Shown: positions 1-64,000 of the stretch, piece by piece
Layout of the letters: the number at the start of each line of letters is the position of its first letter
Position numbering within the stretch: position 1 is the first letter of the stretch
Assembly: GCF_000422425.1 (NCBI RefSeq)
Contig: NZ_AULT01000008.1
Location: 1 to 64,000 of the forward strand
Origin: Oceanospirillum beijerinckii DSM 7166
Lineage (GTDB): Bacteria > Pseudomonadota > Gammaproteobacteria > Pseudomonadales > Halomonadaceae
DNA: 64,000 nucleotides
Reading direction: 5' to 3'
Program-made: the position numbers and the translations under genes
Notes under the pieces: generated by a model
Databases searched by the model: none
The model's input: the letters and a program-made list of their open reading frames with translations, nothing else
Told to the model about the DNA's origin: nothing

Positions 1-70
1 GAAGTGAAACTGCTCAGCGCCGATGGTAGTGTGGGGTCTCCCCATGTGAGAGTAGGACATCGTCAAGCGC
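1..70 (+). rRNA. rrf: 5S ribosomal RNA, 3' part
   Basis: The first ~70 bases match the 3' half of gammaproteobacterial 5S rRNA, including the conserved CGCCGATGGTAGTGTGGGG loop and the GTGAGAGTAGGACATCG 3' stem. The 5' half lies before the window, so the window opens at the distal end of an rRNA operon. A strong terminator follows. Identity rests on recognition of the conserved sequence. Confidence 0.9.
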
Positions 71-77
71 CTATTTA

Positions 78-128
78 GTCTTTTTAGAAAAGACAGCAAA
101 CCCCGATCAGCAATGATCGGGGTTTTTT
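78..128 (+). terminator. rrn operon terminator (first copy)
   Basis: Two hairpins follow the 5S end. The first is a perfect 7 bp stem, GTCTTTT/AAAAGAC (78-94). The second is AACCCCGATCA/TGATCGGGGTT followed by six T (99-126), a typical intrinsic terminator. The same pair recurs 225 bp downstream. Confidence 0.9.
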
Positions 129-175
129 CGTGTGGGCGAAAGAAAAGTCTGTAAGAAAAGCAAAACAACAACGTA

Positions 176-296
176 GCTTGCAGAACCCCCCTGATTCCAT
201 CTGCCATCTATCGCCGCAGCGCACAGAAGTGAAACGGCTCAGCGCCGATGGTAGTGTGGGGTCTTCCCATGTGAGAGTAGGGCATCGTCAAGCGCT
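176..296 (+). pseudogene. degenerate tandem 5S rRNA-like copy
   Basis: Bases 226-296 repeat the 5S 3' half of 1-70 with a few substitutions (for example CTGCTC to CGGCTC). The upstream part does not fit a normal 5S. A short CCTGATTCCATCT match to the 5S loop region is separated from the GAAGTGAAAC segment by about 23 bases instead of about 8, and the expected 5' strand that would pair with the 3' CGTCAAGCGC end is missing apart from GCTTG. It therefore looks like a 5S copy damaged by insertion and deletion. A functional divergent 5S cannot be fully excluded without folding and alignment. Confidence 0.65.
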
Positions 297-302
297 TGTT
301 TA

Positions 303-352
303 GTCTTTTTAGAAAAGACAGCAAACCCTGATCAGCAATGATCGGGGTTTTT
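303..352 (+). terminator. second copy of the rrn terminator
   Basis: Near-identical duplicate of the terminator at 78-128: GTCTTTT/AAAAGAC hairpin followed by ACCCTGATCA/TGATCGGGGT and T6. One base in the left arm has changed (CCCCG to CCCTG), leaving a G-T pair. Confidence 0.85.
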
Positions 353-400
353 TCGTGTGAGCGAAAGAAAAGTGGTGGAAGAGGATAGGAAAGCAGAAAT

Positions 401-446
401 GGCTGAATCGATTCTATTAGAGGGCGTTATGGAGAATTATTCAGCC
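401..446 (-). terminator. hairpin after the isochorismatase-like gene
   Basis: GGCTGAAT (401-408) pairs with ATTCAGCC (439-446), and inside it ATTCT (411-415) pairs with AGAAT (433-437). It lies just beyond the stop of the minus-strand hydrolase gene. The T-run on the minus strand is weak, so it may act as a 3' end stabiliser rather than a strong terminator. Confidence 0.45.
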
Positions 447-454
447 AGTGATAA

Positions 455-1006
455 TTAATTGTCTCTTAGATAGTTTTTGCTGATATGGCGGAACTGGTCC
501 GTATTGGCTTTCTTAAGCCACTCGTACGCAACCATCTCCTTACTAACTAATTGAATACCATTCTGCTGTAGGCGCACCAGTGCAGTTTCGTAATCGGATT
601 GCTTACGGGAGCGGATGGCATCGGTGACCACAAAGACATCAAAACCTTGCTCTGCCAGACCTATAGCAGACTGTAGTAAGCAGATATGGCTTTCTGCTCC
701 CACCAGAATGAGCTGCTCCTGATCCGCTTTATTAATTTCCATTAAACAGTGAGGCTCTTCGGCTGTGGAGAAGTGCTCTTTATGCAATACTGTAGCCTTA
801 TCTAAGAGGGGCAAAAGTTGCTCAGAGGTGTGGCCGAGCCCCTTAGGGTATTGTTCTGTGACAAAAATTGGGACTTCGAGTTGATTGGCAATTTCGATCA
901 GCCATTGGCTATTAGCAACCATTGTTTCAGCATCATGAAGGGCCGGGAGCAACTTTTCCTGGATATCGATGACTAATAAAGCAGAGTTGTCGGGACTGAT
1001 CAGCAT
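455..1006 (-). CDS. isochorismatase-family cysteine hydrolase
   Basis: Cytoplasmic hydrolase of the isochorismatase/nicotinamidase-like superfamily, 183 aa, a normal length for the single-domain YcaC-like members. The family triad is visible: Asp14 in VIDIQ, Lys76 in LHKEHFS and Cys109 in AESHICL. Members hydrolyse amides or enol ethers (nicotinamide, ureidoglycolate-type compounds, isochorismate). The substrate of this one cannot be told from sequence, and no siderophore or NAD genes flank it. It is transcribed alone, divergently from the Tim44-like gene, with a ~96 bp shared upstream region. Confidence 0.85.
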   Translation of the reverse strand: MLISPDNSALLVIDIQEKLLPALHDAETMVANSQWLIEIANQLEVPIFVTEQYPKGLGHTSEQLLPLLDKATVLHKEHFSTAEEPHCLMEINKADQEQLILVGAESHICLLQSAIGLAEQGFDVFVVTDAIRSRKQSDYETALVRLQQNGIQLVSKEMVAYEWLKKANTDQFRHISKNYLRDN

Positions 1007-1102
1007 AAAAACTCCTTTTGTTTTTGATATATCAGTTGAAAGCGTTTACTACGCCCCCATAATTCTGAGCATAACAAAACAACGAAACGTACAGGTAACT
1101 TT

Positions 1103-1957
1103 ATGCAGCGAGTCTTTGTCTGGTTTTTTGCTTTCTTTCTGGTAGTCGGTACTGGAATTGAGCAAGCCGAAGCAAAACGTTTAGGTAGTGGTAAGTCTTC
1201 TGGGACTTTCTCCAGAAGTGCAACCAGTCCCACTGCCACTAATACATCGACACTGAGCCAACCGGGGAAAACTCAAGCGGCTGGCACTGCCAGTACCGGC
1301 AGTAAAATGAAAGGCCTGTTAGGTCCACTGGCAGGTCTGGCTGCAGGTGGTCTGTTGGCTGCAATGCTGTTTGGTGAAGGGTTTGAAGGTTTCCAGATTA
1401 TGGACTTCTTACTGATTGCCTTGGTGGTATTTATTATCTTTAAGCTGATTGCCCGTAAGAAACAGCAGGCGATGCCTGCAGCTGCACCGGGTGGTTATCA
1501 GAAGCAGGCTCATGGTCAGGAGCAGCAAGGTGGTTTTGATACTAACTTGATGGGCGGTAGTCTGGGCGGTGGTACTCCGGCAGCACAAGCACCTGATTGG
1601 TTTGATGCGGATAGCTTTGTAGAGCGGGGTAAAGGTCACTTTGTTCATCTGCAAAAATGTTGGGATAACAACGATCTTGAAGAACTCCAGGAATTTGTTA
1701 CGCCAGAGATGTACAACATTCTATCTGAAGAGCGCCGTGCTCTGGATGAAGAGCCAAACACTGAAGTGGTTAAACTGGATGCACGTCTGGGTGGTATCAG
1801 TCAGCAGGGCTCTCTGGTGGAAGCGAGCATAGTTTTCTCTGGCCAGACCAAAGAGAATAGCTCTCTGCCAACGGAATTCAGCGAAACCTGGCACATGGTA
1901 CGTGATATGCGTGAGCAGAACGCAAACTGGTACCTGCAGGGTATTCAGCAGAACTGA
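1103..1957 (+). CDS. Tim44-like domain membrane protein
   Basis: 284 aa. The N-terminus is hydrophobic (residues 1-24, ending EAEA before KRLGSG) and reads as a signal peptide or anchor. A Ser/Thr/Gly-rich linker follows, then two hydrophobic segments around residues 74-115, then a Gly/Gln-rich spacer, and a C-terminal domain from about residue 160 (WFDADSFVERGKGHFVHLQ) typical of the bacterial Tim44-like family. The mitochondrial homologue tethers Hsp70 to the import channel. The bacterial role is unknown, so only an envelope location is inferred. Monocistronic with a clear terminator. Confidence 0.85.
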   Translation: MQRVFVWFFAFFLVVGTGIEQAEAKRLGSGKSSGTFSRSATSPTATNTSTLSQPGKTQAAGTASTGSKMKGLLGPLAGLAAGGLLAAMLFGEGFEGFQIMDFLLIALVVFIIFKLIARKKQQAMPAAAPGGYQKQAHGQEQQGGFDTNLMGGSLGGGTPAAQAPDWFDADSFVERGKGHFVHLQKCWDNNDLEELQEFVTPEMYNILSEERRALDEEPNTEVVKLDARLGGISQQGSLVEASIVFSGQTKENSSLPTEFSETWHMVRDMREQNANWYLQGIQQN

Positions 1958-2009
1958 TCGTTTGGAACGTTTGTTCTATAGCTGAATGAATACTGCTAAG
2001 TAGTACTAG

Positions 2010-2040
2010 GCAAAGGGCCATCATTTTGATGGCCCTTTGC
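2010..2040. terminator. bidirectional terminator between converging genes
   Basis: A perfect 14 bp stem, GCAAAGGGCCATCA/TGATGGCCCTTTGC, lies between the convergent Tim44-like gene and yaaA. It has a short T-run on each strand and can serve both genes. Confidence 0.85.
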
Positions 2041-2075
2041 TGTTTATCTCTTGTTACTTCTGAGAAGTTAGAATC

Positions 2076-2864
2076 TTACTCATCGTGATCTCGTAGGAAA
2101 CACCACTGATCCCCTTTACTTTGTTCTTCACTGAAGTAATGGCCCTCCAGATCAAAACCTTTGAGCTGTTCCGGATCAGTCAGCTGATGCTGGATAATAT
2201 AAGCAGTCATCAAACCGCGGGCCTTCTTGGCGTAGAAGCTGATCATCTTGTATTGGCCATTTTTCCAGTCTTTAAAGACTGGTGTGATGATACGGGCATT
2301 CAGCTCTTTAGCCTTAACTGCTTTAAAGTATTCATTGGAGGCCAGATTTACTAGAACGGCTTCTCCATGCTCTTTCTCTTCCTGGGCAAACTCTTGATTT
2401 AGTGCTTCAGTTAGCTGGTTGCCCCAGAACTGATAAAGATCTTTACCTTTGCTATTGGCAAACTTGGTACCCATCTCCAGGCGGTACGGCTGGATTAGAT
2501 CCAGCGGGCGCAGCAGACCATACAAACCTGACAGGATTCTTAGGTGGTCCTGGGCAAAGTCAAAGTCCTGCTCTGAGAAGCTTTCAGCATCCAGACCGGT
2601 ATAAACATCACCTTTAAACGCCAATAGTGCCTGCTTGGCATTATCCGGTTGGAAAGGCAGTGACCAGGAACCAAAACGAGCAACATTTAACGCAGCCAGT
2701 TTATCACTCAACTTCATCAAGGTTGCGACCTCAGCCTGAGAGAGTTCTTTAAGTTCATTGATCAGTTGCTGGCTGTGATCCAGATAGTCCGGCTGACTGA
2801 AAACCTCTGTTTTGGCCGGGGTTTCAAAGTCCAGTGTTTTTGCAGGTGATATAACGATTTTCAT
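2076..2864 (-). CDS. yaaA: peroxide stress protein YaaA
   Basis: 262 aa, full length for the YaaA/DUF328 family. The family opening ([14 protein letters not shown]), the [10 protein letters not shown] segment and the [19 protein letters not shown] segment are all present. In E. coli YaaA lowers free intracellular iron and so limits Fenton damage under hydrogen peroxide. It binds DNA and acts in the cytoplasm. Transcribed alone, converging on the Tim44-like gene. No OxyR site was identified upstream. Confidence 0.93.
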
Positions 2865-2956
2865 GGCGGCTTCCAGACGGAAAATGGCTTAAAAACTAAT
2901 CATAACAGCATCTTATAACTGATTAAAATGGTAGGTTTTGCGCTGCATCATAATAG

Positions 2957-2990
2957 TGCCTCAAAATAGTGCGAGCCCTATTTTGGTGCG
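2957..2990. promoter_or_regulatory. candidate NtrC-type dyads upstream of amt-mcp
   Basis: TGCCTCAAAATAGTGCG (2957-2973) matches the enteric NtrC site TGCACCAAAATGGTGCA at 13 of 17 positions. The adjacent 2974-2990 retains the right half-site TTTTGGTGC. They lie ~155-190 bp before the start of an ammonium-transporter fusion, where an NtrC activator site would make sense. A convincing sigma-54 -24/-12 element was not found between them and the gene, so the assignment stays tentative. Confidence 0.35.
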
Positions 2991-3145
2991 TGGCTTTTGA
3001 TTTTATCTCTGTGTTTTCAGCAATAGTTTAGTTTTTCTATCCTTAAATGACTCAATGTACAGAGGAAATGCCTGTTTTTAGTAGGCACAGCTCTTGCTCT
3101 AAGAAGAGTATAACGATTATTAATAAAAGCAATGGGGTGTGTTCT

Positions 3146-5350
3146 ATGGATGCGGCAAACGTACAGAGTAATCTGGACCTGGTCTGGATTATGGTCTGTG
3201 CCGCATTGGTGATGTTTATGCAGGCTGGATTTACTGCATTGGAGTCAGGACTGACACAAGCCAAAAACAGCATCAATGTGGCGATTAAAAATATTACCGA
3301 CTTTATAATCTCGGTATTGATCTTCTGGGCGGTGGGTTACGCGCTGATGTTTGGCGAGAGTTCAGGCGGTTTCTTTGGTACCAGTGGCTTTGGCCTGTCG
3401 GGTATGACTGAAGCCAGTGATTTTGCCTCCTTTGCCTTTCAGGCAACCTTCGCCGGTACAGCTGCGACGATTGTTTCCGGGGCCGTGGCGGAGCGAACCA
3501 AGTTTCTCGCTTATGTGGTGATCGCCGTTTTTACCATCTGTGTGATCTACCCAGTATCTGGTCACTGGATCTGGAACAGTGACGGCCGGCTGGCCCAGAA
3601 AGGTATGATCGACTTTGCAGGTTCTACCGTGGTGCACTCCTTAGGCGCCTGGGTTGGCTTGGCCGGTGCGATTGTAGTCGGTCCTCGTCTGGGGGTTTTT
3701 GGCAAAGAAGGCAAGGTCAATAAAATTCAGGGTCACAGTCTGGTTCTGGCCGTGGTTGGTGTGCTGATCCTATGGTTTGGCTGGTTTGGTTTTAATGGTG
3801 GAAGTACTCTGAGCGGTGATGCCAGTATCGCCAAGATTATTGCCAATACCATGCTAGCTGCCGGTGCCAGTGGCTTAAGTTGTTTCTTCATCTCTATGGC
3901 GTTGCACGAGCGTCGTGAAGTTAATGTTGAGAAACTGCTTAATGGTGTTGTCGGTGGTTTGGTCGCAATCACGGCAGGGTGTGCTGTTGTTGAACCCGTA
4001 GGCGCGGTGGTGATTGGCTTGATTGCAGGTACAGTGCTCTACGCTGCGGAGTGGATTATTCTGAATGTCCTGCGTGTTGATGATCCAGTGAATGTGGTCG
4101 CGGCCCATGGTATTTGCGGTGCGCTGGGTACCATTTTATTGGTGTTCTTTGCTTCGGAATCAGCACTGGTAAACGGTAGTGTGATGGATCAGTTGTTGGT
4201 TCAGCTGACAGGTGTGGCTGCGGTCTTTGTCTGGGGCTTTGGTCTGGGTTATCTGGCCTTCTCTCTGATGAAAGCCTTTGGCGCGCTGCGTGTACCGCCT
4301 GAGGATGAGGAGCGTGGGCTTAATGTGAGTGAACACGGTGCCAGCTCCTCTCTGCTGGATATGCAGGAAGCGATGCAGATGATTATGGAAGATGGAGACC
4401 TGACCCGCCGGGTAAAAGTGGAGCGCGGCAGTGAATATGAGCGTATCGCTGCTATCTTTAATCTCTTTCTCAGCAGCTATGAAAAAGCCATCGGTGATAT
4501 TAAGTTAGCATCCGGTGAGCTGAGCCGTTATGCCCAGGCGATGTCCGTGGCCAGCCATGAGCTGGAAAGTGGTGTCATCAATCAGAAGGCCCAAAGCTTA
4601 CAAATTACGGCAGCAATTACTCAGTTATCTGCGGCAGTTAAACAACTGGCCGCCAGTGTACGGGAAACCTCGGAGCAAACTCAGGAAGCCACACTGCAAT
4701 CATCCAATGGCCATGAGCTGGTGAAAAACAGTATACGTGATATTCATGCTCTGGCAGAGCGTATCTCTGCGGTCTATGACGTGACAGAACAGGTGGAAAG
4801 CGAAACTGCAGCGATTACCGGTATTCTGGAAACTATCGAAGGGGTTTCCGAGCAGACCAATCTATTAGCGTTGAATGCGGCGATTGAAGCCGCTCGTGCC
4901 GGTGAAGCTGGTCGGGGGTTTGCAGTGGTTGCTGATGAAGTGCGTGCGTTATCGCAACAGACGCAAGGCTATACCCGAACTATTCAGGAAACCATCACCC
5001 AATTGCAGAATAGAGTGCAAGATGCCGTGACCTTGGTACGCAGTGGTCATCAGTTAGCCGATAGTAGTGTCACGACGGTGAGTAGCTCAGGTGATGCCTT
5101 TGCTGCGATTAATACCATGGTGCATGCCATCAATCATAGTAGTGTAGAGATTGCGACCGTAGCGGAACAGCAGTCACAGATCGCTAATGAGGTGGACCAG
5201 AATATTCGTCAGATCGATCAGGTCGTACAGCAAACCGCTGATGAGGTCCATGCACTGAATGGTTTGGGCCAGAGTATCGAATCTTTGGCCAACGAACTCA
5301 ATGCGTCGGTATCGGGTTACTCCGTAGGTGCCTCAGGACTAACGCATTAA
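3146..5350 (+). CDS. ammonium transporter-chemoreceptor fusion (Amt-HAMP-like-MCP)
   Basis: 735 aa from the ATG at 3146. That start is preferred over an upstream one at 3047 because a GGGGTG ribosome-binding site precedes it and the Amt fold begins at once. Residues 1-380 form a complete Amt/AmtB domain with ~11 membrane spans. The AmtB key residues are all present: F102 and F216 (gate), W141 and S220 (external site), D156, and the twin histidines H164 and H321. Residues ~408-447 read as a HAMP-like second helix (DGDLTRRV). Residues ~450-735 form an MCP signalling hairpin with its tip at [20 protein letters not shown]. There is no periplasmic sensor domain, so the channel itself is presumably the sensor. 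Expected role: ammonium-responsive chemotaxis. Whether it also conducts ammonium is unknown. Confidence 0.93.
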
Positions 5351-5473
5351 CGCGAATCTAAGGCAGCAAAATATACGTGGGGGCTTTGGCATTGCCCGTA
5401 ATGGGCTCTTACTGAAGGTGAAACGTTATGTGTTATTAATTTTGTTACGTGAGTGACAGTGTTGAAATGCGTT

Positions 5474-5505
5474 ACTATCCCTCGATGATTTTTTCGAGGG
5501 ATAGT
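5474..5505 (+). promoter_or_regulatory. hairpin sequestering the SD of the DMT transporter gene
   Basis: A perfect 12 bp stem (5474-5485 pairing with 5494-5505, 8-base T-rich loop) ends one base before the ATG at 5507. Its right arm contains GAGGG at ideal spacing (6 bases) for a Shine-Dalgarno sequence. The ribosome-binding site is thus held in a strong hairpin, which suggests translational control. It could also act as a hairpin at the end of the upstream gene. Confidence 0.6.
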
Positions 5506-5506
5506 T

Positions 5507-6409
5507 ATGTTGCAACGGGTACTCAATATCTCACCCTATGCTTTATTGGTGTTTACCACCTTGTTTTGGGCTGGTAATTTTGTTATGGGACGGGCAGTGC
5601 ATCTGGATGTTCCGCCGATCGGGCTTAGTTTTTGGCGCTGGATGACCGCTCTGCTATTTATTTCTCCGTTTGCGCTTCCTCAGCTTAAGCAGAGTTGGCC
5701 TGTGATACGCCAACACTGGTTTATTCTGCTGGTACTCTCTGTATTCAGTGTGGCTTGTTTTAACACCATGGTTTATCTGGGGCTGCAAAGTGCGCCTGCC
5801 AGTAGCAGTATTTTGCTACAGTCTGCCTGTCCGGTGATTATTCTCTTTTTGTCCTGGCTTTTCTTCCGGGAAAAAGTCTCATTGGTTCAGGCCCTGGGCA
5901 TGCTGATTTCCCTGAGTGGTGTGGTGGTGGTTGTGACAGAAGGCCAGCCTGCTAATGTACTGGGACTGGATTTTCTTAATGAAGGTACCGCCTGGATCTT
6001 GTTAGCGGTACTGTGTTGGGCGATCTATTCCGCCTTGCTGAGATTAAAACCGAAAGAGCTGGGAGGGTTCGCGTTCTTCTCATTAACGGTGCTGGTGGGC
6101 GTTATTGTGCTGCTGCCGTTTTATATTAATGAGACACTGAGTGGACGACCTATGCCGATTACCACCACCTCAGTGATGAGCGTGCTTTATGTTAGTATTT
6201 TTGCTTCTATTCTCGCTTATCTATTTTGGAATAAAGCGGTCGCTGAGCTGGGTGCGAACCGCAGTGGTCAGTTCATTCATCTGATACCAGTGTTTGGTAT
6301 TACATTGGCGGTGGTCTTTCTGGGGGAGACATTAAAGCTGTTCCATCTGGCGGGTTTTGTCATGATCCTGGGGGGCATCTGGTTGGCGACTGTTCTGGGT
6401 CGACGTTAG
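5507..6409 (+). CDS. EamA/DMT-family transporter
   Basis: 300 aa with about ten hydrophobic segments arranged as two EamA repeats (roughly residues 14-135 and 160-298), the usual length for 10-TM drug/metabolite transporters. Each repeat ends in the typical glycine-rich helix (GMLISLSGVVVVV and GFVMILGGIWLA). Substrates in this family include amino acids and other metabolites, and none can be assigned here. Its Shine-Dalgarno sequence lies inside a perfect hairpin. A strong terminator follows. Confidence 0.9.
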   Translation: MLQRVLNISPYALLVFTTLFWAGNFVMGRAVHLDVPPIGLSFWRWMTALLFISPFALPQLKQSWPVIRQHWFILLVLSVFSVACFNTMVYLGLQSAPASSSILLQSACPVIILFLSWLFFREKVSLVQALGMLISLSGVVVVVTEGQPANVLGLDFLNEGTAWILLAVLCWAIYSALLRLKPKELGGFAFFSLTVLVGVIVLLPFYINETLSGRPMPITTTSVMSVLYVSIFASILAYLFWNKAVAELGANRSGQFIHLIPVFGITLAVVFLGETLKLFHLAGFVMILGGIWLATVLGRR

Positions 6410-6468
6410 GGCGATACTAAACATAGTGAGAGCAGAGGTTGGCTGAGCTACCATAGAGTCTAAAATAA

Positions 6469-6507
6469 AAAAGCGAACGCCAGTTGATCTGGTGTTCGCT
6501 TTTTTTG
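6469..6507. terminator. intrinsic terminator after the EamA gene
   Basis: AAGCGAACGCCAG (6471-6483) pairs with CTGGTGTTCGCTT (6489-6501), followed by a T-run, with a matching A-run on the left. It can terminate in both directions between the converging transporter genes. Confidence 0.9.
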
Positions 6508-6567
6508 TTGGTTTTCCACTGAGATTAAGAGGTTTTGGATAAACCGAATCGTCTTGATAAAACGCAT

Positions 6568-7011
6568 TTAGTTAAAGCGAATTAACAGGACTCCGGCAAA
6601 TAGCATAACGATGCCCAATACCCGCCAAAGATTAATGCTGTGTTGTGGAAACGTTGCCCAGCCAAAGTGATCCAAAATCACTGACATGGTCAGCTGGCCT
6701 GCAACAAAAAGGGCCATCATAGTTGCGGCACCCAAACGAGGTGCTAAGAAAGCGGATGTTGCCACAAAAATAGCACCCATTATACCACCGGCCCAGGCCC
6801 ACCACGGGGCCTGCTTCAGGCCTGCCATTACCGGCCACTCCTGACGGGTCAATAATGCCACAACAAAGAGAGAGATTGTCCCGACCACAAAGGAGATAAA
6901 GGAGGCCCAAATGGTCCCCTCACTGCTTTGGGCCAGCGTACTGTTTACGCCTGATTGCATTGGCATCAGGGCGCCGGCCAGAAGGGCTATTAAAATCCAA
7001 AGGGTTAACAC
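6568..7011 (-). CDS. DMT-family membrane protein of the YdcZ (DUF606) type
   Basis: 147 aa with about five hydrophobic helices, the length of the half-size YdcZ/DUF606 members of the drug/metabolite transporter superfamily. The opening ALLAGALMPMQSGVNSTLA and the later GGIMGAIFVATSAFLAPRLG are characteristic. Such proteins are thought to act as dimers. Substrate unknown. Its terminator is shared with the converging EamA gene, a relative from the same superfamily. Confidence 0.85.
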   Translation of the reverse strand: MLTLWILIALLAGALMPMQSGVNSTLAQSSEGTIWASFISFVVGTISLFVVALLTRQEWPVMAGLKQAPWWAWAGGIMGAIFVATSAFLAPRLGAATMMALFVAGQLTMSVILDHFGWATFPQHSINLWRVLGIVMLFAGVLLIRFN

Positions 7012-7102
7012 CGATTAATATCATCCTATTGATTGTATGAGTTTAAGTCTTTAGGCTTCGATACGATTGCGTTTCACCATATACAGAGCTTTTTGCACTG
7101 AT

Positions 7103-8140
7103 CTAAGGGCACGGATTAGGCATCTGTTGATGGATGGCTTCAATACCGGCTATGACCTCATCAGATAGCGTCAGCTCGATACTGGCAATATTGCTGGCTA
7201 ACTGCTCCATTGTTGTAGCACCAATAATATTACTGGCCATAAAGCTGCGTTCGTTAACAAAAGCCAGTGCCATCTGTGCCGGGTCCAGCTGATGTTCTCT
7301 GGCCAGGTCCACATAAGCTTGAGTCGCGATATCTGCCTTTTCACTGGTGTAACGCTGGAAGCGCTTATACAGTGTCAGGCGGGCATGCTCAGGCCAGGCA
7401 CCGCCCAGATATTTACCGCTTAAGACACCAAAACCCAGGGGGGAATAAGCCAATAGAGGAATGTTCTCTCGGTGAGCGATCTCAGCCAAACCGATCTCAA
7501 AGGTACGGTTTAGCAGGCTGTAAGGATTTTGAATACTCACCATACGTGGCAGATTGTGAGCTTCGGCCAACTGTAGGTATTTCATCACGCCCCAAGGGGT
7601 TTCATTGGATACGCCCACATGACGGATCTTCCCTGCTTTCACCTGCTCATTCAGTGCTTCCAGGGTTTCCAGCAGCGGCGTGGCCACTTCCTCTTTATTA
7701 TGACTATAGCTGAGTTGGCCGAAGTAGTTGGTGTGACGATCCGGCCAGTGTAGCTGATACAGGTCGATATAGTCAGTTTGCAGCCGCTTAAGGCTGGCAT
7801 CGACGGCTTGCTGTATATGCTCACGGTTTAAGCGTGGGCCGCCACGCAGATAACCCAGCCAATCACCGGGACCTGCGACCTTTGTCGCCAGAATCACCTT
7901 ATCCCGGTTGTTACGACTCTTAAACCAGCTACCGATATGACACTCTGTTGTGCCCTGGGTATCACCCTGTGGTGGCACAGGGTACATTTCAGCAGTATCA
8001 ATAAAGTTGATGCCCTGATCCAGTGCATAGTCCAGCTGCTGGTGCGCTTGCTGTTCTGTATTTTGTTCGCCCCAGGTCATGGTTCCCAGGCACAGCTTGC
8101 TGATATTGAGATCGGTATTGGCCAGTGTTTGATAGCGCAT
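7103..8140 (-). CDS. tas: Tas-like NADP(H)-dependent aldo/keto reductase
   Basis: 345 aa from the ATG at 8140, chosen over an in-frame ATG at 8152 because GAGGG lies at correct spacing before it. The aldo/keto reductase tetrad is present: Asp48, Tyr53, Lys87 and His131 (LHWPDR). The EMYPVPPQGDTQGTTE segment is typical of E. coli Tas, a cytosolic reductase first found as a suppressor of tyrosine auxotrophy. The true substrate is not known. Transcribed alone. Confidence 0.88.
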   Translation of the reverse strand: MRYQTLANTDLNISKLCLGTMTWGEQNTEQQAHQQLDYALDQGINFIDTAEMYPVPPQGDTQGTTECHIGSWFKSRNNRDKVILATKVAGPGDWLGYLRGGPRLNREHIQQAVDASLKRLQTDYIDLYQLHWPDRHTNYFGQLSYSHNKEEVATPLLETLEALNEQVKAGKIRHVGVSNETPWGVMKYLQLAEAHNLPRMVSIQNPYSLLNRTFEIGLAEIAHRENIPLLAYSPLGFGVLSGKYLGGAWPEHARLTLYKRFQRYTSEKADIATQAYVDLAREHQLDPAQMALAFVNERSFMASNIIGATTMEQLASNIASIELTLSDEVIAGIEAIHQQMPNPCP

Positions 8141-8488
8141 AATCGCCCTCATTTGATTCAGTTAGTAAAGTCGATGAGCCATAAGACTGACATCTTCAGT
8201 CAAAGCCAAGGGGGCAGCTAAAAAAGTTGTTGCCGTTCTTTTGGCCTGACAGCCATCAACAAAGTCTATTGGAACTTACTGTTTATTTACCTATCGAAGA
8301 TGTCACATATTTGAGTGCCGACTGATATAAGGTGTAACACATTATTGCCATATGTAGGGGTTATCTTTCGATTTGTAGCAAGAATCCATTTATTGAGTCT
8401 TGTCAGTCATTAGTAGGGTGATAGAATGCCCGGCTCGAAACAAGGCGTCGCCTTACATTTTAAATAATCCTATGACTAATGGTTTTTC
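8141..8488. other. intergenic region with a sigma-70-like promoter
   Basis: Divergent region between the Tas-like gene and the Sel1 gene. TTGTCA (8400-8405) and TAGAAT (8422-8427) with a 16 bp spacer form a reasonable sigma-70 promoter for the Sel1 gene, ~60 bp before its start. Nothing else was recognised in the region. Confidence 0.5.
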
Positions 8489-9001
8489 ATGATGTCTGAA
8501 CAGCCCCGACTTGTGACTCGGTTTAAGTTTTATCTAGCTGAGAAACTGTTTCACTCCTCCGTGCTAAAAGGTTCTAAGCTGCGACATCAGTGGGTGATGT
8601 CTATGTTTAAGCAGGCTGCCAATGAAGGTCATCTGAAAGCCCTGTCCATTTACGGTCATCTGCTCTACTTTCGTGGTGCATCACCGGTAGATAAGGGGCA
8701 GGGAGCAAACTACTTGCTGGATGCGGCTAAGCAGGGGGATGCCAAGGCTCAGTATCAGATTGGATGTATCTATGAGCAAGGCTATGGTCATCTGCAGAAA
8801 AACTTTGAGAATGCAGTACGCTGGTTTGTACGGGCGGCGGAACAAGGGCATCCTCTGGCCTGTCGTAAGATGATTACTGCTTGTGAAAATGGTGATCTGG
8901 GTTTAGCGAAAAACCCTGAGCAGGTACAATATTGGCAGCAGAAAATTCATCGCACTTTAAAAGAAGCATCTGGAATCAATCTTACTCAATCTGTGACCTG
9001 A
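8489..9001 (+). CDS. Sel1-repeat protein
   Basis: 170 aa with at least two Sel1-like repeats. The clear signatures are ANYLLDAAKQGDAKAQYQIG and the next one, AVRWFVRAAEQGHPLACRKM. Sel1 repeats are alpha-helical protein-protein interaction modules. No signal peptide is evident, so a cytoplasmic adaptor role is inferred. ATG at 8489 is immediately followed by a second ATG at 8492. Partner unknown. Confidence 0.8.
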   Translation: MMSEQPRLVTRFKFYLAEKLFHSSVLKGSKLRHQWVMSMFKQAANEGHLKALSIYGHLLYFRGASPVDKGQGANYLLDAAKQGDAKAQYQIGCIYEQGYGHLQKNFENAVRWFVRAAEQGHPLACRKMITACENGDLGLAKNPEQVQYWQQKIHRTLKEASGINLTQSVT

Positions 9002-9106
9002 TTCCCGGCATATAAATTGCTTTTCATTATACTTAAACACGTTGCACATCGGACGTAGAGCGGTTGTCCATGTGGTTTTGGCACCGCAATCCGGGACGAA
9101 ATAATT

Positions 9107-9613
9107 TTGACAACAAAAAATAAGCAGATTGAAATGCCATTTATTATAGATGTTGAAGCCTCTGGGTTTGGCCGTGGTAGCTACCCTATTGAGGTGGGGT
9201 TTGCTCGCCCCGATGGTAGCGTACACTCTTGCCTGATCAAGCCTGAGCCTGATTGGGAGCACTGGGACGATAGTGCCGAAGAAGTGCATGGCATTCCCAG
9301 AAAAACGCTGTTCGAGCAGGGTTGTACTGTGCGTGAAGTAGCGCAGATGTTGAACGAAGAATTGGAAGGTAAGGTGGTGTATACCGATAGCTGGGGCTTT
9401 GATAGCACTTGGCTATCGTTACTGTTTTACCATGCTGGGCTGCGGCAATTGTTTCGGTTGGAAACACTGAGTAAGTTACTTTCTGAAAAACAAATCGCTA
9501 TCTGGGCGAAAGTTAAACAGCAGGTCACACTGGACTTGAATATTGACCGCCATAGAGCGGGGCCTGACGCCAGGATGCTGCAGCGCACATTTGAACTGAC
9601 AGCCTCTGCGTAA
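9107..9613 (+). CDS. DEDDh 3'-5' exonuclease-like protein
   Basis: 168 aa, a single DnaQ/RNase T-like domain. All five DEDDh residues can be placed: Asp15 and Glu17 in IIDVEASG, Asp99 in WGFDSTW, and His149 and Asp154 in RHRAGPDA. It should therefore be a metal-dependent 3'-5' exonuclease, substrate unknown. The start used is TTG at 9107 with GGGAC about nine bases upstream. The ATG at 9134 is an alternative, which would still keep the catalytic Asp. Confidence 0.82.
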   Translation: MTTKNKQIEMPFIIDVEASGFGRGSYPIEVGFARPDGSVHSCLIKPEPDWEHWDDSAEEVHGIPRKTLFEQGCTVREVAQMLNEELEGKVVYTDSWGFDSTWLSLLFYHAGLRQLFRLETLSKLLSEKQIAIWAKVKQQVTLDLNIDRHRAGPDARMLQRTFELTASA

Positions 9614-9644
9614 GTTTGGTCAGACATTTTATCTGCTGAATTAG

Positions 9645-9668
9645 AAACGGGCTTAGGCCCGTTTTTTT
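9645..9668 (+). terminator. terminator after the exonuclease gene
   Basis: AAACGGGC (9645-9652) pairs with GCCCGTTT, TTAG loop, followed by a run of T. Confidence 0.9.
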
Positions 9669-9853
9669 GTTGCTGTAAAAAGTCGTGGTTAACTCACAAA
9701 GGGTCTAAGTGATGAGGTTTGTGGCCATTGAGCTCTTTTCCCACTCAACTGGATATGATGCGACTATATTGGTCGTTGTCTGTCTGCGGAGAAAGCGGTT
9801 TTTAAAGCAGATGAGAAGAAAGCTGGAGTAGGCCAAAAGTAAAACTCAGGCAT

Positions 9854-9877
9854 AAAAAAGGCCTGTAGATACAGGCC
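9854..9877 (-). terminator. terminator of the 37-residue membrane protein gene
   Basis: On the minus strand GGCCTGTATCTACAGGCC is followed by TTTTTT, a compact intrinsic terminator ~20 bp after the small gene's stop codon. This supports the small gene being real. Confidence 0.85.
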
Positions 9878-9897
9878 CGGGCAGTAGATCTTATAGA

Positions 9898-10011
9898 TTA
9901 CTGACCATCTTTCATGATGTTTTCGCGGATGAAACGAATACCGAAAGCACAGATAGCAATACAACCTACAACCACGGCCAGACCAGCAACTACAGCAGCA
10001 TCAACGTACAT
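9898..10011 (-). CDS. 37-residue single-span membrane protein
   Basis: ATG at 10011, TAA at 9898-9900, 37 codons. The product starts MYVDAAVVAGLAVVVGCIAI and continues to a basic stretch (IRFIRENIMKDGQ). It has one hydrophobic helix (~residues 5-24) followed by positive charges, as in a type of inner-membrane small protein. TGAGG lies 11 bases before the start and a strong terminator follows. I do not recognise the family and assign no function. Small proteins of this kind often modulate membrane enzymes or transporters. Confidence 0.72.
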   Translation of the reverse strand: MYVDAAVVAGLAVVVGCIAICAFGIRFIRENIMKDGQ

Positions 10012-10218
10012 AAGCTTGAAAACCTCATCAAGAATTTTAATCGGTTGGGAAATTTAAAGCTTTTGGCGACAGAAAGCATCCCTACCAAGGAGTTAAATTT
10101 AGATCGTTTTGGCATAAGGGGAAAACGGAATTTCTATTTTGTCTTTTGCCAACACTTGCGCATAATAGCCCTGTTATATTATTTGTCGCTGCGGATAGAA
10201 TGGTTAAGAGACTGTAAC

Positions 10219-10569
10219 ATGCAGAAAAAACAGCCAAAAAAGCCGGTGAGTGTTCACTGGAAAGTGCGTATTACCCGGGCGCATCATAAACCTTATATTG
10301 CCAGAACCTTAAGTATTTCCCATAAACAGCTGCATCTGGAAAGTGAGTTCAATCTTAAGGCTGAAGAGAAAGTTAAAGTAGAGATTTCTGCTCTGTTTAA
10401 TGGTGAAAAGAAAGTTCTTGTGGTGTTGGGTAAGGTTACCAGTTCCATCCTGCTATCATCAGGAAGTTCTTATGGCCTGAATATCTATATTGACCGGATC
10501 TCAGCTGAGCACCAGCTATTTATTGATAACTATATAAGTGCCCGTGAAAAGATGGCGATAAATCATTGA
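10219..10569 (+). CDS. small basic protein, possibly PilZ-like
   Basis: 116 aa from the ATG at 10219 (AAGAG upstream). An in-frame extension back to 10045 is possible but has no matching domain. The body reads as a small beta-rich domain (ISHKQLHLESEFNLKAEEKVKVEISALF ...), which resembles the PilZ pattern of a barrel with a late conserved Asp/Ile strand. The RxxxR and D/NxSxxG c-di-GMP-binding motifs are not clearly seen. Function unknown, and the PilZ assignment is weak. Confidence 0.6.
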   Translation: MQKKQPKKPVSVHWKVRITRAHHKPYIARTLSISHKQLHLESEFNLKAEEKVKVEISALFNGEKKVLVVLGKVTSSILLSSGSSYGLNIYIDRISAEHQLFIDNYISAREKMAINH

Positions 10570-10617
10570 TTTATCTCTATCTTTAGAGATAAACAGGCAG
10601 TGATAAACTGCCTGTTT
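10570..10617 (+). terminator. double hairpin terminator
   Basis: Two stems lie back to back: TTTATCTCTA/TAGAGATAAA with a TCTT loop (10570-10593), then AAACAGGCAG/CTGCCTGTTT (10591-10617). It lies between converging genes. The T-tract is short, and the stems share three bases, so they may be alternative folds. Confidence 0.65.
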
Positions 10618-10651
10618 GGGCTTGCATAATCAGTGTAGGGTTGAGGTTTAC

Positions 10652-11173
10652 CTAGGGAATCAGGTCGGCAATACCAAACTCTTCATCCATCCATTGACCT
10701 ACCACATTAAAGCCCGCTAGGTGGTGAGCATATTGAGTGTGCAGACAGCGCACTGTATCCCAGTTGGCAATACCACCGATGCCCTTTTGTTTCAGAATCT
10801 CTATAAAACCGGCTTGCTCGGCAAAGATTCTTTCCTCATCGCTCAGATAGTGCAAACGCTGGTCGACATAATCCTGGTGACTGGCGTGATAGGCTTTCAG
10901 AAACTCTTTATCTTCCTTCAGACGCTCCTCTAGCTGTTTAATCACACCTGAAGCTTCGATATGGCTAATCTCTTTTTTTAATAGCTCAGAGGTCATCCAG
11001 TACAGGGTAGGGAAAGGCTTTTTATCCACAATGGAGTACATGCGTACGACCAGAGGTATGCCCTGACTATCAGTCGCTGATACCGCCTGCATCGCTTTTG
11101 GAGCCCGGCCTATCTGGGCTTCAATACGTGCAATCAGTTCCGGCGTCAGGGGAAGATCGGTTTTTTGGTACAT
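10652..11173 (-). CDS. DUF501 domain protein
   Basis: 173 aa, full length for DUF501. The signature near the C-terminus (WDTVRCLHTQYAHHLAG, then NVVGQWMDEE) and the N-terminal GRAP/VRMYSIVDKKPFPTLYW segment are present. A conserved Cys-His pair (RCLHTQYAHH) could bind a metal, but this is inference. In many bacteria the family sits near ppx or eno. Here it is alone, divergent from the small barrel-like protein. Function unknown. Confidence 0.85.
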   Translation of the reverse strand: MYQKTDLPLTPELIARIEAQIGRAPKAMQAVSATDSQGIPLVVRMYSIVDKKPFPTLYWMTSELLKKEISHIEASGVIKQLEERLKEDKEFLKAYHASHQDYVDQRLHYLSDEERIFAEQAGFIEILKQKGIGGIANWDTVRCLHTQYAHHLAGFNVVGQWMDEEFGIADLIP

Positions 11174-11268
11174 CGATAATTTATCCGCTCAGTCTCTGCT
11201 GCGTTTAAAGACAGCTTTCCAGTATAATAGCTGACAATTTTGACCCAGATAGAATAGGAAAGCGAATA

Positions 11269-11739
11269 ATGAAGACATTGTTGCGTGTTTGTGCCCTGGC
11301 GGCCGCATGTATCACTTCTGGCACTGCTTCTGCTGCTGCAACGGACTATGCCATCGGAACTGATCTGATTCGCTGGGTTGATCCAACCCAGGAAAACGGC
11401 ATGGCTAATATCTCTTTTCAGAAAGCGATGGGCCGTGAAGATGCCTTTTATATGGACTTTGCCATGAAGGATGACCGCTATCTGATCGGTATGGATTATA
11501 AGGTTTATAACCAGCGTTATTACTACGGTACCTTTATGCAAATGGGGTTGCTGGTAATGATTGAAAACGGCGGTGATAGCAAGTTTGGTCTTGAGGGGGC
11601 TATCGGCTATGAATACTCGCCGTTTCAGGATTGGGTGTTATCCGGTGCCGTTCAGATGACTTACGGTCCAAGCCATCCTGTGCGCGACAGTGATGCGCCT
11701 TGGTTTACGCCTCGTCTGCAGCTGATGTATACCTTCTAA
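11269..11739 (+). CDS. exported small beta-barrel-like protein
   Basis: 156 aa with a clear signal peptide (MKTLLRVCALAAACITSGTA, cleavage near SAAA-TD). The mature part has alternating aromatic/polar strands (YLIGMDYKVYNQRYYYGTF, GAIGYEYSPF, PRLQLMYTF) and ends in Phe, the C-terminal signature of outer-membrane barrels. At ~130 mature residues it would be a small eight-strand barrel at most. I do not recognise the family. Outer-membrane location is inferred. Confidence 0.72.
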   Translation: MKTLLRVCALAAACITSGTASAAATDYAIGTDLIRWVDPTQENGMANISFQKAMGREDAFYMDFAMKDDRYLIGMDYKVYNQRYYYGTFMQMGLLVMIENGGDSKFGLEGAIGYEYSPFQDWVLSGAVQMTYGPSHPVRDSDAPWFTPRLQLMYTF

Positions 11740-11779
11740 AGAATATTGCATCCAGTGAGTTGCTGGTATTTGAACACCA

Positions 11780-11807
11780 CAAAAACCTGCCTTGGTGCAG
11801 GTTTTTG
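11780..11807. terminator. terminator after the barrel-like gene
   Basis: CAAAAACCTGC pairs with GCAGGTTTTTG, with A/T-runs on both sides, between converging genes. It can serve both strands. Confidence 0.88.
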
Positions 11808-11839
11808 TATTTTTACTGGCAGAGAGGGGGAAATAAATT

Positions 11840-12313
11840 CTAATCTACACGACCAATCGGCGCCCATTTACCCTGTGTCAGCTTTAACAGATCTTCAGGC
11901 TTAAGGCTTATTTCTAAACCCCGTTTCCCTGCGCTGACATGCATGTTTTCCAGGTTTTGAGCACTGCTATCGATAAAGGTGGGTAAGCGCTTTTTCTGGC
12001 CTAGAGGGCTAATGCCCCCCACGACGTAACCGGTGGTTTTTTCTGCTTTGAGCGGATCCGCCATCTCCATTTTTTTACAACCGCTGGCTTTAGCCAGGGC
12101 TTTCAGATCCAGTGTACCGGCAACCGGCACGACTGCGACGACTAACTTACCATCATTACTTTGTGCCAGTAGGGTTTTAAAGACTTCCGTTTGAGGTACG
12201 CCCAGAGCATTAGCCGCTTCTTCACCGTAAGAGGCACTATTAGGATCGTGTTGATACTCCTTTATTTCAAAGAAGATACCGGCTTTTTTAGCCTGACGAA
12301 TACCGGGTGTCAT
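11840..12313 (-). CDS. ybaK: Cys-tRNA(Pro) deacylase YbaK/EbsC
   Basis: 157 aa, full length for the YbaK family of the INS (ProX) editing superfamily. It trans-edits Cys-tRNA(Pro) in the cytoplasm. Family signatures: NALGVPQTEVFKTLLA near residues 36-51, the catalytic-site Lys region in LKALAKASGCKKMEMADP, and YVVGGISPLGQKKRLP with the conserved GGxSPxG. A good ribosome-binding site (AAGGA) precedes the start. It is the last gene of a minus-strand run starting at 14658. Confidence 0.93.
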   Translation of the reverse strand: MTPGIRQAKKAGIFFEIKEYQHDPNSASYGEEAANALGVPQTEVFKTLLAQSNDGKLVVAVVPVAGTLDLKALAKASGCKKMEMADPLKAEKTTGYVVGGISPLGQKKRLPTFIDSSAQNLENMHVSAGKRGLEISLKPEDLLKLTQGKWAPIGRVD

Positions 12314-12372
12314 GATTATTCCTTATGCTTCGCTTGCGGATACTTGTTCTAATCGTGCTTTCAGAATGTGGT

Positions 12373-12774
12373 TTAGGGTGAGCTTTCTGGCGCATGCTGG
12401 GCCAATTGCATACGAATGGCATCTGGCAGCGGCTCCGACTGTTTTTCTGCAAAGTTAAAATGCACCATCACGGCTTGTCCTTTGGCGGCAAGCTTATCCT
12501 GCTGCCAGGCTTCCTGATAGACAGTAAAAGAGGCACTGCCGATACGACTGACATAGGTGTGGATGGTAACGTCATGGCCATAAAACAGTTCTCCGACATA
12601 TTCCACTTCGATCTTCGCCAGAATCAGGCGCCACTTCTTTGGGTCCAGATCCGGGGTGAAGATTTTGAACAGCTCGTTACGGGCTTCCAGAAACCAGATC
12701 GGCAGCTTGGTGTTGTTGATATGGCCCAGCGCATCGGTATCACTAAAGCCTGGGCTAATCGTGTGTTTATACAT
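12373..12774 (-). CDS. acyl-CoA thioesterase (4HBT hotdog family)
   Basis: 133 aa single hotdog domain. The N-terminal FSDTDALGHINN motif is the 4-hydroxybenzoyl-CoA thioesterase-type active site, with catalytic Asp in DTD. The central EVEYVGELFYGHDVTIHTYV strand and the late VMVHFNF are typical. It probably hydrolyses acyl-CoA thioesters in the cytoplasm, chain length unknown. AAGGA precedes the start and it lies 16 bp after the membrane protein gene, within the same operon. Confidence 0.88.
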   Translation of the reverse strand: MYKHTISPGFSDTDALGHINNTKLPIWFLEARNELFKIFTPDLDPKKWRLILAKIEVEYVGELFYGHDVTIHTYVSRIGSASFTVYQEAWQQDKLAAKGQAVMVHFNFAEKQSEPLPDAIRMQLAQHAPESSP

Positions 12775-12790
12775 ACCGCATTATTCCTTT

Positions 12791-13672
12791 TTAAGCCGGT
12801 GAGCGGGCAATCAGCCAATGACGCAGTTTATCCACATAAGGTGGTGCAATCAGCAGGTAGACTGTTGCCAGCGCAAAGGCTAACAGCGTGCCCCATAACA
12901 GGCCCAATGAAACATAAAAGCAAGCTACGCTGGTGGCGTAAACCATTAACGAGCCTAAGCCTGTGGGGTAGTGTTTGATAATAGTATGGGCTTTTGCTGC
13001 ACCATAACTGCGATGCATCAGTACCAGAAAGGGAAACATGGAGATTGGAAAAGCGGCCAATACTCCCGCTGTGGCCGCGGGCACCACATGGGCTGCCCCT
13101 GTAATCACTAACACTATGCCTGCGGCGACCAGGGCCCGAAACATCAAGACAGAGAATGACATCTTCACTCGTTGCCCAACCTGAGTTTCCGGGATGTGGC
13201 GATAACCCCAGATACAAGCCAGAATCGCCAGTGCAGGCAAACAGGCCGCGGTAATCAGAGTCAGACTAAACTGCTGGATCACCAAGCCGGAGAGTAAAAA
13301 CAAGCCGATTCCCGCCAGGCTGGCCTTAATCACTGCGCGCCAACCCGCTTGGCTTTCCTGAGCGCTATCTTTGCCCATATCTGAATTGGGTTTATGCTGA
13401 ACCGCACTATGTCGGGCTAGCTCACGGCTACCGAACAGATAACCCGTAGTTAACATCAATGTACTGGCAAAACCCGCCAGAGTATACACCGCGCCTTCGG
13501 CTGCAAATTCAGGGCTGATCTCATAGCCGATAAAAAACAGTGCAATAGCTGTACCGAGAGGGTAACCAGACAGTAAGCCCGCAATGCGCGGGCTGACCTG
13601 TTCAGCGATTAAAGATAGTGCGATCACGGTAGCTACCGAGACTAGTACCTTTATTAGGATCAGAGTAATCAT
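12791..13672 (-). CDS. uncharacterised polytopic membrane protein
   Basis: 293 aa with about nine or ten hydrophobic segments. The sequence looks like an internal duplication: LLSGYPLGTAIALFFIGY (near residue 33) and LAAFPISMFPFLVLMHRSYG (near residue 209) are at equivalent places in two halves, separated by a charged loop around residues 90-110. This two-repeat design resembles small secondary transporters. I do not recognise the family. Its ATG overlaps the stop of the upstream oxidoreductase gene by one base (TAATG), implying translational coupling. Confidence 0.75.
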   Translation of the reverse strand: MITLILIKVLVSVATVIALSLIAEQVSPRIAGLLSGYPLGTAIALFFIGYEISPEFAAEGAVYTLAGFASTLMLTTGYLFGSRELARHSAVQHKPNSDMGKDSAQESQAGWRAVIKASLAGIGLFLLSGLVIQQFSLTLITAACLPALAILACIWGYRHIPETQVGQRVKMSFSVLMFRALVAAGIVLVITGAAHVVPAATAGVLAAFPISMFPFLVLMHRSYGAAKAHTIIKHYPTGLGSLMVYATSVACFYVSLGLLWGTLLAFALATVYLLIAPPYVDKLRHWLIARSPA

Positions 13673-14658
13673 TAGCGCAGCAGTACCACTTTACCCAGAG
13701 CCTGCCCGGATTCTACTTTGCTGTGAGCCTGTGCTACTTCTTGGAAGGAGTACAGGGTTTCGTCCAGCAGCGGGCGCACATAACCATCGGAGGTCAGGCT
13801 GGTCATCGCTTCCAGAGCTTCGCCATGGGTGTCAAAGTCCTGTCCATAGAGCAGTGGTGTAGCGATAAAGACGACATGCAGAGTGAGATTTTTACCGTGC
13901 AGTGGTGATAGATCATGGGTGGAACGTGCTGCAATTGTCACGACCGTACCACTGACCCGGGCTGCCTGAAATGACAGGTCCATATTGTCGGTACCGACCG
14001 TATCAAAGACCACATCAAAGCCTTGGCCATCGGTGCAACGCTGAACGTACTTTTCAACACTTTCTTGCTTGTAGTTGATGGTTTCATCGGCTCCCAGTTG
14101 GCGGGCAATCTCTGCCTTTTCCTCACTGGAAACGGTAGTGTACACCTTGGCTCCTGCCCATTTGGCAATCTGTATCGCAATATGACCGACACCACCGGTA
14201 CCCGCATGGATCAGTACTTTATCTTTTGGCTGAATCTGAGCGCGATCAATCAACGCACGCCAGGCGGTAATAAACACCACAGGTAGGGCGGCCGCTTCAC
14301 CAAAGGCCAGATTATCCGGCTTTTTTGTCAACAAGCGAGCATCAGCCAGCATATAGTCAGCTAATGCACCCTGATAGTTCTTTAAACCACCGGCAAAACC
14401 AAACACTTCATCACCCACGGACAGGCTTTCAACACCTTCACCTACCTCGGTAACAATACCGGACACATCACCATGCAGAATGGCCGGAAACGGTGGATTG
14501 GCTTGAACCAGGCCCGCTCGGATCTTAGTGTCCAGAGGGTTTACGCTGGTAGCAGCCACTTTGATGATGACATGGCCGGGCCGGATCTCAGGGGCGGGTA
14601 GCTCTTGTTCCACAAACTGTTCAGCAGGGCCGTATTCTTGGATAACCATGGCTTTCAT
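13672..14658 (-). CDS. zinc-independent MDR oxidoreductase (quinone reductase-like)
   Basis: 328 aa medium-chain dehydrogenase/reductase. The catalytic GroES-like domain (residues ~1-120) lacks the zinc-binding Cys/His set. The Rossmann domain has the NADPH motif AGTGGVGHIAIQIAKWAGAK near residue 155. This pattern fits the NADPH:quinone reductase/QOR-like subgroup. It reduces quinones or enones in the cytoplasm, and the exact substrate is unknown. It is the first gene of a four-gene minus-strand run: this gene, a membrane protein, a thioesterase and ybaK. Confidence 0.88.
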   Translation of the reverse strand: MKAMVIQEYGPAEQFVEQELPAPEIRPGHVIIKVAATSVNPLDTKIRAGLVQANPPFPAILHGDVSGIVTEVGEGVESLSVGDEVFGFAGGLKNYQGALADYMLADARLLTKKPDNLAFGEAAALPVVFITAWRALIDRAQIQPKDKVLIHAGTGGVGHIAIQIAKWAGAKVYTTVSSEEKAEIARQLGADETINYKQESVEKYVQRCTDGQGFDVVFDTVGTDNMDLSFQAARVSGTVVTIAARSTHDLSPLHGKNLTLHVVFIATPLLYGQDFDTHGEALEAMTSLTSDGYVRPLLDETLYSFQEVAQAHSKVESGQALGKVVLLR

Positions 14659-15124
14659 AGTGTTGTCCTCAGAGTGATAAAATCCCGGGATGATAAAGGG
14701 GAATGGTGAAAAGATACCAGAACTGAGGCATTGTTACCCGTTAAGTCCGAGCTTTCAATGCAGTGCCTGTATTTGGTTTTAGATGAGATATCGGTCAGAG
14801 CTTTTGGTGTCTTTTGAGCCTGTTATTAATGACTTTTTATGATCTGGCTCGCTTGTTTTTACACATTGCACCTCTTAGTCTAAAAGACAGCATGAGTCGC
14901 AGGAGGTTTTATAAGCGCTATTTTTGTTACATTTTTACAACGTAATTGTCGACAAACCATATTGAACTACTTTAGTAGGCGCTATTTAATACGCCTCTAA
15001 TCCCCCCACTAGAAGGCCGGATATTAATCCGACATGTCAGGATGACATTACAAAGAGCCGCTAAAGAAAAACTATAGTCAGCGGTGATCTATTCATTGCG
15101 AGAGATTTAACCCCGAGGTGTCCA
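14659..15124. other. divergent intergenic region
   Basis: Separates the MDR oxidoreductase gene and the Cache chemoreceptor gene. It contains a CGGAT/ATCCG inverted repeat (about 15018-15031). TAAA, then 15 bases, then GCGGTGAT lies ~25-55 bp before the receptor start and only loosely resembles a FliA (sigma-28) flagellar promoter. No ORF of note and no structured RNA was recognised. Confidence 0.35.
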
Positions 15125-16762
15125 ATGGAGATGTTATTCCGCCGTTTCCCTATTCAGCATCGAATATGGTTTATCCAGCTTTTAGCTTTGCTGGGTATGG
15201 CCTTGATGTTATTTATCGTGCTCAAGCAAGAGCGTGCCAGTTTTACCGAGCTTAAGAAAACAGAGCTGCAACATTTGACCGAGTCCGTTATCAGCCAGCT
15301 GGAATCCATGCAGAAACAGGTAGATGCCGGTGCACTGACGTTGGTACAGGCGCAATCCCAGGCCAAAGAGCTGGTACGTGCGATGCGTTTTAATGGTACT
15401 GACTATTACTGGATTCAGGACTTCAAAGGCCAAATGTTGATGCACCCGATCAAGGCTTCGCTGGAAGGCAAAGATATGACCGGAATTAAGGATGTAAAGG
15501 ATAAGCTGTTTTTTGCCAGTATGACTCGTCAGGTGCGGGATAAAGGAGAAGGCAGCGAACGTTACTACTGGAGTCGTCCGGGTAGTGAAAAGCCTGTACC
15601 CAAGTTGTCTTATCTAAAAGCGTTTCAGCCCTGGGGTTGGGCGGTCGGTACGGGCGTTTATATCGACGATATTGAAAACCTGTTCTGGAAGCAGGCCATT
15701 TCTGTCCTGATTTCGGCCAGTGTACTGATGGGGATTCTATTTACTATTGGTTATCTGTTGGCGAGGAGTATTACCCGTCCGTTGGTTACAACGGTAAACA
15801 CCCTGAAAGATATCAGTGAAGGTGAAGGAGATTTGACAGTACGTCTGCGTGTGCGTGGTAATGATGAGATCACAGGTCTAACCCGTTACTTCAACGCATT
15901 TGCGGAAAAAGTACATGATGTAGTCAGTCAGGTGAACACGGCTTCAGCAACACTCTCGGCATCCGCTGAAGAGCTGTCACGGATTACGGATGAAGGCAGT
16001 CGCAGCATTGCTCAGCAAACGAAAGAAACCGATCAGGTTGCGACAGCCATTAACGAGATGTCTGCGACGGTCCATGAGGTGGCACAGAATGCTGGTGAGG
16101 CGGCTTCCGGGGCTTCAAAGGCTGATACAGAAGCCAAGCAGGGTAAGGTGCAGGTGAGTAATGCCATTGAAGCGATTAATACTCTGGCTGATCAGGTGCA
16201 GAATTCTGCTCAGGTAATTAAATCCCTGCGTGATGACAGCGAAAATATCGGCACGGTATTAGATGTGATTCGTGGTGTGGCCGAGCAAACCAATCTGCTG
16301 GCATTGAATGCAGCGATTGAAGCCGCTCGCGCCGGTGAGCAGGGCCGTGGTTTTGCGGTCGTAGCGGATGAAGTACGAACTCTGGCGCAACGGACTCAGG
16401 AAAGTACCGATGAGATCCAGGCGATGATCGAGCAGTTACAAAGTGCAGCTCAAAAAGCAGTGAGTGCCATGGATCTGAGTTTGCAATCCACTGAGAAAAC
16501 CGTAGTCACAGCCACGGAAGCCGGTGGATCACTGGATAGCATCCTGCAAGCGGTGGAGTCCATTCGGGATATGAACGATATGATCGCCAGCGCGGCAGAG
16601 GAGCAGTCTTTAGTCGCTGAAGAGATCAATCGCAATATCGTCAATATCGTCGATCAGTCTCAGGTGTCTGCGGAGTCCATCCAGCAGGTGAATCTGGCCA
16701 GTGATGAGGTCGCCAGCCAGGCGGACGGTCTACATAACTTGGTACGTCAGTTTAAGATTTAA
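15125..16762 (+). CDS. methyl-accepting chemotaxis protein, single Cache sensor
   Basis: 545 aa. TM1 is about residues 13-33, followed by a periplasmic single Cache (sCache_2) domain of ~155 residues with the typical [19 protein letters not shown] and [18 protein letters not shown] segments. TM2 is ~191-213, then HAMP ([19 protein letters not shown]), then the MCP signalling hairpin with tip [20 protein letters not shown]. sCache_2 receptors often sense small organic acids, but the ligand is unknown here. GAGGTG precedes the ATG. No C-terminal CheR-tethering pentapeptide is seen. Confidence 0.95.
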
Positions 16763-16824
16763 GTGCTTCTTTAGAGCGGTCTCTTTAATCTGAGAAAAGC
16801 CATTATTGAAGAGCGTTCTGCGCA

Positions 16825-16859
16825 GTGAGGCTTGTGTCGGTTATCGACGCAAGCCTCAC
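16825..16859. terminator. long hairpin between converging genes
   Basis: GTGAGGCTTGTGTCG pairs with CGACGCAAGCCTCAC (15 bp with one G-T wobble, GTTAT loop) between the Cache receptor and the MFS gene. There is no T-run, so it may act as a bidirectional barrier or RNA-stabilising hairpin. Confidence 0.6.
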
Positions 16860-16879
16860 GCTGAATCTAACTTCCGGCC

Positions 16880-18061
16880 TTAGTCCTTATTACGCAGGGC
16901 GATCACGCCACTGATCAATACCAGCGTTGTTACCATACCCGCCACCCCCGGCCACTGAGCGTGATCCCAGAAATAACCGCCTACGGCACCTAATACACTG
17001 GAGCCGACATAATAGAACAGTAGGTATAATGCTGAGGCTTGGGCTTTGTAGTGCTCTGCATTTTGCCCACAGGCACTACTGACGATGGAATGTGCGGCAA
17101 AAAAACCAAAGGTATATAGCCCCAATGCCATGATAATGGTGATCGGGTGCTCAAATAGACTGAGTACACTGCCGCATAGCATCAGTGTGATCGCCAGTAA
17201 CAGTACCGGTCGAGTCCCATAACGATCCGCTTTGGCTCCCAACCAGGTTGAGCTGAAAATCCCCAACAGATACAAACTGAACAACATGCCCAGGTGACTT
17301 TCACTTAACTGATAGGGCGCTTGCTGCAGGCGAAAACCGATATGGTTATACAGGGTGACCAGCCCGCCCATCAGTAAGAAACCGTGCATAAAACGGCCCA
17401 GTTGAGGCGGCTGTTTCAGGTGGTAAGTGAAACCCTGAATCATCTCCCGGCGGGAAAAGTGGCGGGGTGAAAAATGTTGGGAAACAGGTAGCGACCAGGC
17501 AAAAAACAGGGCGCATAACAGGCTGATGCCTGACAGAGTCTGCAGGGCAGTGGGCCAGTCATAGTGCTCTGTCAGATAGCCACTGATAATCCGGCCCATC
17601 ATACCGCCAATGGCGGTGCCGCTGACATAAAGCCCCATTGCCAACCCCCGGCAGCGGCTGTCGAACTCCTCATTAACATAGGTCATTGCGATAGAGGCCA
17701 GTCCTGCCAGGGTTAAACCCTGTAAACCCCGTAACAGCAGTAGCAGGATAAAGTGTTGGCTAAAACTTACAGCAAAGCCCAAGAGCGTGGTCAGCGCCAG
17801 TGAAGTCAGCATAATGGACTTACGCCCCAGTCGATCCGATAGCGCCGGGGTGAACAGCAGGCCTAAGGCCAGTGCTGCTGTTGAGACCGATAAGCTTAAA
17901 CTGGCGACCGCCGGAGACAGTTGAAACTGCTCGGCAAACAGGGGCAGCAACCCCTGAGTGCTGTACAGATTGGCGAAGGTGACAAAGGCCCCGGCGGTCA
18001 GCGCCAGACTGGCGCGCCAGAAAACTCGACTGTCTCTTTGAATATGACTCTGATTGGACAT
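16880..18061 (-). CDS. MFS transporter
   Basis: 393 aa with 12 predicted membrane helices. The MFS A-motif is present in the loop after TM2 (LSDRLGRKSIML) and a partial equivalent in the second half (GAKADRYGTRPVLLL). Length and pattern fit the YnfM/arabinose-efflux-like group. Substrate unknown. It starts five bases after the stop of the upstream chemoreceptor gene (18067-20052), so the two are very probably co-transcribed and may share a ligand. Confidence 0.9.
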   Translation of the reverse strand: MSNQSHIQRDSRVFWRASLALTAGAFVTFANLYSTQGLLPLFAEQFQLSPAVASLSLSVSTAALALGLLFTPALSDRLGRKSIMLTSLALTTLLGFAVSFSQHFILLLLLRGLQGLTLAGLASIAMTYVNEEFDSRCRGLAMGLYVSGTAIGGMMGRIISGYLTEHYDWPTALQTLSGISLLCALFFAWSLPVSQHFSPRHFSRREMIQGFTYHLKQPPQLGRFMHGFLLMGGLVTLYNHIGFRLQQAPYQLSESHLGMLFSLYLLGIFSSTWLGAKADRYGTRPVLLLAITLMLCGSVLSLFEHPITIIMALGLYTFGFFAAHSIVSSACGQNAEHYKAQASALYLLFYYVGSSVLGAVGGYFWDHAQWPGVAGMVTTLVLISGVIALRNKD

Positions 18062-18066
18062 GAGAT

Positions 18067-20052
18067 TTACTCGGTACGGAATTGACGGGCCATCTGTTGC
18101 AGTTCCTGGCTGAGCTGGTTAAGCATCAGGCAGGCTTGGGCACTTTCGCCTGTGGCCTGAGCCCCCTCGTTCAGTGTCTGTTGTAATGCGCGGCTTTGTT
18201 GCTGCAACGCGGTCACTTCCTGTTGTTGATTGGCGGACTGTTCCGCAATGGCCTGAATCTGCTGCCGGGTTTGCTGTGCGCTGGCCAGAATTTGTTGTAA
18301 AACCTGACGGGTTGCTTCCGCCTGTTGCTGGGTTTGGCCCGAATGCTGCTGTAAGCGGGTCATCTGCTGGCAGGTGTGCTGCATCTGTTGACTGACCTGT
18401 CCTATAATGCTGACAATCTGTTCTGTCATCTGGTGTGTACGGCCTGAAAGATGACGCACCTCATCAGCCACAACCGCAAAACCACGACCATGCTCTCCGG
18501 CCCGCGCCGCTTCAATGGCAGCATTCAGTGCCAGCAGACTGGTTTGATCGGCGATACCCTGAATATCGTCAGTGATATCACTGATCCTTGCCGTTTGCCG
18601 ATTCAGACTGTCTACCTGTTCTGAACACTGCTCCAGTTGGTCAGACAGATGTTGCAGGGATTGATTAGTCTGCTCAATCTGAGCCTGCCCTGATATGGCA
18701 TCCTGTTCGGCTTCTACGCTGGCGTGATTGGCCTGACGGGCATTGTGTTCGATTTGGTCAATCTGTTCCACCAGTTGGTGAATCGCCTGATCGATGGTGT
18801 GGACGCTTTGCTGCTGCAGCCTAGCATTCGCAACACTCTGTTCGCTATGGCTGGCCAACTGATTGCTGGCGCTGGCCAAATGATCGGTAACACCGGTCAG
18901 GCGGCGCATCATCTGCTGTAACTGAGCAATAAAGGCATTAAAAGCCTGTGCAATCTGACTCAGCTCCCTTCCGCCCTGTTCCGGCAGGCGCGCAGTGAGA
19001 TCACCATCACCGGAAGCGATATCCGTTAAACGCTGATGTAACTGCAGTAGCACTTTGCGGATATTGTGGCTGATAAAAAAGGCCAGCAGCAGACCCAGTA
19101 CACCGGCGATTGCGCTGGTGCCCATCAGTCCCATCCGGGTTTGCTGAGTTAACGTCTGTACCGTATGGGTTGTGTCGTCCAGCAGCTGCACAATCCCTTG
19201 ATTGAGCTGCAGTGCAGCCTGAGCGATCTCCTCGCTGGTCTGGTCCAGTTGCTGCTGTGCTTGATTGCGCCGTTCTGTCAGGGTGATCGCTTCATGGGTG
19301 ATCTGTTCCAGGCTGTGTAGTGACGCTTGCAGTTGTTCGATGCGTCGAGCCAGTTTGTTGTCTGGTGTCGATCCGGTTTCCTGTGCGGCGGATCTCAGCT
19401 GTGACAGATAATGCTGAGTTTCGCCCTGATAAAACTCGGCTTCGGCCAGCTGATCGTTGTGGCGATTACTGAGATAGTGGTGCAGATAGATACGGGCCTG
19501 CTGGAATGCGGCTTGTAGCTGGTTAGCCGGAATAAGTAAGCTTGCCTGATCGACGGATACGGCTCGGTCTACCAGTTTTTTCAGGGCGCGATCCGTACCT
19601 CGGGAAGCCGATTCAAGATTTTCACGCAGGTTCTGCTGATGGTTCATCAAATCCACTAAGCGATCACTGAACAGGGTGGAGTAGCTTAGATTGAGTTGGC
19701 GAATCTGTGCTAAAACCGCTTGTTGCTGATCGTTCGACAGATCAGGTTTTAGTTGAGCCAGATTATTCTCAAAGGCTTTTTCACGATCAGCAAACTGCTG
19801 CAGTAACAGTGGCTGCGGATTCTGTTGGTAGTTCAGTACCAGAATGCGTTGACCGGCCAGATACTGGCTGACAGCCTGGGCTTGTGCTGTTACCGGTGCG
19901 ATTCGGGTCGTCACCTGGCTGACATCATTATTAATGCGCTGCAGCGAAAACAGGGCGATCACACTGACCAATACCAATAACAGTAAAATACTGATTGGAG
20001 AAATCAGAACCCGGCTGGTAATCGACAGCGGGTTCAGGCTTGGGATTGTCAT
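18067..20052 (-). CDS. methyl-accepting chemotaxis protein, helical periplasmic sensor
   Basis: 661 aa. TM1 is ~16-36. A ~265-residue all-helical, Gln/Leu-rich periplasmic region follows, whose size fits a helical-bimodular (HBM) sensor. TM2 is ~305-328, then HAMP ([19 protein letters not shown]) and an MCP hairpin with tip [23 protein letters not shown] receptors elsewhere bind TCA intermediates or other organic acids. The assignment here rests on size and helicity only. First gene of a two-gene operon with the MFS transporter. Confidence 0.93.
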
Positions 20053-20236
20053 AGGACTCTCGTCAAGTTTAAGGTTTGACTAAAGTCGTAGAGAAAGAGA
20101 AGAAGACCACCTATATTACTCGGATAAAGAATCAGGTCTGTAATATTTTGTAACTGATTGCTGCTGGCATTGCCCGCTGGCCTTTAGTACTCTCTGCCCC
20201 GATTTTTGCCTACTAGCCTATTCTGGGAGCTTTGCT

Positions 20237-20941
20237 TTGTCGCCGGAACGTTTTGCCAAAATTAAAGAAGTACTGAATCGACGTCAGCCTGATCTGACCG
20301 TGATCACCGATAACGTCCACAAATCCCGTAATCTGTCGGCGATTGTGCGCACCTGTGATGCGGTGGGTATTTCCCATGTACATTCGGCTGATCCCGATGA
20401 TGGTTTTGGCACGCATCATGGCACTGCAAAAGGCAGCCATCGCTGGGTCAAGGTGAGTATCTATGAGGGCGTTGAAAAACCGATTAGCCTGCTGCAGTCC
20501 CAAGGCTTTAAAGTCTATGCGGCGACACTCAGTGACCGTGCGGTGGATTACCGCACTCTGGACTACACTCAGCCCAGTGCAATCCTGTTAGGGGCAGAGA
20601 AATGGGGTGTCAGTGAGACTGCCGTTGATATGGCCGATGAGCATATTATCGTCCCCATGATGGGGATGGTGGAGTCCTATAATGTCTCCGTTGCCGGTGC
20701 GATCATTCTGGCAGAGGCACAGCGGCAACGGGATCTGGCCGGTCTATACAATGAATCCCGTATGGACCCGGAGCTGTATGAGAAAACCCTGTTTGAATGG
20801 GCGCAACCCCAGATCGCTCAGTTCTGCAAAGACCGCCGTCTGGCTTATCCTGAGTTAACTGAAGACGGTGATATCGTCAATCCATCCGAATGGTACCGGA
20901 TGGTACGGGAAGAGAAAGCCCGTAAAGGAAAATGGGGTTAA
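20237..20941 (+). CDS. trmH: tRNA (guanosine-18-2'-O)-methyltransferase TrmH
   Basis: 234 aa SpoU/SPOUT methyltransferase that 2'-O-methylates G18 of tRNA using S-adenosylmethionine. Three SPOUT motifs are present: NLSAIVRTCDAVGI near residue 31, AILLGAEKWGVSE near 114, and MVESYNVSVAGAIIL near 142, which form the trefoil-knot cofactor site. The start is a TTG at 20237 with GGGAG seven bases upstream. The product aligns from its first residues with known TrmH. Monocistronic. Confidence 0.93.
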   Translation: MSPERFAKIKEVLNRRQPDLTVITDNVHKSRNLSAIVRTCDAVGISHVHSADPDDGFGTHHGTAKGSHRWVKVSIYEGVEKPISLLQSQGFKVYAATLSDRAVDYRTLDYTQPSAILLGAEKWGVSETAVDMADEHIIVPMMGMVESYNVSVAGAIILAEAQRQRDLAGLYNESRMDPELYEKTLFEWAQPQIAQFCKDRRLAYPELTEDGDIVNPSEWYRMVREEKARKGKWG

Positions 20942-21096
20942 TGGGAGGAAGCTATCTTGAGTGAATCTTGTACAGGCCGTTATCGAAGGGATAAGTGAGC
21001 ATCGGCTATAAATTCTGTACAAAAAGCCCTAACTCTTTGCTCAGGCTTCTGCTATTTTGAGGGCTTCTTACCGACAGCCGAAAAAAGGAAAGCACA

Positions 21097-22188
21097 ATGG
21101 CTATGGCAGAAGCCCCGAGCTTGTTTGATGCCAGGATCGTTGCAAAATCGATCAAAATTGCCCTGATTGTGGGCACTCTTCTTAACCTGATTAACCAAGG
21201 TAATGCCCTGTGGGGGGCTGCCAGCTTCCAGGTTGTTCCTGCATTACTGACCTATCTGGTACCTTTCTGCGTCTCTTTGTTCAGTGCTTACAGTAGCCTG
21301 AAACACGCTTATGAATGTCAGCTTGAGCAACAGCAGAACCGTGCCAGTCAGAGTCAGCCGCTGGAGCAGATTGGTTCAGCGGTCAGTCGTCTGGAAATAT
21401 CGGCCAAAGAAGTTTGTGGTAATGCTATGCGGGTCAATGAGCGCTCCCGTGCGCGGGTGTCATTTGCAGCGGAAGCTGTAGACCTGTCCAAATCCGTGTC
21501 CAGCGATTCCAGTCAGGTCGGTGGTGAAGTGGAAACCGCATCTGAACAGATCAAAGCGCTGAACACACAAATGTCAGAACTGGATCGTCAGAACCGTTCC
21601 TTTACCCAGGAGTTTGAGCAGGCCTCAAATTGGGCGCGGGAGCTGCTGACAGATACGCAAAAATTTACCAGTGAGTTTGAAAAGGTCGAGAATATCGCCT
21701 CGACTATCACCGGCATCGCCGAGCAAACCAACCTGCTGGCTCTGAATGCGTCTATCGAAGCAGCCCGTGCCGGTGAAGCGGGTCGTGGTTTTGCCGTAGT
21801 GGCGGATGAGGTTAAGAGTCTGGCTAATAAATCCGGTGAATATGCGGGTGAAATCAATAGCCTGATGGCAGTATTGAGCAAAACCAGCCAAATACTGTCT
21901 GATAAGGTACTGCGTTTCTCGGAATCTATGGATGAACTGTTGGAACAGCGCAGTGACGACAGTATCAAGCAGATCGAAAGCTCAATTTACTCCCTGCAGA
22001 ATACCATGGTCTCGGTTTCTCAACTGGCTAACAGCCAGATCAGCCAGATGCAAACGGTAGTGGATAAAGTAGAGCAGATGGCTTCTGATGCTCAGGCCGC
22101 TGTCGATGGCTCTGCCACCAATATGAATCTGAGCCAGCAGATTGCCGGTGAGCTGGAGCAATTAAGAGGTTTAACGCTGTCTCGTTGA
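21097..22188 (+). CDS. NrtS-like transporter segment fused to an MCP signalling domain
   Basis: 363 aa. The N-terminus (residues ~14-70) has two membrane helices with the pattern of NrtS-type nitrate/nitrite transporters: [20 protein letters not shown], then [19 protein letters not shown]. No periplasmic sensor domain or HAMP is present. Residues ~90-363 form a short MCP hairpin with tip [20 protein letters not shown] near residue 209. GGAAAG precedes the ATG. The design implies that the two-helix segment binds or passes the ligand and the MCP half reports it to a chemotaxis kinase. The nitrate/nitrite assignment rests on recognition of the helix pattern and is inference. Monocistronic, with a strong terminator. 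Confidence 0.85.
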
Positions 22189-22235
22189 AGTAGATCGCTT
22201 AGCCTGTGCTTGAGTCCTGTTTTTGTTGATTAAAG

Positions 22236-22282
22236 CGGCCTGCCAACTCTATGTTTCCTGAGTGGCAGGCCGTTCTGGTTTT
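22236..22282. terminator. terminator after the NrtS-MCP gene
   Basis: CGGCCTGCCA (22236-22245) pairs with TGGCAGGCCG (22263-22272), followed by TTCTGGTTTTT. It lies between converging genes. Confidence 0.85.
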
Positions 22283-22298
22283 TGGCTGCTTTATCAGT

Positions 22299-22727
22299 TT
22301 AATGGCTCTGGACCAGGGGGATCTCACCGTTATCTGTCTTGTTGTTTAATAGCTGTTCCATGGCTTGCTCTGCCTGAGCGTGATCAAAGCGTTGGGGTAA
22401 CAGGTCCAGCTGTTCGGCCGCGCTTTTCTGTTTGTGGATCTGCTGCCAGTTCGTCAGCCATTGCTGCCAGCTTTGTTCATTTTCCGGGCCAGTGTAGTGT
22501 GGCATCTGGCTAAGCAGATGGGTGGCGGCGAGTTCAAAGCCGTTGGTCCAGTCGCTGTTCAGTACGGTTTCCAGGTCACTGACGCTGAGTACATCGTGGG
22601 CATCGCGGGCCAGCCAGCCTTTCAGGCCTGCGGTATCGGCCAGGATACGAATTAATAGTGGCTCATCTCCCTGGGCCAGTGCAAACCATTGCTTGATTGC
22701 GTAAAGATGGGATGGGATTTGCGTCAT
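22299..22727 (-). CDS. uncharacterised helical cytoplasmic protein
   Basis: 142 aa, rich in Gln, Leu and Trp, without signal peptide or membrane segment. It is predicted largely helical (SHLYAIKQWFALAQGDEPLLIRI; QSWQQWLTNWQQIHKQKS). I do not recognise the family. Codon use resembles the neighbours and a GGTGG lies just before the ATG, which supports a real gene. Function unknown. Confidence 0.65.
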   Translation of the reverse strand: MTQIPSHLYAIKQWFALAQGDEPLLIRILADTAGLKGWLARDAHDVLSVSDLETVLNSDWTNGFELAATHLLSQMPHYTGPENEQSWQQWLTNWQQIHKQKSAAEQLDLLPQRFDHAQAEQAMEQLLNNKTDNGEIPLVQSH

Positions 22728-22875
22728 GTTTAGCCACCGTTTGCCTGGTTAACTTGTTTGGCTGTTGCTCGAGCAACGTATTTTGAACTGTTGCTCGGTC
22801 AGCGCTTGTGTCATTCAATCAGGCTGGCAGTATAGCAATTGTTGAGCAAAAACCTAGGGTATAAAAGGAGTGTTT

Positions 22876-24027
22876 ATGTCTCAGTCAGTGGATTTTGATC
22901 GGGTATTAAATCGTCAGCAGAGTGACAGTATGAAGTGGCGGCGTTATCAGGGACAGGATGTGATTCCCATGTGGGTGGCGGATATGGACTTTGCCGCGCC
23001 TGATGCGGTGGTAGAGGCGCTGCAGCAACGGGTAGCTGAAGGTGTTTATGGTTATGGCGTAGTGCCAGAGGGGCTGCCTGAGGCACTGTGTGCCTGGTAT
23101 CACCGTCGTTATAACTGGCAGATCGATCCTCAATGGCTGGTCTGGCTACCTGGCTTGGTGAGTGGTCTTCATGCGGTGGCGAAGGTGTTTGGTGAGCCGG
23201 GTGGCGGAGTGATGACGCATTCGCCGGTGTATCCGCCGTTTCTGAAGGTGGCAGAGCGCAGTGAGCAACAGCTGATCGCAGTGCCTATGCTGGAAGAGAG
23301 TGGTGACGGCCAGTGGCAGCTGGATCTTGCAGCAATGGCACAGCAGATTACGCCGGAAACACGTCTTTTTATGTTCTGTAACCCTCATAATCCTACCGGT
23401 CGGGTGTTCCGTCGTGAGGAGTTGGAGCAGGTGGCAGCGTTCTGTCTGAAGCATGATCTGTTGATCTGTTCCGATGAGATTCATTGTGATCTGGTGCTGG
23501 AGCCGGGGTTATCTCATATTCCTATGGCCAGTGTCAGTGAGGCAATTGCTCAGCGTAGTATTACGCTGTTAGCCCCAAGTAAGACTTTTAATATTGCAGG
23601 TCTGGCCTGTTCGGTGGCGGTGATTCCCGATGCTAAATTACGACGCCAGTTTAATCAGCAGATGATGGGCTTGATGCCCCATGTGAATATTCTGGGTTAT
23701 GTGGCAGCACAGGCCGCTTATGGAAGTGGAGAGCCCTGGTTAGAGGGGTTACTGGATTACCTCAGGGAGAATCGCCGGTTGTTAAGTGAATGGCTGGTAC
23801 AACATCCCAAGCTGAAGATGTCGCTGCCGGAGGCAACCTTTTTGGGCTGGATCGATTTCAGGGCGTATGACCAGAGTTATCCGGCACGCTGGTTGCTGAA
23901 AGAAGCGGGTGTGGCGTTATCAGAAGGGGCTGATTTTGGTTTGCCCGGTTTTGCCCGCATTAATTTTGGCTGTCCGAAAGCGCAATTAGAACAGGCATTA
24001 GCACGTCTTGATCAAGTACTGTTATAA
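22876..24027 (+). CDS. PatB/MalY-type C-S lyase (PLP enzyme)
   Basis: 383 aa fold-type I PLP enzyme. The start is the ATG at 22876 with AAGGAG five bases upstream; the in-frame GTG at 22870 overlaps that site and is rejected. The PLP lysine is Lys236 in APSKTFNIAGL, Asp200 is in ICSDEIHCDL, and MWVADMDF and FCNPHNPTGR are family hallmarks. PatB-type enzymes beta-eliminate cystathionine or cysteine S-conjugates to a thiol, pyruvate and ammonia in the cytoplasm. Full length. No metabolic partner gene adjoins it. Confidence 0.93.
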   Translation: MSQSVDFDRVLNRQQSDSMKWRRYQGQDVIPMWVADMDFAAPDAVVEALQQRVAEGVYGYGVVPEGLPEALCAWYHRRYNWQIDPQWLVWLPGLVSGLHAVAKVFGEPGGGVMTHSPVYPPFLKVAERSEQQLIAVPMLEESGDGQWQLDLAAMAQQITPETRLFMFCNPHNPTGRVFRREELEQVAAFCLKHDLLICSDEIHCDLVLEPGLSHIPMASVSEAIAQRSITLLAPSKTFNIAGLACSVAVIPDAKLRRQFNQQMMGLMPHVNILGYVAAQAAYGSGEPWLEGLLDYLRENRRLLSEWLVQHPKLKMSLPEATFLGWIDFRAYDQSYPARWLLKEAGVALSEGADFGLPGFARINFGCPKAQLEQALARLDQVLL

Positions 24028-24068
24028 AACAGGCTGACATGAGTTGTGCTTGATCCGTTGCGCACGCT

Positions 24069-24103
24069 CCACAATTAAACATCTTGTCTGTATTTAATTG
24101 TGG
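24069..24103. terminator. hairpin between converging genes
   Basis: A perfect 11 bp stem, CCACAATTAAA/TTTAATTGTGG, lies between the C-S lyase gene and the following minus-strand gene. Confidence 0.65.
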
Positions 24104-24122
24104 CTTATTGAGCGGTAGTTGA

Positions 24123-25118
24123 TTATTCGTAACGAGGACCAAATTTGGCTTCAAACTGTACAGTGATACTGAAGTCTCTTTGGTAATCGTTATCGCTTTT
24201 ATGGCGACTTGCGGGGGTGACGGAGAAAAATAACCAATTATCATGAACCCTGCGTCTTAATGAGGCAGACAGTTCCAGTGTATCCAGCGTTGAGTCGGCT
24301 TCACTGTCAGAGAACACGCGAAAGTTATAGCTGGCGCGCAGATCCGGGGAAAGATGTTTAATTAACTTCCAGCCATGACTGTAGTAATCGGTGTCATTAT
24401 CGAAGTAGCGGGTGATACGTGTACTGCTTTGCAGAGTCGTATTACTATCCAGCTGTGTCTGGGCATGAACATTGATGCCTAAACCCAAGCCATTTTCCGG
24501 GCCCCAAATAATGGTAGGCTCCGGTTGCAGTTGCCAGCTTTTATAATGGTAACTGCGGCTAAAACGCAGATAGCTGATAAACTCTATATCCATGCCATCA
24601 GCGGTAAAGCCTGTATCCAGAATATTCTGCCACTGTGTTCCTGGAATATCTTTAATCAGGCGTAGGAACAGGCCCGCATCACCACTTTCAATGCTGCGGC
24701 GAGTAGGGTCGTTATCCGGGGTGTTGCTGACGGAGGTGCCTTCAACATCACCAATGTTGTCTTCCCGTTGTGCTCGTATATACAGCTCTAATCGTTCCGC
24801 TGTAGAAGGAAGATCTGCCCGGAAGGAAACACTGTTAAACAGGCTGCTGGCATCAATGTCATCAAAAAAGATACCGGTACGAAAAATCAGGCTACTGCGG
24901 TTGGAGCGAGCGGTATCCGGAGTGCCAAACAGGGAATCTAAACCTGTGCCTATAGCTGTTGCGGTATTACCTAGCAGGTCCCTGCTTTGTGCAACACCAG
25001 AAGATAAAGCCGAGACCTCTGATGAGGGCGTATTGCCTGTTGTGGCCAATACCTGTGTGGTTATTGTTAAGCAGGCGAGCAGACACGCCGTGAGTAACCA
25101 GGGGCTTGTGGAGGGCAT
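24123..25118 (-). CDS. exported, probably outer-membrane, hypothetical protein
   Basis: 331 aa from the ATG at 25118. An upstream in-frame ATG (25169) lies inside the preceding gene and would put a charged stretch before the signal peptide. The chosen start gives a clean signal sequence (LLTACLLACLTITTQVLA). The mature region shows repeated amphipathic strands (NSVSFRADLPSTAERLELYIRAQ; YLRFSRSYHYKSWQLQPEPTIIWG; LSASLRRRVHDNWLFFSV), as in an outer-membrane barrel. Family not recognised. Its start lies eight bases after the DUF2628 gene stop, so the two are likely co-transcribed. Confidence 0.72.
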   Translation of the reverse strand: MPSTSPWLLTACLLACLTITTQVLATTGNTPSSEVSALSSGVAQSRDLLGNTATAIGTGLDSLFGTPDTARSNRSSLIFRTGIFFDDIDASSLFNSVSFRADLPSTAERLELYIRAQREDNIGDVEGTSVSNTPDNDPTRRSIESGDAGLFLRLIKDIPGTQWQNILDTGFTADGMDIEFISYLRFSRSYHYKSWQLQPEPTIIWGPENGLGLGINVHAQTQLDSNTTLQSSTRITRYFDNDTDYYSHGWKLIKHLSPDLRASYNFRVFSDSEADSTLDTLELSASLRRRVHDNWLFFSVTPASRHKSDNDYQRDFSITVQFEAKFGPRYE

Positions 25119-25125
25119 GTTGCTG

Positions 25126-25500
25126 TTAGCGATTCCCTTTTTTCTGTTGTGTGGTCCGAATTGCGCCATTAGCCGATTGTGCTCTTACCTTGTTGACCAG
25201 ATGGAAGCCTTTTTTCTTTAAATTACCCTCTAACCAGTCCATCGCATTCATACCTGCCCATAGGGGCAAAAGCACCGCCACGGCGAGAAAGGCCAATGAG
25301 AGAATCTGCAAATTCATCTGTATGCCGGCCACTATCCCAGCAATACAAGAACCCCAGCCGATAAAAAGCAGTGTACTCGGCCCCCAGAGATTATTGCCTA
25401 AAGCCCATAGCAGAGAAAAAGCAGCTGCAGTCCAGTTAAAACCTGAGGGTAGAGCGGCAAACCCTTTGGTAGGATGTTTGTAAACGCGGTAAACCTGCAT
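25126..25500 (-). CDS. DUF2628 membrane protein
   Basis: 124 aa. The N-terminus (YRVYKHPTKGFAALPSGFNWTAA) and the following FSLLWALGNNLW are typical of DUF2628, a small inner-membrane family of unknown function. About three hydrophobic helices span residues 24-82, ending in a basic cytoplasmic tail (NLKKKGFHLV... QQKKGNR). First gene of a probable two-gene operon with the exported protein. Confidence 0.83.
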   Translation of the reverse strand: MQVYRVYKHPTKGFAALPSGFNWTAAAFSLLWALGNNLWGPSTLLFIGWGSCIAGIVAGIQMNLQILSLAFLAVAVLLPLWAGMNAMDWLEGNLKKKGFHLVNKVRAQSANGAIRTTQQKKGNR

Positions 25501-25631
25501 AACCGTTCTCTATACTCGAAAAGTCCTTATCATACCTGAGTTTAGGTTTGGCTTTAATGGCGTAACAGTGAGAATTATGGTTAAAAAGTGTGATAAATCA
25601 ATGTTTATCTGATGTGGGTATAAAGAAGCAT

Positions 25632-25660
25632 GGAGCCTGGCTGTCGTTTGCTCAGGCTCC
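25632..25660 (-). terminator. hairpin after the second Cache receptor gene
   Basis: GGAGCCTG (25632-25639) pairs with CAGGCTCC (25653-25660), just past the receptor's stop on the minus strand. The T-tract is weak (ATGCTTCTTTAT). Confidence 0.55.
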
Positions 25661-25696
25661 TGTGAGTAGAATGGATGGTTGCAGAGCGTTGATTTA

Positions 25697-27319
25697 TCAG
25701 CTTAAACGGAATGTGCTCAGGCGCTCACGCAGGTTATCAGCCATGCCTGCTACCTGTTGGCTGCTATGGGTGATGGTTTCAGCACGGGCCAAGACATCAT
25801 GGGATATATCGCGAATGCCCATCAGGTTGTTGTTGATTTCATTGGCAACACTGCCTTGCTGCTCTGCAGCCGATGCGATCTGAGTGCTCATATCACTGAC
25901 ACGACCAATATGGGCGACAATGCTGCCCAGGTCTGAGCCTGCCTGGCTGATCAGGGATACGCTTTGATGCGCTTGTTCTTCGCTTTTGCCCATACTGCTG
26001 TTAGCGGCTTCGGAGCGCAGTTGCAGCTGTTCAATAATGTTCTCAATCTCTCCGGTTGAGCCCTGGGTACGGCTGGCCAGGTTACGAACCTCATCGGCAA
26101 CCACAGCAAAGCCTCGACCGGCTTCACCGGCACGGGCGGCTTCAATCGCTGCGTTCAGAGCCAGCAGATTGGTTTGTTCGGAGATCTCACGAATCACGCT
26201 GACCACATTGCCAATCTGGTTGGTTTGTTCACTCAGTTGCCCCATCACATTACTGGCTTCGGCGACATTGCTGGCCAGGTTTTTAATGGCTGTGACAGTT
26301 TGGTTAACTTCATGCTGGCTTTGGCTGACCTCACCATTGGCACTTTGAGTGATCTCAGCGGTTTCGATAGCATTGCGGGCGACCTCCTGAATGGTACAGG
26401 ACATCTCTTCCATGGCAGAGGCCAGCTTATCCACTTCATGGAACTGACGATCCATTCCGGCGCGGGTCTCTTCGGTGTTGTGGCTCATTTCTGTAGTGTG
26501 GGTGCGCAGTTGATCCGCAGCCAGTCCTACATCGGTCAAGATGGTTTTTAGCGATGTGGTCATGGCATCGATTTCCCGGGCCAGCTGACCGATCTCATCT
26601 TTACGTTGGAAGCCCACGGTATGGGTCAGATCGCCCGCTGCAATAGAGCGTACCGTGCTGAGCATCTGGTTCAGAGGTTGAGTGATATTGCGTACCATCA
26701 CCCAGCTGCCCCAGATACCGGCCAGTAGAGGCAGTAGCTGGTAAAGAACGGACTCCGTTAGTGCAGCCCAGAAAATTTCAGCTACATCACTCAGGTATAC
26801 GCCGCTGCCCACAACCCAGCCCCAGGGTTTAAAGCCTTTAACAAAGGAGACCTTATCTTTAGGTGCTTTGAACTGGGGCCCCTTATAGGTGTATTCAACA
26901 AAGCCTTCGCCTTGGTTTTTAACCGTGGTCACCATGGCCTGCCAATGGTATTGACCCGATGCATCCTGAGTGTTGGTCATATCCTTACCGATAAGCTTTT
27001 GCTTGATCGGGTGCATGACCAGCTTGTGGTTCATATCATTAATCCAGAAATAACCGTTTTTACCGTAGCGTAGGCTGGCAATGGCCGCTTTTGCCTGCTC
27101 CTGGGCTTTGGCTTCACCGATTTCCGGAATCTGCTTATAGTAATGATCCAGCAGGCTGGAAGCGGATTGCACCTGTTCCTGAACCTGGGCTTTGCGTGAG
27201 CTGAGTAGTTCATCGTACAGGCGGTAAAGGGAGTTGAGTTCGATCAGCATCAGTGTTGTCAGCAGCAGTCCGATCAGCAGCGCCAGTTTTCGTGCAACCG
27301 GCCAATGGCGTATGTCCAT
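25697..27319 (-). CDS. methyl-accepting chemotaxis protein, single Cache sensor
   Basis: 540 aa. TM1 is ~11-30, then a ~150-residue sCache_2 domain ([37 protein letters not shown]), TM2 ~188-208, HAMP ([20 protein letters not shown]) and an MCP hairpin with tip [20 protein letters not shown]. It has the same architecture as the receptor at 15125-16762, so the two are probably paralogues with different ligands. Transcribed alone. Confidence 0.95.
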
Positions 27320-27679
27320 TTATTCCAGTCCTAAGTTAACAGTCATTTGGTTAGTGTGAGGTGTTACTATTTATTTTAATTATGTAAATAGATTGTAACT
27401 TAGCTGGTGTATAGGAACAATTAGACTAGGGTTATTGCTCAGATGATATTTTTATATGCAGTGCCCAAATAATTAATAAAAATCTTAATACAGTCCAATA
27501 GCTGGTTGTTTCACCTGTTTTTTTATCGGTTTGTCTGTAGTGCTTTGGTATTGTATCTGTGTTTTTAGTGCTTGGTAGTTGACTGGATTGGTAGGTTTTA
27601 TCGTCTTACTGTGAGCCGTTAATATTGTTTGTGCTTACACTGAAAGATGGACTGAAAAGCGTTTATAGGGAGAAATGAA
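27320..27679. other. AT-rich divergent intergenic region
   Basis: 360 bp, very AT-rich, between the Cache receptor and deaminase genes. Presumably it holds promoters for both. No convincing -35/-10 pair, repeat or small ORF could be singled out. Confidence 0.4.
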
Positions 27680-28252
27680 GTGGAAGTCGCAAGATTACAG
27701 CAGCTGGATGAATACCTGAGTCAGGGACCTGCAAGCCATTGCCGTGATGATATTTGGGCGCGACTATGCTGTCAGCAAGCGCTACTCGCGTTGGAGTCGG
27801 GAAGCTATGGCGTGGGTGCTGTAATTGTTGACCGTAGTAATGAACTGGTTTGCGTCGCCCATAACAGTGTATTTAGTCCCGGTTATCAATCAGGTAAGCA
27901 TGCGGAGATGGAGGTTTTGAATATCCTGGAGCAGGATTTTTCCCATCTTAAACGCCATGACCTAACCCTCTATGTCAGTCTGGAACCCTGCCTGATGTGT
28001 ACCGGTCGTATTCTATTGTCCGGTATCGGACAGGTGCGTTATCTGGCGAAGGATAAGGCTGGAGGGTTTGCTACCCATATGCACCTGCTACCGCCTGCGT
28101 GGAAAAACCTGGCTTCTCAATTAATAGTGGAACATGCCAAGGTGGATCGGTTCTGGTCAGATCTTGCGTTGACAATGGTTGAGGAGCAATCGGATCAGAT
28201 GCGGAAAAAGGTGGTTTCGGCTTGGCAAGCATCAGTGGATGAACGACTTTAA
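27680..28252 (+). CDS. cytidine/nucleoside deaminase-family protein
   Basis: 190 aa. The zinc deaminase motifs are intact: HAEMEVLN (His74, Glu76) and PCLMCTGRILLSGI (Cys104, Cys107). The catalytic core is flanked by ~40 extra N-terminal and ~50 extra C-terminal residues compared with TadA, and the window also has a true tadA at 59819. It is therefore probably a nucleoside or base deaminase of other specificity, which cannot be named. GTG start at 27680 with AGGGAGA upstream. Confidence 0.82.
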   Translation: MEVARLQQLDEYLSQGPASHCRDDIWARLCCQQALLALESGSYGVGAVIVDRSNELVCVAHNSVFSPGYQSGKHAEMEVLNILEQDFSHLKRHDLTLYVSLEPCLMCTGRILLSGIGQVRYLAKDKAGGFATHMHLLPPAWKNLASQLIVEHAKVDRFWSDLALTMVEEQSDQMRKKVVSAWQASVDERL

Positions 28253-28454
28253 GATTGGCTGACTTCTTATATGGAGTAGGTGATTGATAGGGCAAGAGTT
28301 AATAGAGCAGGCTGGAGACAGAAGAGAACTCTGCCCCGGCTGCTGATCACAGCCGAAACAGAGGGTGGGAACCAGAATTCCACATTTTTCAGATAATGGG
28401 TATAACCTTCTATCCAGAGGGTTATCCTTATCTGCAGGTGCTTTTACCAGGAGA
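28253..28454. other. convergent intergenic region with nested hairpins
   Basis: Between the deaminase and nrdB 3' ends. CTCTG (28330-28334) can pair with CAGAG (28359-28363), enclosing CGGCTG/CAGCCG (28337-28355) with C-rich and GAAA internal loops. A second hairpin, ATAACC/GGTTAT (28402-28425), lies nearer nrdB and could form its 3' end. It has no classical T-run. It could be a terminator pair or a structured RNA. Confidence 0.4.
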
Positions 28455-29780
28455 TTAATCCCAGCTGAGTGCACCGCCAACCTGATACTCGGTCACACGA
28501 GTTTCAAAGAAGTTCTTCTCTTTACGCAGATCGATAATTTCCGACATCCATGGGAATGGGTTGGTCGCGCCCGGGAACTGTTCTTTCAGGCCCAGCTGTT
28601 GCAGACGACGGTTACAGATAAAGTGCAGGTACTCTTCCATAATTCCGGCATTCATACCCAGAACACCGCGCGGCATGGTATCGCGTGCGTATTCAATCTC
28701 CAGCTCTGTGCCTTCCAGAATCATCTGGGTCACTTCATCCTGGAACTCTGATGTCCACAGGTGCGGATTCTCGATCTTGATCTGATTGATCACATCGACA
28801 CCGAAGTTCAGGTGCATAGATTCGTCACGCAGGATGTACTGGAACTGCTCTGCCACACCGGTCATCTTGTTACGACGACCCATAGACAGAATCTGACTAA
28901 AGCCGCAGTAGAAGAAGATGCCTTCAGTCACACAGTAGAAAGCGATCAGATTACGCAGCAGTTCCTGGTCGGTCTCTGGTGTACCGGTTTGGAAGCTCGG
29001 ATTAGACAGGGAGTGAGTGTGGCTCAGACTCCAGCTGGCTTTCTTCGCGATGGATGGTACTTCACGGTACATGTTGAAGACTTCGCCTTCATCCATACCC
29101 AGAGATTCCACGCAGTACTGGTAAGCGTGCGTATGAATCGCTTCTTCAAATGCCTGACGCAGAAGGTACTGGCGACACTCTGGATTGGTGATCAGACGGT
29201 AAACCGCCAGTACCAGATTGTTCGCAACCAGAGAGTCTGCAGTGGAGAAGTAACCCAGAGAGCGCATCACGATCATACGCTCATCTTCAGTCAGACCGTC
29301 CCGGCTTTTCCACAGGGCGATATCCGCATTCATGTTGACTTCCTGCGGCATCCAGTGGTTTGCAGTACCATCCAGATATTTCTGCCACGCCCAGTCGTAC
29401 TTAAACGGCACCAGCTGGTTCAGGTCAGCACGACAGTTGATCATACGCTTGTCGTCCACTTCGATACGGGCAGCACCCATTTCCAAGTCTTCCAAGCCAG
29501 GCGCGACATCAATATTTTGTACCGCGTGACGGGCACGCTCCTGAGCGTTCATATCCGCCGGTTGGCTGATTTGATCAGGTGCTACAGGTGCTGGAGCTTG
29601 AACCGGGGACGGTGCGGCAGCTGGTGTCGGCTTAACAGACGTTGAAGCCTGAGCTGTTGGAGCTGCTTGTGGCGCTGTTTGTGATGGTGCTTGCGGAGCA
29701 ACTTTTGGCTGCGCTGCATATTGTGGTTTTGGTTCAGCGACTACGGTATCGTCGGAATCAAATTCGTCCCAGCTAAGCAT
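28455..29780 (-). CDS. nrdB: ribonucleotide reductase class Ia, beta subunit
   Basis: 441 aa. It makes the diferric tyrosyl radical used by NrdA to reduce ribonucleoside diphosphates. The radical and metal residues are present: Asp182 (TADSL), Glu213, His216 and the radical Tyr220 (EEAIHTHAY), and the later DESMHLNFG ligands. The last residues, GGALSWD, form the NrdA-binding tail. Unusual: residues ~13-75 form a Pro/Ala/Gln-rich linker after an N-terminal MLSWDEFD that repeats the LSWD of the C-terminus. Downstream of nrdA on the same strand. Confidence 0.96.
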
Positions 29781-29983
29781 GATGATTACCCTCTAAAAAT
29801 CTGGTATCTGAATATATATACAGTATAGCGCGACTCTCATTGCATCGGCTTGCCACAGGGCTTTAAATCACCTGATCCGATAAATATGTATGGAATAACA
29901 AGATGTTAAAAACACTGTGGCAAACCGTTCAGTGATTGCGGCTGTTCAAAATTATTTGTGGTCTTGCAGGCATCCGTGCCAGG

Positions 29984-30034
29984 GCTGAGCTGTTTTAGAC
30001 AGCTCAGCATTGTCCAGAAGTTAAGTTATCCACA
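29984..30034 (-). promoter_or_regulatory. nrdA-nrdB spacer: hairpin and DnaA box
   Basis: The 283 bp between nrdA and nrdB contains a 10 bp stem, GCTGAGCTGT/ACAGCTCAGC (29984-30008), without a T-run. It also has a perfect DnaA box, TTATCCACA (30026-30034), ~30 bp after the nrdA stop. The hairpin could set the ratio of nrdA to nrdB message. The lone DnaA box could be chance. Confidence 0.4.
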
Positions 30035-30063
30035 CCCTGATGGGCGCTTAAAGATCGCCTAAC

Positions 30064-32955
30064 CTACTGACAGGCTTCACAATCCGGGTTGTCGATGGAG
30101 CAGGCCAGTGGCACAGCGGCGGCTTCGCCATCCAGCTCAAACTCATCTTTAGCCGCTGTCACAGTGGAGACTGCAGGTGCTTCTGCAACCGGTGCTGGCG
30201 CAGGAGCTGCAGGGGCAACACCAGAAGACACGGCGTTGTGAGTACCACGGCTTACGGTGGATTTCTCAACGGTAGATGCACCCATGGCACGCAGGTAGTA
30301 CGTGGTTTTCAGACCGCACAACCAAGCCATACGGTAGGTGATATCCAGTTTCTTACCATTCACGCCCGAGATGTACAGGTTCAGGGACTGGGCCTGATCG
30401 ATCCATTTCTGACGGCGGCTGGCGGACTCCACCAACCAACGAGGCTCAACCTCAAATGCGTTGGAGTACAGGGCTTTCAGATCTTCCGGGATTCGCTCAA
30501 TCGGTTGTACGGAGCCATCATAGTATTTCAGGTCGTTAACCATCACCTCATCCCATAGACCGCGTTCTTTCAGGTCACGTACCATGTATGGGTTTACTAC
30601 GGTGAATTCGCCGGACAGGTTCGATTTCACGTACAGGTTCTGGTAAGTCGGCTCGATAGACTGAGATACACCACAAATATTGGAGATGGTCGCCGTCGGT
30701 GCAATCGCCATTACGTTGGAGTTACGCATACCCTGGGTTTGCACCTGATCACGCAGTTCGTCCCAGTTCAGGGTGCTGCTCAGGTCAACCTTGATGAATT
30801 TCTCACCACGGGCTTCGATCAGGTTATTCATGGAATCCAGTGGCAGTACGCCCTGGCTCCACAGAGAACCGTCGAAAGTCTCGTAACGACCACGCTCACG
30901 GGCCAGATCGCTGGATGCCTTGATGGCGTAGTAGCTGATCGCTTCCATCGACTGGTCTGCAAATGCAACGGCCTGTTCGGAGGCGTACGGTGTCTTAGCC
31001 TTGTACAGTGCATCCTGGAAGCCCATGATGCCCAGACCCACAGGGCGGTGCTTCATGTTTGATTTACGCGCCTGAGGTACGGCGTAATAGTTGATATCGA
31101 TCACGTTATCCAGCATACGGACTGCAGTAGTTACCGTTGCGCGGATTTTGTCGATATCCAGTTCACCGTTCTCGGTCACGTGCTGCGCCAGGTTAACAGA
31201 ACCCAGGTTACATACTGCGATCTCGTCAGCGCTGGTGTTCAGCGTAATTTCAGTACACAGGTTAGAGGAGTGCACCACGCCCACATGCTGTTGTGGCGAG
31301 CGCAGGTTACAAGGATCTTTAAAAGTGATCCAAGGGTGGCCTGTTTCGAACAGCATGGAGAGCATCTTGCGCCACAGATCTTTTGCCTTAATGCGCTTGA
31401 ACAGACGAATCTCGCCCAGATCCGCTTTACGCTCGTACTCTTCGTAGCGGGTTTCAAAGGCGCGGCCATACAGGTCGTGCAGGTCCGGTGTGTCTGAAGG
31501 AGAGAACAGGGTCCACTCTTTATCTTCGAAGACACGCTTCATCAGCAGGTCCGGTACCCAGTTCGCGGTATTCATATCGTGAGTACGACGACGGTCATCA
31601 CCGGTGTTCTTACGCAGATCCAGGAACTCTTCCACGTCCAGGTGCCAGCTTTCCAGGTACGCACATACCGCACCCTTGCGCTTACCACCCTGGTTAACCG
31701 CAACGGCAGTATCGTTCACTACTTTCAGGAACGGCACAACACCTTGTGATTTGCCGTTGGTGCCCTTGATGTAGGAGCCCAGTGCGCGTACAGGTGTCCA
31801 GTCATTGCCCAGGCCACCGGCCCACTTGGACAGCAGAGCATTATCTTTAATTGCGCCGTAGATACCTTCCAGGTCATCCGGTACGTGTGTCAGGTAGCAG
31901 GATGACAGCTGCGGACGACGGGTACCCGAGTTAAACAGGGTCGGCGTCGATGACATGTAGTCGAAGCTGGACAGCAGATTGTAGAACTCAATAGCGCGCT
32001 CGGTGCGTTGCTCTTCGTTCAGAGACAGGCCCATAGCGACACGCATAAACATCACCTGAGGCAGTTCGTAGCGCACTTCGTCACAATGCAGGAAGTAGCG
32101 GTCGTACAGAGTCTGCAGACCCAGGTAGGTGAAGTTATTGTCGTTCTCTGGTTTGATCGCCGCACCCAGGGCCTCCAGATCAAACTCCACCAGTTCCGGC
32201 GACAGTTGTTCCAGCTCAATACCTTTAGCGATATAAGCAGTAAAAGCCTTGGGGTACAGATCAGCCATTTCGTGCTGAGTGGCTTCCGGCGCGACTTTCA
32301 GAAAGCTCAGAGCTTCACGACGCAGGTTGTCCAGCAGCAGGCGGGCTGTCACATAAGTGTAGTTAGGCTCTTTTTCAACCAGGGTGCGGGCGGCCATCAT
32401 AAGGGCAGTAGAAACGCCATCGGCAGGTACGCCGTCATATAGGTTCTTCAGTGCATCTTCGATGATTGCGCGCTTATCCACTTCTTCCAGGTTGGAGCAG
32501 GCCTCTGATACCAGCGTTTCAATACGACCGAGATCCAGTGGCAGCTTCAGGCCATCCGGGTTAGTCACATTGATAGTCGGGTGTGGTTTATTGATGCCTT
32601 TTTCCTTTGCAGCGCGCAGGCGTGCATGTTCTTCACGGTACAGTACGTAAGCTCGGGCAACCTTATGTTCACCGGAACGCATCAGTATCAGTTCAATCTG
32701 GTCCTGAATATCTTCAATATGTACTACACCACCGGCAGGCATACGTCTCTGGAAGGTATCAACGATCATTTGAGTAAAGCTGTCTACCTGATCGTGAATG
32801 CGACTGGATGCCTGAGCATTGTCACCTTCCACTGCGATAAAGGCTTTACTCATTGCAACGGAGATTTTGCTTGGATCAAACGCGACCAGATCACCAGTGC
32901 GCTTCATCACTTGTAGCGCACTCAAAGCCGCGTTCTGAGTTGTATCCTGTGCCAT
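30064..32955 (-). CDS. nrdA: ribonucleotide reductase class Ia, alpha subunit
   Basis: 963 aa catalytic subunit. Residues ~15-115 form an ATP-cone allosteric domain (VMKRTGDLVAFDPSKISVAM). Residues ~140-230 look like a second, degenerate cone, as in the Pseudomonas NrdA type. The catalytic barrel contains the NLCTEI loop (Asn-x-Cys-x-Glu) and the redox Cys in QLSSCYL. The C-terminus carries the regenerating pair in CEAC (DNPDCEACQ), preceded by a Pro/Ala-rich flexible linker. Longer than E. coli NrdA (761 aa) because of the extra cone and linker. Transcribed from the promoter at 33146-33174. Confidence 0.97.
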   Translation of the reverse strand: MAQDTTQNAALSALQVMKRTGDLVAFDPSKISVAMSKAFIAVEGDNAQASSRIHDQVDSFTQMIVDTFQRRMPAGGVVHIEDIQDQIELILMRSGEHKVARAYVLYREEHARLRAAKEKGINKPHPTINVTNPDGLKLPLDLGRIETLVSEACSNLEEVDKRAIIEDALKNLYDGVPADGVSTALMMAARTLVEKEPNYTYVTARLLLDNLRREALSFLKVAPEATQHEMADLYPKAFTAYIAKGIELEQLSPELVEFDLEALGAAIKPENDNNFTYLGLQTLYDRYFLHCDEVRYELPQVMFMRVAMGLSLNEEQRTERAIEFYNLLSSFDYMSSTPTLFNSGTRRPQLSSCYLTHVPDDLEGIYGAIKDNALLSKWAGGLGNDWTPVRALGSYIKGTNGKSQGVVPFLKVVNDTAVAVNQGGKRKGAVCAYLESWHLDVEEFLDLRKNTGDDRRRTHDMNTANWVPDLLMKRVFEDKEWTLFSPSDTPDLHDLYGRAFETRYEEYERKADLGEIRLFKRIKAKDLWRKMLSMLFETGHPWITFKDPCNLRSPQQHVGVVHSSNLCTEITLNTSADEIAVCNLGSVNLAQHVTENGELDIDKIRATVTTAVRMLDNVIDINYYAVPQARKSNMKHRPVGLGIMGFQDALYKAKTPYASEQAVAFADQSMEAISYYAIKASSDLARERGRYETFDGSLWSQGVLPLDSMNNLIEARGEKFIKVDLSSTLNWDELRDQVQTQGMRNSNVMAIAPTATISNICGVSQSIEPTYQNLYVKSNLSGEFTVVNPYMVRDLKERGLWDEVMVNDLKYYDGSVQPIERIPEDLKALYSNAFEVEPRWLVESASRRQKWIDQAQSLNLYISGVNGKKLDITYRMAWLCGLKTTYYLRAMGASTVEKSTVSRGTHNAVSSGVAPAAPAPAPVAEAPAVSTVTAAKDEFELDGEAAAVPLACSIDNPDCEACQ

Positions 32956-33145
32956 AGCTATTAATGCCTGCCTGATAGATTATTTGGTTGCTAAAACTGT
33001 TAAAAAAACAGTCATGCCCGACACCTCCCCAAGCCAGAAAATAAATGACTTGAGGCAGTGATGTCTGAGGCGTAAAACTTGCGTCAGTTTGATGGAGAAT
33101 GGATGAGAATCCAGAGAAACTGACTATTTCAAAAGCATGTATTGA

Positions 33146-33174
33146 ATTGTAGTTCGATTTATGCCTAAACCCAA
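33146..33174 (-). promoter_or_regulatory. nrdA sigma-70 promoter
   Basis: On the minus strand TTGGGT (33174-33169) and TACAAT (33151-33146) are separated by 17 bp. The predicted start leaves a ~180-base leader before nrdA. The -35 element lies inside the first NrdR-like box. Confidence 0.6.
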
Positions 33175-33215
33175 TATATGGGGTGTAGCTGGATCGAGGG
33201 CACAAGATAATGTTG
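33169..33215 (-). promoter_or_regulatory. paired NrdR-like boxes
   Basis: Box 1 (33169-33184), read on the minus strand as ACCCCATATATTGGGT, matches the NrdR consensus acaCwAtATaTwGtgt at ~13 of 16 positions. Box 2 (33200-33215), GCACAAGATAATGTTG, matches ~11 of 16. The two starts are exactly 31 bp apart, three helical turns, the usual arrangement for NrdR, which represses nrd genes when dATP is high. nrdR itself is not in the window. Confidence 0.65.
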
Positions 33216-33231
33216 TTTCTTGCTTGTTGCA

Positions 33232-33251
33232 AGTGGATAACTTGTGAATAA
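33232..33251 (-). promoter_or_regulatory. two DnaA boxes upstream of nrdA
   Basis: On the minus strand TTATTCACA (33251-33243) is a perfect DnaA box and TTATCCACT (33240-33232) has one mismatch. They are separated by two bases and lie just upstream of the NrdR boxes. DnaA is a known regulator of nrdAB in E. coli, linking dNTP synthesis to replication initiation. Confidence 0.6.
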
Positions 33252-33642
33252 ATTGTGTTTATTCAGGGTGTAAAAACCTACTAACCTTGGAAGGGTAAGC
33301 GCAGAGGGATTGCGGAAAATTCAAGTCTGAAAGCAGAAAATTTTTTCAGCTTGAAGGAGAGGATAATGAAAGTTTTTGTTGATCTTACGCAGGCTATCCC
33401 GTACATAGCACGTATTGTTTTAAATGTAACCTGATGTATGATTAAGGTTATAAAAAGATACGGCAGTGCAAATAAACCAGTATTAAAAATGTTGGTTTCG
33501 GTGTCGATCATGAAATAGATGAACACGCTTAGTTGTCCGGCCTTGTTTATGGACTCAGGTTAAGCAGAAACTGTCAAAGACCGGCTCAGAGAAAGCATAT
33601 ATTGGCTGGAGGCTGGTCACCAAGATTACTAGAGAGCATTCC
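33252..33642. other. intergenic region between nrdA and the rstA-like gene
   Basis: AT-rich. A minus-strand reading frame at 33281-33526 has no recognisable domain and no good ribosome-binding site, and is not called. No repeat or structured RNA was recognised. Confidence 0.4.
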
Positions 33643-34362
33643 GTGGATACACAAGAAACTTCCCGCATTCTAATAGTAGAAGATGATGAGCGCCTTGCTA
33701 ACCTGACTCAGGAATACCTGGAAGGTAATGGTTTTGAGGTGGGTGTTGAAGGTGACGGTAATCGCGCGGTAGAGCGTATTCTGAATGAAAAGCCTGATCT
33801 GGTAATCTTGGATGTGATGTTGCCTGGTGAAGATGGGTTAGGTGTCTGTCGCCGCGTACGTCCTGAATATTCTGGCCCTATTTTGATGCTCACCGCCCGT
33901 ACAGATGATATGGACCAGGTTGTTGGTCTGGAGATGGGAGCTGATGATTATGTTTCCAAGCCAGTACGGCCTCGTGTGCTTCTGGCACGTGTCCGTGCTC
34001 TGTTGCGTCGTATCAGCGGTGGTGATGAGCCGATAGAAATATCGGATGACAATGAGAGTCGTCTGCAGTTTGGTGACCTGGTGATCGATAACGCCATGCG
34101 TGAAGCCTGGTTAAAAGATGAAGGCATTGATCTGACCAGTGCAGAGTTTGATCTGCTGTGGCTGTTGGCTTCTAATGCAGGTCGCGTACTGACCCGTGAA
34201 GAGATTTTCACGGCATTACGCGGTAATGAATATGATGGTCAGGATCGCTCTATTGATGTTCGGGTATCCCGCATCCGTCCTAAGGTAGGCGATGACCCTA
34301 TGCATCCGCGTCGTATCAAAACCGTGCGTAGTAAAGGTTATCTCTTTGTCAAAGAAGTTTAA
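33643..34362 (+). CDS. OmpR-family response regulator, RstA-like
   Basis: 239 aa. The receiver domain has the acidic pocket Glu13/Asp14/Asp15, phospho-acceptor Asp57 (LVILDVMLPG) and Lys106 (YVSKPVRP). A winged-helix DNA-binding domain follows (~residues 140-238, RSIDVRVSRIRPKVGDDP). The receiver resembles E. coli RstA (EMGADDY, PVRPRVLLARVR). GTG start with AGAG upstream. It is followed after ~190 bp by its likely kinase. In E. coli RstAB is a PhoP-linked regulator, and targets here are unknown. Confidence 0.9.
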   Translation: MDTQETSRILIVEDDERLANLTQEYLEGNGFEVGVEGDGNRAVERILNEKPDLVILDVMLPGEDGLGVCRRVRPEYSGPILMLTARTDDMDQVVGLEMGADDYVSKPVRPRVLLARVRALLRRISGGDEPIEISDDNESRLQFGDLVIDNAMREAWLKDEGIDLTSAEFDLLWLLASNAGRVLTREEIFTALRGNEYDGQDRSIDVRVSRIRPKVGDDPMHPRRIKTVRSKGYLFVKEV

Positions 34363-34407
34363 GTACCTGGTGCTTATAATATTGAGTGTGAACAGATAAG
34401 TGTGAAT

Positions 34408-34438
34408 AAGGCAGGCGACAAGTCTGCCTTTTCTTTTT
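34408..34438 (+). terminator. hairpin between the rstA- and rstB-like genes
   Basis: AAGGCAG pairs with CTGCCTT, then TTCTTTTT. It should end or attenuate the regulator transcript before the kinase gene. Confidence 0.75.
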
Positions 34439-34555
34439 CAGGGTTTTCTTTGCTTTTTGGCTCTCTTGTGTAACCCTCTTCTTATCAACTTATAGCTTCG
34501 CATAAGTGCCTGGCTTATCAACCTCCCGTTAAGGTGTATTGGACGAGCCCTGACC

Positions 34556-36175
34556 GTGAAATTGGCAAATACCTTTCGTGTAAACAGTATTTTTATCCGT
34601 GTCTATCTGCATATGCTATTGGCGATGCTGTTGGTGGTGATATTGGCGATCTCTGCAGTCTCTCTAATCAACCATGTACGCCTGGAGCAGTACCGTGAGG
34701 AACTCGCCTCTGGAACCTTTTATCTATTGGCCAAAGGCTGGCAACAGCAACCCGTAGAGCAAAGGGCTGAGTGGTTATCCGGGGTTGCCCACCTGCTGGA
34801 TCTTGAGTTATCTCTGGTGCATGTGGAGGATACTGACTTGGATCTTTGGCAGCGTCGGCGCCTGGCAGAGCACAGAGTGTTGATGGTGGAAGATAATGAA
34901 CAGAGCCTGTGGGCTTATCGTACCCTGTCCCAAAGTGATGATTTGCTTGTGAAGGCGGAGATTCCCCGCTTATCAGAGCAGCATGCCAGGGCTTCTGTGC
35001 AGCTATTAAAGCAGACTTTGGATGATACTCAGCTGACCCTGCCTCAGTTGGTTGCGGATAGTCAGCAGCACTTTTTTTATCCCTTGAGCCAGGTGTCTTT
35101 GACTGAGGTGAAGTTGGGGCGCCTGGAGCGTCAACAGTTGGCGGCAGGTGAGACTATTTTATCTTTCTCAGATGCCGGGCGTTCGGTGACAGCCTATGCT
35201 CAGCTCTCTGGCAATCAGTTACTGAGGGTGGGGCCGGTGGCTCTATTTAACCCTTATCCTATTGTAATGATGGCAGGTATCGCCCTGGTTGCGCTGATGT
35301 TGTCGGCCTGTGGCGTTTATCTATCCGTAAGGGTGTTGGAGCAGCGTCTGCAAAAGGTTGAGCAAGCGGCTAGTCGAATTGCCGCTGGGCATCTCAGCAC
35401 CCGGGTACGTGTTGAAGGAGATGACTTTGTTGCCCAGTTAGCCAAAGCCTTTAACTCCATGACCAAACAGGTGCAAGAGTTGCTGAGAACCCAGCAAGAG
35501 ATGATTCATGCTGTGTCTCACGAATTGCGGACTCCAGTCGCACGTATCCGTTTTGGTATGCAGATAATCGAGGATGTGGTGGAGGATGATTTTACCCAGA
35601 AGCAACTGAAAGGTATCGATAGCGATATTCAGGAGCTGGATGAACTGGTTGATGAAATTCTGACCTACGCCCGTTTGGGCCAGGAAAGCCTGACGCTGGA
35701 TTATGAGCATGTTCAGGTTATGCCTTTAGTTCAGGATGTGGTCAACGGTCTTAAGGTACTGAAGCCTGACCTGGCGTTAGAAGCTGTGCATATAAACCCG
35801 GATCAGGGCGATGATGCTGAAATTGAGGTGCGTTATTTTCAGCGAGCGGTACAAAATCTGGTCAGTAATGCCTGTCGTTATGCGCAGACCACTGTACGGG
35901 TAAGCTGTTATATGGAAGCGGATAGCGTGCGTATTGATGTGGAGGATGATGGGCCTGGGATTCCTGAGGTTGACTGGGAGCGGGTGTTTACCCCTTTTTC
36001 TCGACTGGATGATAGCCGTACTCGTGAAACAGGAGGGTATGGTTTGGGCTTGTCGATTGTGCGTCGTATCACTTACTGGCATCAGGGCAGTGCTATGGTC
36101 GATCGTAGTGAGATGCTGGGGGGAGCCCGTTTTAGTTTGATTTTCCCGCGCTTACGTACAGGCTTGTCGGCCTGA
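34556..36175 (+). CDS. sensor histidine kinase, RstB-like
   Basis: 539 aa inner-membrane kinase. TM1 is ~13-37, then a ~190-residue periplasmic sensor, TM2 ~234-256, HAMP (AASRIAAGHLSTRVRV), the dimerisation/phosphoacceptor domain with His322 (HAVSHELRTPVARIRFGM), and a catalytic domain with N box (NLVSNACRYA), DDGPGIP and GYGLGLSIV. The H-box matches RstB. GTG start at 34556. Signal unknown. Confidence 0.92.
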   Translation: MKLANTFRVNSIFIRVYLHMLLAMLLVVILAISAVSLINHVRLEQYREELASGTFYLLAKGWQQQPVEQRAEWLSGVAHLLDLELSLVHVEDTDLDLWQRRRLAEHRVLMVEDNEQSLWAYRTLSQSDDLLVKAEIPRLSEQHARASVQLLKQTLDDTQLTLPQLVADSQQHFFYPLSQVSLTEVKLGRLERQQLAAGETILSFSDAGRSVTAYAQLSGNQLLRVGPVALFNPYPIVMMAGIALVALMLSACGVYLSVRVLEQRLQKVEQAASRIAAGHLSTRVRVEGDDFVAQLAKAFNSMTKQVQELLRTQQEMIHAVSHELRTPVARIRFGMQIIEDVVEDDFTQKQLKGIDSDIQELDELVDEILTYARLGQESLTLDYEHVQVMPLVQDVVNGLKVLKPDLALEAVHINPDQGDDAEIEVRYFQRAVQNLVSNACRYAQTTVRVSCYMEADSVRIDVEDDGPGIPEVDWERVFTPFSRLDDSRTRETGGYGLGLSIVRRITYWHQGSAMVDRSEMLGGARFSLIFPRLRTGLSA

Positions 36176-36358
36176 ACTGCTTAAAAATGCTGTAAGCCAG
36201 AGAAATTTGATACAGATTAAGGGTTGCATATGATTTTTTTGATGAATATCAACAAAGATCATGGGGGCATTCAGTAGTATCTCTCTTGCAGTAAATTGGA
36301 ACGCAGGTTGATTTGTAGCTGAGACTTGATGTTCTATCCTTTATCTCTCCTTGTTGAG

Positions 36359-36388
36359 AAGGGGCCGTGCAGTGGGCCCCTTTTTTTC
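36359..36388. terminator. terminator after the histidine kinase gene
   Basis: GGGGCC pairs with GGCCCC (36361-36380), followed by T7. It lies ~180 bp after the kinase stop, before the converging metR. Confidence 0.88.
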
Positions 36389-36451
36389 GCCCCAGATTTC
36401 TCTGCTTGCTAGCCTCATATCCGCTTGTTTATTTGCTATGTTCCTTATTTA

Positions 36452-37375
36452 TTATTCATTATGTACTGGTTGGATGCCATTTAAAGTGCGGAAAGAAACA
36501 TCTTTGGCGGTGCGTAGAAAGTCTTTCATATAAGCGGCATCGGTGCTCTCTTTACGGATAGCTGCGTAGAGCGTGCTCCACAGACCTTGTTCGCCCAACC
36601 GCACTGCACGCACATAATCCCGTTCCAGGTACTCCGTTAATGCCCAGTTAGGCAGTGCGCAGACACCTCGGCCACTGGCTACAAGCTGCATCATCATAAT
36701 GGTTAGTTCTGCAGTACGGGTTTCTTTGGGTTCGACACCAGCAGGTATCAGGAAGTGAGAGAACACATCCAGCATTTCACGATCAACCGGATAGACAATC
36801 AGGGTTTCATCGGCCAGATCCTGCTCCTGAATAAAGCCTTTTTGCGCAAATTCATGTTGCTTCGCTACGGCCAGCAGCCCTTCGTAACGAAATAGTGGAA
36901 TATATTCTATGCTACTGATCGGTTGAGGGTCTGGGGTAATGACTAAGTCCAATTCGCCTCGGGCCAGGGCCGGTAGAGGGGCAAAACTGAACCCCGAAGC
37001 AAAATCCATCTCTACCTCCGGCCAGTTATTGCGAAAGCTATCAATGGTTGGCATCAGCCACTGGAAACAGCTGTGGCATTCAATAGCCATGTGCAGACGG
37101 CCTACTTCACCTCCGGCCATACGATCCAGATCGCGTTGAGCAGAACGCAACAAGGGGGATATATCATCGGCCAGTTGTAACAAGCGCATGCCAGCGCTGG
37201 TGAACTGTAGCGGTTTGCTCTTACGAATAAATAGGGTGCAGCCGAGTCGTTCTTCAAGATCTTTCAACTGATGAGACAGGGCTGACTGGGTCAGGTGGAT
37301 ACGCTCCGCAGCCTCAACCAGGCTACCGGTGTCTCTTAGTGCCATCAGTGTTTTTAGGTGTCTGATCTCTACCAT
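36452..37375 (-). CDS. metR: LysR-family regulator MetR
   Basis: 307 aa. The N-terminal winged helix (HLKTLMALRDTGSLVEAAERI, TQSALSHQLKDLEERLG) and a type-2 periplasmic-binding-like effector domain follow the E. coli MetR pattern closely, including AIECHSCFQWLMPTIDSF, ALARGELDLVITPDP and DETLIVYPVDREMLDVFSHFL. MetR uses homocysteine as coactivator and controls metE, metA and related methionine genes. Transcribed alone. A candidate MetR box precedes it. Confidence 0.93.
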   Translation of the reverse strand: MVEIRHLKTLMALRDTGSLVEAAERIHLTQSALSHQLKDLEERLGCTLFIRKSKPLQFTSAGMRLLQLADDISPLLRSAQRDLDRMAGGEVGRLHMAIECHSCFQWLMPTIDSFRNNWPEVEMDFASGFSFAPLPALARGELDLVITPDPQPISSIEYIPLFRYEGLLAVAKQHEFAQKGFIQEQDLADETLIVYPVDREMLDVFSHFLIPAGVEPKETRTAELTIMMMQLVASGRGVCALPNWALTEYLERDYVRAVRLGEQGLWSTLYAAIRKESTDAAYMKDFLRTAKDVSFRTLNGIQPVHNE

Positions 37376-37386
37376 GGGACTCTCAG

Positions 37387-37399
37387 TGAATTTGTCTCA
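37387..37399. promoter_or_regulatory. candidate MetR box
   Basis: TGAATTTGTCTCA matches the MetR motif TGAANNNNNTTCA with one mismatch, 12 bp before the metR start. This would fit autoregulation, but a 13-base motif this degenerate can occur by chance. Confidence 0.35.
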
Positions 37400-37703
37400 A
37401 GATTTATTATAGATTAATTTAGTTTGATTCATTATATATTGCCAATAGCAAACCCTGTTGTTTTTAAAACAATATGTTCTAACCATTGTTTTTTTATATC
37501 AGTTTCACCGGAGAGCTAAGTTATAGGGTTATTGCGCTCAATCCTAGGCTGGTATGTGCAAAAAGATATAAAAAGGCATTACTAATGTTACATAAAAAAT
37601 GTGCGAAATCTGTTAGTTTGGTAACTACTGTCATTTTTTGGTAGAACTAGCTTGTGTTGCAGGGAGGCGGCATCGAAATGACGCAGGTGTGGATGAGGGA
37701 ACT
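37400..37703. other. divergent intergenic region
   Basis: AT-rich region between metR and the diguanylate cyclase. An in-frame extension of the cyclase to 37638 exists but lacks a good ribosome-binding site. Nothing else was recognised. Confidence 0.4.
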
Positions 37704-38888
37704 ATGATTACGCTGATGCAAAAACTAATTGCTGAACTGAGTCCTGATGAGTCCCATCAAATGCTGCGTATGCGCCGCACCTTGATGGCAACAGGTTCGG
37801 GCTTAGTTCTGACCGCCATTGTGATTGTGGCAATGGCTCTAGGCATGGTTGAAATGCCTGTCACTGGGTTTATCTTTCTGTATGGTTTAGTCTGGCTGGT
37901 CAACCTGACTTTTCCTTTGATGATCAGTTACGACATCAACCTGCTGTTTAAAGATCCCAGTCTTACTATTCCTCAGCTGATCTGGCACACCCTGAGTAAC
38001 ACCATCTCTATCTATTTAGTCCCTGAGCTGCACAGCGTATTTCTGATGCATTATCTGCTAGTGGTACTGTTTGGTGCCTTTCGCATGCAACGTAAGGGTT
38101 TTTTGATTGTTGGTGCTGTCATCATGTCCTGTTACTGCCTGGCAATGACTGCGCTGCATCTGACCGGGCGTTATAGCTTTGATCCTGAAAGGGAGCTGCT
38201 GGGCATGGTATTTTTCCTTTTTATGTTGATCGGTGTCAGCATTATAGGTACCGAAATCAGTAGCTTACGCTGGGCGTTGAAACGACGTAACTCCGAGTTG
38301 AATACCGTAATGCAGCAGGCCCAGGAACAGGCCATAACCGATGATCTGACAGGGCTCTATAATCGCCGTCATTTAATGGATATTTTACGTCGGCAGCAGG
38401 CGTTGGCTGCGCGGGGGGATTATCATTTTAGCCTTTGCTTTGTTGATCTGGATCACTTTAAGCAGATCAATGATAACTATGGTCATAAGACCGGAGATGA
38501 AGTGTTACAGACCTTTGCCGATCTGGCGCGTAATAGCGTACGGGAAGTGGACTTTGTGGCACGTTTAGGTGGTGAAGAGTTTGTCCTGGTCTTAGTGAGA
38601 ACAGAACTGGCTGGAGCTCAGCATGTGGCTGAGCGCCTCAGAATTTCGATGTCGAAAGCCCGCCTGGATGTATTGGGGCCTGATAGTCAGGTCACTGCCA
38701 GCATTGGTGTGTCTCAGTATAAAGCAAAAGAGAAGATTGAAGAGACGATGCATCGTGCGGATATTGCGGTATATGCGGCGAAAAACCGCGGTCGTAATCA
38801 GGTGGTGACGGAAGATGATTTAACCAGCTTAATTATCTCTTCACTCCACGATGATGCGGATCTCTATACCGAATCAGATGCTCGTTAA
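37704..38888 (+). CDS. membrane-bound diguanylate cyclase (GGDEF)
   Basis: 394 aa from the ATG at 37704, chosen for its GAGGGA ribosome-binding site. About six hydrophobic helices occupy residues ~25-190 (7TM/MASE-like sensor of no recognised type). A linker helix leads to a GGDEF domain (DDLTGLYNRRHLMDIL, DLDHFKQINDNYGH, RLGGEEFVLVL). The active-site GGEEF is intact, so c-di-GMP synthesis is expected. No RxxD inhibitory site is seen five residues before the motif. The membrane sensor ligand is unknown. Confidence 0.92.
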   Translation: MITLMQKLIAELSPDESHQMLRMRRTLMATGSGLVLTAIVIVAMALGMVEMPVTGFIFLYGLVWLVNLTFPLMISYDINLLFKDPSLTIPQLIWHTLSNTISIYLVPELHSVFLMHYLLVVLFGAFRMQRKGFLIVGAVIMSCYCLAMTALHLTGRYSFDPERELLGMVFFLFMLIGVSIIGTEISSLRWALKRRNSELNTVMQQAQEQAITDDLTGLYNRRHLMDILRRQQALAARGDYHFSLCFVDLDHFKQINDNYGHKTGDEVLQTFADLARNSVREVDFVARLGGEEFVLVLVRTELAGAQHVAERLRISMSKARLDVLGPDSQVTASIGVSQYKAKEKIEETMHRADIAVYAAKNRGRNQVVTEDDLTSLIISSLHDDADLYTESDAR

Positions 38889-38933
38889 GCTGCAGCGTCA
38901 GATATATCCCAGCCAAAACTTTAAAAATGCACT

Positions 38934-38948
38934 TGATAATTGTTATCA
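38934..38948 (+). promoter_or_regulatory. Fur box
   Basis: TGATAATTGTTATCA matches the 7-1-7 Fur motif TGATAAT-N-ATTATCA at 14 of 15 informative positions. It lies ~75 bp before the Cys-rich small gene and ~310 bp before ferritin, so iron control of this pair is likely. Confidence 0.75.
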
Positions 38949-39022
38949 TATACATGCCCGCGTTAATATAGCGTTTGGCCTGACATTCAATGGCGAATAT
39001 GAAATCATGATAGGTTGATTGC

Positions 39023-39190
39023 ATGAGTAAAAAACTGAAATCCGGTAGTTTATGCAAATTGGGTAAATGCGATATCAAGGACCATTGGAAAGAGTTGGTA
39101 GAGATTACCCAAAAAAGTTGCTTTCTTTGCACTAAATGCGCACGTTCAGCTAACGACAAAAAGCGCTTGTGTAAGCCTGCTGCAATCTAA
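39023..39190 (+). CDS. 55-residue cysteine-rich protein
   Basis: ATG 39023, TAA 39188-39190, 55 codons. The product has six cysteines: Cys11, Cys16, Cys33, Cys36, Cys39 and Cys50 (SLCKLGKC; SCFLCTKCAR), with many lysines and one tryptophan. There is no signal peptide, so it is probably cytoplasmic. The CxxCxxC cluster and the position between a Fur box and ferritin suggest a metal- or cluster-binding role in iron handling. It is not Bfd, whose cysteine spacing differs. I do not recognise the family. The ribosome-binding site is weak (AGG eight bases before ATG). Confidence 0.7.
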   Translation: MSKKLKSGSLCKLGKCDIKDHWKELVEITQKSCFLCTKCARSANDKKRLCKPAAI

Positions 39191-39261
39191 CTTATCCCGC
39201 TGTTTTCGCAGTTCGCATGCGCGGCTATAACCACTAGAACTGATACCCCTCTGGAGTTTCC

Positions 39262-39801
39262 ATGTTAAAACAAGCCATGATCGATCGGCTGAATGAGCAG
39301 ATCAATCTTGAATTCTACTCTTCTAACCTATATTTGCAGATGAGTGCCTGGGCCGAGTATAAAGGCTTTGAGGGCTGTGCGGCTTTCCTGCAGAAGCATG
39401 CAGATGAAGAAATGGAGCATATGAAACGTCTGTTCACTTATGTGAATGAAACGGGTGCAATGGCGCGTATGGGGGCTATTGAGAATCCTCCTGCTGAATT
39501 TGACTCTATCAAAGACCTGTTTGAAAAAGTATTTGAACATGAGTGCCTGATTACTCAGAAGATCAATGAGTTGGCTCATACCTCTTTTATTGAGCAGGAT
39601 TACTCAACGTTTAGCTTCCTTCAGTGGTATGTTGCTGAACAGCATGAGGAAGAAAAACTGTTCAAAGGTATCTTGGATAAGATTGAAATTATTGGTGAAG
39701 ACGGCAAAGGTCTGTTCTTTATTGATAAAGAGATTGGCAAGATGGCAAAGCAGGAAAGTAGTAGCGTGATGGAAGCACCATCTGCTGGAGAGGGGGCTTA
39801 A
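39262..39801 (+). CDS. ftnA: ferritin FtnA
   Basis: 179 aa non-haem ferritin that oxidises Fe(II) and stores Fe(III) in a 24-mer shell. The ferroxidase ligands fall at E. coli FtnA positions: Glu17, Glu50, His53, Glu94, Gln127 and Glu130. No haem-binding Met52 as in bacterioferritin (position 52 is Glu). CTGGAG lies before the ATG. It follows the Cys-rich gene by 71 bp and a Fur box further up, and is closed by a strong terminator. Confidence 0.95.
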
Positions 39802-39814
39802 TGCTCCTGAAGCC

Positions 39815-39848
39815 AAAAAAGCCCTGGTTATAAGCCAGGGCTTTTTTG
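39815..39848. terminator. terminator after ftnA
   Basis: AAAAAAGCCCTGG pairs with CCAGGGCTTTTTT, with A and T runs, between ftnA and the converging WD40 gene. Confidence 0.92.
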
Positions 39849-39920
39849 TTGGGCATTGCTTGAGTGGGGTTGCTGCTTATTATCCGAAACCGCGCGGCAT
39901 AATAAGAGTGTCTTCAGTCT

Positions 39921-40913
39921 TTATTGATTGCTGAACTCGTAGGCTAAGCCATTACTACCTAAGGCGCGATAGCGGCCATCTCTAGAGAAAGCCAGGTCCA
40001 ATATGCTCACGCCGGTCGGTTTCCACTTTTCTTTTTTAGTGGCTTCCCAGCCACCCGTTTGCTGTTTGCTACTCAGGTTCCACAGCCTTACTTTACCTGT
40101 GCTGGTTCCAGTCAATAATAAGGGCTGTTCTGAATCAAACTTAGCCGCGGTATAAGTGGCCGCAGCAATATCTCCGCTCTTGCTGATGTTCATATTCATG
40201 GCGACCTTACCACTGGTCAGATCAATAGCCAGAGCCTCACCTCCTTGAGCTGAGCTAAAGGCAAAGTCACTGCGGGGTGAGATAGCAACCGCACGAATCT
40301 GATTATCGTGACTCCATTGCCCCTTAATCTCACCATCCGGAATGCTCCAGATATAAACGCTACCTGTACGGGTGCCAGCGATAGCCAGCGAGTTATCAGC
40401 GCTGAGAGAGACGGCGGTAACCTGGTCATCGGTGGTGAAGGTTTTAACGCCTTGTCCCTGAGCGGTACTGATAAGCACGGCTGTACTATTATCCAGGCCC
40501 GCTAATAGGTAGCTACCATCTTCAGACAGTTCAAGGCTGCGGATATCGTTTGGCAGTGCCCAGAAGTTAGCCGGTTTGCCCGAAGTTGCATCCCAAAGTG
40601 TTAATCGGTCTTGCTCCGCTGTTGCGCCATAGCGGCTGTTGCCGGAAAGAGCGACCTGGTTAAACAGCGAATATTCTTCCGCTTTATGATTCCAGTTATA
40701 AACTCGTTCATGCTGAGGCAGTTGCCAGAGGCTACCACCGTGATTGATCGAGGCGACAACCGCCATAGAACCATCGCTGGATAATGCTGCATCATAAGCG
40801 CCTTTGGTCGCTAAGGACCAAGTGTTGCTGGGAGGCACTTGATCGCTGCAGGCGGCCAGTGTGAGCGATGCCCCAATGACCGCAGAGAGAACCGTTTTCC
40901 TGACGAAACTCAT
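39921..40913 (-). CDS. WD40-repeat lipoprotein
   Basis: 330 aa. A lipoprotein signal (LTLAAC, lipidated Cys22; residue 23 is Ser) is followed by about six or seven WD40-type repeats (for example GNSRYGATAEQDRLTLWDATSG; DNSLAIAGTRTGSVYIWSIPDG; TGTSTGKVRLWNLSSK). Bacterial WD40 lipoproteins are envelope scaffold proteins, and the partner here is unknown. Its ATG overlaps the rsd stop (ATGA), so it is co-translated with an anti-sigma-70 protein. Ser at +2 favours the outer membrane. Confidence 0.88.
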   Translation of the reverse strand: MSFVRKTVLSAVIGASLTLAACSDQVPPSNTWSLATKGAYDAALSSDGSMAVVASINHGGSLWQLPQHERVYNWNHKAEEYSLFNQVALSGNSRYGATAEQDRLTLWDATSGKPANFWALPNDIRSLELSEDGSYLLAGLDNSTAVLISTAQGQGVKTFTTDDQVTAVSLSADNSLAIAGTRTGSVYIWSIPDGEIKGQWSHDNQIRAVAISPRSDFAFSSAQGGEALAIDLTSGKVAMNMNISKSGDIAAATYTAAKFDSEQPLLLTGTSTGKVRLWNLSSKQQTGGWEATKKEKWKPTGVSILDLAFSRDGRYRALGSNGLAYEFSNQ

Positions 40914-41386
40914 GTGTTAATCAATTCCTGGTGCGCGGTGTGCAGGGTTTCGATAAGTAGATCTTCATGCTGGAAACGATCTGCTAAGTGTTCACCTAAA
41001 CCGGAAAGATTTTGGCTCAGAGCGTCCAGCTGGTCAGCGTTAAGGGGTATATTATCGTAGGCCTCATTAAAGTCCAGAATGACATCGGTGCTGGTCTGGA
41101 TCATGGGAATCACACGATTGCCTAATTCGATCGCTCTCTGATCAGAGAAGGCTTCTGCTTCACGATAGAGCTGCTCGAAGATTTCGAAGTGTCCGGCAGA
41201 GGTGTAGTCCACCATGATTTCGCACAGCTGTTGAACCTGGCGATTTTCTGGCAATGTCCCTTGTGTGACTTGCTGAACCAGGTCTGTATACATCACTAGC
41301 AAAGACTGACGTTCCTGCAGCCATTTATCGACTAGTTCATGTACACCGCTCCAGCGTTCCTGGGCGTTTTTGCAACCTTCCAACAT
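40910..41386 (-). CDS. rsd: sigma-70 regulator Rsd/AlgQ
   Basis: 158 aa helical protein of the Rsd/AlgQ family, which binds region 4 of RpoD and lowers sigma-70 availability, mainly in stationary phase. Recognisable segments are HELVDKWLQERQSLLVMYTDL, MVDYTSAGHFEIFEQL and LGEHLADRFQHEDLLIETL. A GAGGTCG-type ribosome-binding site precedes it. It overlaps the downstream WD40 lipoprotein gene by four bases. Confidence 0.9.
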   Translation of the reverse strand: MLEGCKNAQERWSGVHELVDKWLQERQSLLVMYTDLVQQVTQGTLPENRQVQQLCEIMVDYTSAGHFEIFEQLYREAEAFSDQRAIELGNRVIPMIQTSTDVILDFNEAYDNIPLNADQLDALSQNLSGLGEHLADRFQHEDLLIETLHTAHQELINT

Positions 41387-41469
41387 GGTACGACCTCCTG
41401 CATAACTGAGGTAGGGAGAGTTAGCTTGTGTCCCCCTAGCATACGGTAGCCCTTAAATATTGTCACCTG

Positions 41470-41964
41470 TTAATGCGGCTTGCGGCGCAGGCTTATCAGG
41501 ACAATGGCAGCCAGTCCAAGATAGGCAAATAACGTCCACCAGGGAATGGATAAACCGAGGAAAGTCCAGGACACTTCCGCACATTCGCCGCTGCCACTTA
41601 ATACCTTGCTGACCACATCGGTATAAGGCAGCACTTCCATCATATAATCCAGGCCGGGACCACAAGAGGGAACTTGATCAGCGGGTAGATTCTGTAACCA
41701 GATGTGACGTAGCGCCAACCCTATGCCTGCAAACAGAGACAGTAGTGTTATACCTGAGTAGATTGTGCGCACAGTGCTTGATTGGGGAGCATGCAGGGCC
41801 CCTAACAGAAAACCAACACCGGCAACCATAAAAGCGACTCGTTGGAAAATACATAATGGGCAAGGCTCCAGCTCGAAGACATGCTGCATGATCAGTGCGG
41901 AGATGATCAATGCTGAGCAGGCCAGAAATCCGGCGAGATTCAGTGTCCGATAGTTCAGGGACAT
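41470..41964 (-). CDS. dsbB: disulfide bond formation protein DsbB
   Basis: 164 aa inner-membrane protein with four helices that re-oxidises DsbA and passes electrons to quinone. Both redox pairs are present: Cys35/Cys38 (EPCPLC) and Cys101/Cys128 in the second periplasmic loop. An Arg follows the first pair at position 42 (FQR), near the quinone site. Full length. Separate unit between rsd and the FliL-like gene. Confidence 0.95.
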   Translation of the reverse strand: MSLNYRTLNLAGFLACSALIISALIMQHVFELEPCPLCIFQRVAFMVAGVGFLLGALHAPQSSTVRTIYSGITLLSLFAGIGLALRHIWLQNLPADQVPSCGPGLDYMMEVLPYTDVVSKVLSGSGECAEVSWTFLGLSIPWWTLFAYLGLAAIVLISLRRKPH

Positions 41965-42227
41965 CGGTAATTCCTTAACAAATAAAAGTGAATTGGCGCA
42001 TATTATATGATGGGGTGCATTGGAAAAAGTCCGTTCTCACCATACAATGCTTGTTGCACGCGCTTGAATAAAAGCATTTCGATATGCTCGGGGCTCTTGT
42101 CTGGCATTCTGACAACCCCACTGCTTTGTCGTAAGCTTTTTTGGGCGTGGATGAGTAGGGTAGATAGCTTTTAGGCACACAGGTTCCCTACAAGGTGGAA
42201 GGATGACAACAACGCGGAGAATTTTGA

Positions 42228-42629
42228 GTGATTAAGCTAGTGAAATACAGCCTGATGGCCCTGTTAATCACCCTGACATCAGTCAGTCAGTCCTGGGCAG
42301 AAAATTCAACAATTGAGTACTCTGAGATTCAGCCTGCTTTTGTTGTGAATTATGGTGGGCCAGGGCGTTTAAAGTATCTTAAAGTGCAAGTGACGATGGT
42401 AACGAGTTCACCTGTCGCAACAGAAACAGCCCAGCATCATATTCCGCTGGTACGCAATGAGCTGGTCACCTTGTTTAGTAGCCAGACTGATGAAGCGGTT
42501 TCTTCTCCGGTAGGGCAGGATCAGTTGCGTCAGGAAGCGACCAAGACAGTTAAAGAGCTGTTCCAGAAAGAAGTGGGGCATCCTGTGATTGAAGATCTGC
42601 TGTTTCTGAACTTTATCTATCAGAAGTAA
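42228..42629 (+). CDS. stand-alone FliL-like exported protein
   Basis: 133 aa. An N-terminal hydrophobic segment ending SWA-EN reads as a cleavable signal peptide (~24 residues), unlike FliL's permanent anchor. The rest matches the FliL domain: YLKVQVTMVTSSPVATETAQ, HHIPLVRNELVTLFSSQ, LRQEATKTVKELFQKEVG and VIEDLLFLNFIYQK. FliL sits at the flagellar motor and stabilises stators. No flagellar genes adjoin this one. GTG start at 42228 with CGGAGA upstream. Confidence 0.85.
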   Translation: MIKLVKYSLMALLITLTSVSQSWAENSTIEYSEIQPAFVVNYGGPGRLKYLKVQVTMVTSSPVATETAQHHIPLVRNELVTLFSSQTDEAVSSPVGQDQLRQEATKTVKELFQKEVGHPVIEDLLFLNFIYQK

Positions 42630-42760
42630 GCAGGCACAGTTGGCCGGAAAAATTAGCCGTTATACAAGCCGTTATCAGCGCTGAGCTTAAAGGCCTAACT
42701 AGAAAATCCCTGTATTGTTTTAGGCTTAACCCTTTGGCAATACGGGGATTTTTTATTTGG

Positions 42761-42891
42761 GATAAGTGTCTTGATATCAGAGTAGGTTGGATAAGCGAAG
42801 CGCCATCCGACATTGGCTCCGGTATCTGATGATTGTCGGAAGGCGCCTTGCGGCTTTTCCGACCTACAACGACTTATCTAGTTTGGTATTA
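42761..42891 (-). repeat. REP/MITE-like palindromic element, copy 1
   Basis: Reverse-orientation copy of the ~140 bp element also found at 47192-47333 and 53881-54022. It contains GTAGGTTGGATAAGCG/CGCCATCCGACA and GTCGGAAGGCGCC/GGCTTTTCCGAC hairpin units and the TAGTTTGGTATTA end. The other terminal repeat (TACCATTACC) is replaced by unrelated sequence, so this copy is truncated or diverged at its left end. Its TAATACCA terminus (minus strand) supplies the TAA of gshA. Confidence 0.8.
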
Positions 42892-44481
42892 CAGCCCGCT
42901 TTTCTGCTTGGCCATATAATCGGCCAGGAACTGATCAAAATCGATATGATCCGCAGCTTCCATATCTTTTTGCTGTTGCAGTGAGCTTTCGCTAAGCTGG
43001 CTAAACAGCGCCTGCCGGGCTTTATCGACCGGCTCTGCTTTGAGCTGCTCGGCTTGTTGTTGTGCCTGCTGCAGGGTGAAATGACTGAAACTGCCCTGTG
43101 CTTTGACCGCTGCCAGTACCTGTGCCGATGGTGTCAGTTCCGGTTGGTCAATGCACTGACGGAAATGATCCAGCGCCTGCTGGTGCTCTGGTTGCTCCAG
43201 GCCTGCATCCAGTAATGCGGCCACTTGATTCAGTTGATCAAACAGCTCATGACTCCAGGCTTCACGGCTAATGTCACCGGCTGGTCGTTGCAGCATCAGG
43301 CCCGCTTTACGACCTTCATTTACGATCAGGCTGTGGTTCTCATCCACCATGCGACATTCGTCATCTGGCGTATTCGGGCTATTTTCCAGCAGACAATACA
43401 GCAGGAAGGTATCAATAAAGCGTGCCTGCTGTTTGGTGATACCGATACCCTCAAATGGGTTCAGGTCGATACAGCGCACTTCGATATATTCTACACCGCG
43501 CTCCATCAGCGCTTGTGACGGACGTTCGCCGGAACGGGCCACACGCTTAGGGCGGATATCACTGTAATACTCGTTTTCGATCTGCAGGATATTGGTGTTT
43601 AGCTGACGGTATTCACCATCCACTTTTACGCCCATGGCTTCATAGCGCTCGTGCGGTGTATTGATCGCATGAGTCAGCGTTTTGACATAGTTGCTTAGGG
43701 TGTTAAAGCAGATCTTCAGGCTGGCCTGAACATTGTTCTGATAACCCAGACCGCTCATTCTCAGAGAGGTGGCATAAGGCAGGTATAGGCTGTCATCGTC
43801 CAGCTCTTCCAGCGGATGCTCTCTGTCTTCGACAAAGCTTTTATCCACAACCGGAGAGGCTCCAAACAGGTACAGCAGCAGCCAGCTATAGCGGCGGAAG
43901 TTACGGATTAGGGCAAAATACTGCTCAGAGACAAAGTCCTGTAATGGCAGATCTTTAAGCTCTGGATCATCTTTTTGCAGATGTTGCAGCGCAGGCCATA
44001 GTTGTTCTGGCATGGAGAAGTTGTAATGCAGGCCTGCAATGGACTGCATAATGCGACCGTAACGCCAGGACAGACCCTGACGGTAGACTGTCTTCATGGT
44101 GCCTGAGTTAGAGCTGCCGTACTGAGCGATAGGAATACTGTCGTTACCGTGTAGCTTACACGGCATACTGGCAGGCCAGATCAGCTCCTGATCCATATTC
44201 TGATAGCTGAAACGATGCAGGTCACTCAGAAAGCCCAGAGTATCATCCAGTTTGGTGGACACTGGCGTAATAAACTCCAGTAGGGCTTCAGAGTAGTCCG
44301 TAGTGATATAGGGATGGGTCAGGGTTGAACCCAGGGCCTTGGGATGAGGGCTTTGTGCCAGTTCCGCATCCGGGGTGATTCGCAGACCTTCCTTCTCCAG
44401 ACCTCGCTGGATCTGGGTGAAAAGGCCCTTTTGGGCTAAGGGTTGCAGAAACTGCAAACGATCTTGGATGGTAGCTGACAA
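42889..44481 (-). CDS. gshA: glutamate-cysteine ligase GshA
   Basis: 530 aa, first enzyme of glutathione synthesis (ATP-dependent gamma-glutamylcysteine formation). The start is taken as TTG at 44481 because GGGGA lies six bases before it and the length then matches E. coli GshA (518). An ATG at 44565 would add 28 unrelated residues. Signature: QRGLEKEGLRITPD, ALGSTLTHPYITTDYSEALLEF, and YIEVRCIDLNPFEGIGI. The stop codon lies inside a REP-like element, so the gene now ends at that insertion. Confidence 0.94.
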   Translation of the reverse strand: MSATIQDRLQFLQPLAQKGLFTQIQRGLEKEGLRITPDAELAQSPHPKALGSTLTHPYITTDYSEALLEFITPVSTKLDDTLGFLSDLHRFSYQNMDQELIWPASMPCKLHGNDSIPIAQYGSSNSGTMKTVYRQGLSWRYGRIMQSIAGLHYNFSMPEQLWPALQHLQKDDPELKDLPLQDFVSEQYFALIRNFRRYSWLLLYLFGASPVVDKSFVEDREHPLEELDDDSLYLPYATSLRMSGLGYQNNVQASLKICFNTLSNYVKTLTHAINTPHERYEAMGVKVDGEYRQLNTNILQIENEYYSDIRPKRVARSGERPSQALMERGVEYIEVRCIDLNPFEGIGITKQQARFIDTFLLYCLLENSPNTPDDECRMVDENHSLIVNEGRKAGLMLQRPAGDISREAWSHELFDQLNQVAALLDAGLEQPEHQQALDHFRQCIDQPELTPSAQVLAAVKAQGSFSHFTLQQAQQQAEQLKAEPVDKARQALFSQLSESSLQQQKDMEAADHIDFDQFLADYMAKQKSGL

Positions 44482-44798
44482 GTGAAATCCCCTATATTCG
44501 CCACGGGTTGCAGTAAAATTTAAAAGCCTGATCTGGCAATATTGGGGCGACAGAATAGGCTTCAAGGCTTTTCCGCACTTAACAAACTATTTTTGTCAGG
44601 TGCTATTTATTCAGTTTAGTGTCTATCGATTAATTAGCCGTAGACGCTGTGTTTCATTTTTACGTATTAACTGCTGATTGTGTCGCAATTAATGCGGTGT
44701 CGAATGTGTGAATGCGACCGCTTTTTGTCGCAGATAGATCGCACGACAAAAGTTGGCCGTCACATTCACCGTCTCATTCTCAATACTTCAGGGCTGTG

Positions 44799-47162
44799 TT
44801 ATTTGCCCTTTTTCTTTTGCGCCTGAGCCAGCAACATACCCAGTGTACCCATCTGGCCGCCAGCGTCTTTTGAAGAGCCTTGAGGTTTACTCTGATAGCT
44901 GCTGCCACCGCCCCCACGGTTTTGACGACGGCCACCTTTACCAGAGCGCCCTGCGTCATCACCAGCGCTGGCACCACGGCCCTGTTGAGCTTCCGGCTCA
45001 TCCGTCAGGCGCATGGACAGGGCGATACGACGACGCTGCTGATCCACATCCATCACTTTAACTTTGACGATGTCACCGGCTTTTACCACGGTACGCGGGT
45101 CTTCGACAAATTTGTCCGATAGTGCAGAGATATGCACCAGGCCATCCTGGTGCACGCCAATATCCACAAAAGCACCGAAGTTGGTCACGTTGGTGACTGC
45201 ACCTTCCAGAATCATGCCCGGCTTAAGATCGCTGATCTCTTCGACGCCTTCCATAAACTCGGCGGCTTTAAACTCAGGGCGTGGGTCACGGCCCGGTTTA
45301 TCCAGTTCCTGCAGAATATCGGTTACCGTAGGCAGACCAAAATCGTCATCGGTAAACTGAATCGGGTTTAAACCCTTCAGGAATTGGCTATCACCAATCA
45401 GGCTATCCAGGGCGCGATTGCTCTGTTGCGCAATCTTCTCTACTACAGGATACGCTTCCGGGTGCACAGCGGATGCATCCAATGGGTTGCTTCCGTTCAT
45501 GACCCGTAAGAAACCGGCACACTGCTCAAAGGTTTTAGGGCCTAAACGAGACACATCTTTTAAGGCTTTACGGCTATCAAAGGCACCGTGCAGATCACGG
45601 TGATTGATAATATTCTGCGCCAACGTGGCGTTCAGGCCGGATACACGGTTCAGCAAGGCTACGGAAGCGGTGTTTACATCGACACCAACGGCGTTTACAC
45701 AGTCTTCAACCACGGCATCCAGACTGCGAGCCAGCTGGGTTTGGGATACGTCGTGCTGGTACTGGCCAACACCGATGGACTTAGGATCGATCTTCACCAG
45801 TTCTGCCAGTGGGTCCTGCAGGCGGCGGGCGATAGATACCGCACCACGGAAGCTTACATCCAGGTCCGGGAACTCTTTAGCAGCCAGTTCAGAGGCGGAA
45901 TAAACCGAGGCGCCGGCTTCGCTGACCATGATCTTGGTGACTTGATGGTCCTTGATCAGTTTCAGCAGATCTCCGGCCAGCTTGTCTGTTTCACGAGAAG
46001 CTGTGCCATTACCGATACTGATCAGGTCGACATTGTGTTTCTGAACCAGTTTGGCGAGTACTGCCAGGGATTCGTTCCATTGATTGCGTGGTGCGTGCGG
46101 GAAGATGGTAGTGTGATCCAGCAGTTTACCGGTGGCATCAACCACGGCGACCTTAACACCGGTACGCAGGCCCGGGTCGAGACCGATAGTGGCACGAGGG
46201 CCCGCTGGGGCGGCCAGCAGCAGATCTTTCAGGTTGCTGGCAAAGACCTTAATCGCTTCACCTTCGGCATCTTCGCGCAGACGGCCCATCAGTTCGGTTT
46301 CGATATGGGTCAGCAGTTTAACGCGCCAGGTCCAGCGTACCACCTCCTTCAGCCAGGTATCGGCGGCACGGCCCTGATCTTTGATGTTAAAGTGGGCAGC
46401 GATCTTCTCTTCGCAGGGGTGAATCTTCAGCTCTTCGCTCTCAGGAATGATAATGCTCAGCTGCAGCATGCCCTCGTTACGGCCACGGAACATCGCCAGA
46501 GCACGGTGTGAAGGTGCGCTTTTGACCGCTTCGTTATGCTCAAAGTAGTCGCTGAACTTTTCCCCGGCACTTTCCTGACCCGGTACGACGCGGGATTGCA
46601 GTTCGCCCTGATGCCACAGGTAATCTCGCAGCAGAGACAGCAGCTCCGCGTCTTCACTGAAGCGTTCCATCAAAATCTGCTTGGCGCCGTCCAGCGCCGC
46701 TTTTTCATCGGCTACGCCCTGATCAGGGTTCAGATAATCTTTCGCGGCGGTTTGTGGATCTTGATTGGGATCGTTAAACAGTAGGTCGGCCAGCGACTCC
46801 AGACCGGCTTCACGGGCGATCTGAGCCTTGGTGCGACGCTTCGGTTTATACGGCAGGTAGAGATCTTCCAGGCGGGTCTTGGTATCGGCTGCCAGAATAT
46901 CTTTCTTCAGCTCGTCCGTTAGTTTGCCTTGCTCTTCAATGCTGTTCAGTACGGTGCTGCGACGTTCTTCCAGTTCTCTCAGGTAGCGCAGGCGCTCTTC
47001 CAGATTACGCAGCTGGGTATCATCCAGGCCGCCGGTCACCTCTTTACGGTAACGGGCGATAAAAGGAACAGTGGAGCCTTCATCTAAAAGGGCAACGGCA
47101 GCACTGACCTGGGTATTTTTAACATTAAGCTCTTCGGCAATGCGCAGGGCGATCTGTTCCAT
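44799..47162 (-). CDS. tex: Tex RNA-binding transcription accessory protein
   Basis: 787 aa, full length. Order: N-terminal Tex helical domain, YqgF/RNase H-like domain ([20 protein letters not shown]), helix-hairpin-helix ([18 protein letters not shown]), and S1 RNA-binding domain ([21 protein letters not shown]) followed by a Gly/Arg/Gln-rich tail. Tex binds RNA and influences transcription and stress survival. A REP-like element lies 30 bp upstream of its start, so its promoter must be in or beyond the element. Confidence 0.95.
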
Positions 47163-47191
47163 GAAGCGGGCTCTCTATTAGCAGGTTGTAG

Positions 47192-47333
47192 TAATACCAA
47201 TCCTGATAAGTTGTTGTAGGTCGGAAGGGCTATAGGTGTCTTCCGACAATAATCAGTTCTCCAGGTCAGTGTCGGATGGTGCTTTGCTTATCCAACCTAC
47301 CTAAATATCAAAAAATTTATCAGTAATGGTATA
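47192..47333 (+). repeat. REP/MITE-like palindromic element, copy 2
   Basis: ~142 bp. Terminal inverted repeats TAATACCAATCCTGATAAG... and ...TTATCAGTAATGGTATA enclose two hairpin units, GTCGGAAGGGC.../...TCTTCCGAC and GTGTCGGATGG.../...TTATCCAACCTAC. The internal units resemble REP sequences (TATCCaACCTAC). Located just upstream of tex. Confidence 0.85.
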
Positions 47334-47719
47334 AGTTGTTTCATCATCTTATTTGCCCCGGCGATCTTCAGCGCTATATCAATGGAGCAAAGAAAATTAA
47401 GCTGGTAATTTATACAGTAAAAAGAGATATCTCGCAAAACTAACCAGCGCTTCCCCCTGGCAGATCGGTTTGCCGGTCAATTGGGGATCTCGCATTATGG
47501 TGCAGTGTTTATTTTTCGCAAGGCCAACGATAGGGGTTGCCTGGTAACAGATTGTTAATAAAAGTGAGATTAAGGCAGGCAAGAGAGCAAGAGGTAAAAA
47601 CAGGAAGTAGCAAATACAGGTGGAAACAAGAAAGGCGAACAGTCAACTATTCGCCTTTCTTTAGAGCGCTTTGCTAAGCGTATGCTGTGACCAGCATGCG
47701 CTTGTTCAGCAAGACGTTA
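47334..47719. other. intergenic region with pckA terminator
   Basis: Between the element and pckA. GAAAGGCGAA pairs with TTCGCCTTTC (47630-47659) and forms the pckA terminator on the minus strand. A 61-codon reading frame at 47397-47582 (minus) has no domain or ribosome-binding site and is not called. Confidence 0.55.
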
Positions 47720-49276
47720 TTACAGCTGAGGACCCGCTGCAATAATAGCTTCGTCAACACCTTCAAATTTCTTGAAGTTCTCAACGAATTTAGCGGCCAG
47801 CTCTTTAGCCTGTGCATCGTAGGCTTCTGGGTTGGCCCAAGTGCCACGAGGCTGCAACAGGTTAGTATCAACACCTGGAACCTCTGCAGGTACTGCCAGG
47901 TTAATACCTTCCAGTTGAACTGTCTGGATATCTTCCAGAGCACCGCTTTGAATCGCAGAGATAATACCGCGAGTCGTTGGGATGCTGAAACGTTCACCTT
48001 CACCGTAAGAACCGCCAGTCCAACCCGTGTTAACCAGGTAAACTTTAGAACCGAACTCTTCGATGCGCTTGATCAGCAGGTCAGCATATTCTGCTGCTGG
48101 GCGTGGGAAGAAAGGTGCGCCAAAACAGGTAGAGAAAGTGGACTTGATGCCGCCACCGGAACCCATTTCAGTAGAGCCTACCAAAGCAGTGTAGCCAGAC
48201 AGGAAGTGGTAAGCCGCTGCTTCTTTAGACAGAACGGAAACAGGAGGCAGAACACCGGTCAGGTCACAGGTCAGGAAAACAATCGCTTTTGGCTCACCGG
48301 CACGGTTTTCCAGAACACGCTTCTCGATGTGCTCCAGAGGGTACGCTGCACGGGTGTTCTGGGTTTTGCTGACGTCGGTGTAATCCGGCGTCTTGCTGCT
48401 ATCCAGAACAACGTTCTCCAGAACCGCACCAAACTTGATGGCGTCCCAGATTACTGGCTCATTTTTCTTAGACAGGTCGATACATTTTGCGTAGCAACCG
48501 CCTTCGATATTGAATACAACGCCTTTGCCCCAGCCATGCTCGTCGTCACCGATCAGGAAGCGATCAGGGTCGGCAGACAGGGTGGTCTTACCGGTACCAG
48601 ACAGGCCGAAGAACAGGGTGGTTTCACCGTCTTCGCCCACGTTAGCGGAGCAGTGCATTGGCAGCACGTCTTTCTCTGGCAGTAGGAAGTTCTGTACAGA
48701 GAACATGGCTTTTTTCATTTCACCGGCATACTGCATGCCTGCCAGCAGAACCTTGCGCTTCGCAAAGTTGATGATCACTGCACCGTCGGAGTTGGTGCCG
48801 TCACGCTCTGGCTCACAGGTGAAATAAGGCGCGTTCAGAATCTGCCACTCACCCTTGGTTTTCGGGTTGAACTGGTCAGGACGAACAAACAGAGTACGGC
48901 CAAACAGGTTGTGCCATGCAGTTTCAGTCGTAACACGGATCGGCAGATAGTGCTCAGGATCAGCACCCACATGCAGCTCAGAAACGAAGGTATCTTTTTG
49001 ACCCAGATACTCTTCTACGCGCTCCCACAGTGCGTCAAATTTAGCAGAATCGAATGGGCGGTTAATCGCACCCCAGTCGATTAGGTCAGCCGTGCTTGGC
49101 TCTTCAACAATGAAACGGTCCATTGGAGAGCGGCCAGTACGGCGGCCTGTGGAAACTACAAGAGCTCCATTGCTGGCTAGTTCACCTTCCTGACGTTCTA
49201 CAGCGCACTGAACCAGTTCAGCTGTACTCAGGTTAGTGAAAGTCATTACAGAGCTATCGTCAATCGATGTCGTCAT
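47720..49276 (-). CDS. pckA: phosphoenolpyruvate carboxykinase (ATP)
   Basis: 518 aa, first committed step of gluconeogenesis: oxaloacetate plus ATP to phosphoenolpyruvate plus CO2. The ATP-type signature is present: P-loop [14 protein letters not shown], kinase-2 [10 protein letters not shown], and [12 protein letters not shown]. Full length. Fits an organism that lives on organic acids, in line with the DctPQM transporter nearby. Lies downstream of yrfG-hslR-hslO, as in enterics, but with ~630 bp between. Confidence 0.97.
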
Positions 49277-49849
49277 TTACTTGTGTCCTTCGGCTCCAGC
49301 CGATCAACTAGTACCAAACGGGTATAGAAAACCGCTGTGATTTTTAAGCAATCAAGCGAGTCCAGTGAGGTTTTTAGGCGCGTATTATGTCAAAAAAGAG
49401 GGGGGTCTGCGAAGCCCTGATAAGCAGAAAATTCTGAAAATCAGTTACAAAACAAAAATCTTGGTGCGGTTGCACAGGTTTGAATAGGTGATTTTAGGAT
49501 TAAATGCTGTTTTTTCAGTATTTATGTTTGCCTGTAAACTGGATGCTAGTGATTCTTACTAAAGTGAAGATGTAGTGACGCCAATGAAGAAATAGAAAAA
49601 AAATTCCTTTTCCATCGGAATAGGGTCAATAACCCAAGGGGGATAGGTAAAAAAGCCATTAAAGATTGACCCGTGTAGCCACACTACATCAAATGCTCAT
49701 GAATTGCAGCTGCATAGTATGGGAAAGGTGTTTCAGGAAGTTTACACCCTGGCCTTGTATCGGAAAAAATGTTTATGATCGGAAACATTATGTAGGGCAT
49801 CTTCTTTAGATGGGCGGGGGATTAGAAACAATAGCAATATTAAGGAAGC
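49277..49849. other. pckA upstream region
   Basis: ~570 bp with no supportable ORF. It holds scattered inverted repeats such as TGTTT...AAACA (about 49770-49788) but no recognised operator. It probably carries the pckA promoter. Confidence 0.35.
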
Positions 49850-49878
49850 AAGAAGGCCCGCGATTTGCGAGCCTTCTT
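49850..49878 (-). terminator. terminator of hslO
   Basis: AAGAAGGC pairs with GCCTTCTT around an inner CGC/GCG stem, followed on the minus strand by TGCTTCCTT. It ends the yrfG-hslR-hslO run. Confidence 0.75.
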
Positions 49879-49905
49879 TATATACCTATCAACGTATCAA
49901 TCTGG

Positions 49906-50790
49906 TCAGTGAATCACAGGTGCAGGCGCACCCGGGTCATTAAACAGATTATCGATATCCGCCGCATTAAAGCGATACAGGGTGTTACAGAACTGACATT
50001 GGCTTTCGATGTCGCCACGTTCTGCAATCACCTGGTTCAGTTCTTCCTGACCGACGCTAATCAGCGCATTTTTCACCCGTTCTTCGGAGCAGGTGCAGTT
50101 AAACTGCAGCGGGCTACCTTCAAAGATACGCACCTCTTCCTGGTGGTACAGGCGGTGTAGCAGATTTTCAAAATCCAGGCTGTTCAGCTCTTCGTCTTTC
50201 AGCGTCTCAGCCAGACTTACTGCCCGTTCCCAGGCATCAATATCCTGTTCGCTGTTTTCTGACGGCAGGGCCTGCAGCATAAAGCCAGCGGCGATACTCT
50301 TATCGCCTTCTAGATCTGTACTGAACCATAAGCGACTGGGCAGCTGCTCGGATTGCGCAAAATACTGCTCCAGACAGTGGGCCAGGGTTTCACCTTCCAG
50401 GGATACAATGCCTTGATAGCGTTTACCGTTTTTAGGCTCCATGGTGATCACCAGCTGGCCATTACCCATCAGCTGTTGCAGGTTTTCCGGCTCACCGATA
50501 TCACCTTCCCAGCGAGCAATCGCTCTTAGATCACCGCCTGGGTTAGATTCTGCCATCAGCAGGCTACAGTCGCCTGCACCGCGGGCTTGCAGTGATAGTA
50601 TGCCATCAATTTTTACCGTCGCGGTTAACAGAGCAACTGCGGCCAGCATCTCGCCCAACTGTTTTTGAATCGGCGCAGGGTAGTCGTGTTTGTTCAGAAC
50701 TTCCTGGAAGCTGTCGTGCAGGCGGACCACTTCACCGCGAACCGGTGAGTTTTCAATCAGAAAGCGTTGAATAAAGTCGAATTGGCTCAT
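49906..50790 (-). CDS. hslO: redox-regulated chaperone Hsp33
   Basis: 294 aa cytoplasmic holdase activated by oxidative unfolding. The zinc/disulfide switch is intact at the C-terminus: NCTC (CxC) and, ~30 residues later, CQFC (CxxC). N-terminal Hsp33 fold (NSPVRGEVVRL, LQARGAGDCSLLMAES). Third gene of yrfG-hslR-hslO, ~100 bp after hslR. Confidence 0.96.
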   Translation of the reverse strand: MSQFDFIQRFLIENSPVRGEVVRLHDSFQEVLNKHDYPAPIQKQLGEMLAAVALLTATVKIDGILSLQARGAGDCSLLMAESNPGGDLRAIARWEGDIGEPENLQQLMGNGQLVITMEPKNGKRYQGIVSLEGETLAHCLEQYFAQSEQLPSRLWFSTDLEGDKSIAAGFMLQALPSENSEQDIDAWERAVSLAETLKDEELNSLDFENLLHRLYHQEEVRIFEGSPLQFNCTCSEERVKNALISVGQEELNQVIAERGDIESQCQFCNTLYRFNAADIDNLFNDPGAPAPVIH

Positions 50791-50890
50791 AATGCTGTCT
50801 TTTGTATTCGGTTTGGGTTGTTAAAAGTCATGACCGACCTTTAACAACGGGGTTCAGGCGGATAGATGATCCTATCTGTCCAACTGCGGT

Positions 50891-51295
50891 TTATTCCGCA
50901 TTGCTGTCGATACGCTTAAAACGATGGATCTGACGGCGGGACTTCTTATCAGGGCGGCGGTCCGGTGCTTCCTGGGCTGCGCGGATCAGTTTGCGTCGTT
51001 CCGCTTCTGCTTCGCGCTTCTTAACGCTGTCGTCTGTTTCCTGGTATAGCTTAGTAGCCTCCGGTGCGCCACGACGTTGATCGGATACGTCAGTGATCTT
51101 GACCACTTTCTTATCCCAGCCTTGGGGCGCGGTGATCATGGCACCGACTTCGGCCATCTTGCTGCTTTTACAGCGCTCACCGTTATATTCCACTTTACCC
51201 CCTTCAATGGCCTTTTTCGCCAGTGCACGGGTTTTAAAAAAACGTGCGGCCCAGAGCCATTTGTCCAGGCGTACTTTTTCAGTCTGTTCTGCCAT
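50891..51295 (-). CDS. hslR: ribosome-associated heat shock protein Hsp15
   Basis: 134 aa with an N-terminal S4 RNA-binding domain (VRLDKWLWAARFFKTRALAKK, then EYNGERCKSSK) and a basic C-terminal tail. Hsp15 binds 50S subunits carrying nascent chains after heat stress and helps recycle them. Starts eight bases after yrfG ends, in the same operon as hslO. Confidence 0.94.
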   Translation of the reverse strand: MAEQTEKVRLDKWLWAARFFKTRALAKKAIEGGKVEYNGERCKSSKMAEVGAMITAPQGWDKKVVKITDVSDQRRGAPEATKLYQETDDSVKKREAEAERRKLIRAAQEAPDRRPDKKSRRQIHRFKRIDSNAE

Positions 51296-51303
51296 ATCGA
51301 TGC

Positions 51304-51996
51304 TTAGCGGGTAATCTGGTTAAAGGTTTTTACACCCGGATAGCGGGTTACCGTACGCTCCGGTGAACGCATATCCGGCTGTAAAATGGTGTACAGATAC
51401 TGGATGCCATACGCTTGTGCGGAGTCCAATACCTCTTCATTATCGTCAATCAGCAGTGTTGTGGCGGGATTATAAGCCACTTCACTTTGCAATGCCTGCC
51501 AGAAGGCGGGGTCCTCTTTGGCGATGCCCAGTTGTGCTGAGCTGACAATATCATCCACATACTGATCCAAGCCTGTGGGTGGCGGTTTTAGTTTCAGGCT
51601 GTGTTGATCCGCATTAGTGGCCAGCACGATACGGGCATTGTGCTGCTGCAGGAACTCCAGCAGGTGTTTGGCATCGCTACGGAAGCCGATCAGATGCTGC
51701 ACTTCTCTTTTCAGCTCAACAATATCCAATTCAAAGCACTTAGCCCAGTAATCCAGGCTGTACCAGTTCAGGGTACCCCGTTGACCATTGATAGCACTGA
51801 TGACGGTTTCTTTGGCGCTGGCTTCATCCAGCTTATGCAGTTGGGCATAACGCTTGGGCAGATGCTCTAGCCAGAAGTGACTGTCAAAGTGCAGATCCAA
51901 CAGGGTGCCATCCATATCCAGTAATACGGTTTCGATCTGATCCCAGGCTGGAGGCGGTAGTTCACTCGGTTCCAGGGAGGTGTGAGTCTCTGTCAT
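51304..51996 (-). CDS. yrfG: GMP/IMP nucleotidase YrfG (HAD family)
   Basis: 230 aa from the ATG at 51996 (AGGG upstream). HAD motifs: catalytic LLDMDGTLLDLHFD (first two Asp), VLATNAD (motif II), and LLIDDNEEVLDSA (motif IV). It closely follows E. coli YrfG, a purine 5'-nucleotidase. Heads the yrfG-hslR-hslO operon. Confidence 0.92.
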   Translation of the reverse strand: MTETHTSLEPSELPPPAWDQIETVLLDMDGTLLDLHFDSHFWLEHLPKRYAQLHKLDEASAKETVISAINGQRGTLNWYSLDYWAKCFELDIVELKREVQHLIGFRSDAKHLLEFLQQHNARIVLATNADQHSLKLKPPPTGLDQYVDDIVSSAQLGIAKEDPAFWQALQSEVAYNPATTLLIDDNEEVLDSAQAYGIQYLYTILQPDMRSPERTVTRYPGVKTFNQITR

Positions 51997-52571
51997 AAGC
52001 ACCCTATATATAGAAGCAGTATCAGTGGAGGGATAGAAGTCATCGCCTTGCTTCTATTAAGTATGGGGTATAACAGAGATTTCAAGGTGTGGCAGCTGAC
52101 TTGATCTATCAATTACTTCGGTGACTTCTTTGATAGTGAAGCGCGGGCTTTAGTGCTGCTTTATCCCTGTGTGCGGATTTTGGAACATTTCTTTAGCTCG
52201 CTAATATCATATGGCTTGTTATTCCAATAGCGCAGCCTGTTATCACTGGTGCAAAGCGTGTTCTTGCGAGAGTGATGTTTGCATTTGTGCGTCTTCCCGC
52301 ACAGATTGTCATTGTATTTTGGTTTTACCACTTTCCAAATTGCTCAGATCTTATCTTTAGTGGCCCATCCATCCATTAAGACTGTTTTTTTATTCGACTT
52401 AAGTCGCAATAAATAGCTCATGCCATAGGTGGAATCTCCCTGTTATTTATTGTTGGGGTGCGGGAATCCGCTCTTTTTCTGTTTTTTCTAATGTTGTAGG
52501 TGTCAATGCTTTTTATAAAAAAGTACTTTTAAATCAGTTAGTTATTTTTATGTAAACAAAGTTAAAAAAAC
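51997..52571. other. AT-rich region upstream of dctP
   Basis: ~575 bp without a supportable gene. The last ~100 bp is very AT-rich. AATCAGTTAGTTA (52532-52544) matches the IHF consensus WATCAANNNNTTR at 12 of 13 positions, ~35 bp before the candidate sigma-54 element. Confidence 0.45.
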
Positions 52572-52587
52572 TGGCATTGATCTTGAA
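52572..52587 (+). promoter_or_regulatory. candidate sigma-54 promoter of dctP
   Basis: TGGCATTGATCTTGAA fits the -24/-12 layout TGGCACRNNNNTTGCW with GG and TTG at correct spacing (the C of GC is A). dctPQM is sigma-54 dependent with DctBD in other bacteria. Neither dctB nor dctD lies in the window. Confidence 0.45.
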
Positions 52588-52640
52588 ATAGCTAAAGAGT
52601 CACAGCCTTTAATAGTCATTTGGGCTGGCCTTTGCATTCT

Positions 52641-52666
52641 GGCCACCAATCTGGTGGCCGTTTTTT
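52641..52666 (+). terminator. leader terminator before dctP
   Basis: GGCCACC pairs with GGTGGCC and is followed by GTTTTTT, a sound intrinsic terminator lying between the candidate promoter and the dctP start (52776). It suggests transcription attenuation, or the 3' end of a short transcript. Confidence 0.75.
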
Positions 52667-52754
52667 CCACAAGTAGGAAAAGTCAGAAAGCGTTTCGCAA
52701 AGCCCTAAAGACCGTTTAAAGGCCGTTAAAAGATTTAAGGCAAACAATCGATAA

Positions 52755-53768
<1,014 letters not shown>

Positions 53769-53830
53769 CAACCCAAGCGGCTGCTATAGCAGCAGTCGTG
53801 AAGTTGTAAACGCGTCGTAGAGAAGAGAGC

Positions 53831-53874
53831 ACCCTTTCCGTATGGAAGGCCTGAACCCTGAGATACGGAAAGGT
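53831..53874 (+). terminator. hairpin after dctP
   Basis: CCTTTCCGTAT (53833-53843) pairs with ATACGGAAAGG (53863-53873), 11 bp, with a 19-base loop and GTGTTTTATA after it. It probably stabilises or partly terminates the dctP message so binding protein outnumbers the permease. Confidence 0.65.
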
Positions 53875-53880
53875 GTGTTT

Positions 53881-54022
53881 TATACCAAACCAGATAAGTT
53901 GTTGTAGGTCGGAAAGGCCGCAAGGCGCCTTCCGACAATTATCCGGTATCGGAGTCAGTGTCGGATGGCGTTTCGCTTATCCAACCTACTCTGATATCAA
54001 GAAACTTATCGGTAATGGTATT
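53881..54022 (+). repeat. REP/MITE-like palindromic element, copy 3
   Basis: Complete copy, same orientation as copy 2: TATACCAAACCAGATAAG... to ...CTTATCGGTAATGGTATT. The two hairpin units are intact. Sits between dctP and dctQ. Confidence 0.87.
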
Positions 54023-54302
54023 AGACGCGCAAAAAGCGTTTTAGACGCGTTAGCTATGTTTTAGGCGTAAAAAGCAAAACACCCCCTTTATTTTTGACTC
54101 ATGCCCGGTACTGGAATGGTTTGCGAAGGCAATGCATTCAGCACTGATGGGTCTTGCTGTGCCTGTGAAAACTGCGTTTTTGCACACTGAAAACAGTTGT
54201 TATCTCAAGAGCTTGTTGTCGTTTTAAGTCATCTGTCCTGATAGCGCATCACCAGTGCCTGTCTGCAGAACAGCCGATTAACCAAAGATAAGAGTTTTTA
54301 TC
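54023..54302. other. remaining dctP-dctQ spacer
   Basis: 280 bp with no supportable ORF. It has several direct A/T-rich repeats of TTTTAGACGCG type (about 54020-54065), probably derived from the neighbouring element's flank. The dctQ ribosome-binding site (TAAGAG) is at its end. Confidence 0.4.
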
Positions 54303-54962
54303 ATGGTCCGTTTTATCCACAAACTTGAAGAGAACATTGTTGCTCTCTTACTGGTCGCCATGACCCTGCTGGTATTTCTCGAAGTGGTCATGCGTTTTGG
54401 CTTTAACTCCGGTCTGATCTGGATTCAGGAAGCTACCCTGTACACCTCAGCCTGGTTTGTTTTATTTGGCGCGTCTTATGGGGTGCGTATTGGTGCCCAT
54501 ATCGGTGTGGATGTGGTAGTGAAGCTGCTGCCAGAGCCAATGCGCCGTGTGGCGGGTTTAATTGCCATCGCTCTGTGTTTTGTTTACTGCGCCCTGTTCC
54601 TGATGGGCTCGTGGGACTACCTGCAGCTGATGCATATGATCGGCATTGAGATGGAAGATCTGCCGATTCCCAAGTGGCTGGCGATGATCATTATGCCGGT
54701 GGGTTTTGTGCTGCTGGTGATCCGTTTTGCTGAGTTGGGCTGGGCAATTCTGACCGGTAAACAGGATGGTTTCCATCTGGCAGATGAAGGCAAAGAGAGC
54801 ATGCATCTGGCTGAAGAGCTGCAGCAAGCGGCAGACACTGCCAAGGCAGAGAAAGATTCTGCTGATCAAGCGGAAGATTCTGATAACGCTAAAGGCTCTG
54901 ATCAAAACGGTGCTGCAAAAAATAACCAAGATAAATCTGATAACCAGGGAGCAGACAAATGA
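54303..54962 (+). CDS. dctQ: TRAP transporter small permease DctQ
   Basis: 219 aa. Four membrane helices (~residues 13-33, 44-62, 80-105, 122-142) match the DctQ small membrane subunit, including LVFLEVVMRFGFNSGLIW and GASYGVRIGAHIGVDV. Usual length is ~160-180. This one carries a ~55-residue, highly charged Ala/Asp/Lys/Asn/Gln-rich cytoplasmic tail. It overlaps dctM by four bases (ATGA), so the permease subunits are translationally coupled. Confidence 0.93.
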   Translation: MVRFIHKLEENIVALLLVAMTLLVFLEVVMRFGFNSGLIWIQEATLYTSAWFVLFGASYGVRIGAHIGVDVVVKLLPEPMRRVAGLIAIALCFVYCALFLMGSWDYLQLMHMIGIEMEDLPIPKWLAMIIMPVGFVLLVIRFAELGWAILTGKQDGFHLADEGKESMHLAEELQQAADTAKAEKDSADQAEDSDNAKGSDQNGAAKNNQDKSDNQGADK

Positions 54963-56356
54963 CCATTGCTGTACTTTTCCTGATCCTGTTTGGCTGTATC
55001 TTCCTGGGTATGCCAATTGCTGTCGCGCTGGGTTTATCCAGTGTAGGCACGATTCTGATGTTCTCTGATGACTCGCTGGCATCGGTGTCATTAAAACTGT
55101 TTGAAGCGCTGTCGCACCATTACACGCTGCTAGCGATTCCGTTCTTTATTCTGTCATCCGCATTTCTGTCTACCGGTGGTGTAGCCAAGCGTTTGATTAA
55201 CTTTGCCGTTGACAGTATTGGCCACGTAAAAGGTGGTCTGGCGATGGCATCGGTGATGGCGTGTATGTTGTTTGCAGCGGTATCCGGTTCTTCCCCGGCT
55301 ACAGTAGCGGCCATTGGTACGATTGTAATCGCCGGTATGGTGCGTGCAGGTTACCCGGAAAGCTTTGCTGCAGGTGTGATCGCTAACGCCGGTACCTTGG
55401 GTATTCTGATTCCACCTTCTATCGTAATGCTGGTTTATGCCGCTGCAACCGAGGTGTCTGCCGCGCGTATGTTTATGGCGGGTATGATCCCAGGTCTGAT
55501 GATGGGCGGTATTCTGATGATCGCCATCTATATCGTCGCCCGTATTAAAAACTTCCCATCTCAGCCGTTCCCAGGCTTCCCGGCGCTGCTGCGTTCCGGC
55601 GCTATCGCCATGGGCGGTCTGATGCTGATCGTGATTGTACTGGGTTCCATCTACGGTGGTATCGCATCGCCAACGGAAGCTGCTGCAGTAGCTGCTGTTT
55701 ATGCCTTCCTGGTCGCGGTATTTGGCTATCGTGATATGGGGCCGCTGAAAGATAAGCCTTGGCGCTACGAGGGTGAAAATCTGGGTGCCTGTATTGCCCG
55801 TAACTTTGCCCAGATCTCTATTGGCCTGCCGAAGTCTTTCTTTGATGATGAAGTGCGCCGTGTGGTACTGGATGCGGCCAAAGTATCTCTGATGCTGCTG
55901 TTTATCATCGCCAACGCCATGCTGTTTGCCCACGTACTGACCACTGAGCGTATTCCGCACACTATCGCGGAAACCATTATCGGCTGGGGCTTGCCAGCCT
56001 GGGGCTTCCTGATTGTGGTTAATTTACTGCTGCTGGCTGCAGGTAACTTTATGGAGCCATCTGCAATCCTGTTGATTATGGCACCGATCCTGTTCCCGAT
56101 TGCTACTCAGCTGGGTATCGATCCGATTCACCTGGGTATCATCATGGTGGTGAATATGGAGATCGGTATGTTGACGCCGCCGGTGGGGCTGAATCTGTTC
56201 GTAACGGCGGGTATTACCGGACGCAGTATGGTCTGGGTGATTAAAGCCGCACTGCCATGGTTGGCTCTGCTGCTGGGCTTCCTGATCATCGTTACCTACG
56301 TGCCTCAGGTATCTCTGTTCCTGCCGGAGTTTATCGACAGCCTGAATGGTTACTAA
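54959..56356 (+). CDS. dctM: TRAP transporter large permease DctM
   Basis: 465 aa with ~12 membrane helices, the ion-coupled elevator subunit of the TRAP transporter. Signatures: PFFILSSAFLSTGGVAKRL, SGSSPATVAAIGTIVI, ANAGTLGILIPPSIVMLVY, and VNMEIGMLTPPVGLNLFV. A cytoplasmic loop after helix 7 (about residues 255-300) is longer than in E. coli-type members. It uses the Na+ gradient to import dicarboxylates bound by DctP. Terminator ~110 bp downstream. Confidence 0.95.
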   Translation: MTIAVLFLILFGCIFLGMPIAVALGLSSVGTILMFSDDSLASVSLKLFEALSHHYTLLAIPFFILSSAFLSTGGVAKRLINFAVDSIGHVKGGLAMASVMACMLFAAVSGSSPATVAAIGTIVIAGMVRAGYPESFAAGVIANAGTLGILIPPSIVMLVYAAATEVSAARMFMAGMIPGLMMGGILMIAIYIVARIKNFPSQPFPGFPALLRSGAIAMGGLMLIVIVLGSIYGGIASPTEAAAVAAVYAFLVAVFGYRDMGPLKDKPWRYEGENLGACIARNFAQISIGLPKSFFDDEVRRVVLDAAKVSLMLLFIIANAMLFAHVLTTERIPHTIAETIIGWGLPAWGFLIVVNLLLLAAGNFMEPSAILLIMAPILFPIATQLGIDPIHLGIIMVVNMEIGMLTPPVGLNLFVTAGITGRSMVWVIKAALPWLALLLGFLIIVTYVPQVSLFLPEFIDSLNGY

Positions 56357-56464
56357 ACTCTTGGTTTGATGTTCTCAACCCTTGGGTGACCGGGGTAATG
56401 GTCACCAGACTCTATCGATCTGACCTCACTTTAGATCATACTTGCGATGCTTTGAGCATTTCTC

Positions 56465-56492
56465 AGCCCTGCCGTTTGGTGGGGCTTTTTTT
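56465..56492 (+). terminator. terminator after dctM
   Basis: AGCCC pairs with GGGCT, followed by T7. Confidence 0.8.
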
Positions 56493-56619
56493 GTCCTGTC
56501 GGTTTGCCTCGTTGTTTTGCCGCACCATTATCAATTCAACTGTCTTTCCTGATTGCCTGTTACCTAAGTGACTCGTACAGTATGAGCTGATTGAAATTGT
56601 ATAGAGCGGTGGACCAACA

Positions 56620-56853
56620 ATGGATTCTATAAGCTACGCGGAGTTTCAAAAGAACCTGGCGGATACTCTGGATAAGGTAAACGACGAGCATAAGCCGGTA
56701 ATAGTCACCCGTGAGAAGGGCGAACCGGTTGTGGTACTCAGTCAGGAGGATTTTCGCGCCTACGAAGAGATGGCGTACCAGATGGTAAAACTAAAAAATG
56801 AAGAGTGTCTGAAATGTGCGCTGGCGGAGCTAGATAAACAAACGACTGTTTGA
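56620..56853 (+). CDS. orphan YefM/Phd-family antitoxin-like protein
   Basis: 77 aa. The N-terminal Phd/YefM DNA-binding and dimerisation fold is clear (ISYAEFQKNLADTLDKVNDE, then PVIVTREKGEPVVVLSQEDF). The C-terminal toxin-neutralising region is present but has an unusual Cys pair (EECLKCALAEL). No YoeB- or Doc-like toxin ORF follows: the next gene starts 83 bp later and is unrelated. It could be a solitary regulator or a remnant of a toxin-antitoxin pair. Confidence 0.88.
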   Translation: MDSISYAEFQKNLADTLDKVNDEHKPVIVTREKGEPVVVLSQEDFRAYEEMAYQMVKLKNEECLKCALAELDKQTTV

Positions 56854-56935
56854 AATTTGTCTGATTTGGTTTTACTCTGACTATTCAGCTTTGCCTATCG
56901 CAACACGGCTAATAACAACAAAACCGGAGGCACCT

Positions 56936-57613
56936 ATGGCTCGCTTTGTTTCTCAATCACTTGCTCTTCCTTTGTCCTATTTTTCAAAAACAGTTTTACC
57001 TACAGAGCGCTTATCAACGGCGTTTTTATCAACAACGGTCATATCAAAAGCTCTTTTATCAACAGCGCTGTGTGCATCTATTGCACTGTTCTCATCTCAG
57101 GCTTCTGCTCAGATCAGTGTGGATCAACCGCTGCCTAAAGTGAGCATTGAGAAAGACGGTGAGCTGATGCTGAAAGACAGTAAAGTCCAGTATCAGAGTT
57201 GGAATAGTGATCAACTAACGGGCAAGGTTTATCTGATTCAACATATGGCGGGACGTAGCTCAGCCAAAGAGATTAACGATCCTTTGATTGAGCGCATCAA
57301 GATGGCAGGCTTTGATCGGGAGAAATACAGTACTGTCACTGTTGTTAACACCGATGATGCGATCTGGGGTACGTCTGGTTTCGTGAGTAGCAAGCTGGAA
57401 GGCAATAAAGAGAAGTACCCCTGGTCGATTATGGTACTCGATAAAGAAGGTGTTGCCCGCGATATCTGGCAACTGGAGAAAAAAAGTTCTGCGATTATCG
57501 TGCTGGATCAGAACCAGCAAGTACGCTGGTTTAAAGATGGCAAACTCAGTGAGCAGGAACAGCGACAAGTGATGCAGTTGCTGGAGCAACTGCAGGCCAA
57601 TCACCTGCAGTGA
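56936..57613 (+). CDS. ytfJ: YtfJ-family periplasmic protein
   Basis: 225 aa from the ATG at 56936 (GGAGG upstream; the extension to 56891 is rejected). Residues ~60-225 match YtfJ, a periplasmic thioredoxin-fold family protein lacking the CxxC pair: VQYQSWNSDQLTGKVYLIQH, MAGRSSAKEINDPLIERI, TVVNTDDAIWGTSGFV, and SAIIVLDQNQQVRWFKDG. The signal region is abnormally long because of a six-fold 15 bp repeat (56981-57070) before the signal core (ASIALFSSQASAQ). Function unknown. Confidence 0.9.
   Translation: MARFVSQSLALPLSYFSKTVLPTERLSTAFLSTTVISKALLSTALCASIALFSSQASAQISVDQPLPKVSIEKDGELMLKDSKVQYQSWNSDQLTGKVYLIQHMAGRSSAKEINDPLIERIKMAGFDREKYSTVTVVNTDDAIWGTSGFVSSKLEGNKEKYPWSIMVLDKEGVARDIWQLEKKSSAIIVLDQNQQVRWFKDGKLSEQEQRQVMQLLEQLQANHLQ
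56981..57070 (+). repeat. six-unit 15 bp tandem repeat in ytfJ
   Basis: Six in-frame units encode FSKTV, LPTER, LSTAF, LSTTV, ISKAL and LSTAL. The last four (57011-57070) are best conserved at DNA level (TTATCAACGGCGTTT, TTATCAACAACGGTC, ATATCAAAAGCTCTT, TTATCAACAGCGCTG). The 15-base period keeps frame. Confidence 0.85.
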
Positions 57614-57659
57614 CTCTGTCTGTGTCTTTATCAGTTTGCCATCTCGATTATTTTAAAGG

Positions 57660-58433
57660 TTAGAGTTGAGTGGCTTCCCGCAGGAACTCACTAAACCGAT
57701 TCCAGGATTTTTTATCGGCAGTCTCTTGGTAACGAGGGCTGCCAAATACGGTAAAGGCATGAGGCGCGCCGCTATAGGTGATCATCTCATGCTGAATGCC
57801 ACTTTCTTCCAGTTCGATCGCCAGGTTCGCAAACTGATCCATGGTGATTGCTGTATCAGCGCTGCCATGGAGAATCAGCAGTTTGCCTTGGGCATTTTGA
57901 TAACTCTGTCCTTCCGGGGTTTTTAGTCCGCCGTGGAAGGTGGCAAAACCTTTCAGTGCTGCCCCTGAGCGAGCCAGTTCCAGTGCCGCAGCACCACCAA
58001 AGCAATAACCCATGACAACCGTGTTATTGAGATTACCGCCCTGCTGCTGAGCAGTATGTAGCGCGCCTTGCATCAAGCGGCGCATTTTCTCCCGGTCTTT
58101 ATACAGCTCTCCGGTATGCTGGCGCTTATCTTTGACCTCAGTCGGCCGTATACCTTTGCCAAACAGATCGGCAGCAAAAACGCTGTAGCCCATCTGTTGC
58201 AGCATATCTGCGCGTTTTTTCTCGTAATCTGTCAGGCCATCCCAGTCATGTAACAGGAGTACCAGAGGAGCCTTGGTGCCTGCGCTAACATAGTAGCCTT
58301 GATACTCCTCTCCACTAACCTGGTAGGTAATATCTTGAGCAAGTGCCGAAGCTGAGGTTAATAACAGGCTGGTTGCCATGGCTGGGATAACAGTGTGTTT
58401 TAGGCATGTAGAACAAAGTTTGCGGATGTTCAT
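57660..58433 (-). CDS. exported dienelactone hydrolase-family protein
   Basis: 257 aa. Signal peptide ends near ASALA-QDITY. Alpha/beta hydrolase of the dienelactone hydrolase group: nucleophile Cys in VVMGYCFGGAAALE, Asp in HGSADTAIT, and His in SGAPHAFTVFG. Members hydrolyse dienelactones or act as general esterases. The exported location and lack of aromatic catabolism genes nearby argue for a general envelope hydrolase. Transcribed alone. Confidence 0.9.
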   Translation of the reverse strand: MNIRKLCSTCLKHTVIPAMATSLLLTSASALAQDITYQVSGEEYQGYYVSAGTKAPLVLLLHDWDGLTDYEKKRADMLQQMGYSVFAADLFGKGIRPTEVKDKRQHTGELYKDREKMRRLMQGALHTAQQQGGNLNNTVVMGYCFGGAAALELARSGAALKGFATFHGGLKTPEGQSYQNAQGKLLILHGSADTAITMDQFANLAIELEESGIQHEMITYSGAPHAFTVFGSPRYQETADKKSWNRFSEFLREATQL

Positions 58434-58826
58434 CGTCAGTCTCCAGGACTTATGATCATTACCGGAACGTTTATGAATTACGGGTTATGCGAGTTATTTG
58501 ATGTCACCGCGGTTGATGAACTCAATGTAGTTCGCAATGGATTGGTATTCTCAGTTTAGTACGATTGATGTTTGGTTTATGGATCAGTGTAAGGGTTTAT
58601 GTCTGAGGTTTTATTAAACATAATCGCTGTCAGATCGTGGTTTACTGCTGAAAGAAGCAGGCGAGTATCAAACAGACAACCAAACCGTAGTTTCAGGCAC
58701 CGGAAGAGATTTATGACGATTCAGAGCTTGCTGCGCACTGGGCACAGCAAGCTTATGGCGTAGCATTAAGAGCTAAGCAGTCGTTTATGGGGCGAGATGT
58801 TCAAACTGCTGGTCAATGAATCTTCA
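58434..58826. other. intergenic region with possible gene remnant
   Basis: Between the dienelactone hydrolase and a minus-strand binding protein gene. On the plus strand 58691-58819 is open without a start and reads ...EEIYDDSELAAHWAQQAYGV..., which looks like coding sequence ending in TGA. A neighbouring frame just upstream reads LLKEAGEYQTDNQ. These may be parts of one degraded gene. Confidence 0.35.
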
Positions 58827-59636
58827 TTACTGAATATATTTCTCTTCCAGCATTGCACCCAGTTCATTCACAATCAGGGTTTGTTCCTCCCAGATCTTTT
58901 CAGCCAACCAGGGCTTTTTGGCATAGAACTGACGGCTTAACATCAGGTAGTAATCTTCGGTGTAGATAGGCTCCATAGCGCGACTGATAAACTCTGCCAG
59001 CTCTGCATGCTTTCGCGCCAGCGCTTCCACATGATTAACAATTAGCACAGCGGCCGGAGCTTCACGTTGTAACAGTGTTTGAAGAGCCTCTGTTGTCGTT
59101 GCTTTATGGATCAGGGGGTAGTCATATTCTTTTAGCTTATCTTCCACTGCGTTAATTTGAGTTAAGATAACGCTCTTGCCTTTAAGTCCATAGATCTGGC
59201 CTCCATCGGTAGACACGCGTGTATCTTTGACGCGATAGAGAGCGTACTCTTCTCGGTATAACTTTTGCCTGGGGTCAACTTTCGCTTTGGTGAAAGGGTA
59301 TTTACCGGTAAACAGCCACTCCTCGCGATAAGGTACGTTAAACAGACCGTCCAGTTTTCCGCTTTTGATCTGTTGCAGGCAATCATTAAACTCGCAGCGT
59401 ACTAACTGGAGTTTTACCTCTTTTACCTTCTTGCCCAGTGCCTGCATGATTTCGACAGAGTAACCGGGGTTATTAGTGGGGATATCTGTACCATCATCCA
59501 GATAATAAGGCGGGTGAGAAGTGGTTGGGTAGCCGACCAGAAAACGCAGTGGTGCGGCTTGGCTGATAGTGCTCAGTGCCAACAGGCCACAGCCTGCCAG
59601 TATGCCAAATTTTCTGAGAAGTGATAATTGCGCCAT
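58827..59636 (-). CDS. periplasmic solute-binding protein, SBP family 3-like
   Basis: 269 aa from the ATG at 59636, selected because GGAGG lies five bases before it and the resulting N-terminus is a good signal peptide (KFGILAGCGLLALSTISQA). An upstream ATG at 59681 is rejected. The mature protein has the periplasmic binding protein family 3 pattern (GYSVEIMQALGKKVKEVKLQLV, LQQIKSGKLDGLFNVPYREEW). Amino-acid-like ligand expected. No ABC permease or ATPase genes adjoin it, so it may serve another transporter or act as a sensor. Confidence 0.85.
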   Translation of the reverse strand: MAQLSLLRKFGILAGCGLLALSTISQAAPLRFLVGYPTTSHPPYYLDDGTDIPTNNPGYSVEIMQALGKKVKEVKLQLVRCEFNDCLQQIKSGKLDGLFNVPYREEWLFTGKYPFTKAKVDPRQKLYREEYALYRVKDTRVSTDGGQIYGLKGKSVILTQINAVEDKLKEYDYPLIHKATTTEALQTLLQREAPAAVLIVNHVEALARKHAELAEFISRAMEPIYTEDYYLMLSRQFYAKKPWLAEKIWEEQTLIVNELGAMLEEKYIQ

Positions 59637-59818
59637 GCTTGCCTCCGGCAGAATTCTGTCCCTGATCGGTATATCGTTCACAGTGAATTGAGTCTCTATT
59701 GTGAGTAGTTATAACACAACACGATGAATAAGGTCTTGACCCAAAGATCTGCGCTGTTAGTCTGCCGTAGTTTTATTACTGGGCATCCACAGCCTCATTC
59801 AGGGCGAAAAGTAGAGTC

Positions 59819-60319
59819 ATGAGCCATAAACCTGAATATTTTATGCACAGGGCAATCGAGCTGGCACAACAAGCAGCAGACCAGGGCGAAGTACCTATTG
59901 GTGCAGTTGTCGTGTTGGATGGAGAAATAGTCGGGCGGGGATGGAATCAGCCGATTACTGGTTGTGACCCTTCGGCCCATGCGGAGATTATGGCATTAAG
60001 AGATGCAGGTCAGACGTTGCAAAACTATCGTCTGAATGAGTGTGATCTTTATGTCACTGTAGAGCCTTGTACGATGTGCGCCGGTGCGATTATTCATAGC
60101 CGGATTCGTAAGGTGTATTATGGTGCGGCTGAGGCAAAAACCGGGGTGAATGAAAGTATTTGTAACCTGTTTGCTCAGCCCTGGTATAACCATAAGGTTA
60201 CTGTTGAGGGCGGTTTATTGGCTGGGCGTTGTCGTCAGCAATTAAAACAGTTCTTTGCTCTACGCCGGGGTAAAGACGAGAGTAAGGAAGGATGCAGTAA
60301 TAACACGCAAGAGCAGTGA
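59819..60319 (+). CDS. tadA: tRNA-specific adenosine deaminase TadA
   Basis: 166 aa. Deaminates A34 to inosine in tRNA-Arg(ACG) and is normally essential. Zinc site His54/Glu56 (SAHAEIMAL) and Cys84/Cys87 (EPCTMCAGAI). Typical VPIGAVVV and tRNA-binding C-terminal LKQFFALRR. It converges on mltF with stop codons adjoining (60319/60320). The purL-mltF-tadA neighbourhood is conserved in enterics. Confidence 0.95.
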   Translation: MSHKPEYFMHRAIELAQQAADQGEVPIGAVVVLDGEIVGRGWNQPITGCDPSAHAEIMALRDAGQTLQNYRLNECDLYVTVEPCTMCAGAIIHSRIRKVYYGAAEAKTGVNESICNLFAQPWYNHKVTVEGGLLAGRCRQQLKQFFALRRGKDESKEGCSNNTQEQ

Positions 60320-61789
60320 TTAAAGTACAGGAGGTACAATACTAAAGCTGACGCTTTGGCTGATGGGTTGTTCGGTCACCCGGTTCTGGGCGAGCTGTTG
60401 TAAGCGTGTATCGTACCAGCTCAGGATATCGTAGTACTGACGTATATTCTGTACATAGGTCACAGGCTCTTGACCTCGGGCAAAGCCATACTTGGTGTGC
60501 TTGTACCAGTCTCGTTTCTGCAATAGAGGCAGGTGCTCGCGTACATCGATCCACTTGGTTGGATCTTTTTTCATATGCTCAGTAATAATGCGGGCATCTT
60601 CTAAGTGACCAAAACCAACGTTGTATGATGCCATCGCCATCCAGGTACGGTCGGGTTCCTGAATACGTTCCGGCATACGGCGGATCAGTTTTGCCAGGTA
60701 GCGTGCTCCACCATAGATGCTCTGCTTTGCATCAAGGCGATTGGTTACGCCCATCTCTTTTGACGTATTGCGGGTTAACATCATCAGGCCTCGTACACCC
60801 GTAGGTGATTTAGCATGAGGTCGCCAATGAGACTCCTGATAGCCTACCGCTGCGAGTAATTTCCAATCCAGATCATATTTTTTAGCGGCGCCACGGAAAT
60901 GGCGCTCATACTTCGGTAAACGATTGCGAACGTGACGTAAAAAAAGCTGAACACCTACATAGTTCAGTTCTTCTTTGTGGCCGTAGTAGCGATCCTGCAT
61001 CTGCTCCAGCTGGCCCTCTTCAGCCAATTTGGCAAAAAACTTTTTCGTTTCCTGATAGAGGGTGTAATCCCTTTGCTTTGGCATGACCCAGGCTAGCTTA
61101 TGATTGCCCGGCAGCTTAAACGCTTCTTTTACCTTAGTGAAATAGGCCAGATTAATATCCAGCTCGTTGGAGTTTACTACTGCGTAGTCCAGTTCTTCTT
61201 CCTGCACCATGCGAATCAGATCAGTTGCTTCCAGGTCTGCTGTTTCTTTCCAGCTGAGCTTGGGGTGTTGGCTTTGCAACTCTCGTAGCAGACGCGCAGA
61301 TTCGGTTCCGGCGATTACTGCGAGCTGGCTGCCGACCATATCGTCGAGAGATTTCGGTTTTTGGTGTTCGGTGTTTCTGCGGTTATAGATAACAATCGGC
61401 TCCACCTGCATATATTCAGGAGCATAGAGAAAGTCGTGAATTTTAGACAGGCTGATCTCAAGACCAGCGGCACCGATATGGGCTTCACCGCGGCTGAGGG
61501 ATTGGTAGATCTCTTTAATATCGTGGTTGCTGTCGATCTCTAACTTAACACCCAGATGTTCGGCAAACAGTGTTGCCAGTTCATACTCCATACCGGCAGG
61601 GCCATCAGCGCCTTCATAGTATGTCATCGGAGTGTTGCGGGTGAGGATTTTCAGCACGCCCTGCTGTTTGATCTCTTCGAGTACACTGGGGCGCTTCTCC
61701 TCTTTTTTACAGGCAGACAACAGCATCGCCACTAGCAGGAGTACTGCTAAGCAAAGAAATGACGAATAAGTGAATCGAGTCTGCTGCAC
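60320..61789 (-). CDS. mltF: membrane-bound lytic transglycosylase MltF
   Basis: 489 aa lipoprotein. Signal ends LLSAC (lipidated Cys27; Lys follows). Residues ~45-270 form a periplasmic binding protein family 3-like regulatory domain and ~295-450 an SLT-type transglycosylase domain with catalytic Glu in GYQESHWRPHA and the GLMMLT segment. It cleaves the peptidoglycan glycan strand to 1,6-anhydromuropeptides, anchored in the outer membrane. Divergent from purL. Confidence 0.95.
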   Translation of the reverse strand: MQQTRFTYSSFLCLAVLLLVAMLLSACKKEEKRPSVLEEIKQQGVLKILTRNTPMTYYEGADGPAGMEYELATLFAEHLGVKLEIDSNHDIKEIYQSLSRGEAHIGAAGLEISLSKIHDFLYAPEYMQVEPIVIYNRRNTEHQKPKSLDDMVGSQLAVIAGTESARLLRELQSQHPKLSWKETADLEATDLIRMVQEEELDYAVVNSNELDINLAYFTKVKEAFKLPGNHKLAWVMPKQRDYTLYQETKKFFAKLAEEGQLEQMQDRYYGHKEELNYVGVQLFLRHVRNRLPKYERHFRGAAKKYDLDWKLLAAVGYQESHWRPHAKSPTGVRGLMMLTRNTSKEMGVTNRLDAKQSIYGGARYLAKLIRRMPERIQEPDRTWMAMASYNVGFGHLEDARIITEHMKKDPTKWIDVREHLPLLQKRDWYKHTKYGFARGQEPVTYVQNIRQYYDILSWYDTRLQQLAQNRVTEQPISQSVSFSIVPPVL

Positions 61790-61920
61790 GGAAAATTACC
61801 CTGAAAGTGATCCTTTTAATGGATGCTATACGAATGATTGAGCCTATTGTCGCACTTTTTTGACATCAAAAACTCAAACTTGCTTCACAATACCGTGAAA
61901 GTCGTCGGCTATCATTGGCG

Positions 61921-61948
61921 TTGACCAAGGTATTTGCAGTATTATTAG
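61921..61948 (+). promoter_or_regulatory. candidate purL promoter
   Basis: TTGACC (61921-61926) and TATTAG (61943-61948) with a 16 bp spacer lie ~120 bp before purL. A hairpin CTGCTTT/AAAGCAG (61963-61979, ATG loop) lies in the presumed leader. No PurR operator was identified. Confidence 0.45.
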
Positions 61949-62068
61949 CACCCTTATCATGTCTGCTTTATGAAAGCAGGTGGCATTGTATATCCTTTTG
62001 TCGCCTGTTTTTAAAGAGTAGAACAGGTTCCAGTTTCTGAAACTATTTTTAAGAGGCTTCTTTTCGTC

Positions 62069-64000
62069 ATGCTTAAGTTGCGTGGAGCGCCCGCCCTTTC
62101 CGCCTTCCGAACCCGTAAGCTGTTAACCGCCCTGCAAGCGGCTGTGCCTGCTGTCAAGGATGTATACGCTGAGTTTACCCACTTTGCCAAGCTGTCAGCC
62201 AGCCTGAGTGAAGAACAACAGCAAGTGCTTGACCGCATTCTGCGTTACGGACCAAAAGCTGAGGTGAAGGAGCCTTCTGGCACCCTGTTCCTGAGTGTTC
62301 CGCGCCCGGGTACTATATCGCCCTGGTCATCCAAGGCAACGGATATTGCCCATAACTGTGGGCTGGAGGCGATTGAGCGTATTGAACGTGGTATCGCTTA
62401 CTATGTGCAGGCGGATAATTTATCAGCAGATGAAACGGCTCAGTTGCAGGCTCTGCTACATGACCGTATGACTCAGGCTGTGCTATCTGATCTGGACGAA
62501 GCCAGTTGCCTGTTCTCGGAAGAATCACCGCGCCCCATGACGTCGGTTGATATTCTGGGGCGTGGTCGTCCGGCGCTGGAGGAAGCCAACCTGTCTCTGG
62601 GTCTGGCGTTGGCAGAAGATGAGATCGATTATCTGGTGGCCAGCTTTACCGAACTGGGCCGTAATCCGAACGACGTTGAGCTGATGATGTTTGCCCAGGC
62701 GAACTCTGAGCACTGTCGTCACAAGATCTTTAACGCCAGCTGGACCATCGATGGTGTTGAACAGGAAAAATCCCTGTTTGGCATGATCAAGAATACCTAC
62801 CAGCAGAATCCAACGGATGTATTGTCGGCCTATAAAGACAACGCGTCTGTGATCGTGGGCCATGAAGCCAACCGTTTCTTCCCGAATCCCGAATCAAAAG
62901 AGTACGGCAAAAACAACGAAGCCGTACATCTGCTGATGAAGGTTGAAACCCACAACCACCCAACCGCGATTGCCCCTTTCCCTGGCGCGGCGACAGGTTC
63001 TGGTGGTGAGATCCGTGATGAAGGTGCCACCGGTCGTGGTTCCAAACCAAAAGCAGGTCTGACCGGTTTTACCGTATCCAACCTGAATATCCCGGATTAC
63101 AAACAAGCGTGGGAAGGGGACTACGGCAAACCTGCCCGTATAGTATCTGCGCTGGATATTATGATCGAAGGCCCTCTGGGTGGCGCGGCGTTTAACAACG
63201 AGTTTGGTCGTCCTAACCTGAACGGTTACTTCCGTACTTTCGAAGAGAAAGCGATGGGCGTAAACGGCGAAGAGATGTGGGGCTACCACAAGCCGATTAT
63301 GCTGGCCGGTGGTATGGGTAATATCCGTGCCGACCACGTTGAGAAAGGCGAAATTATCGTTGGTGCTAAACTGATCGTGCTGGGTGGCCCGGCGATGCTG
63401 ATCGGTCTGGGCGGCGGTGCTGCCTCTTCTATGGCCACCGGTGCCAGCTCTGAAGATCTGGACTTCGCTTCTGTACAGCGTGAAAACCCGGAAATGGAGC
63501 GTCGCTGTCGGGAAGTGATCGACCAGTGCTGGCAGCTGGGTGACAAGAACCCTATCAGCTTTATCCATGACGTAGGTGCCGGTGGTCTGTCCAACGCCCT
63601 GCCTGAACTGGTTAAAGATGGCGAGCGTGGCGGTCAGTTCAACCTGCGCAAGGTACTGAACGATGAGCCGGGCATGAGTCCGCTGGAGATCTGGTGTAAC
63701 GAATCTCAGGAACGCTATGTGATGGCGGTTTCTCCTGAAAATCTGGAAGCCTTCGAAGCGATCTGTGCCCGTGAGCGTTGCCCGTTTGCGGTAGTGGGCG
63801 AAGCCACCGAAGAGATGCACCTGACCGTACACGATACCGTATTCAGTAATGAGCCGGTTGATCTGCCAATGAGCGTGCTGTTCGGTAAGCCGCCTAAGAT
63901 GCACCGTGAGTTTAACCGCGTGAATCCTGAGCTGCCTGCTCTGGACTTCGCTGATGTTGAGCTGAAAGAAGCGGCATCCCGTGTACTGCAGCTGCCAACC
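62069..64000 (+). CDS. purL: phosphoribosylformylglycinamidine synthase PurL (5' part)
   Basis: Open through the end of the window: 644 codons of an expected ~1300. Catalyses FGAR plus glutamine plus ATP to FGAM in purine synthesis. N-terminal PurS-like and linker domain ([21 protein letters not shown]), then the first AIR synthetase-like domain ([41 protein letters not shown]). ATG at 62069 with AAGAGG upstream. The glutaminase domain lies beyond the window. Divergent from mltF. Confidence 0.96.

Follow-up and report, generated by a model that had tools for sequence, protein, structure and literature searches.

An NrtS-family membrane module as the probable input domain of a class of small chemoreceptors

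The main finding of this study is that the gene at positions 21097-22188 (+) of the window, by which we mean the whole 64,000-nucleotide stretch of Oceanospirillum beijerinckii DSM 7166 DNA that was analysed, encodes a protein of 363 amino acids with an ATG start in which a head of the NrtS nitrate/nitrite transporter family is fused to the signalling half of a chemoreceptor (MCP). The same kind of fusion occurs in 15 genomes of seven families, and in further genomes the two partners are encoded by adjoining genes. The pairing of NrtS with this class of MCP is nearly certain, and judging from the sequences compared here a dedicated class of chemoreceptors very probably has the NrtS head as its input module. 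We also consider it rather probable that the window protein works as proposed below, that is, as a small chemoreceptor in which a repurposed NrtS-family membrane module is the input domain.

The window gene and its NrtS-type head

The head of the window protein comprises residues 12-68 (21130-21300, +), as delimited by a profile match, hydropathy and alignment A2, and consists of two hydrophobic helices separated by a short loop, both hydrophobic stretches being visible in a plain hydropathy plot. Residue counts over 91 heads define a signature in each helix, with the pattern VG......N-Q in helix 1 (V25-G26 and N33-Q34; 21169-21198, +) and LTY.VP..V in helix 2 (L51, P56 and V59; 21247-21273, +). 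NrtS proteins are characterised by a pair of helices in some 55-70 residues and by conserved G, N-Q and P; hydropathy shows the helix pair here, and the alignments and residue counts show the conserved residues. With positions 2-53 of its 56, the NCBIfam model of the family, NF038050, matches residues 18-67 of the whole protein (37.0 bits, E 2.3e-9), while residues 1-83 alone score 40.4 bits (E 2e-10), both above the curated cut-off of 25. The preliminary description, which had recognised an NrtS-type helix pair from the letters, is borne out by these profile scores. It had also taken the remainder for an MCP hairpin with neither HAMP nor periplasmic sensor, and this reading holds as well: PF00015 (MCPsignal) matches residues 145-330 (E 7.9e-30; 104.4 bits against a cut-off of 34.6), and neither HAMP nor a periplasmic domain appears among the 25 families listed of 27 matching at E<=10. 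With its two helices, short loop and neither of these domains listed, the window receptor departs from the classical transmembrane MCP layout. In Pfam-A no family matches residues 1-83, so that an annotation from Pfam alone would overlook the NrtS head. None of the solved structures matches the head, and a structure model of the window protein (mean pLDDT 65.7, from a 2-row alignment) is too weak for geometry.

Behind the head lies a variable linker (residues 69-100; 21301-21396, +), defined by its identity to the O. sediminis copy and by the P56-N114 spacing. It is followed by a membrane-proximal motif on the N-arm of the hairpin, NAxxVNxxSxxR (residues 109-120; 21421-21456, +; alignment A3), by the tip region (residues 191-260; 21667-21876, +; PF00015 and identity to O. 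sediminis) and by a second motif on the C-arm, GSAxNM (residues 338-343; 22108-22125, +; alignment A3), which would lie roughly level with the N-arm motif provided that the hairpin folds in the usual way. The copy in O. sediminis D5 is 73% identical over residues 1-360, with 42/57 identical positions in the head, 8/31 in the linker and 70/70 in the tip region. Between these two species the first transmembrane segment (TM1) of a neighbouring ordinary MCP is identical at 25/35 positions, suggesting that the head is hardly more conserved than an ordinary TM1. No dN/dS is claimed, because synonymous sites (dS) are largely saturated.

A single NrtS match in the window genome (G000) exceeds the cut-off. 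A AAGGAAAG-like stretch lies directly upstream of the ORF 21097-22188 (+), and Rfam gives no match at gathering scores over 20900-22400. As a side observation, this genome of 5.3 Mb has 77 matches to the window protein, nearly all of them to its MCP half, and five of these are located within the first 27 kb of the window.

Fused, split and tandem forms linked to one MCP class

The 15 fusions were identified in loci whose long frames were read. Eight of the fused heads clearly pass the curated cut-off of 25 bits (G000, G391, G440, G090, G631, G533, G531 and G530), one is borderline (G526, 24.7-25 bits) and six fall below it (G571, G724, G791, G704, G841 and G1095; 16.0-24.1 bits), G1095 being the weakest and also lacking P56. 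These six heads were assigned through a custom NrtS profile, with E-values of 3e-7 or better, and through their MCP halves; the exception as to the custom profile is G571, which came from the NF038050 survey of another family (144 genomes). Chance likeness of two hydrophobic helices is ruled out by the profile scores and the spread across families, and an assembly artefact by the occurrence of the fusion in 15 genomes.

NrtS itself is more widespread. Surveys with NF038050 at E<=0.01 found it in 57 of 390 genomes of the order, in 6 of 151 of the family, and in 26 of 144 and 10 of 22 genomes of two other families, and surveys with alignment A2 at E<=0.001 found it in 32 of 369 genomes of the class and 36 of 398 of the phylum. 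The survey sets overlap, so that some genomes are counted more than once; the E-values are per genome, and the candidates scored per genome numbered 16 in the order and phylum surveys and 17 in the class survey, all candidates being scored in the family surveys. A profile built from 11 fused heads (10 fused to MCPs, one to GGDEF-EAL) recovers stand-alone NrtS proteins with E-values from 5e-28 to 1.5e-6, and 68 of the 91 heads in our tree are stand-alone, with no MCP-class gene in the flank that was read. An ordinary MCP is found near three stand-alone loci, always on the opposite strand, and none of them scores as a class member (89 bits against the MCP class at L012; 112-113 bits at L044 and L081, which belong to the same genome).

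Several other candidate fusions were rejected. In G186, G168 and G324 the NrtS frame is preceded by an open frame or ends in a short tail, G559, G777, G772 and G853 have frames upstream, G071 and G307 are other proteins, and G489 has no NrtS. At L090 NrtS is in frame with a sigma factor and a stop cuts the NrtS start. In G184 (L036:4390-6210, +) an NrtS head is fused to GGDEF and EAL domains, with no MCP.

The signature residues of the head are strongly conserved. G26 and N33 are present in 91/91 heads and P56 in 90/91, the exception being the fused head of G1095, so that the fused heads have G, N and Q in 15/15 and P in 14/15. In alignment A2, seven fused heads from outside the genus retain the signature at 28-45% identity to the window head. 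Position 34 is Q in 15/15 fused heads and in 6/7 split or tandem ones (21/22 receptor-linked heads in all), and the residues of the 68 stand-alone heads are Q (40 heads), H (19), Y (8) and N (1). Q may be a receptor-specific choice at this position, on counts that are uncorrected for kinship. In the head tree (91 heads, 63 columns, duplicate loci removed) the fused heads do not form one clade: the fused label requires 8 changes, at least 4 of them forced by starred branches, which suggests that heads may have been exchanged or fused on several occasions.

The MCP halves form a class of their own, and this class, as far as our samples go, is linked to NrtS. In alignment A3, which has 17 rows (15 fused and 2 split proteins), the A, V, N, S and R of the N-arm motif are invariant in 17/17 rows; in GSAxNM the S and N are invariant over the 17 rows and the G is nearly so. 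In 22 of 23 fused, split and tandem proteins the Asn of the N-arm motif precedes the tip Glu by exactly 107 residues, the exception being a copy in G535 with a deletion in the tip; in G1433 the final R of the motif is replaced by K. At the class position the motif occurs in 0 of 34 other MCPs with a readable tip. Leave-one-out profiles, for which the window protein and its two nearest relatives were removed together, give class members 161-271 bits (lowest for G1095, 161 bits) and 35 other MCPs at most 145; these 35 were taken from the loci collected for this study, and many were the top matches without NrtS in a search of 293 genomes. That search, carried out with the MCP-class profile in genomes of the class with 8 candidates scored per genome, returned five fusions at 273-316 bits and the next MCP at 145; since the five fusions were themselves rows of the profile, it speaks for exclusivity and not for discovery.

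NrtS and a soluble MCP are encoded by adjoining genes in six further genomes, and two genomes have a tandem pair. In G408, which belongs to the window genus, the two genes follow one another on the same strand in head-to-tail order. Measured from stop to stop, the frames share 4 bp, and 43 bp separate the NrtS stop from the first ATG of the MCP. In G1280, from another order, the two frames are 4 bp apart. The soluble partners in both genomes are PF00015 proteins. When the MCP half alone was searched against 152 genomes of the order of G1280, with 16 candidates scored per genome, five matches were obtained at E<=1e-42, and an NrtS gene adjoined the match in 5/5 cases; four of these proteins were not part of the profile and one (G1280) was a profile row. 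At one chromosomal site NrtS comes first in two genomes and the MCP first in three. That partners fused in one lineage are separate neighbours elsewhere, in either order, is strong evidence that they form one functional unit. These fused, split and tandem arrangements, all linked to one MCP class, lend support to the earlier suggestion that the transporter fold, as the head, does the sensing.

The reversal of gene order between genera at the conserved site was noted at L156-L159 and L096. By eye, a MotB-like gene is found near the NrtS/MCP pair at 5/5 of these loci, and the one scanned has MotB_plug and OmpA domains. The tandem pairs are found in G535 (L082) and G534 (L161). In both, a gene for a 144-residue NrtS protein is followed by an MCP gene, and the head of that MCP no longer has the signature. 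Against the custom NrtS profile this head reaches 6 bits in G535, and in G534 it is missing from the matches listed at E<=10; the tip lacks four residues in the G535 copy and is complete in the G534 copy. The 2019 NrtS paper by Maeda et al. is said to describe transporters that can comprise two different small subunits (NrtS1/NrtS2).

Proposed mechanism, ligand and alternative readings

In the mechanism that we propose, the MCP homodimer would join two NrtS hairpins into a four-helix membrane unit whose two ends both face the cytoplasm. A small solute that binds or passes at the conserved G, N-Q and P sites would shift the helices, and this change would be relayed, through the flexible linker in the fusions or, where the genes are split, by docking, to the conserved membrane-proximal patch formed by NAxxVNxxSxxR with GSAxNM. 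With the head moving or docking onto it, the patch would fill the role that HAMP has elsewhere and alter the control of CheA at the tip. By its distance from the tip, the patch corresponds to the region in which HAMP joins the coil in ordinary receptors such as Tsr. A fixed spacing from motif to tip combined with a variable linker between head and motif is counted in favour of the head as an input module. Because the linker varies in both length and sequence, a rigid helix from the membrane to the coil is unlikely, and rigid heptad coupling of head to coil is disfavoured, the P56-N114 spacing being 45-60 in the 14 fusions measured (L094, without P56, was left out).

An NrtS-type anion, nitrite or nitrate, is our leading guess for the solute, a tentative one that is taken solely from the family name. 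Taxis to nitrate or nitrite, as envisaged in the preliminary description, finds little encouragement in the genomes. At E<=1e-10 the window genome has three molybdopterin enzymes, and their best models are formate dehydrogenase alpha subunit (Fdh-alpha, 897 bits), the BisC/TMAO reductase type (898 bits, under its cut-off of 1018) and Fdh-alpha again, for a piece of 447 residues; nitrate-reductase models score lower on both Fdh-like enzymes and are not listed for the BisC/TMAO-type one. No NapA above cut-off was found in this genome. Among 18 receptor genomes searched for NapA (of 23), ten had no match listed, and of the eight with a listed match two exceeded the cut-off, namely G090 and G535. 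A formate dehydrogenase of the window genome scores 216 bits with the NapA model and yet is unlisted in this search, which is therefore no test for NasA; an enzyme of G391 with 231 bits, which could be either a formate dehydrogenase or NasA, is likewise unlisted. Three of the 18 genomes (G533, G531 and G1095) have molybdopterin frames as long as NarG (1267-1302 aa). The NapA or NarG-length frames in G090, G535, G533, G531 and G1095 favour nitrate in those hosts. Around 38 stand-alone NrtS loci, 104 neighbouring frames (at most 3 per locus, within about 1.5 kb) were matched to families, and no nitrate or nitrite reductase is found among the best 25 of 605 and the best 25 of 89 families listed, one set per library. 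The head may well sense something other than nitrate or nitrite.

A broader reading is that NrtS is chiefly a general minimal transmembrane sensor, serving chemotaxis, cyclic-di-GMP enzymes and ECF-type sigma factors, and acting also in trans. We regard this as possible, although we would not presume it; if true, such a general sensory NrtS would be one of the smallest membrane sensors. Rather unlikely is another idea, in which the head of the receptor would respond not to a nutrient but to a small molecule that is reactive or toxic (reactive nitrogen, chlorine or the like). It draws on a supported NrtS clade (14 rows, 99/94) in which a sigma factor lies within 250 bp or in frame at 8 of 14 loci, and on the neighbours of stand-alone NrtS genes, where 3 of 104 frames are ChrR-cupin proteins and 5-7 are disulphide oxidoreductases. 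However, the sigma-factor clade is another branch than that of the window head, and the genes around the window fusion are a SpoU methylase, an ORF without assignment and an aminotransferase.

The sigma-linked loci are L081, L084, L085, L095, L057, L060, L022 and L090, the last one in frame. All six sigma frames scanned near NrtS have Sigma70 regions 2 and 4 (6/6, ECF-type). By eye, a small anti-sigma-like ORF is often found near sigma-linked NrtS, the one scanned having no Pfam match, and some of the loci lie near genes resembling a bufferin-type cluster.

A further alternative, which we consider unlikely, is that the NrtS hairpin is a passive anchor that merely tethers a cytoplasmic MCP, the signal itself being cytosolic, e.g. 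redox or energy state. The absence of a listed periplasmic domain, the variable spacing between head and motif and a pairwise constraint on the head that resembles that of an ordinary TM1 are all consistent with such a role. However, a plain anchor should be exchangeable for any hairpin, whereas this MCP class is specific to NrtS, even where the genes are separate and in either order (5/5), and 15/15 fused heads from 7 families retain the signature's G, N and Q.

It is more improbable still that the head is a true transceptor, which would continue to transport nitrate or nitrite while the MCP reports the flux. The family name and signature, the NapA of G090 and G535 and the NarG-length frames of G533, G531 and G1095 among the 18 genomes searched would fit this idea, as would the tandem pairs of G534 and G535, which recall the reportedly two-gene NrtS1/NrtS2 transporters. 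Against it, the window genome's three molybdopterin enzymes include no recognised nitrate reductase, only two of the 18 receptor genomes examined have NapA above its cut-off, and no nitrate genes are among the families listed beside stand-alone NrtS. It is also countered by the precedent of Ks-Amt5, which is described as lacking efficient translocation (PMC5764959). By analogy with that protein, the NrtS head of our preferred reading probably senses rather than transports.

Relation to known systems

The window head shares sequence, size, two helices and signature residues with the NrtS family (NF038050). Unlike the NrtS transporters, it is joined to an MCP half, and no nitrate gene neighbourhood was seen. 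The clearest precedent for a transporter fold used as a sensor and wired to a signalling domain is Ks-Amt5, in which an ammonium-transporter domain fused to a histidine kinase binds its ligand and controls the kinase without PAS, HAMP or STAC (PMC5764959). The two differ in architecture, since Ks-Amt5 combines an eleven-helix Amt trimer with a kinase, whereas the window receptor combines a two-helix module with a chemoreceptor. McpN resembles the window receptor in being a chemoreceptor, and nitrate, its ligand, is the one proposed for the window receptor; in contrast, McpN binds nitrate in a PilJ-type periplasmic domain (PMC6381276), and no periplasmic domain is listed for the window receptor. 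The hairpin with its conserved tip and its PF00015 match is shared with classical receptors (Tsr/Tar) and soluble MCPs, from which the window receptor is set apart by its own membrane-proximal motif, its NrtS-derived head and the lack of any listed HAMP or periplasmic domain. Our literature search, with most subscription journals outside its reach, found no paper linking NrtS with chemoreceptors.

If our reading is right, these proteins would represent a chemoreceptor class in which a transporter-type module of about 55 residues replaces both the periplasmic sensor and HAMP. The existence of fused, split and tandem forms in nature makes communication between membrane module and coiled coil testable with separate genes. 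The poorly characterised NrtS family would gain a second role, and the name 'nitrate transporter', where assigned automatically, may conceal sensors.

Two further gene arrangements in the window were noted. At 3047-5350 (+) an ammonium-transporter domain (PF00909, residues 46-433, 379 bits) is followed by MCPsignal at residues 547-727. This Amt-MCP fusion likewise combines a nitrogen-related transporter fold with an MCP signalling domain, but the fold is another one; in one review and one paper that were searched, no chemotaxis terms were found. At 16880-20052 (-) a HAMP-MCP gene is followed, after a gap of a few bases on the same strand, by a gene for an MFS transporter, and it is possible that the two form a transporter-receptor pair.
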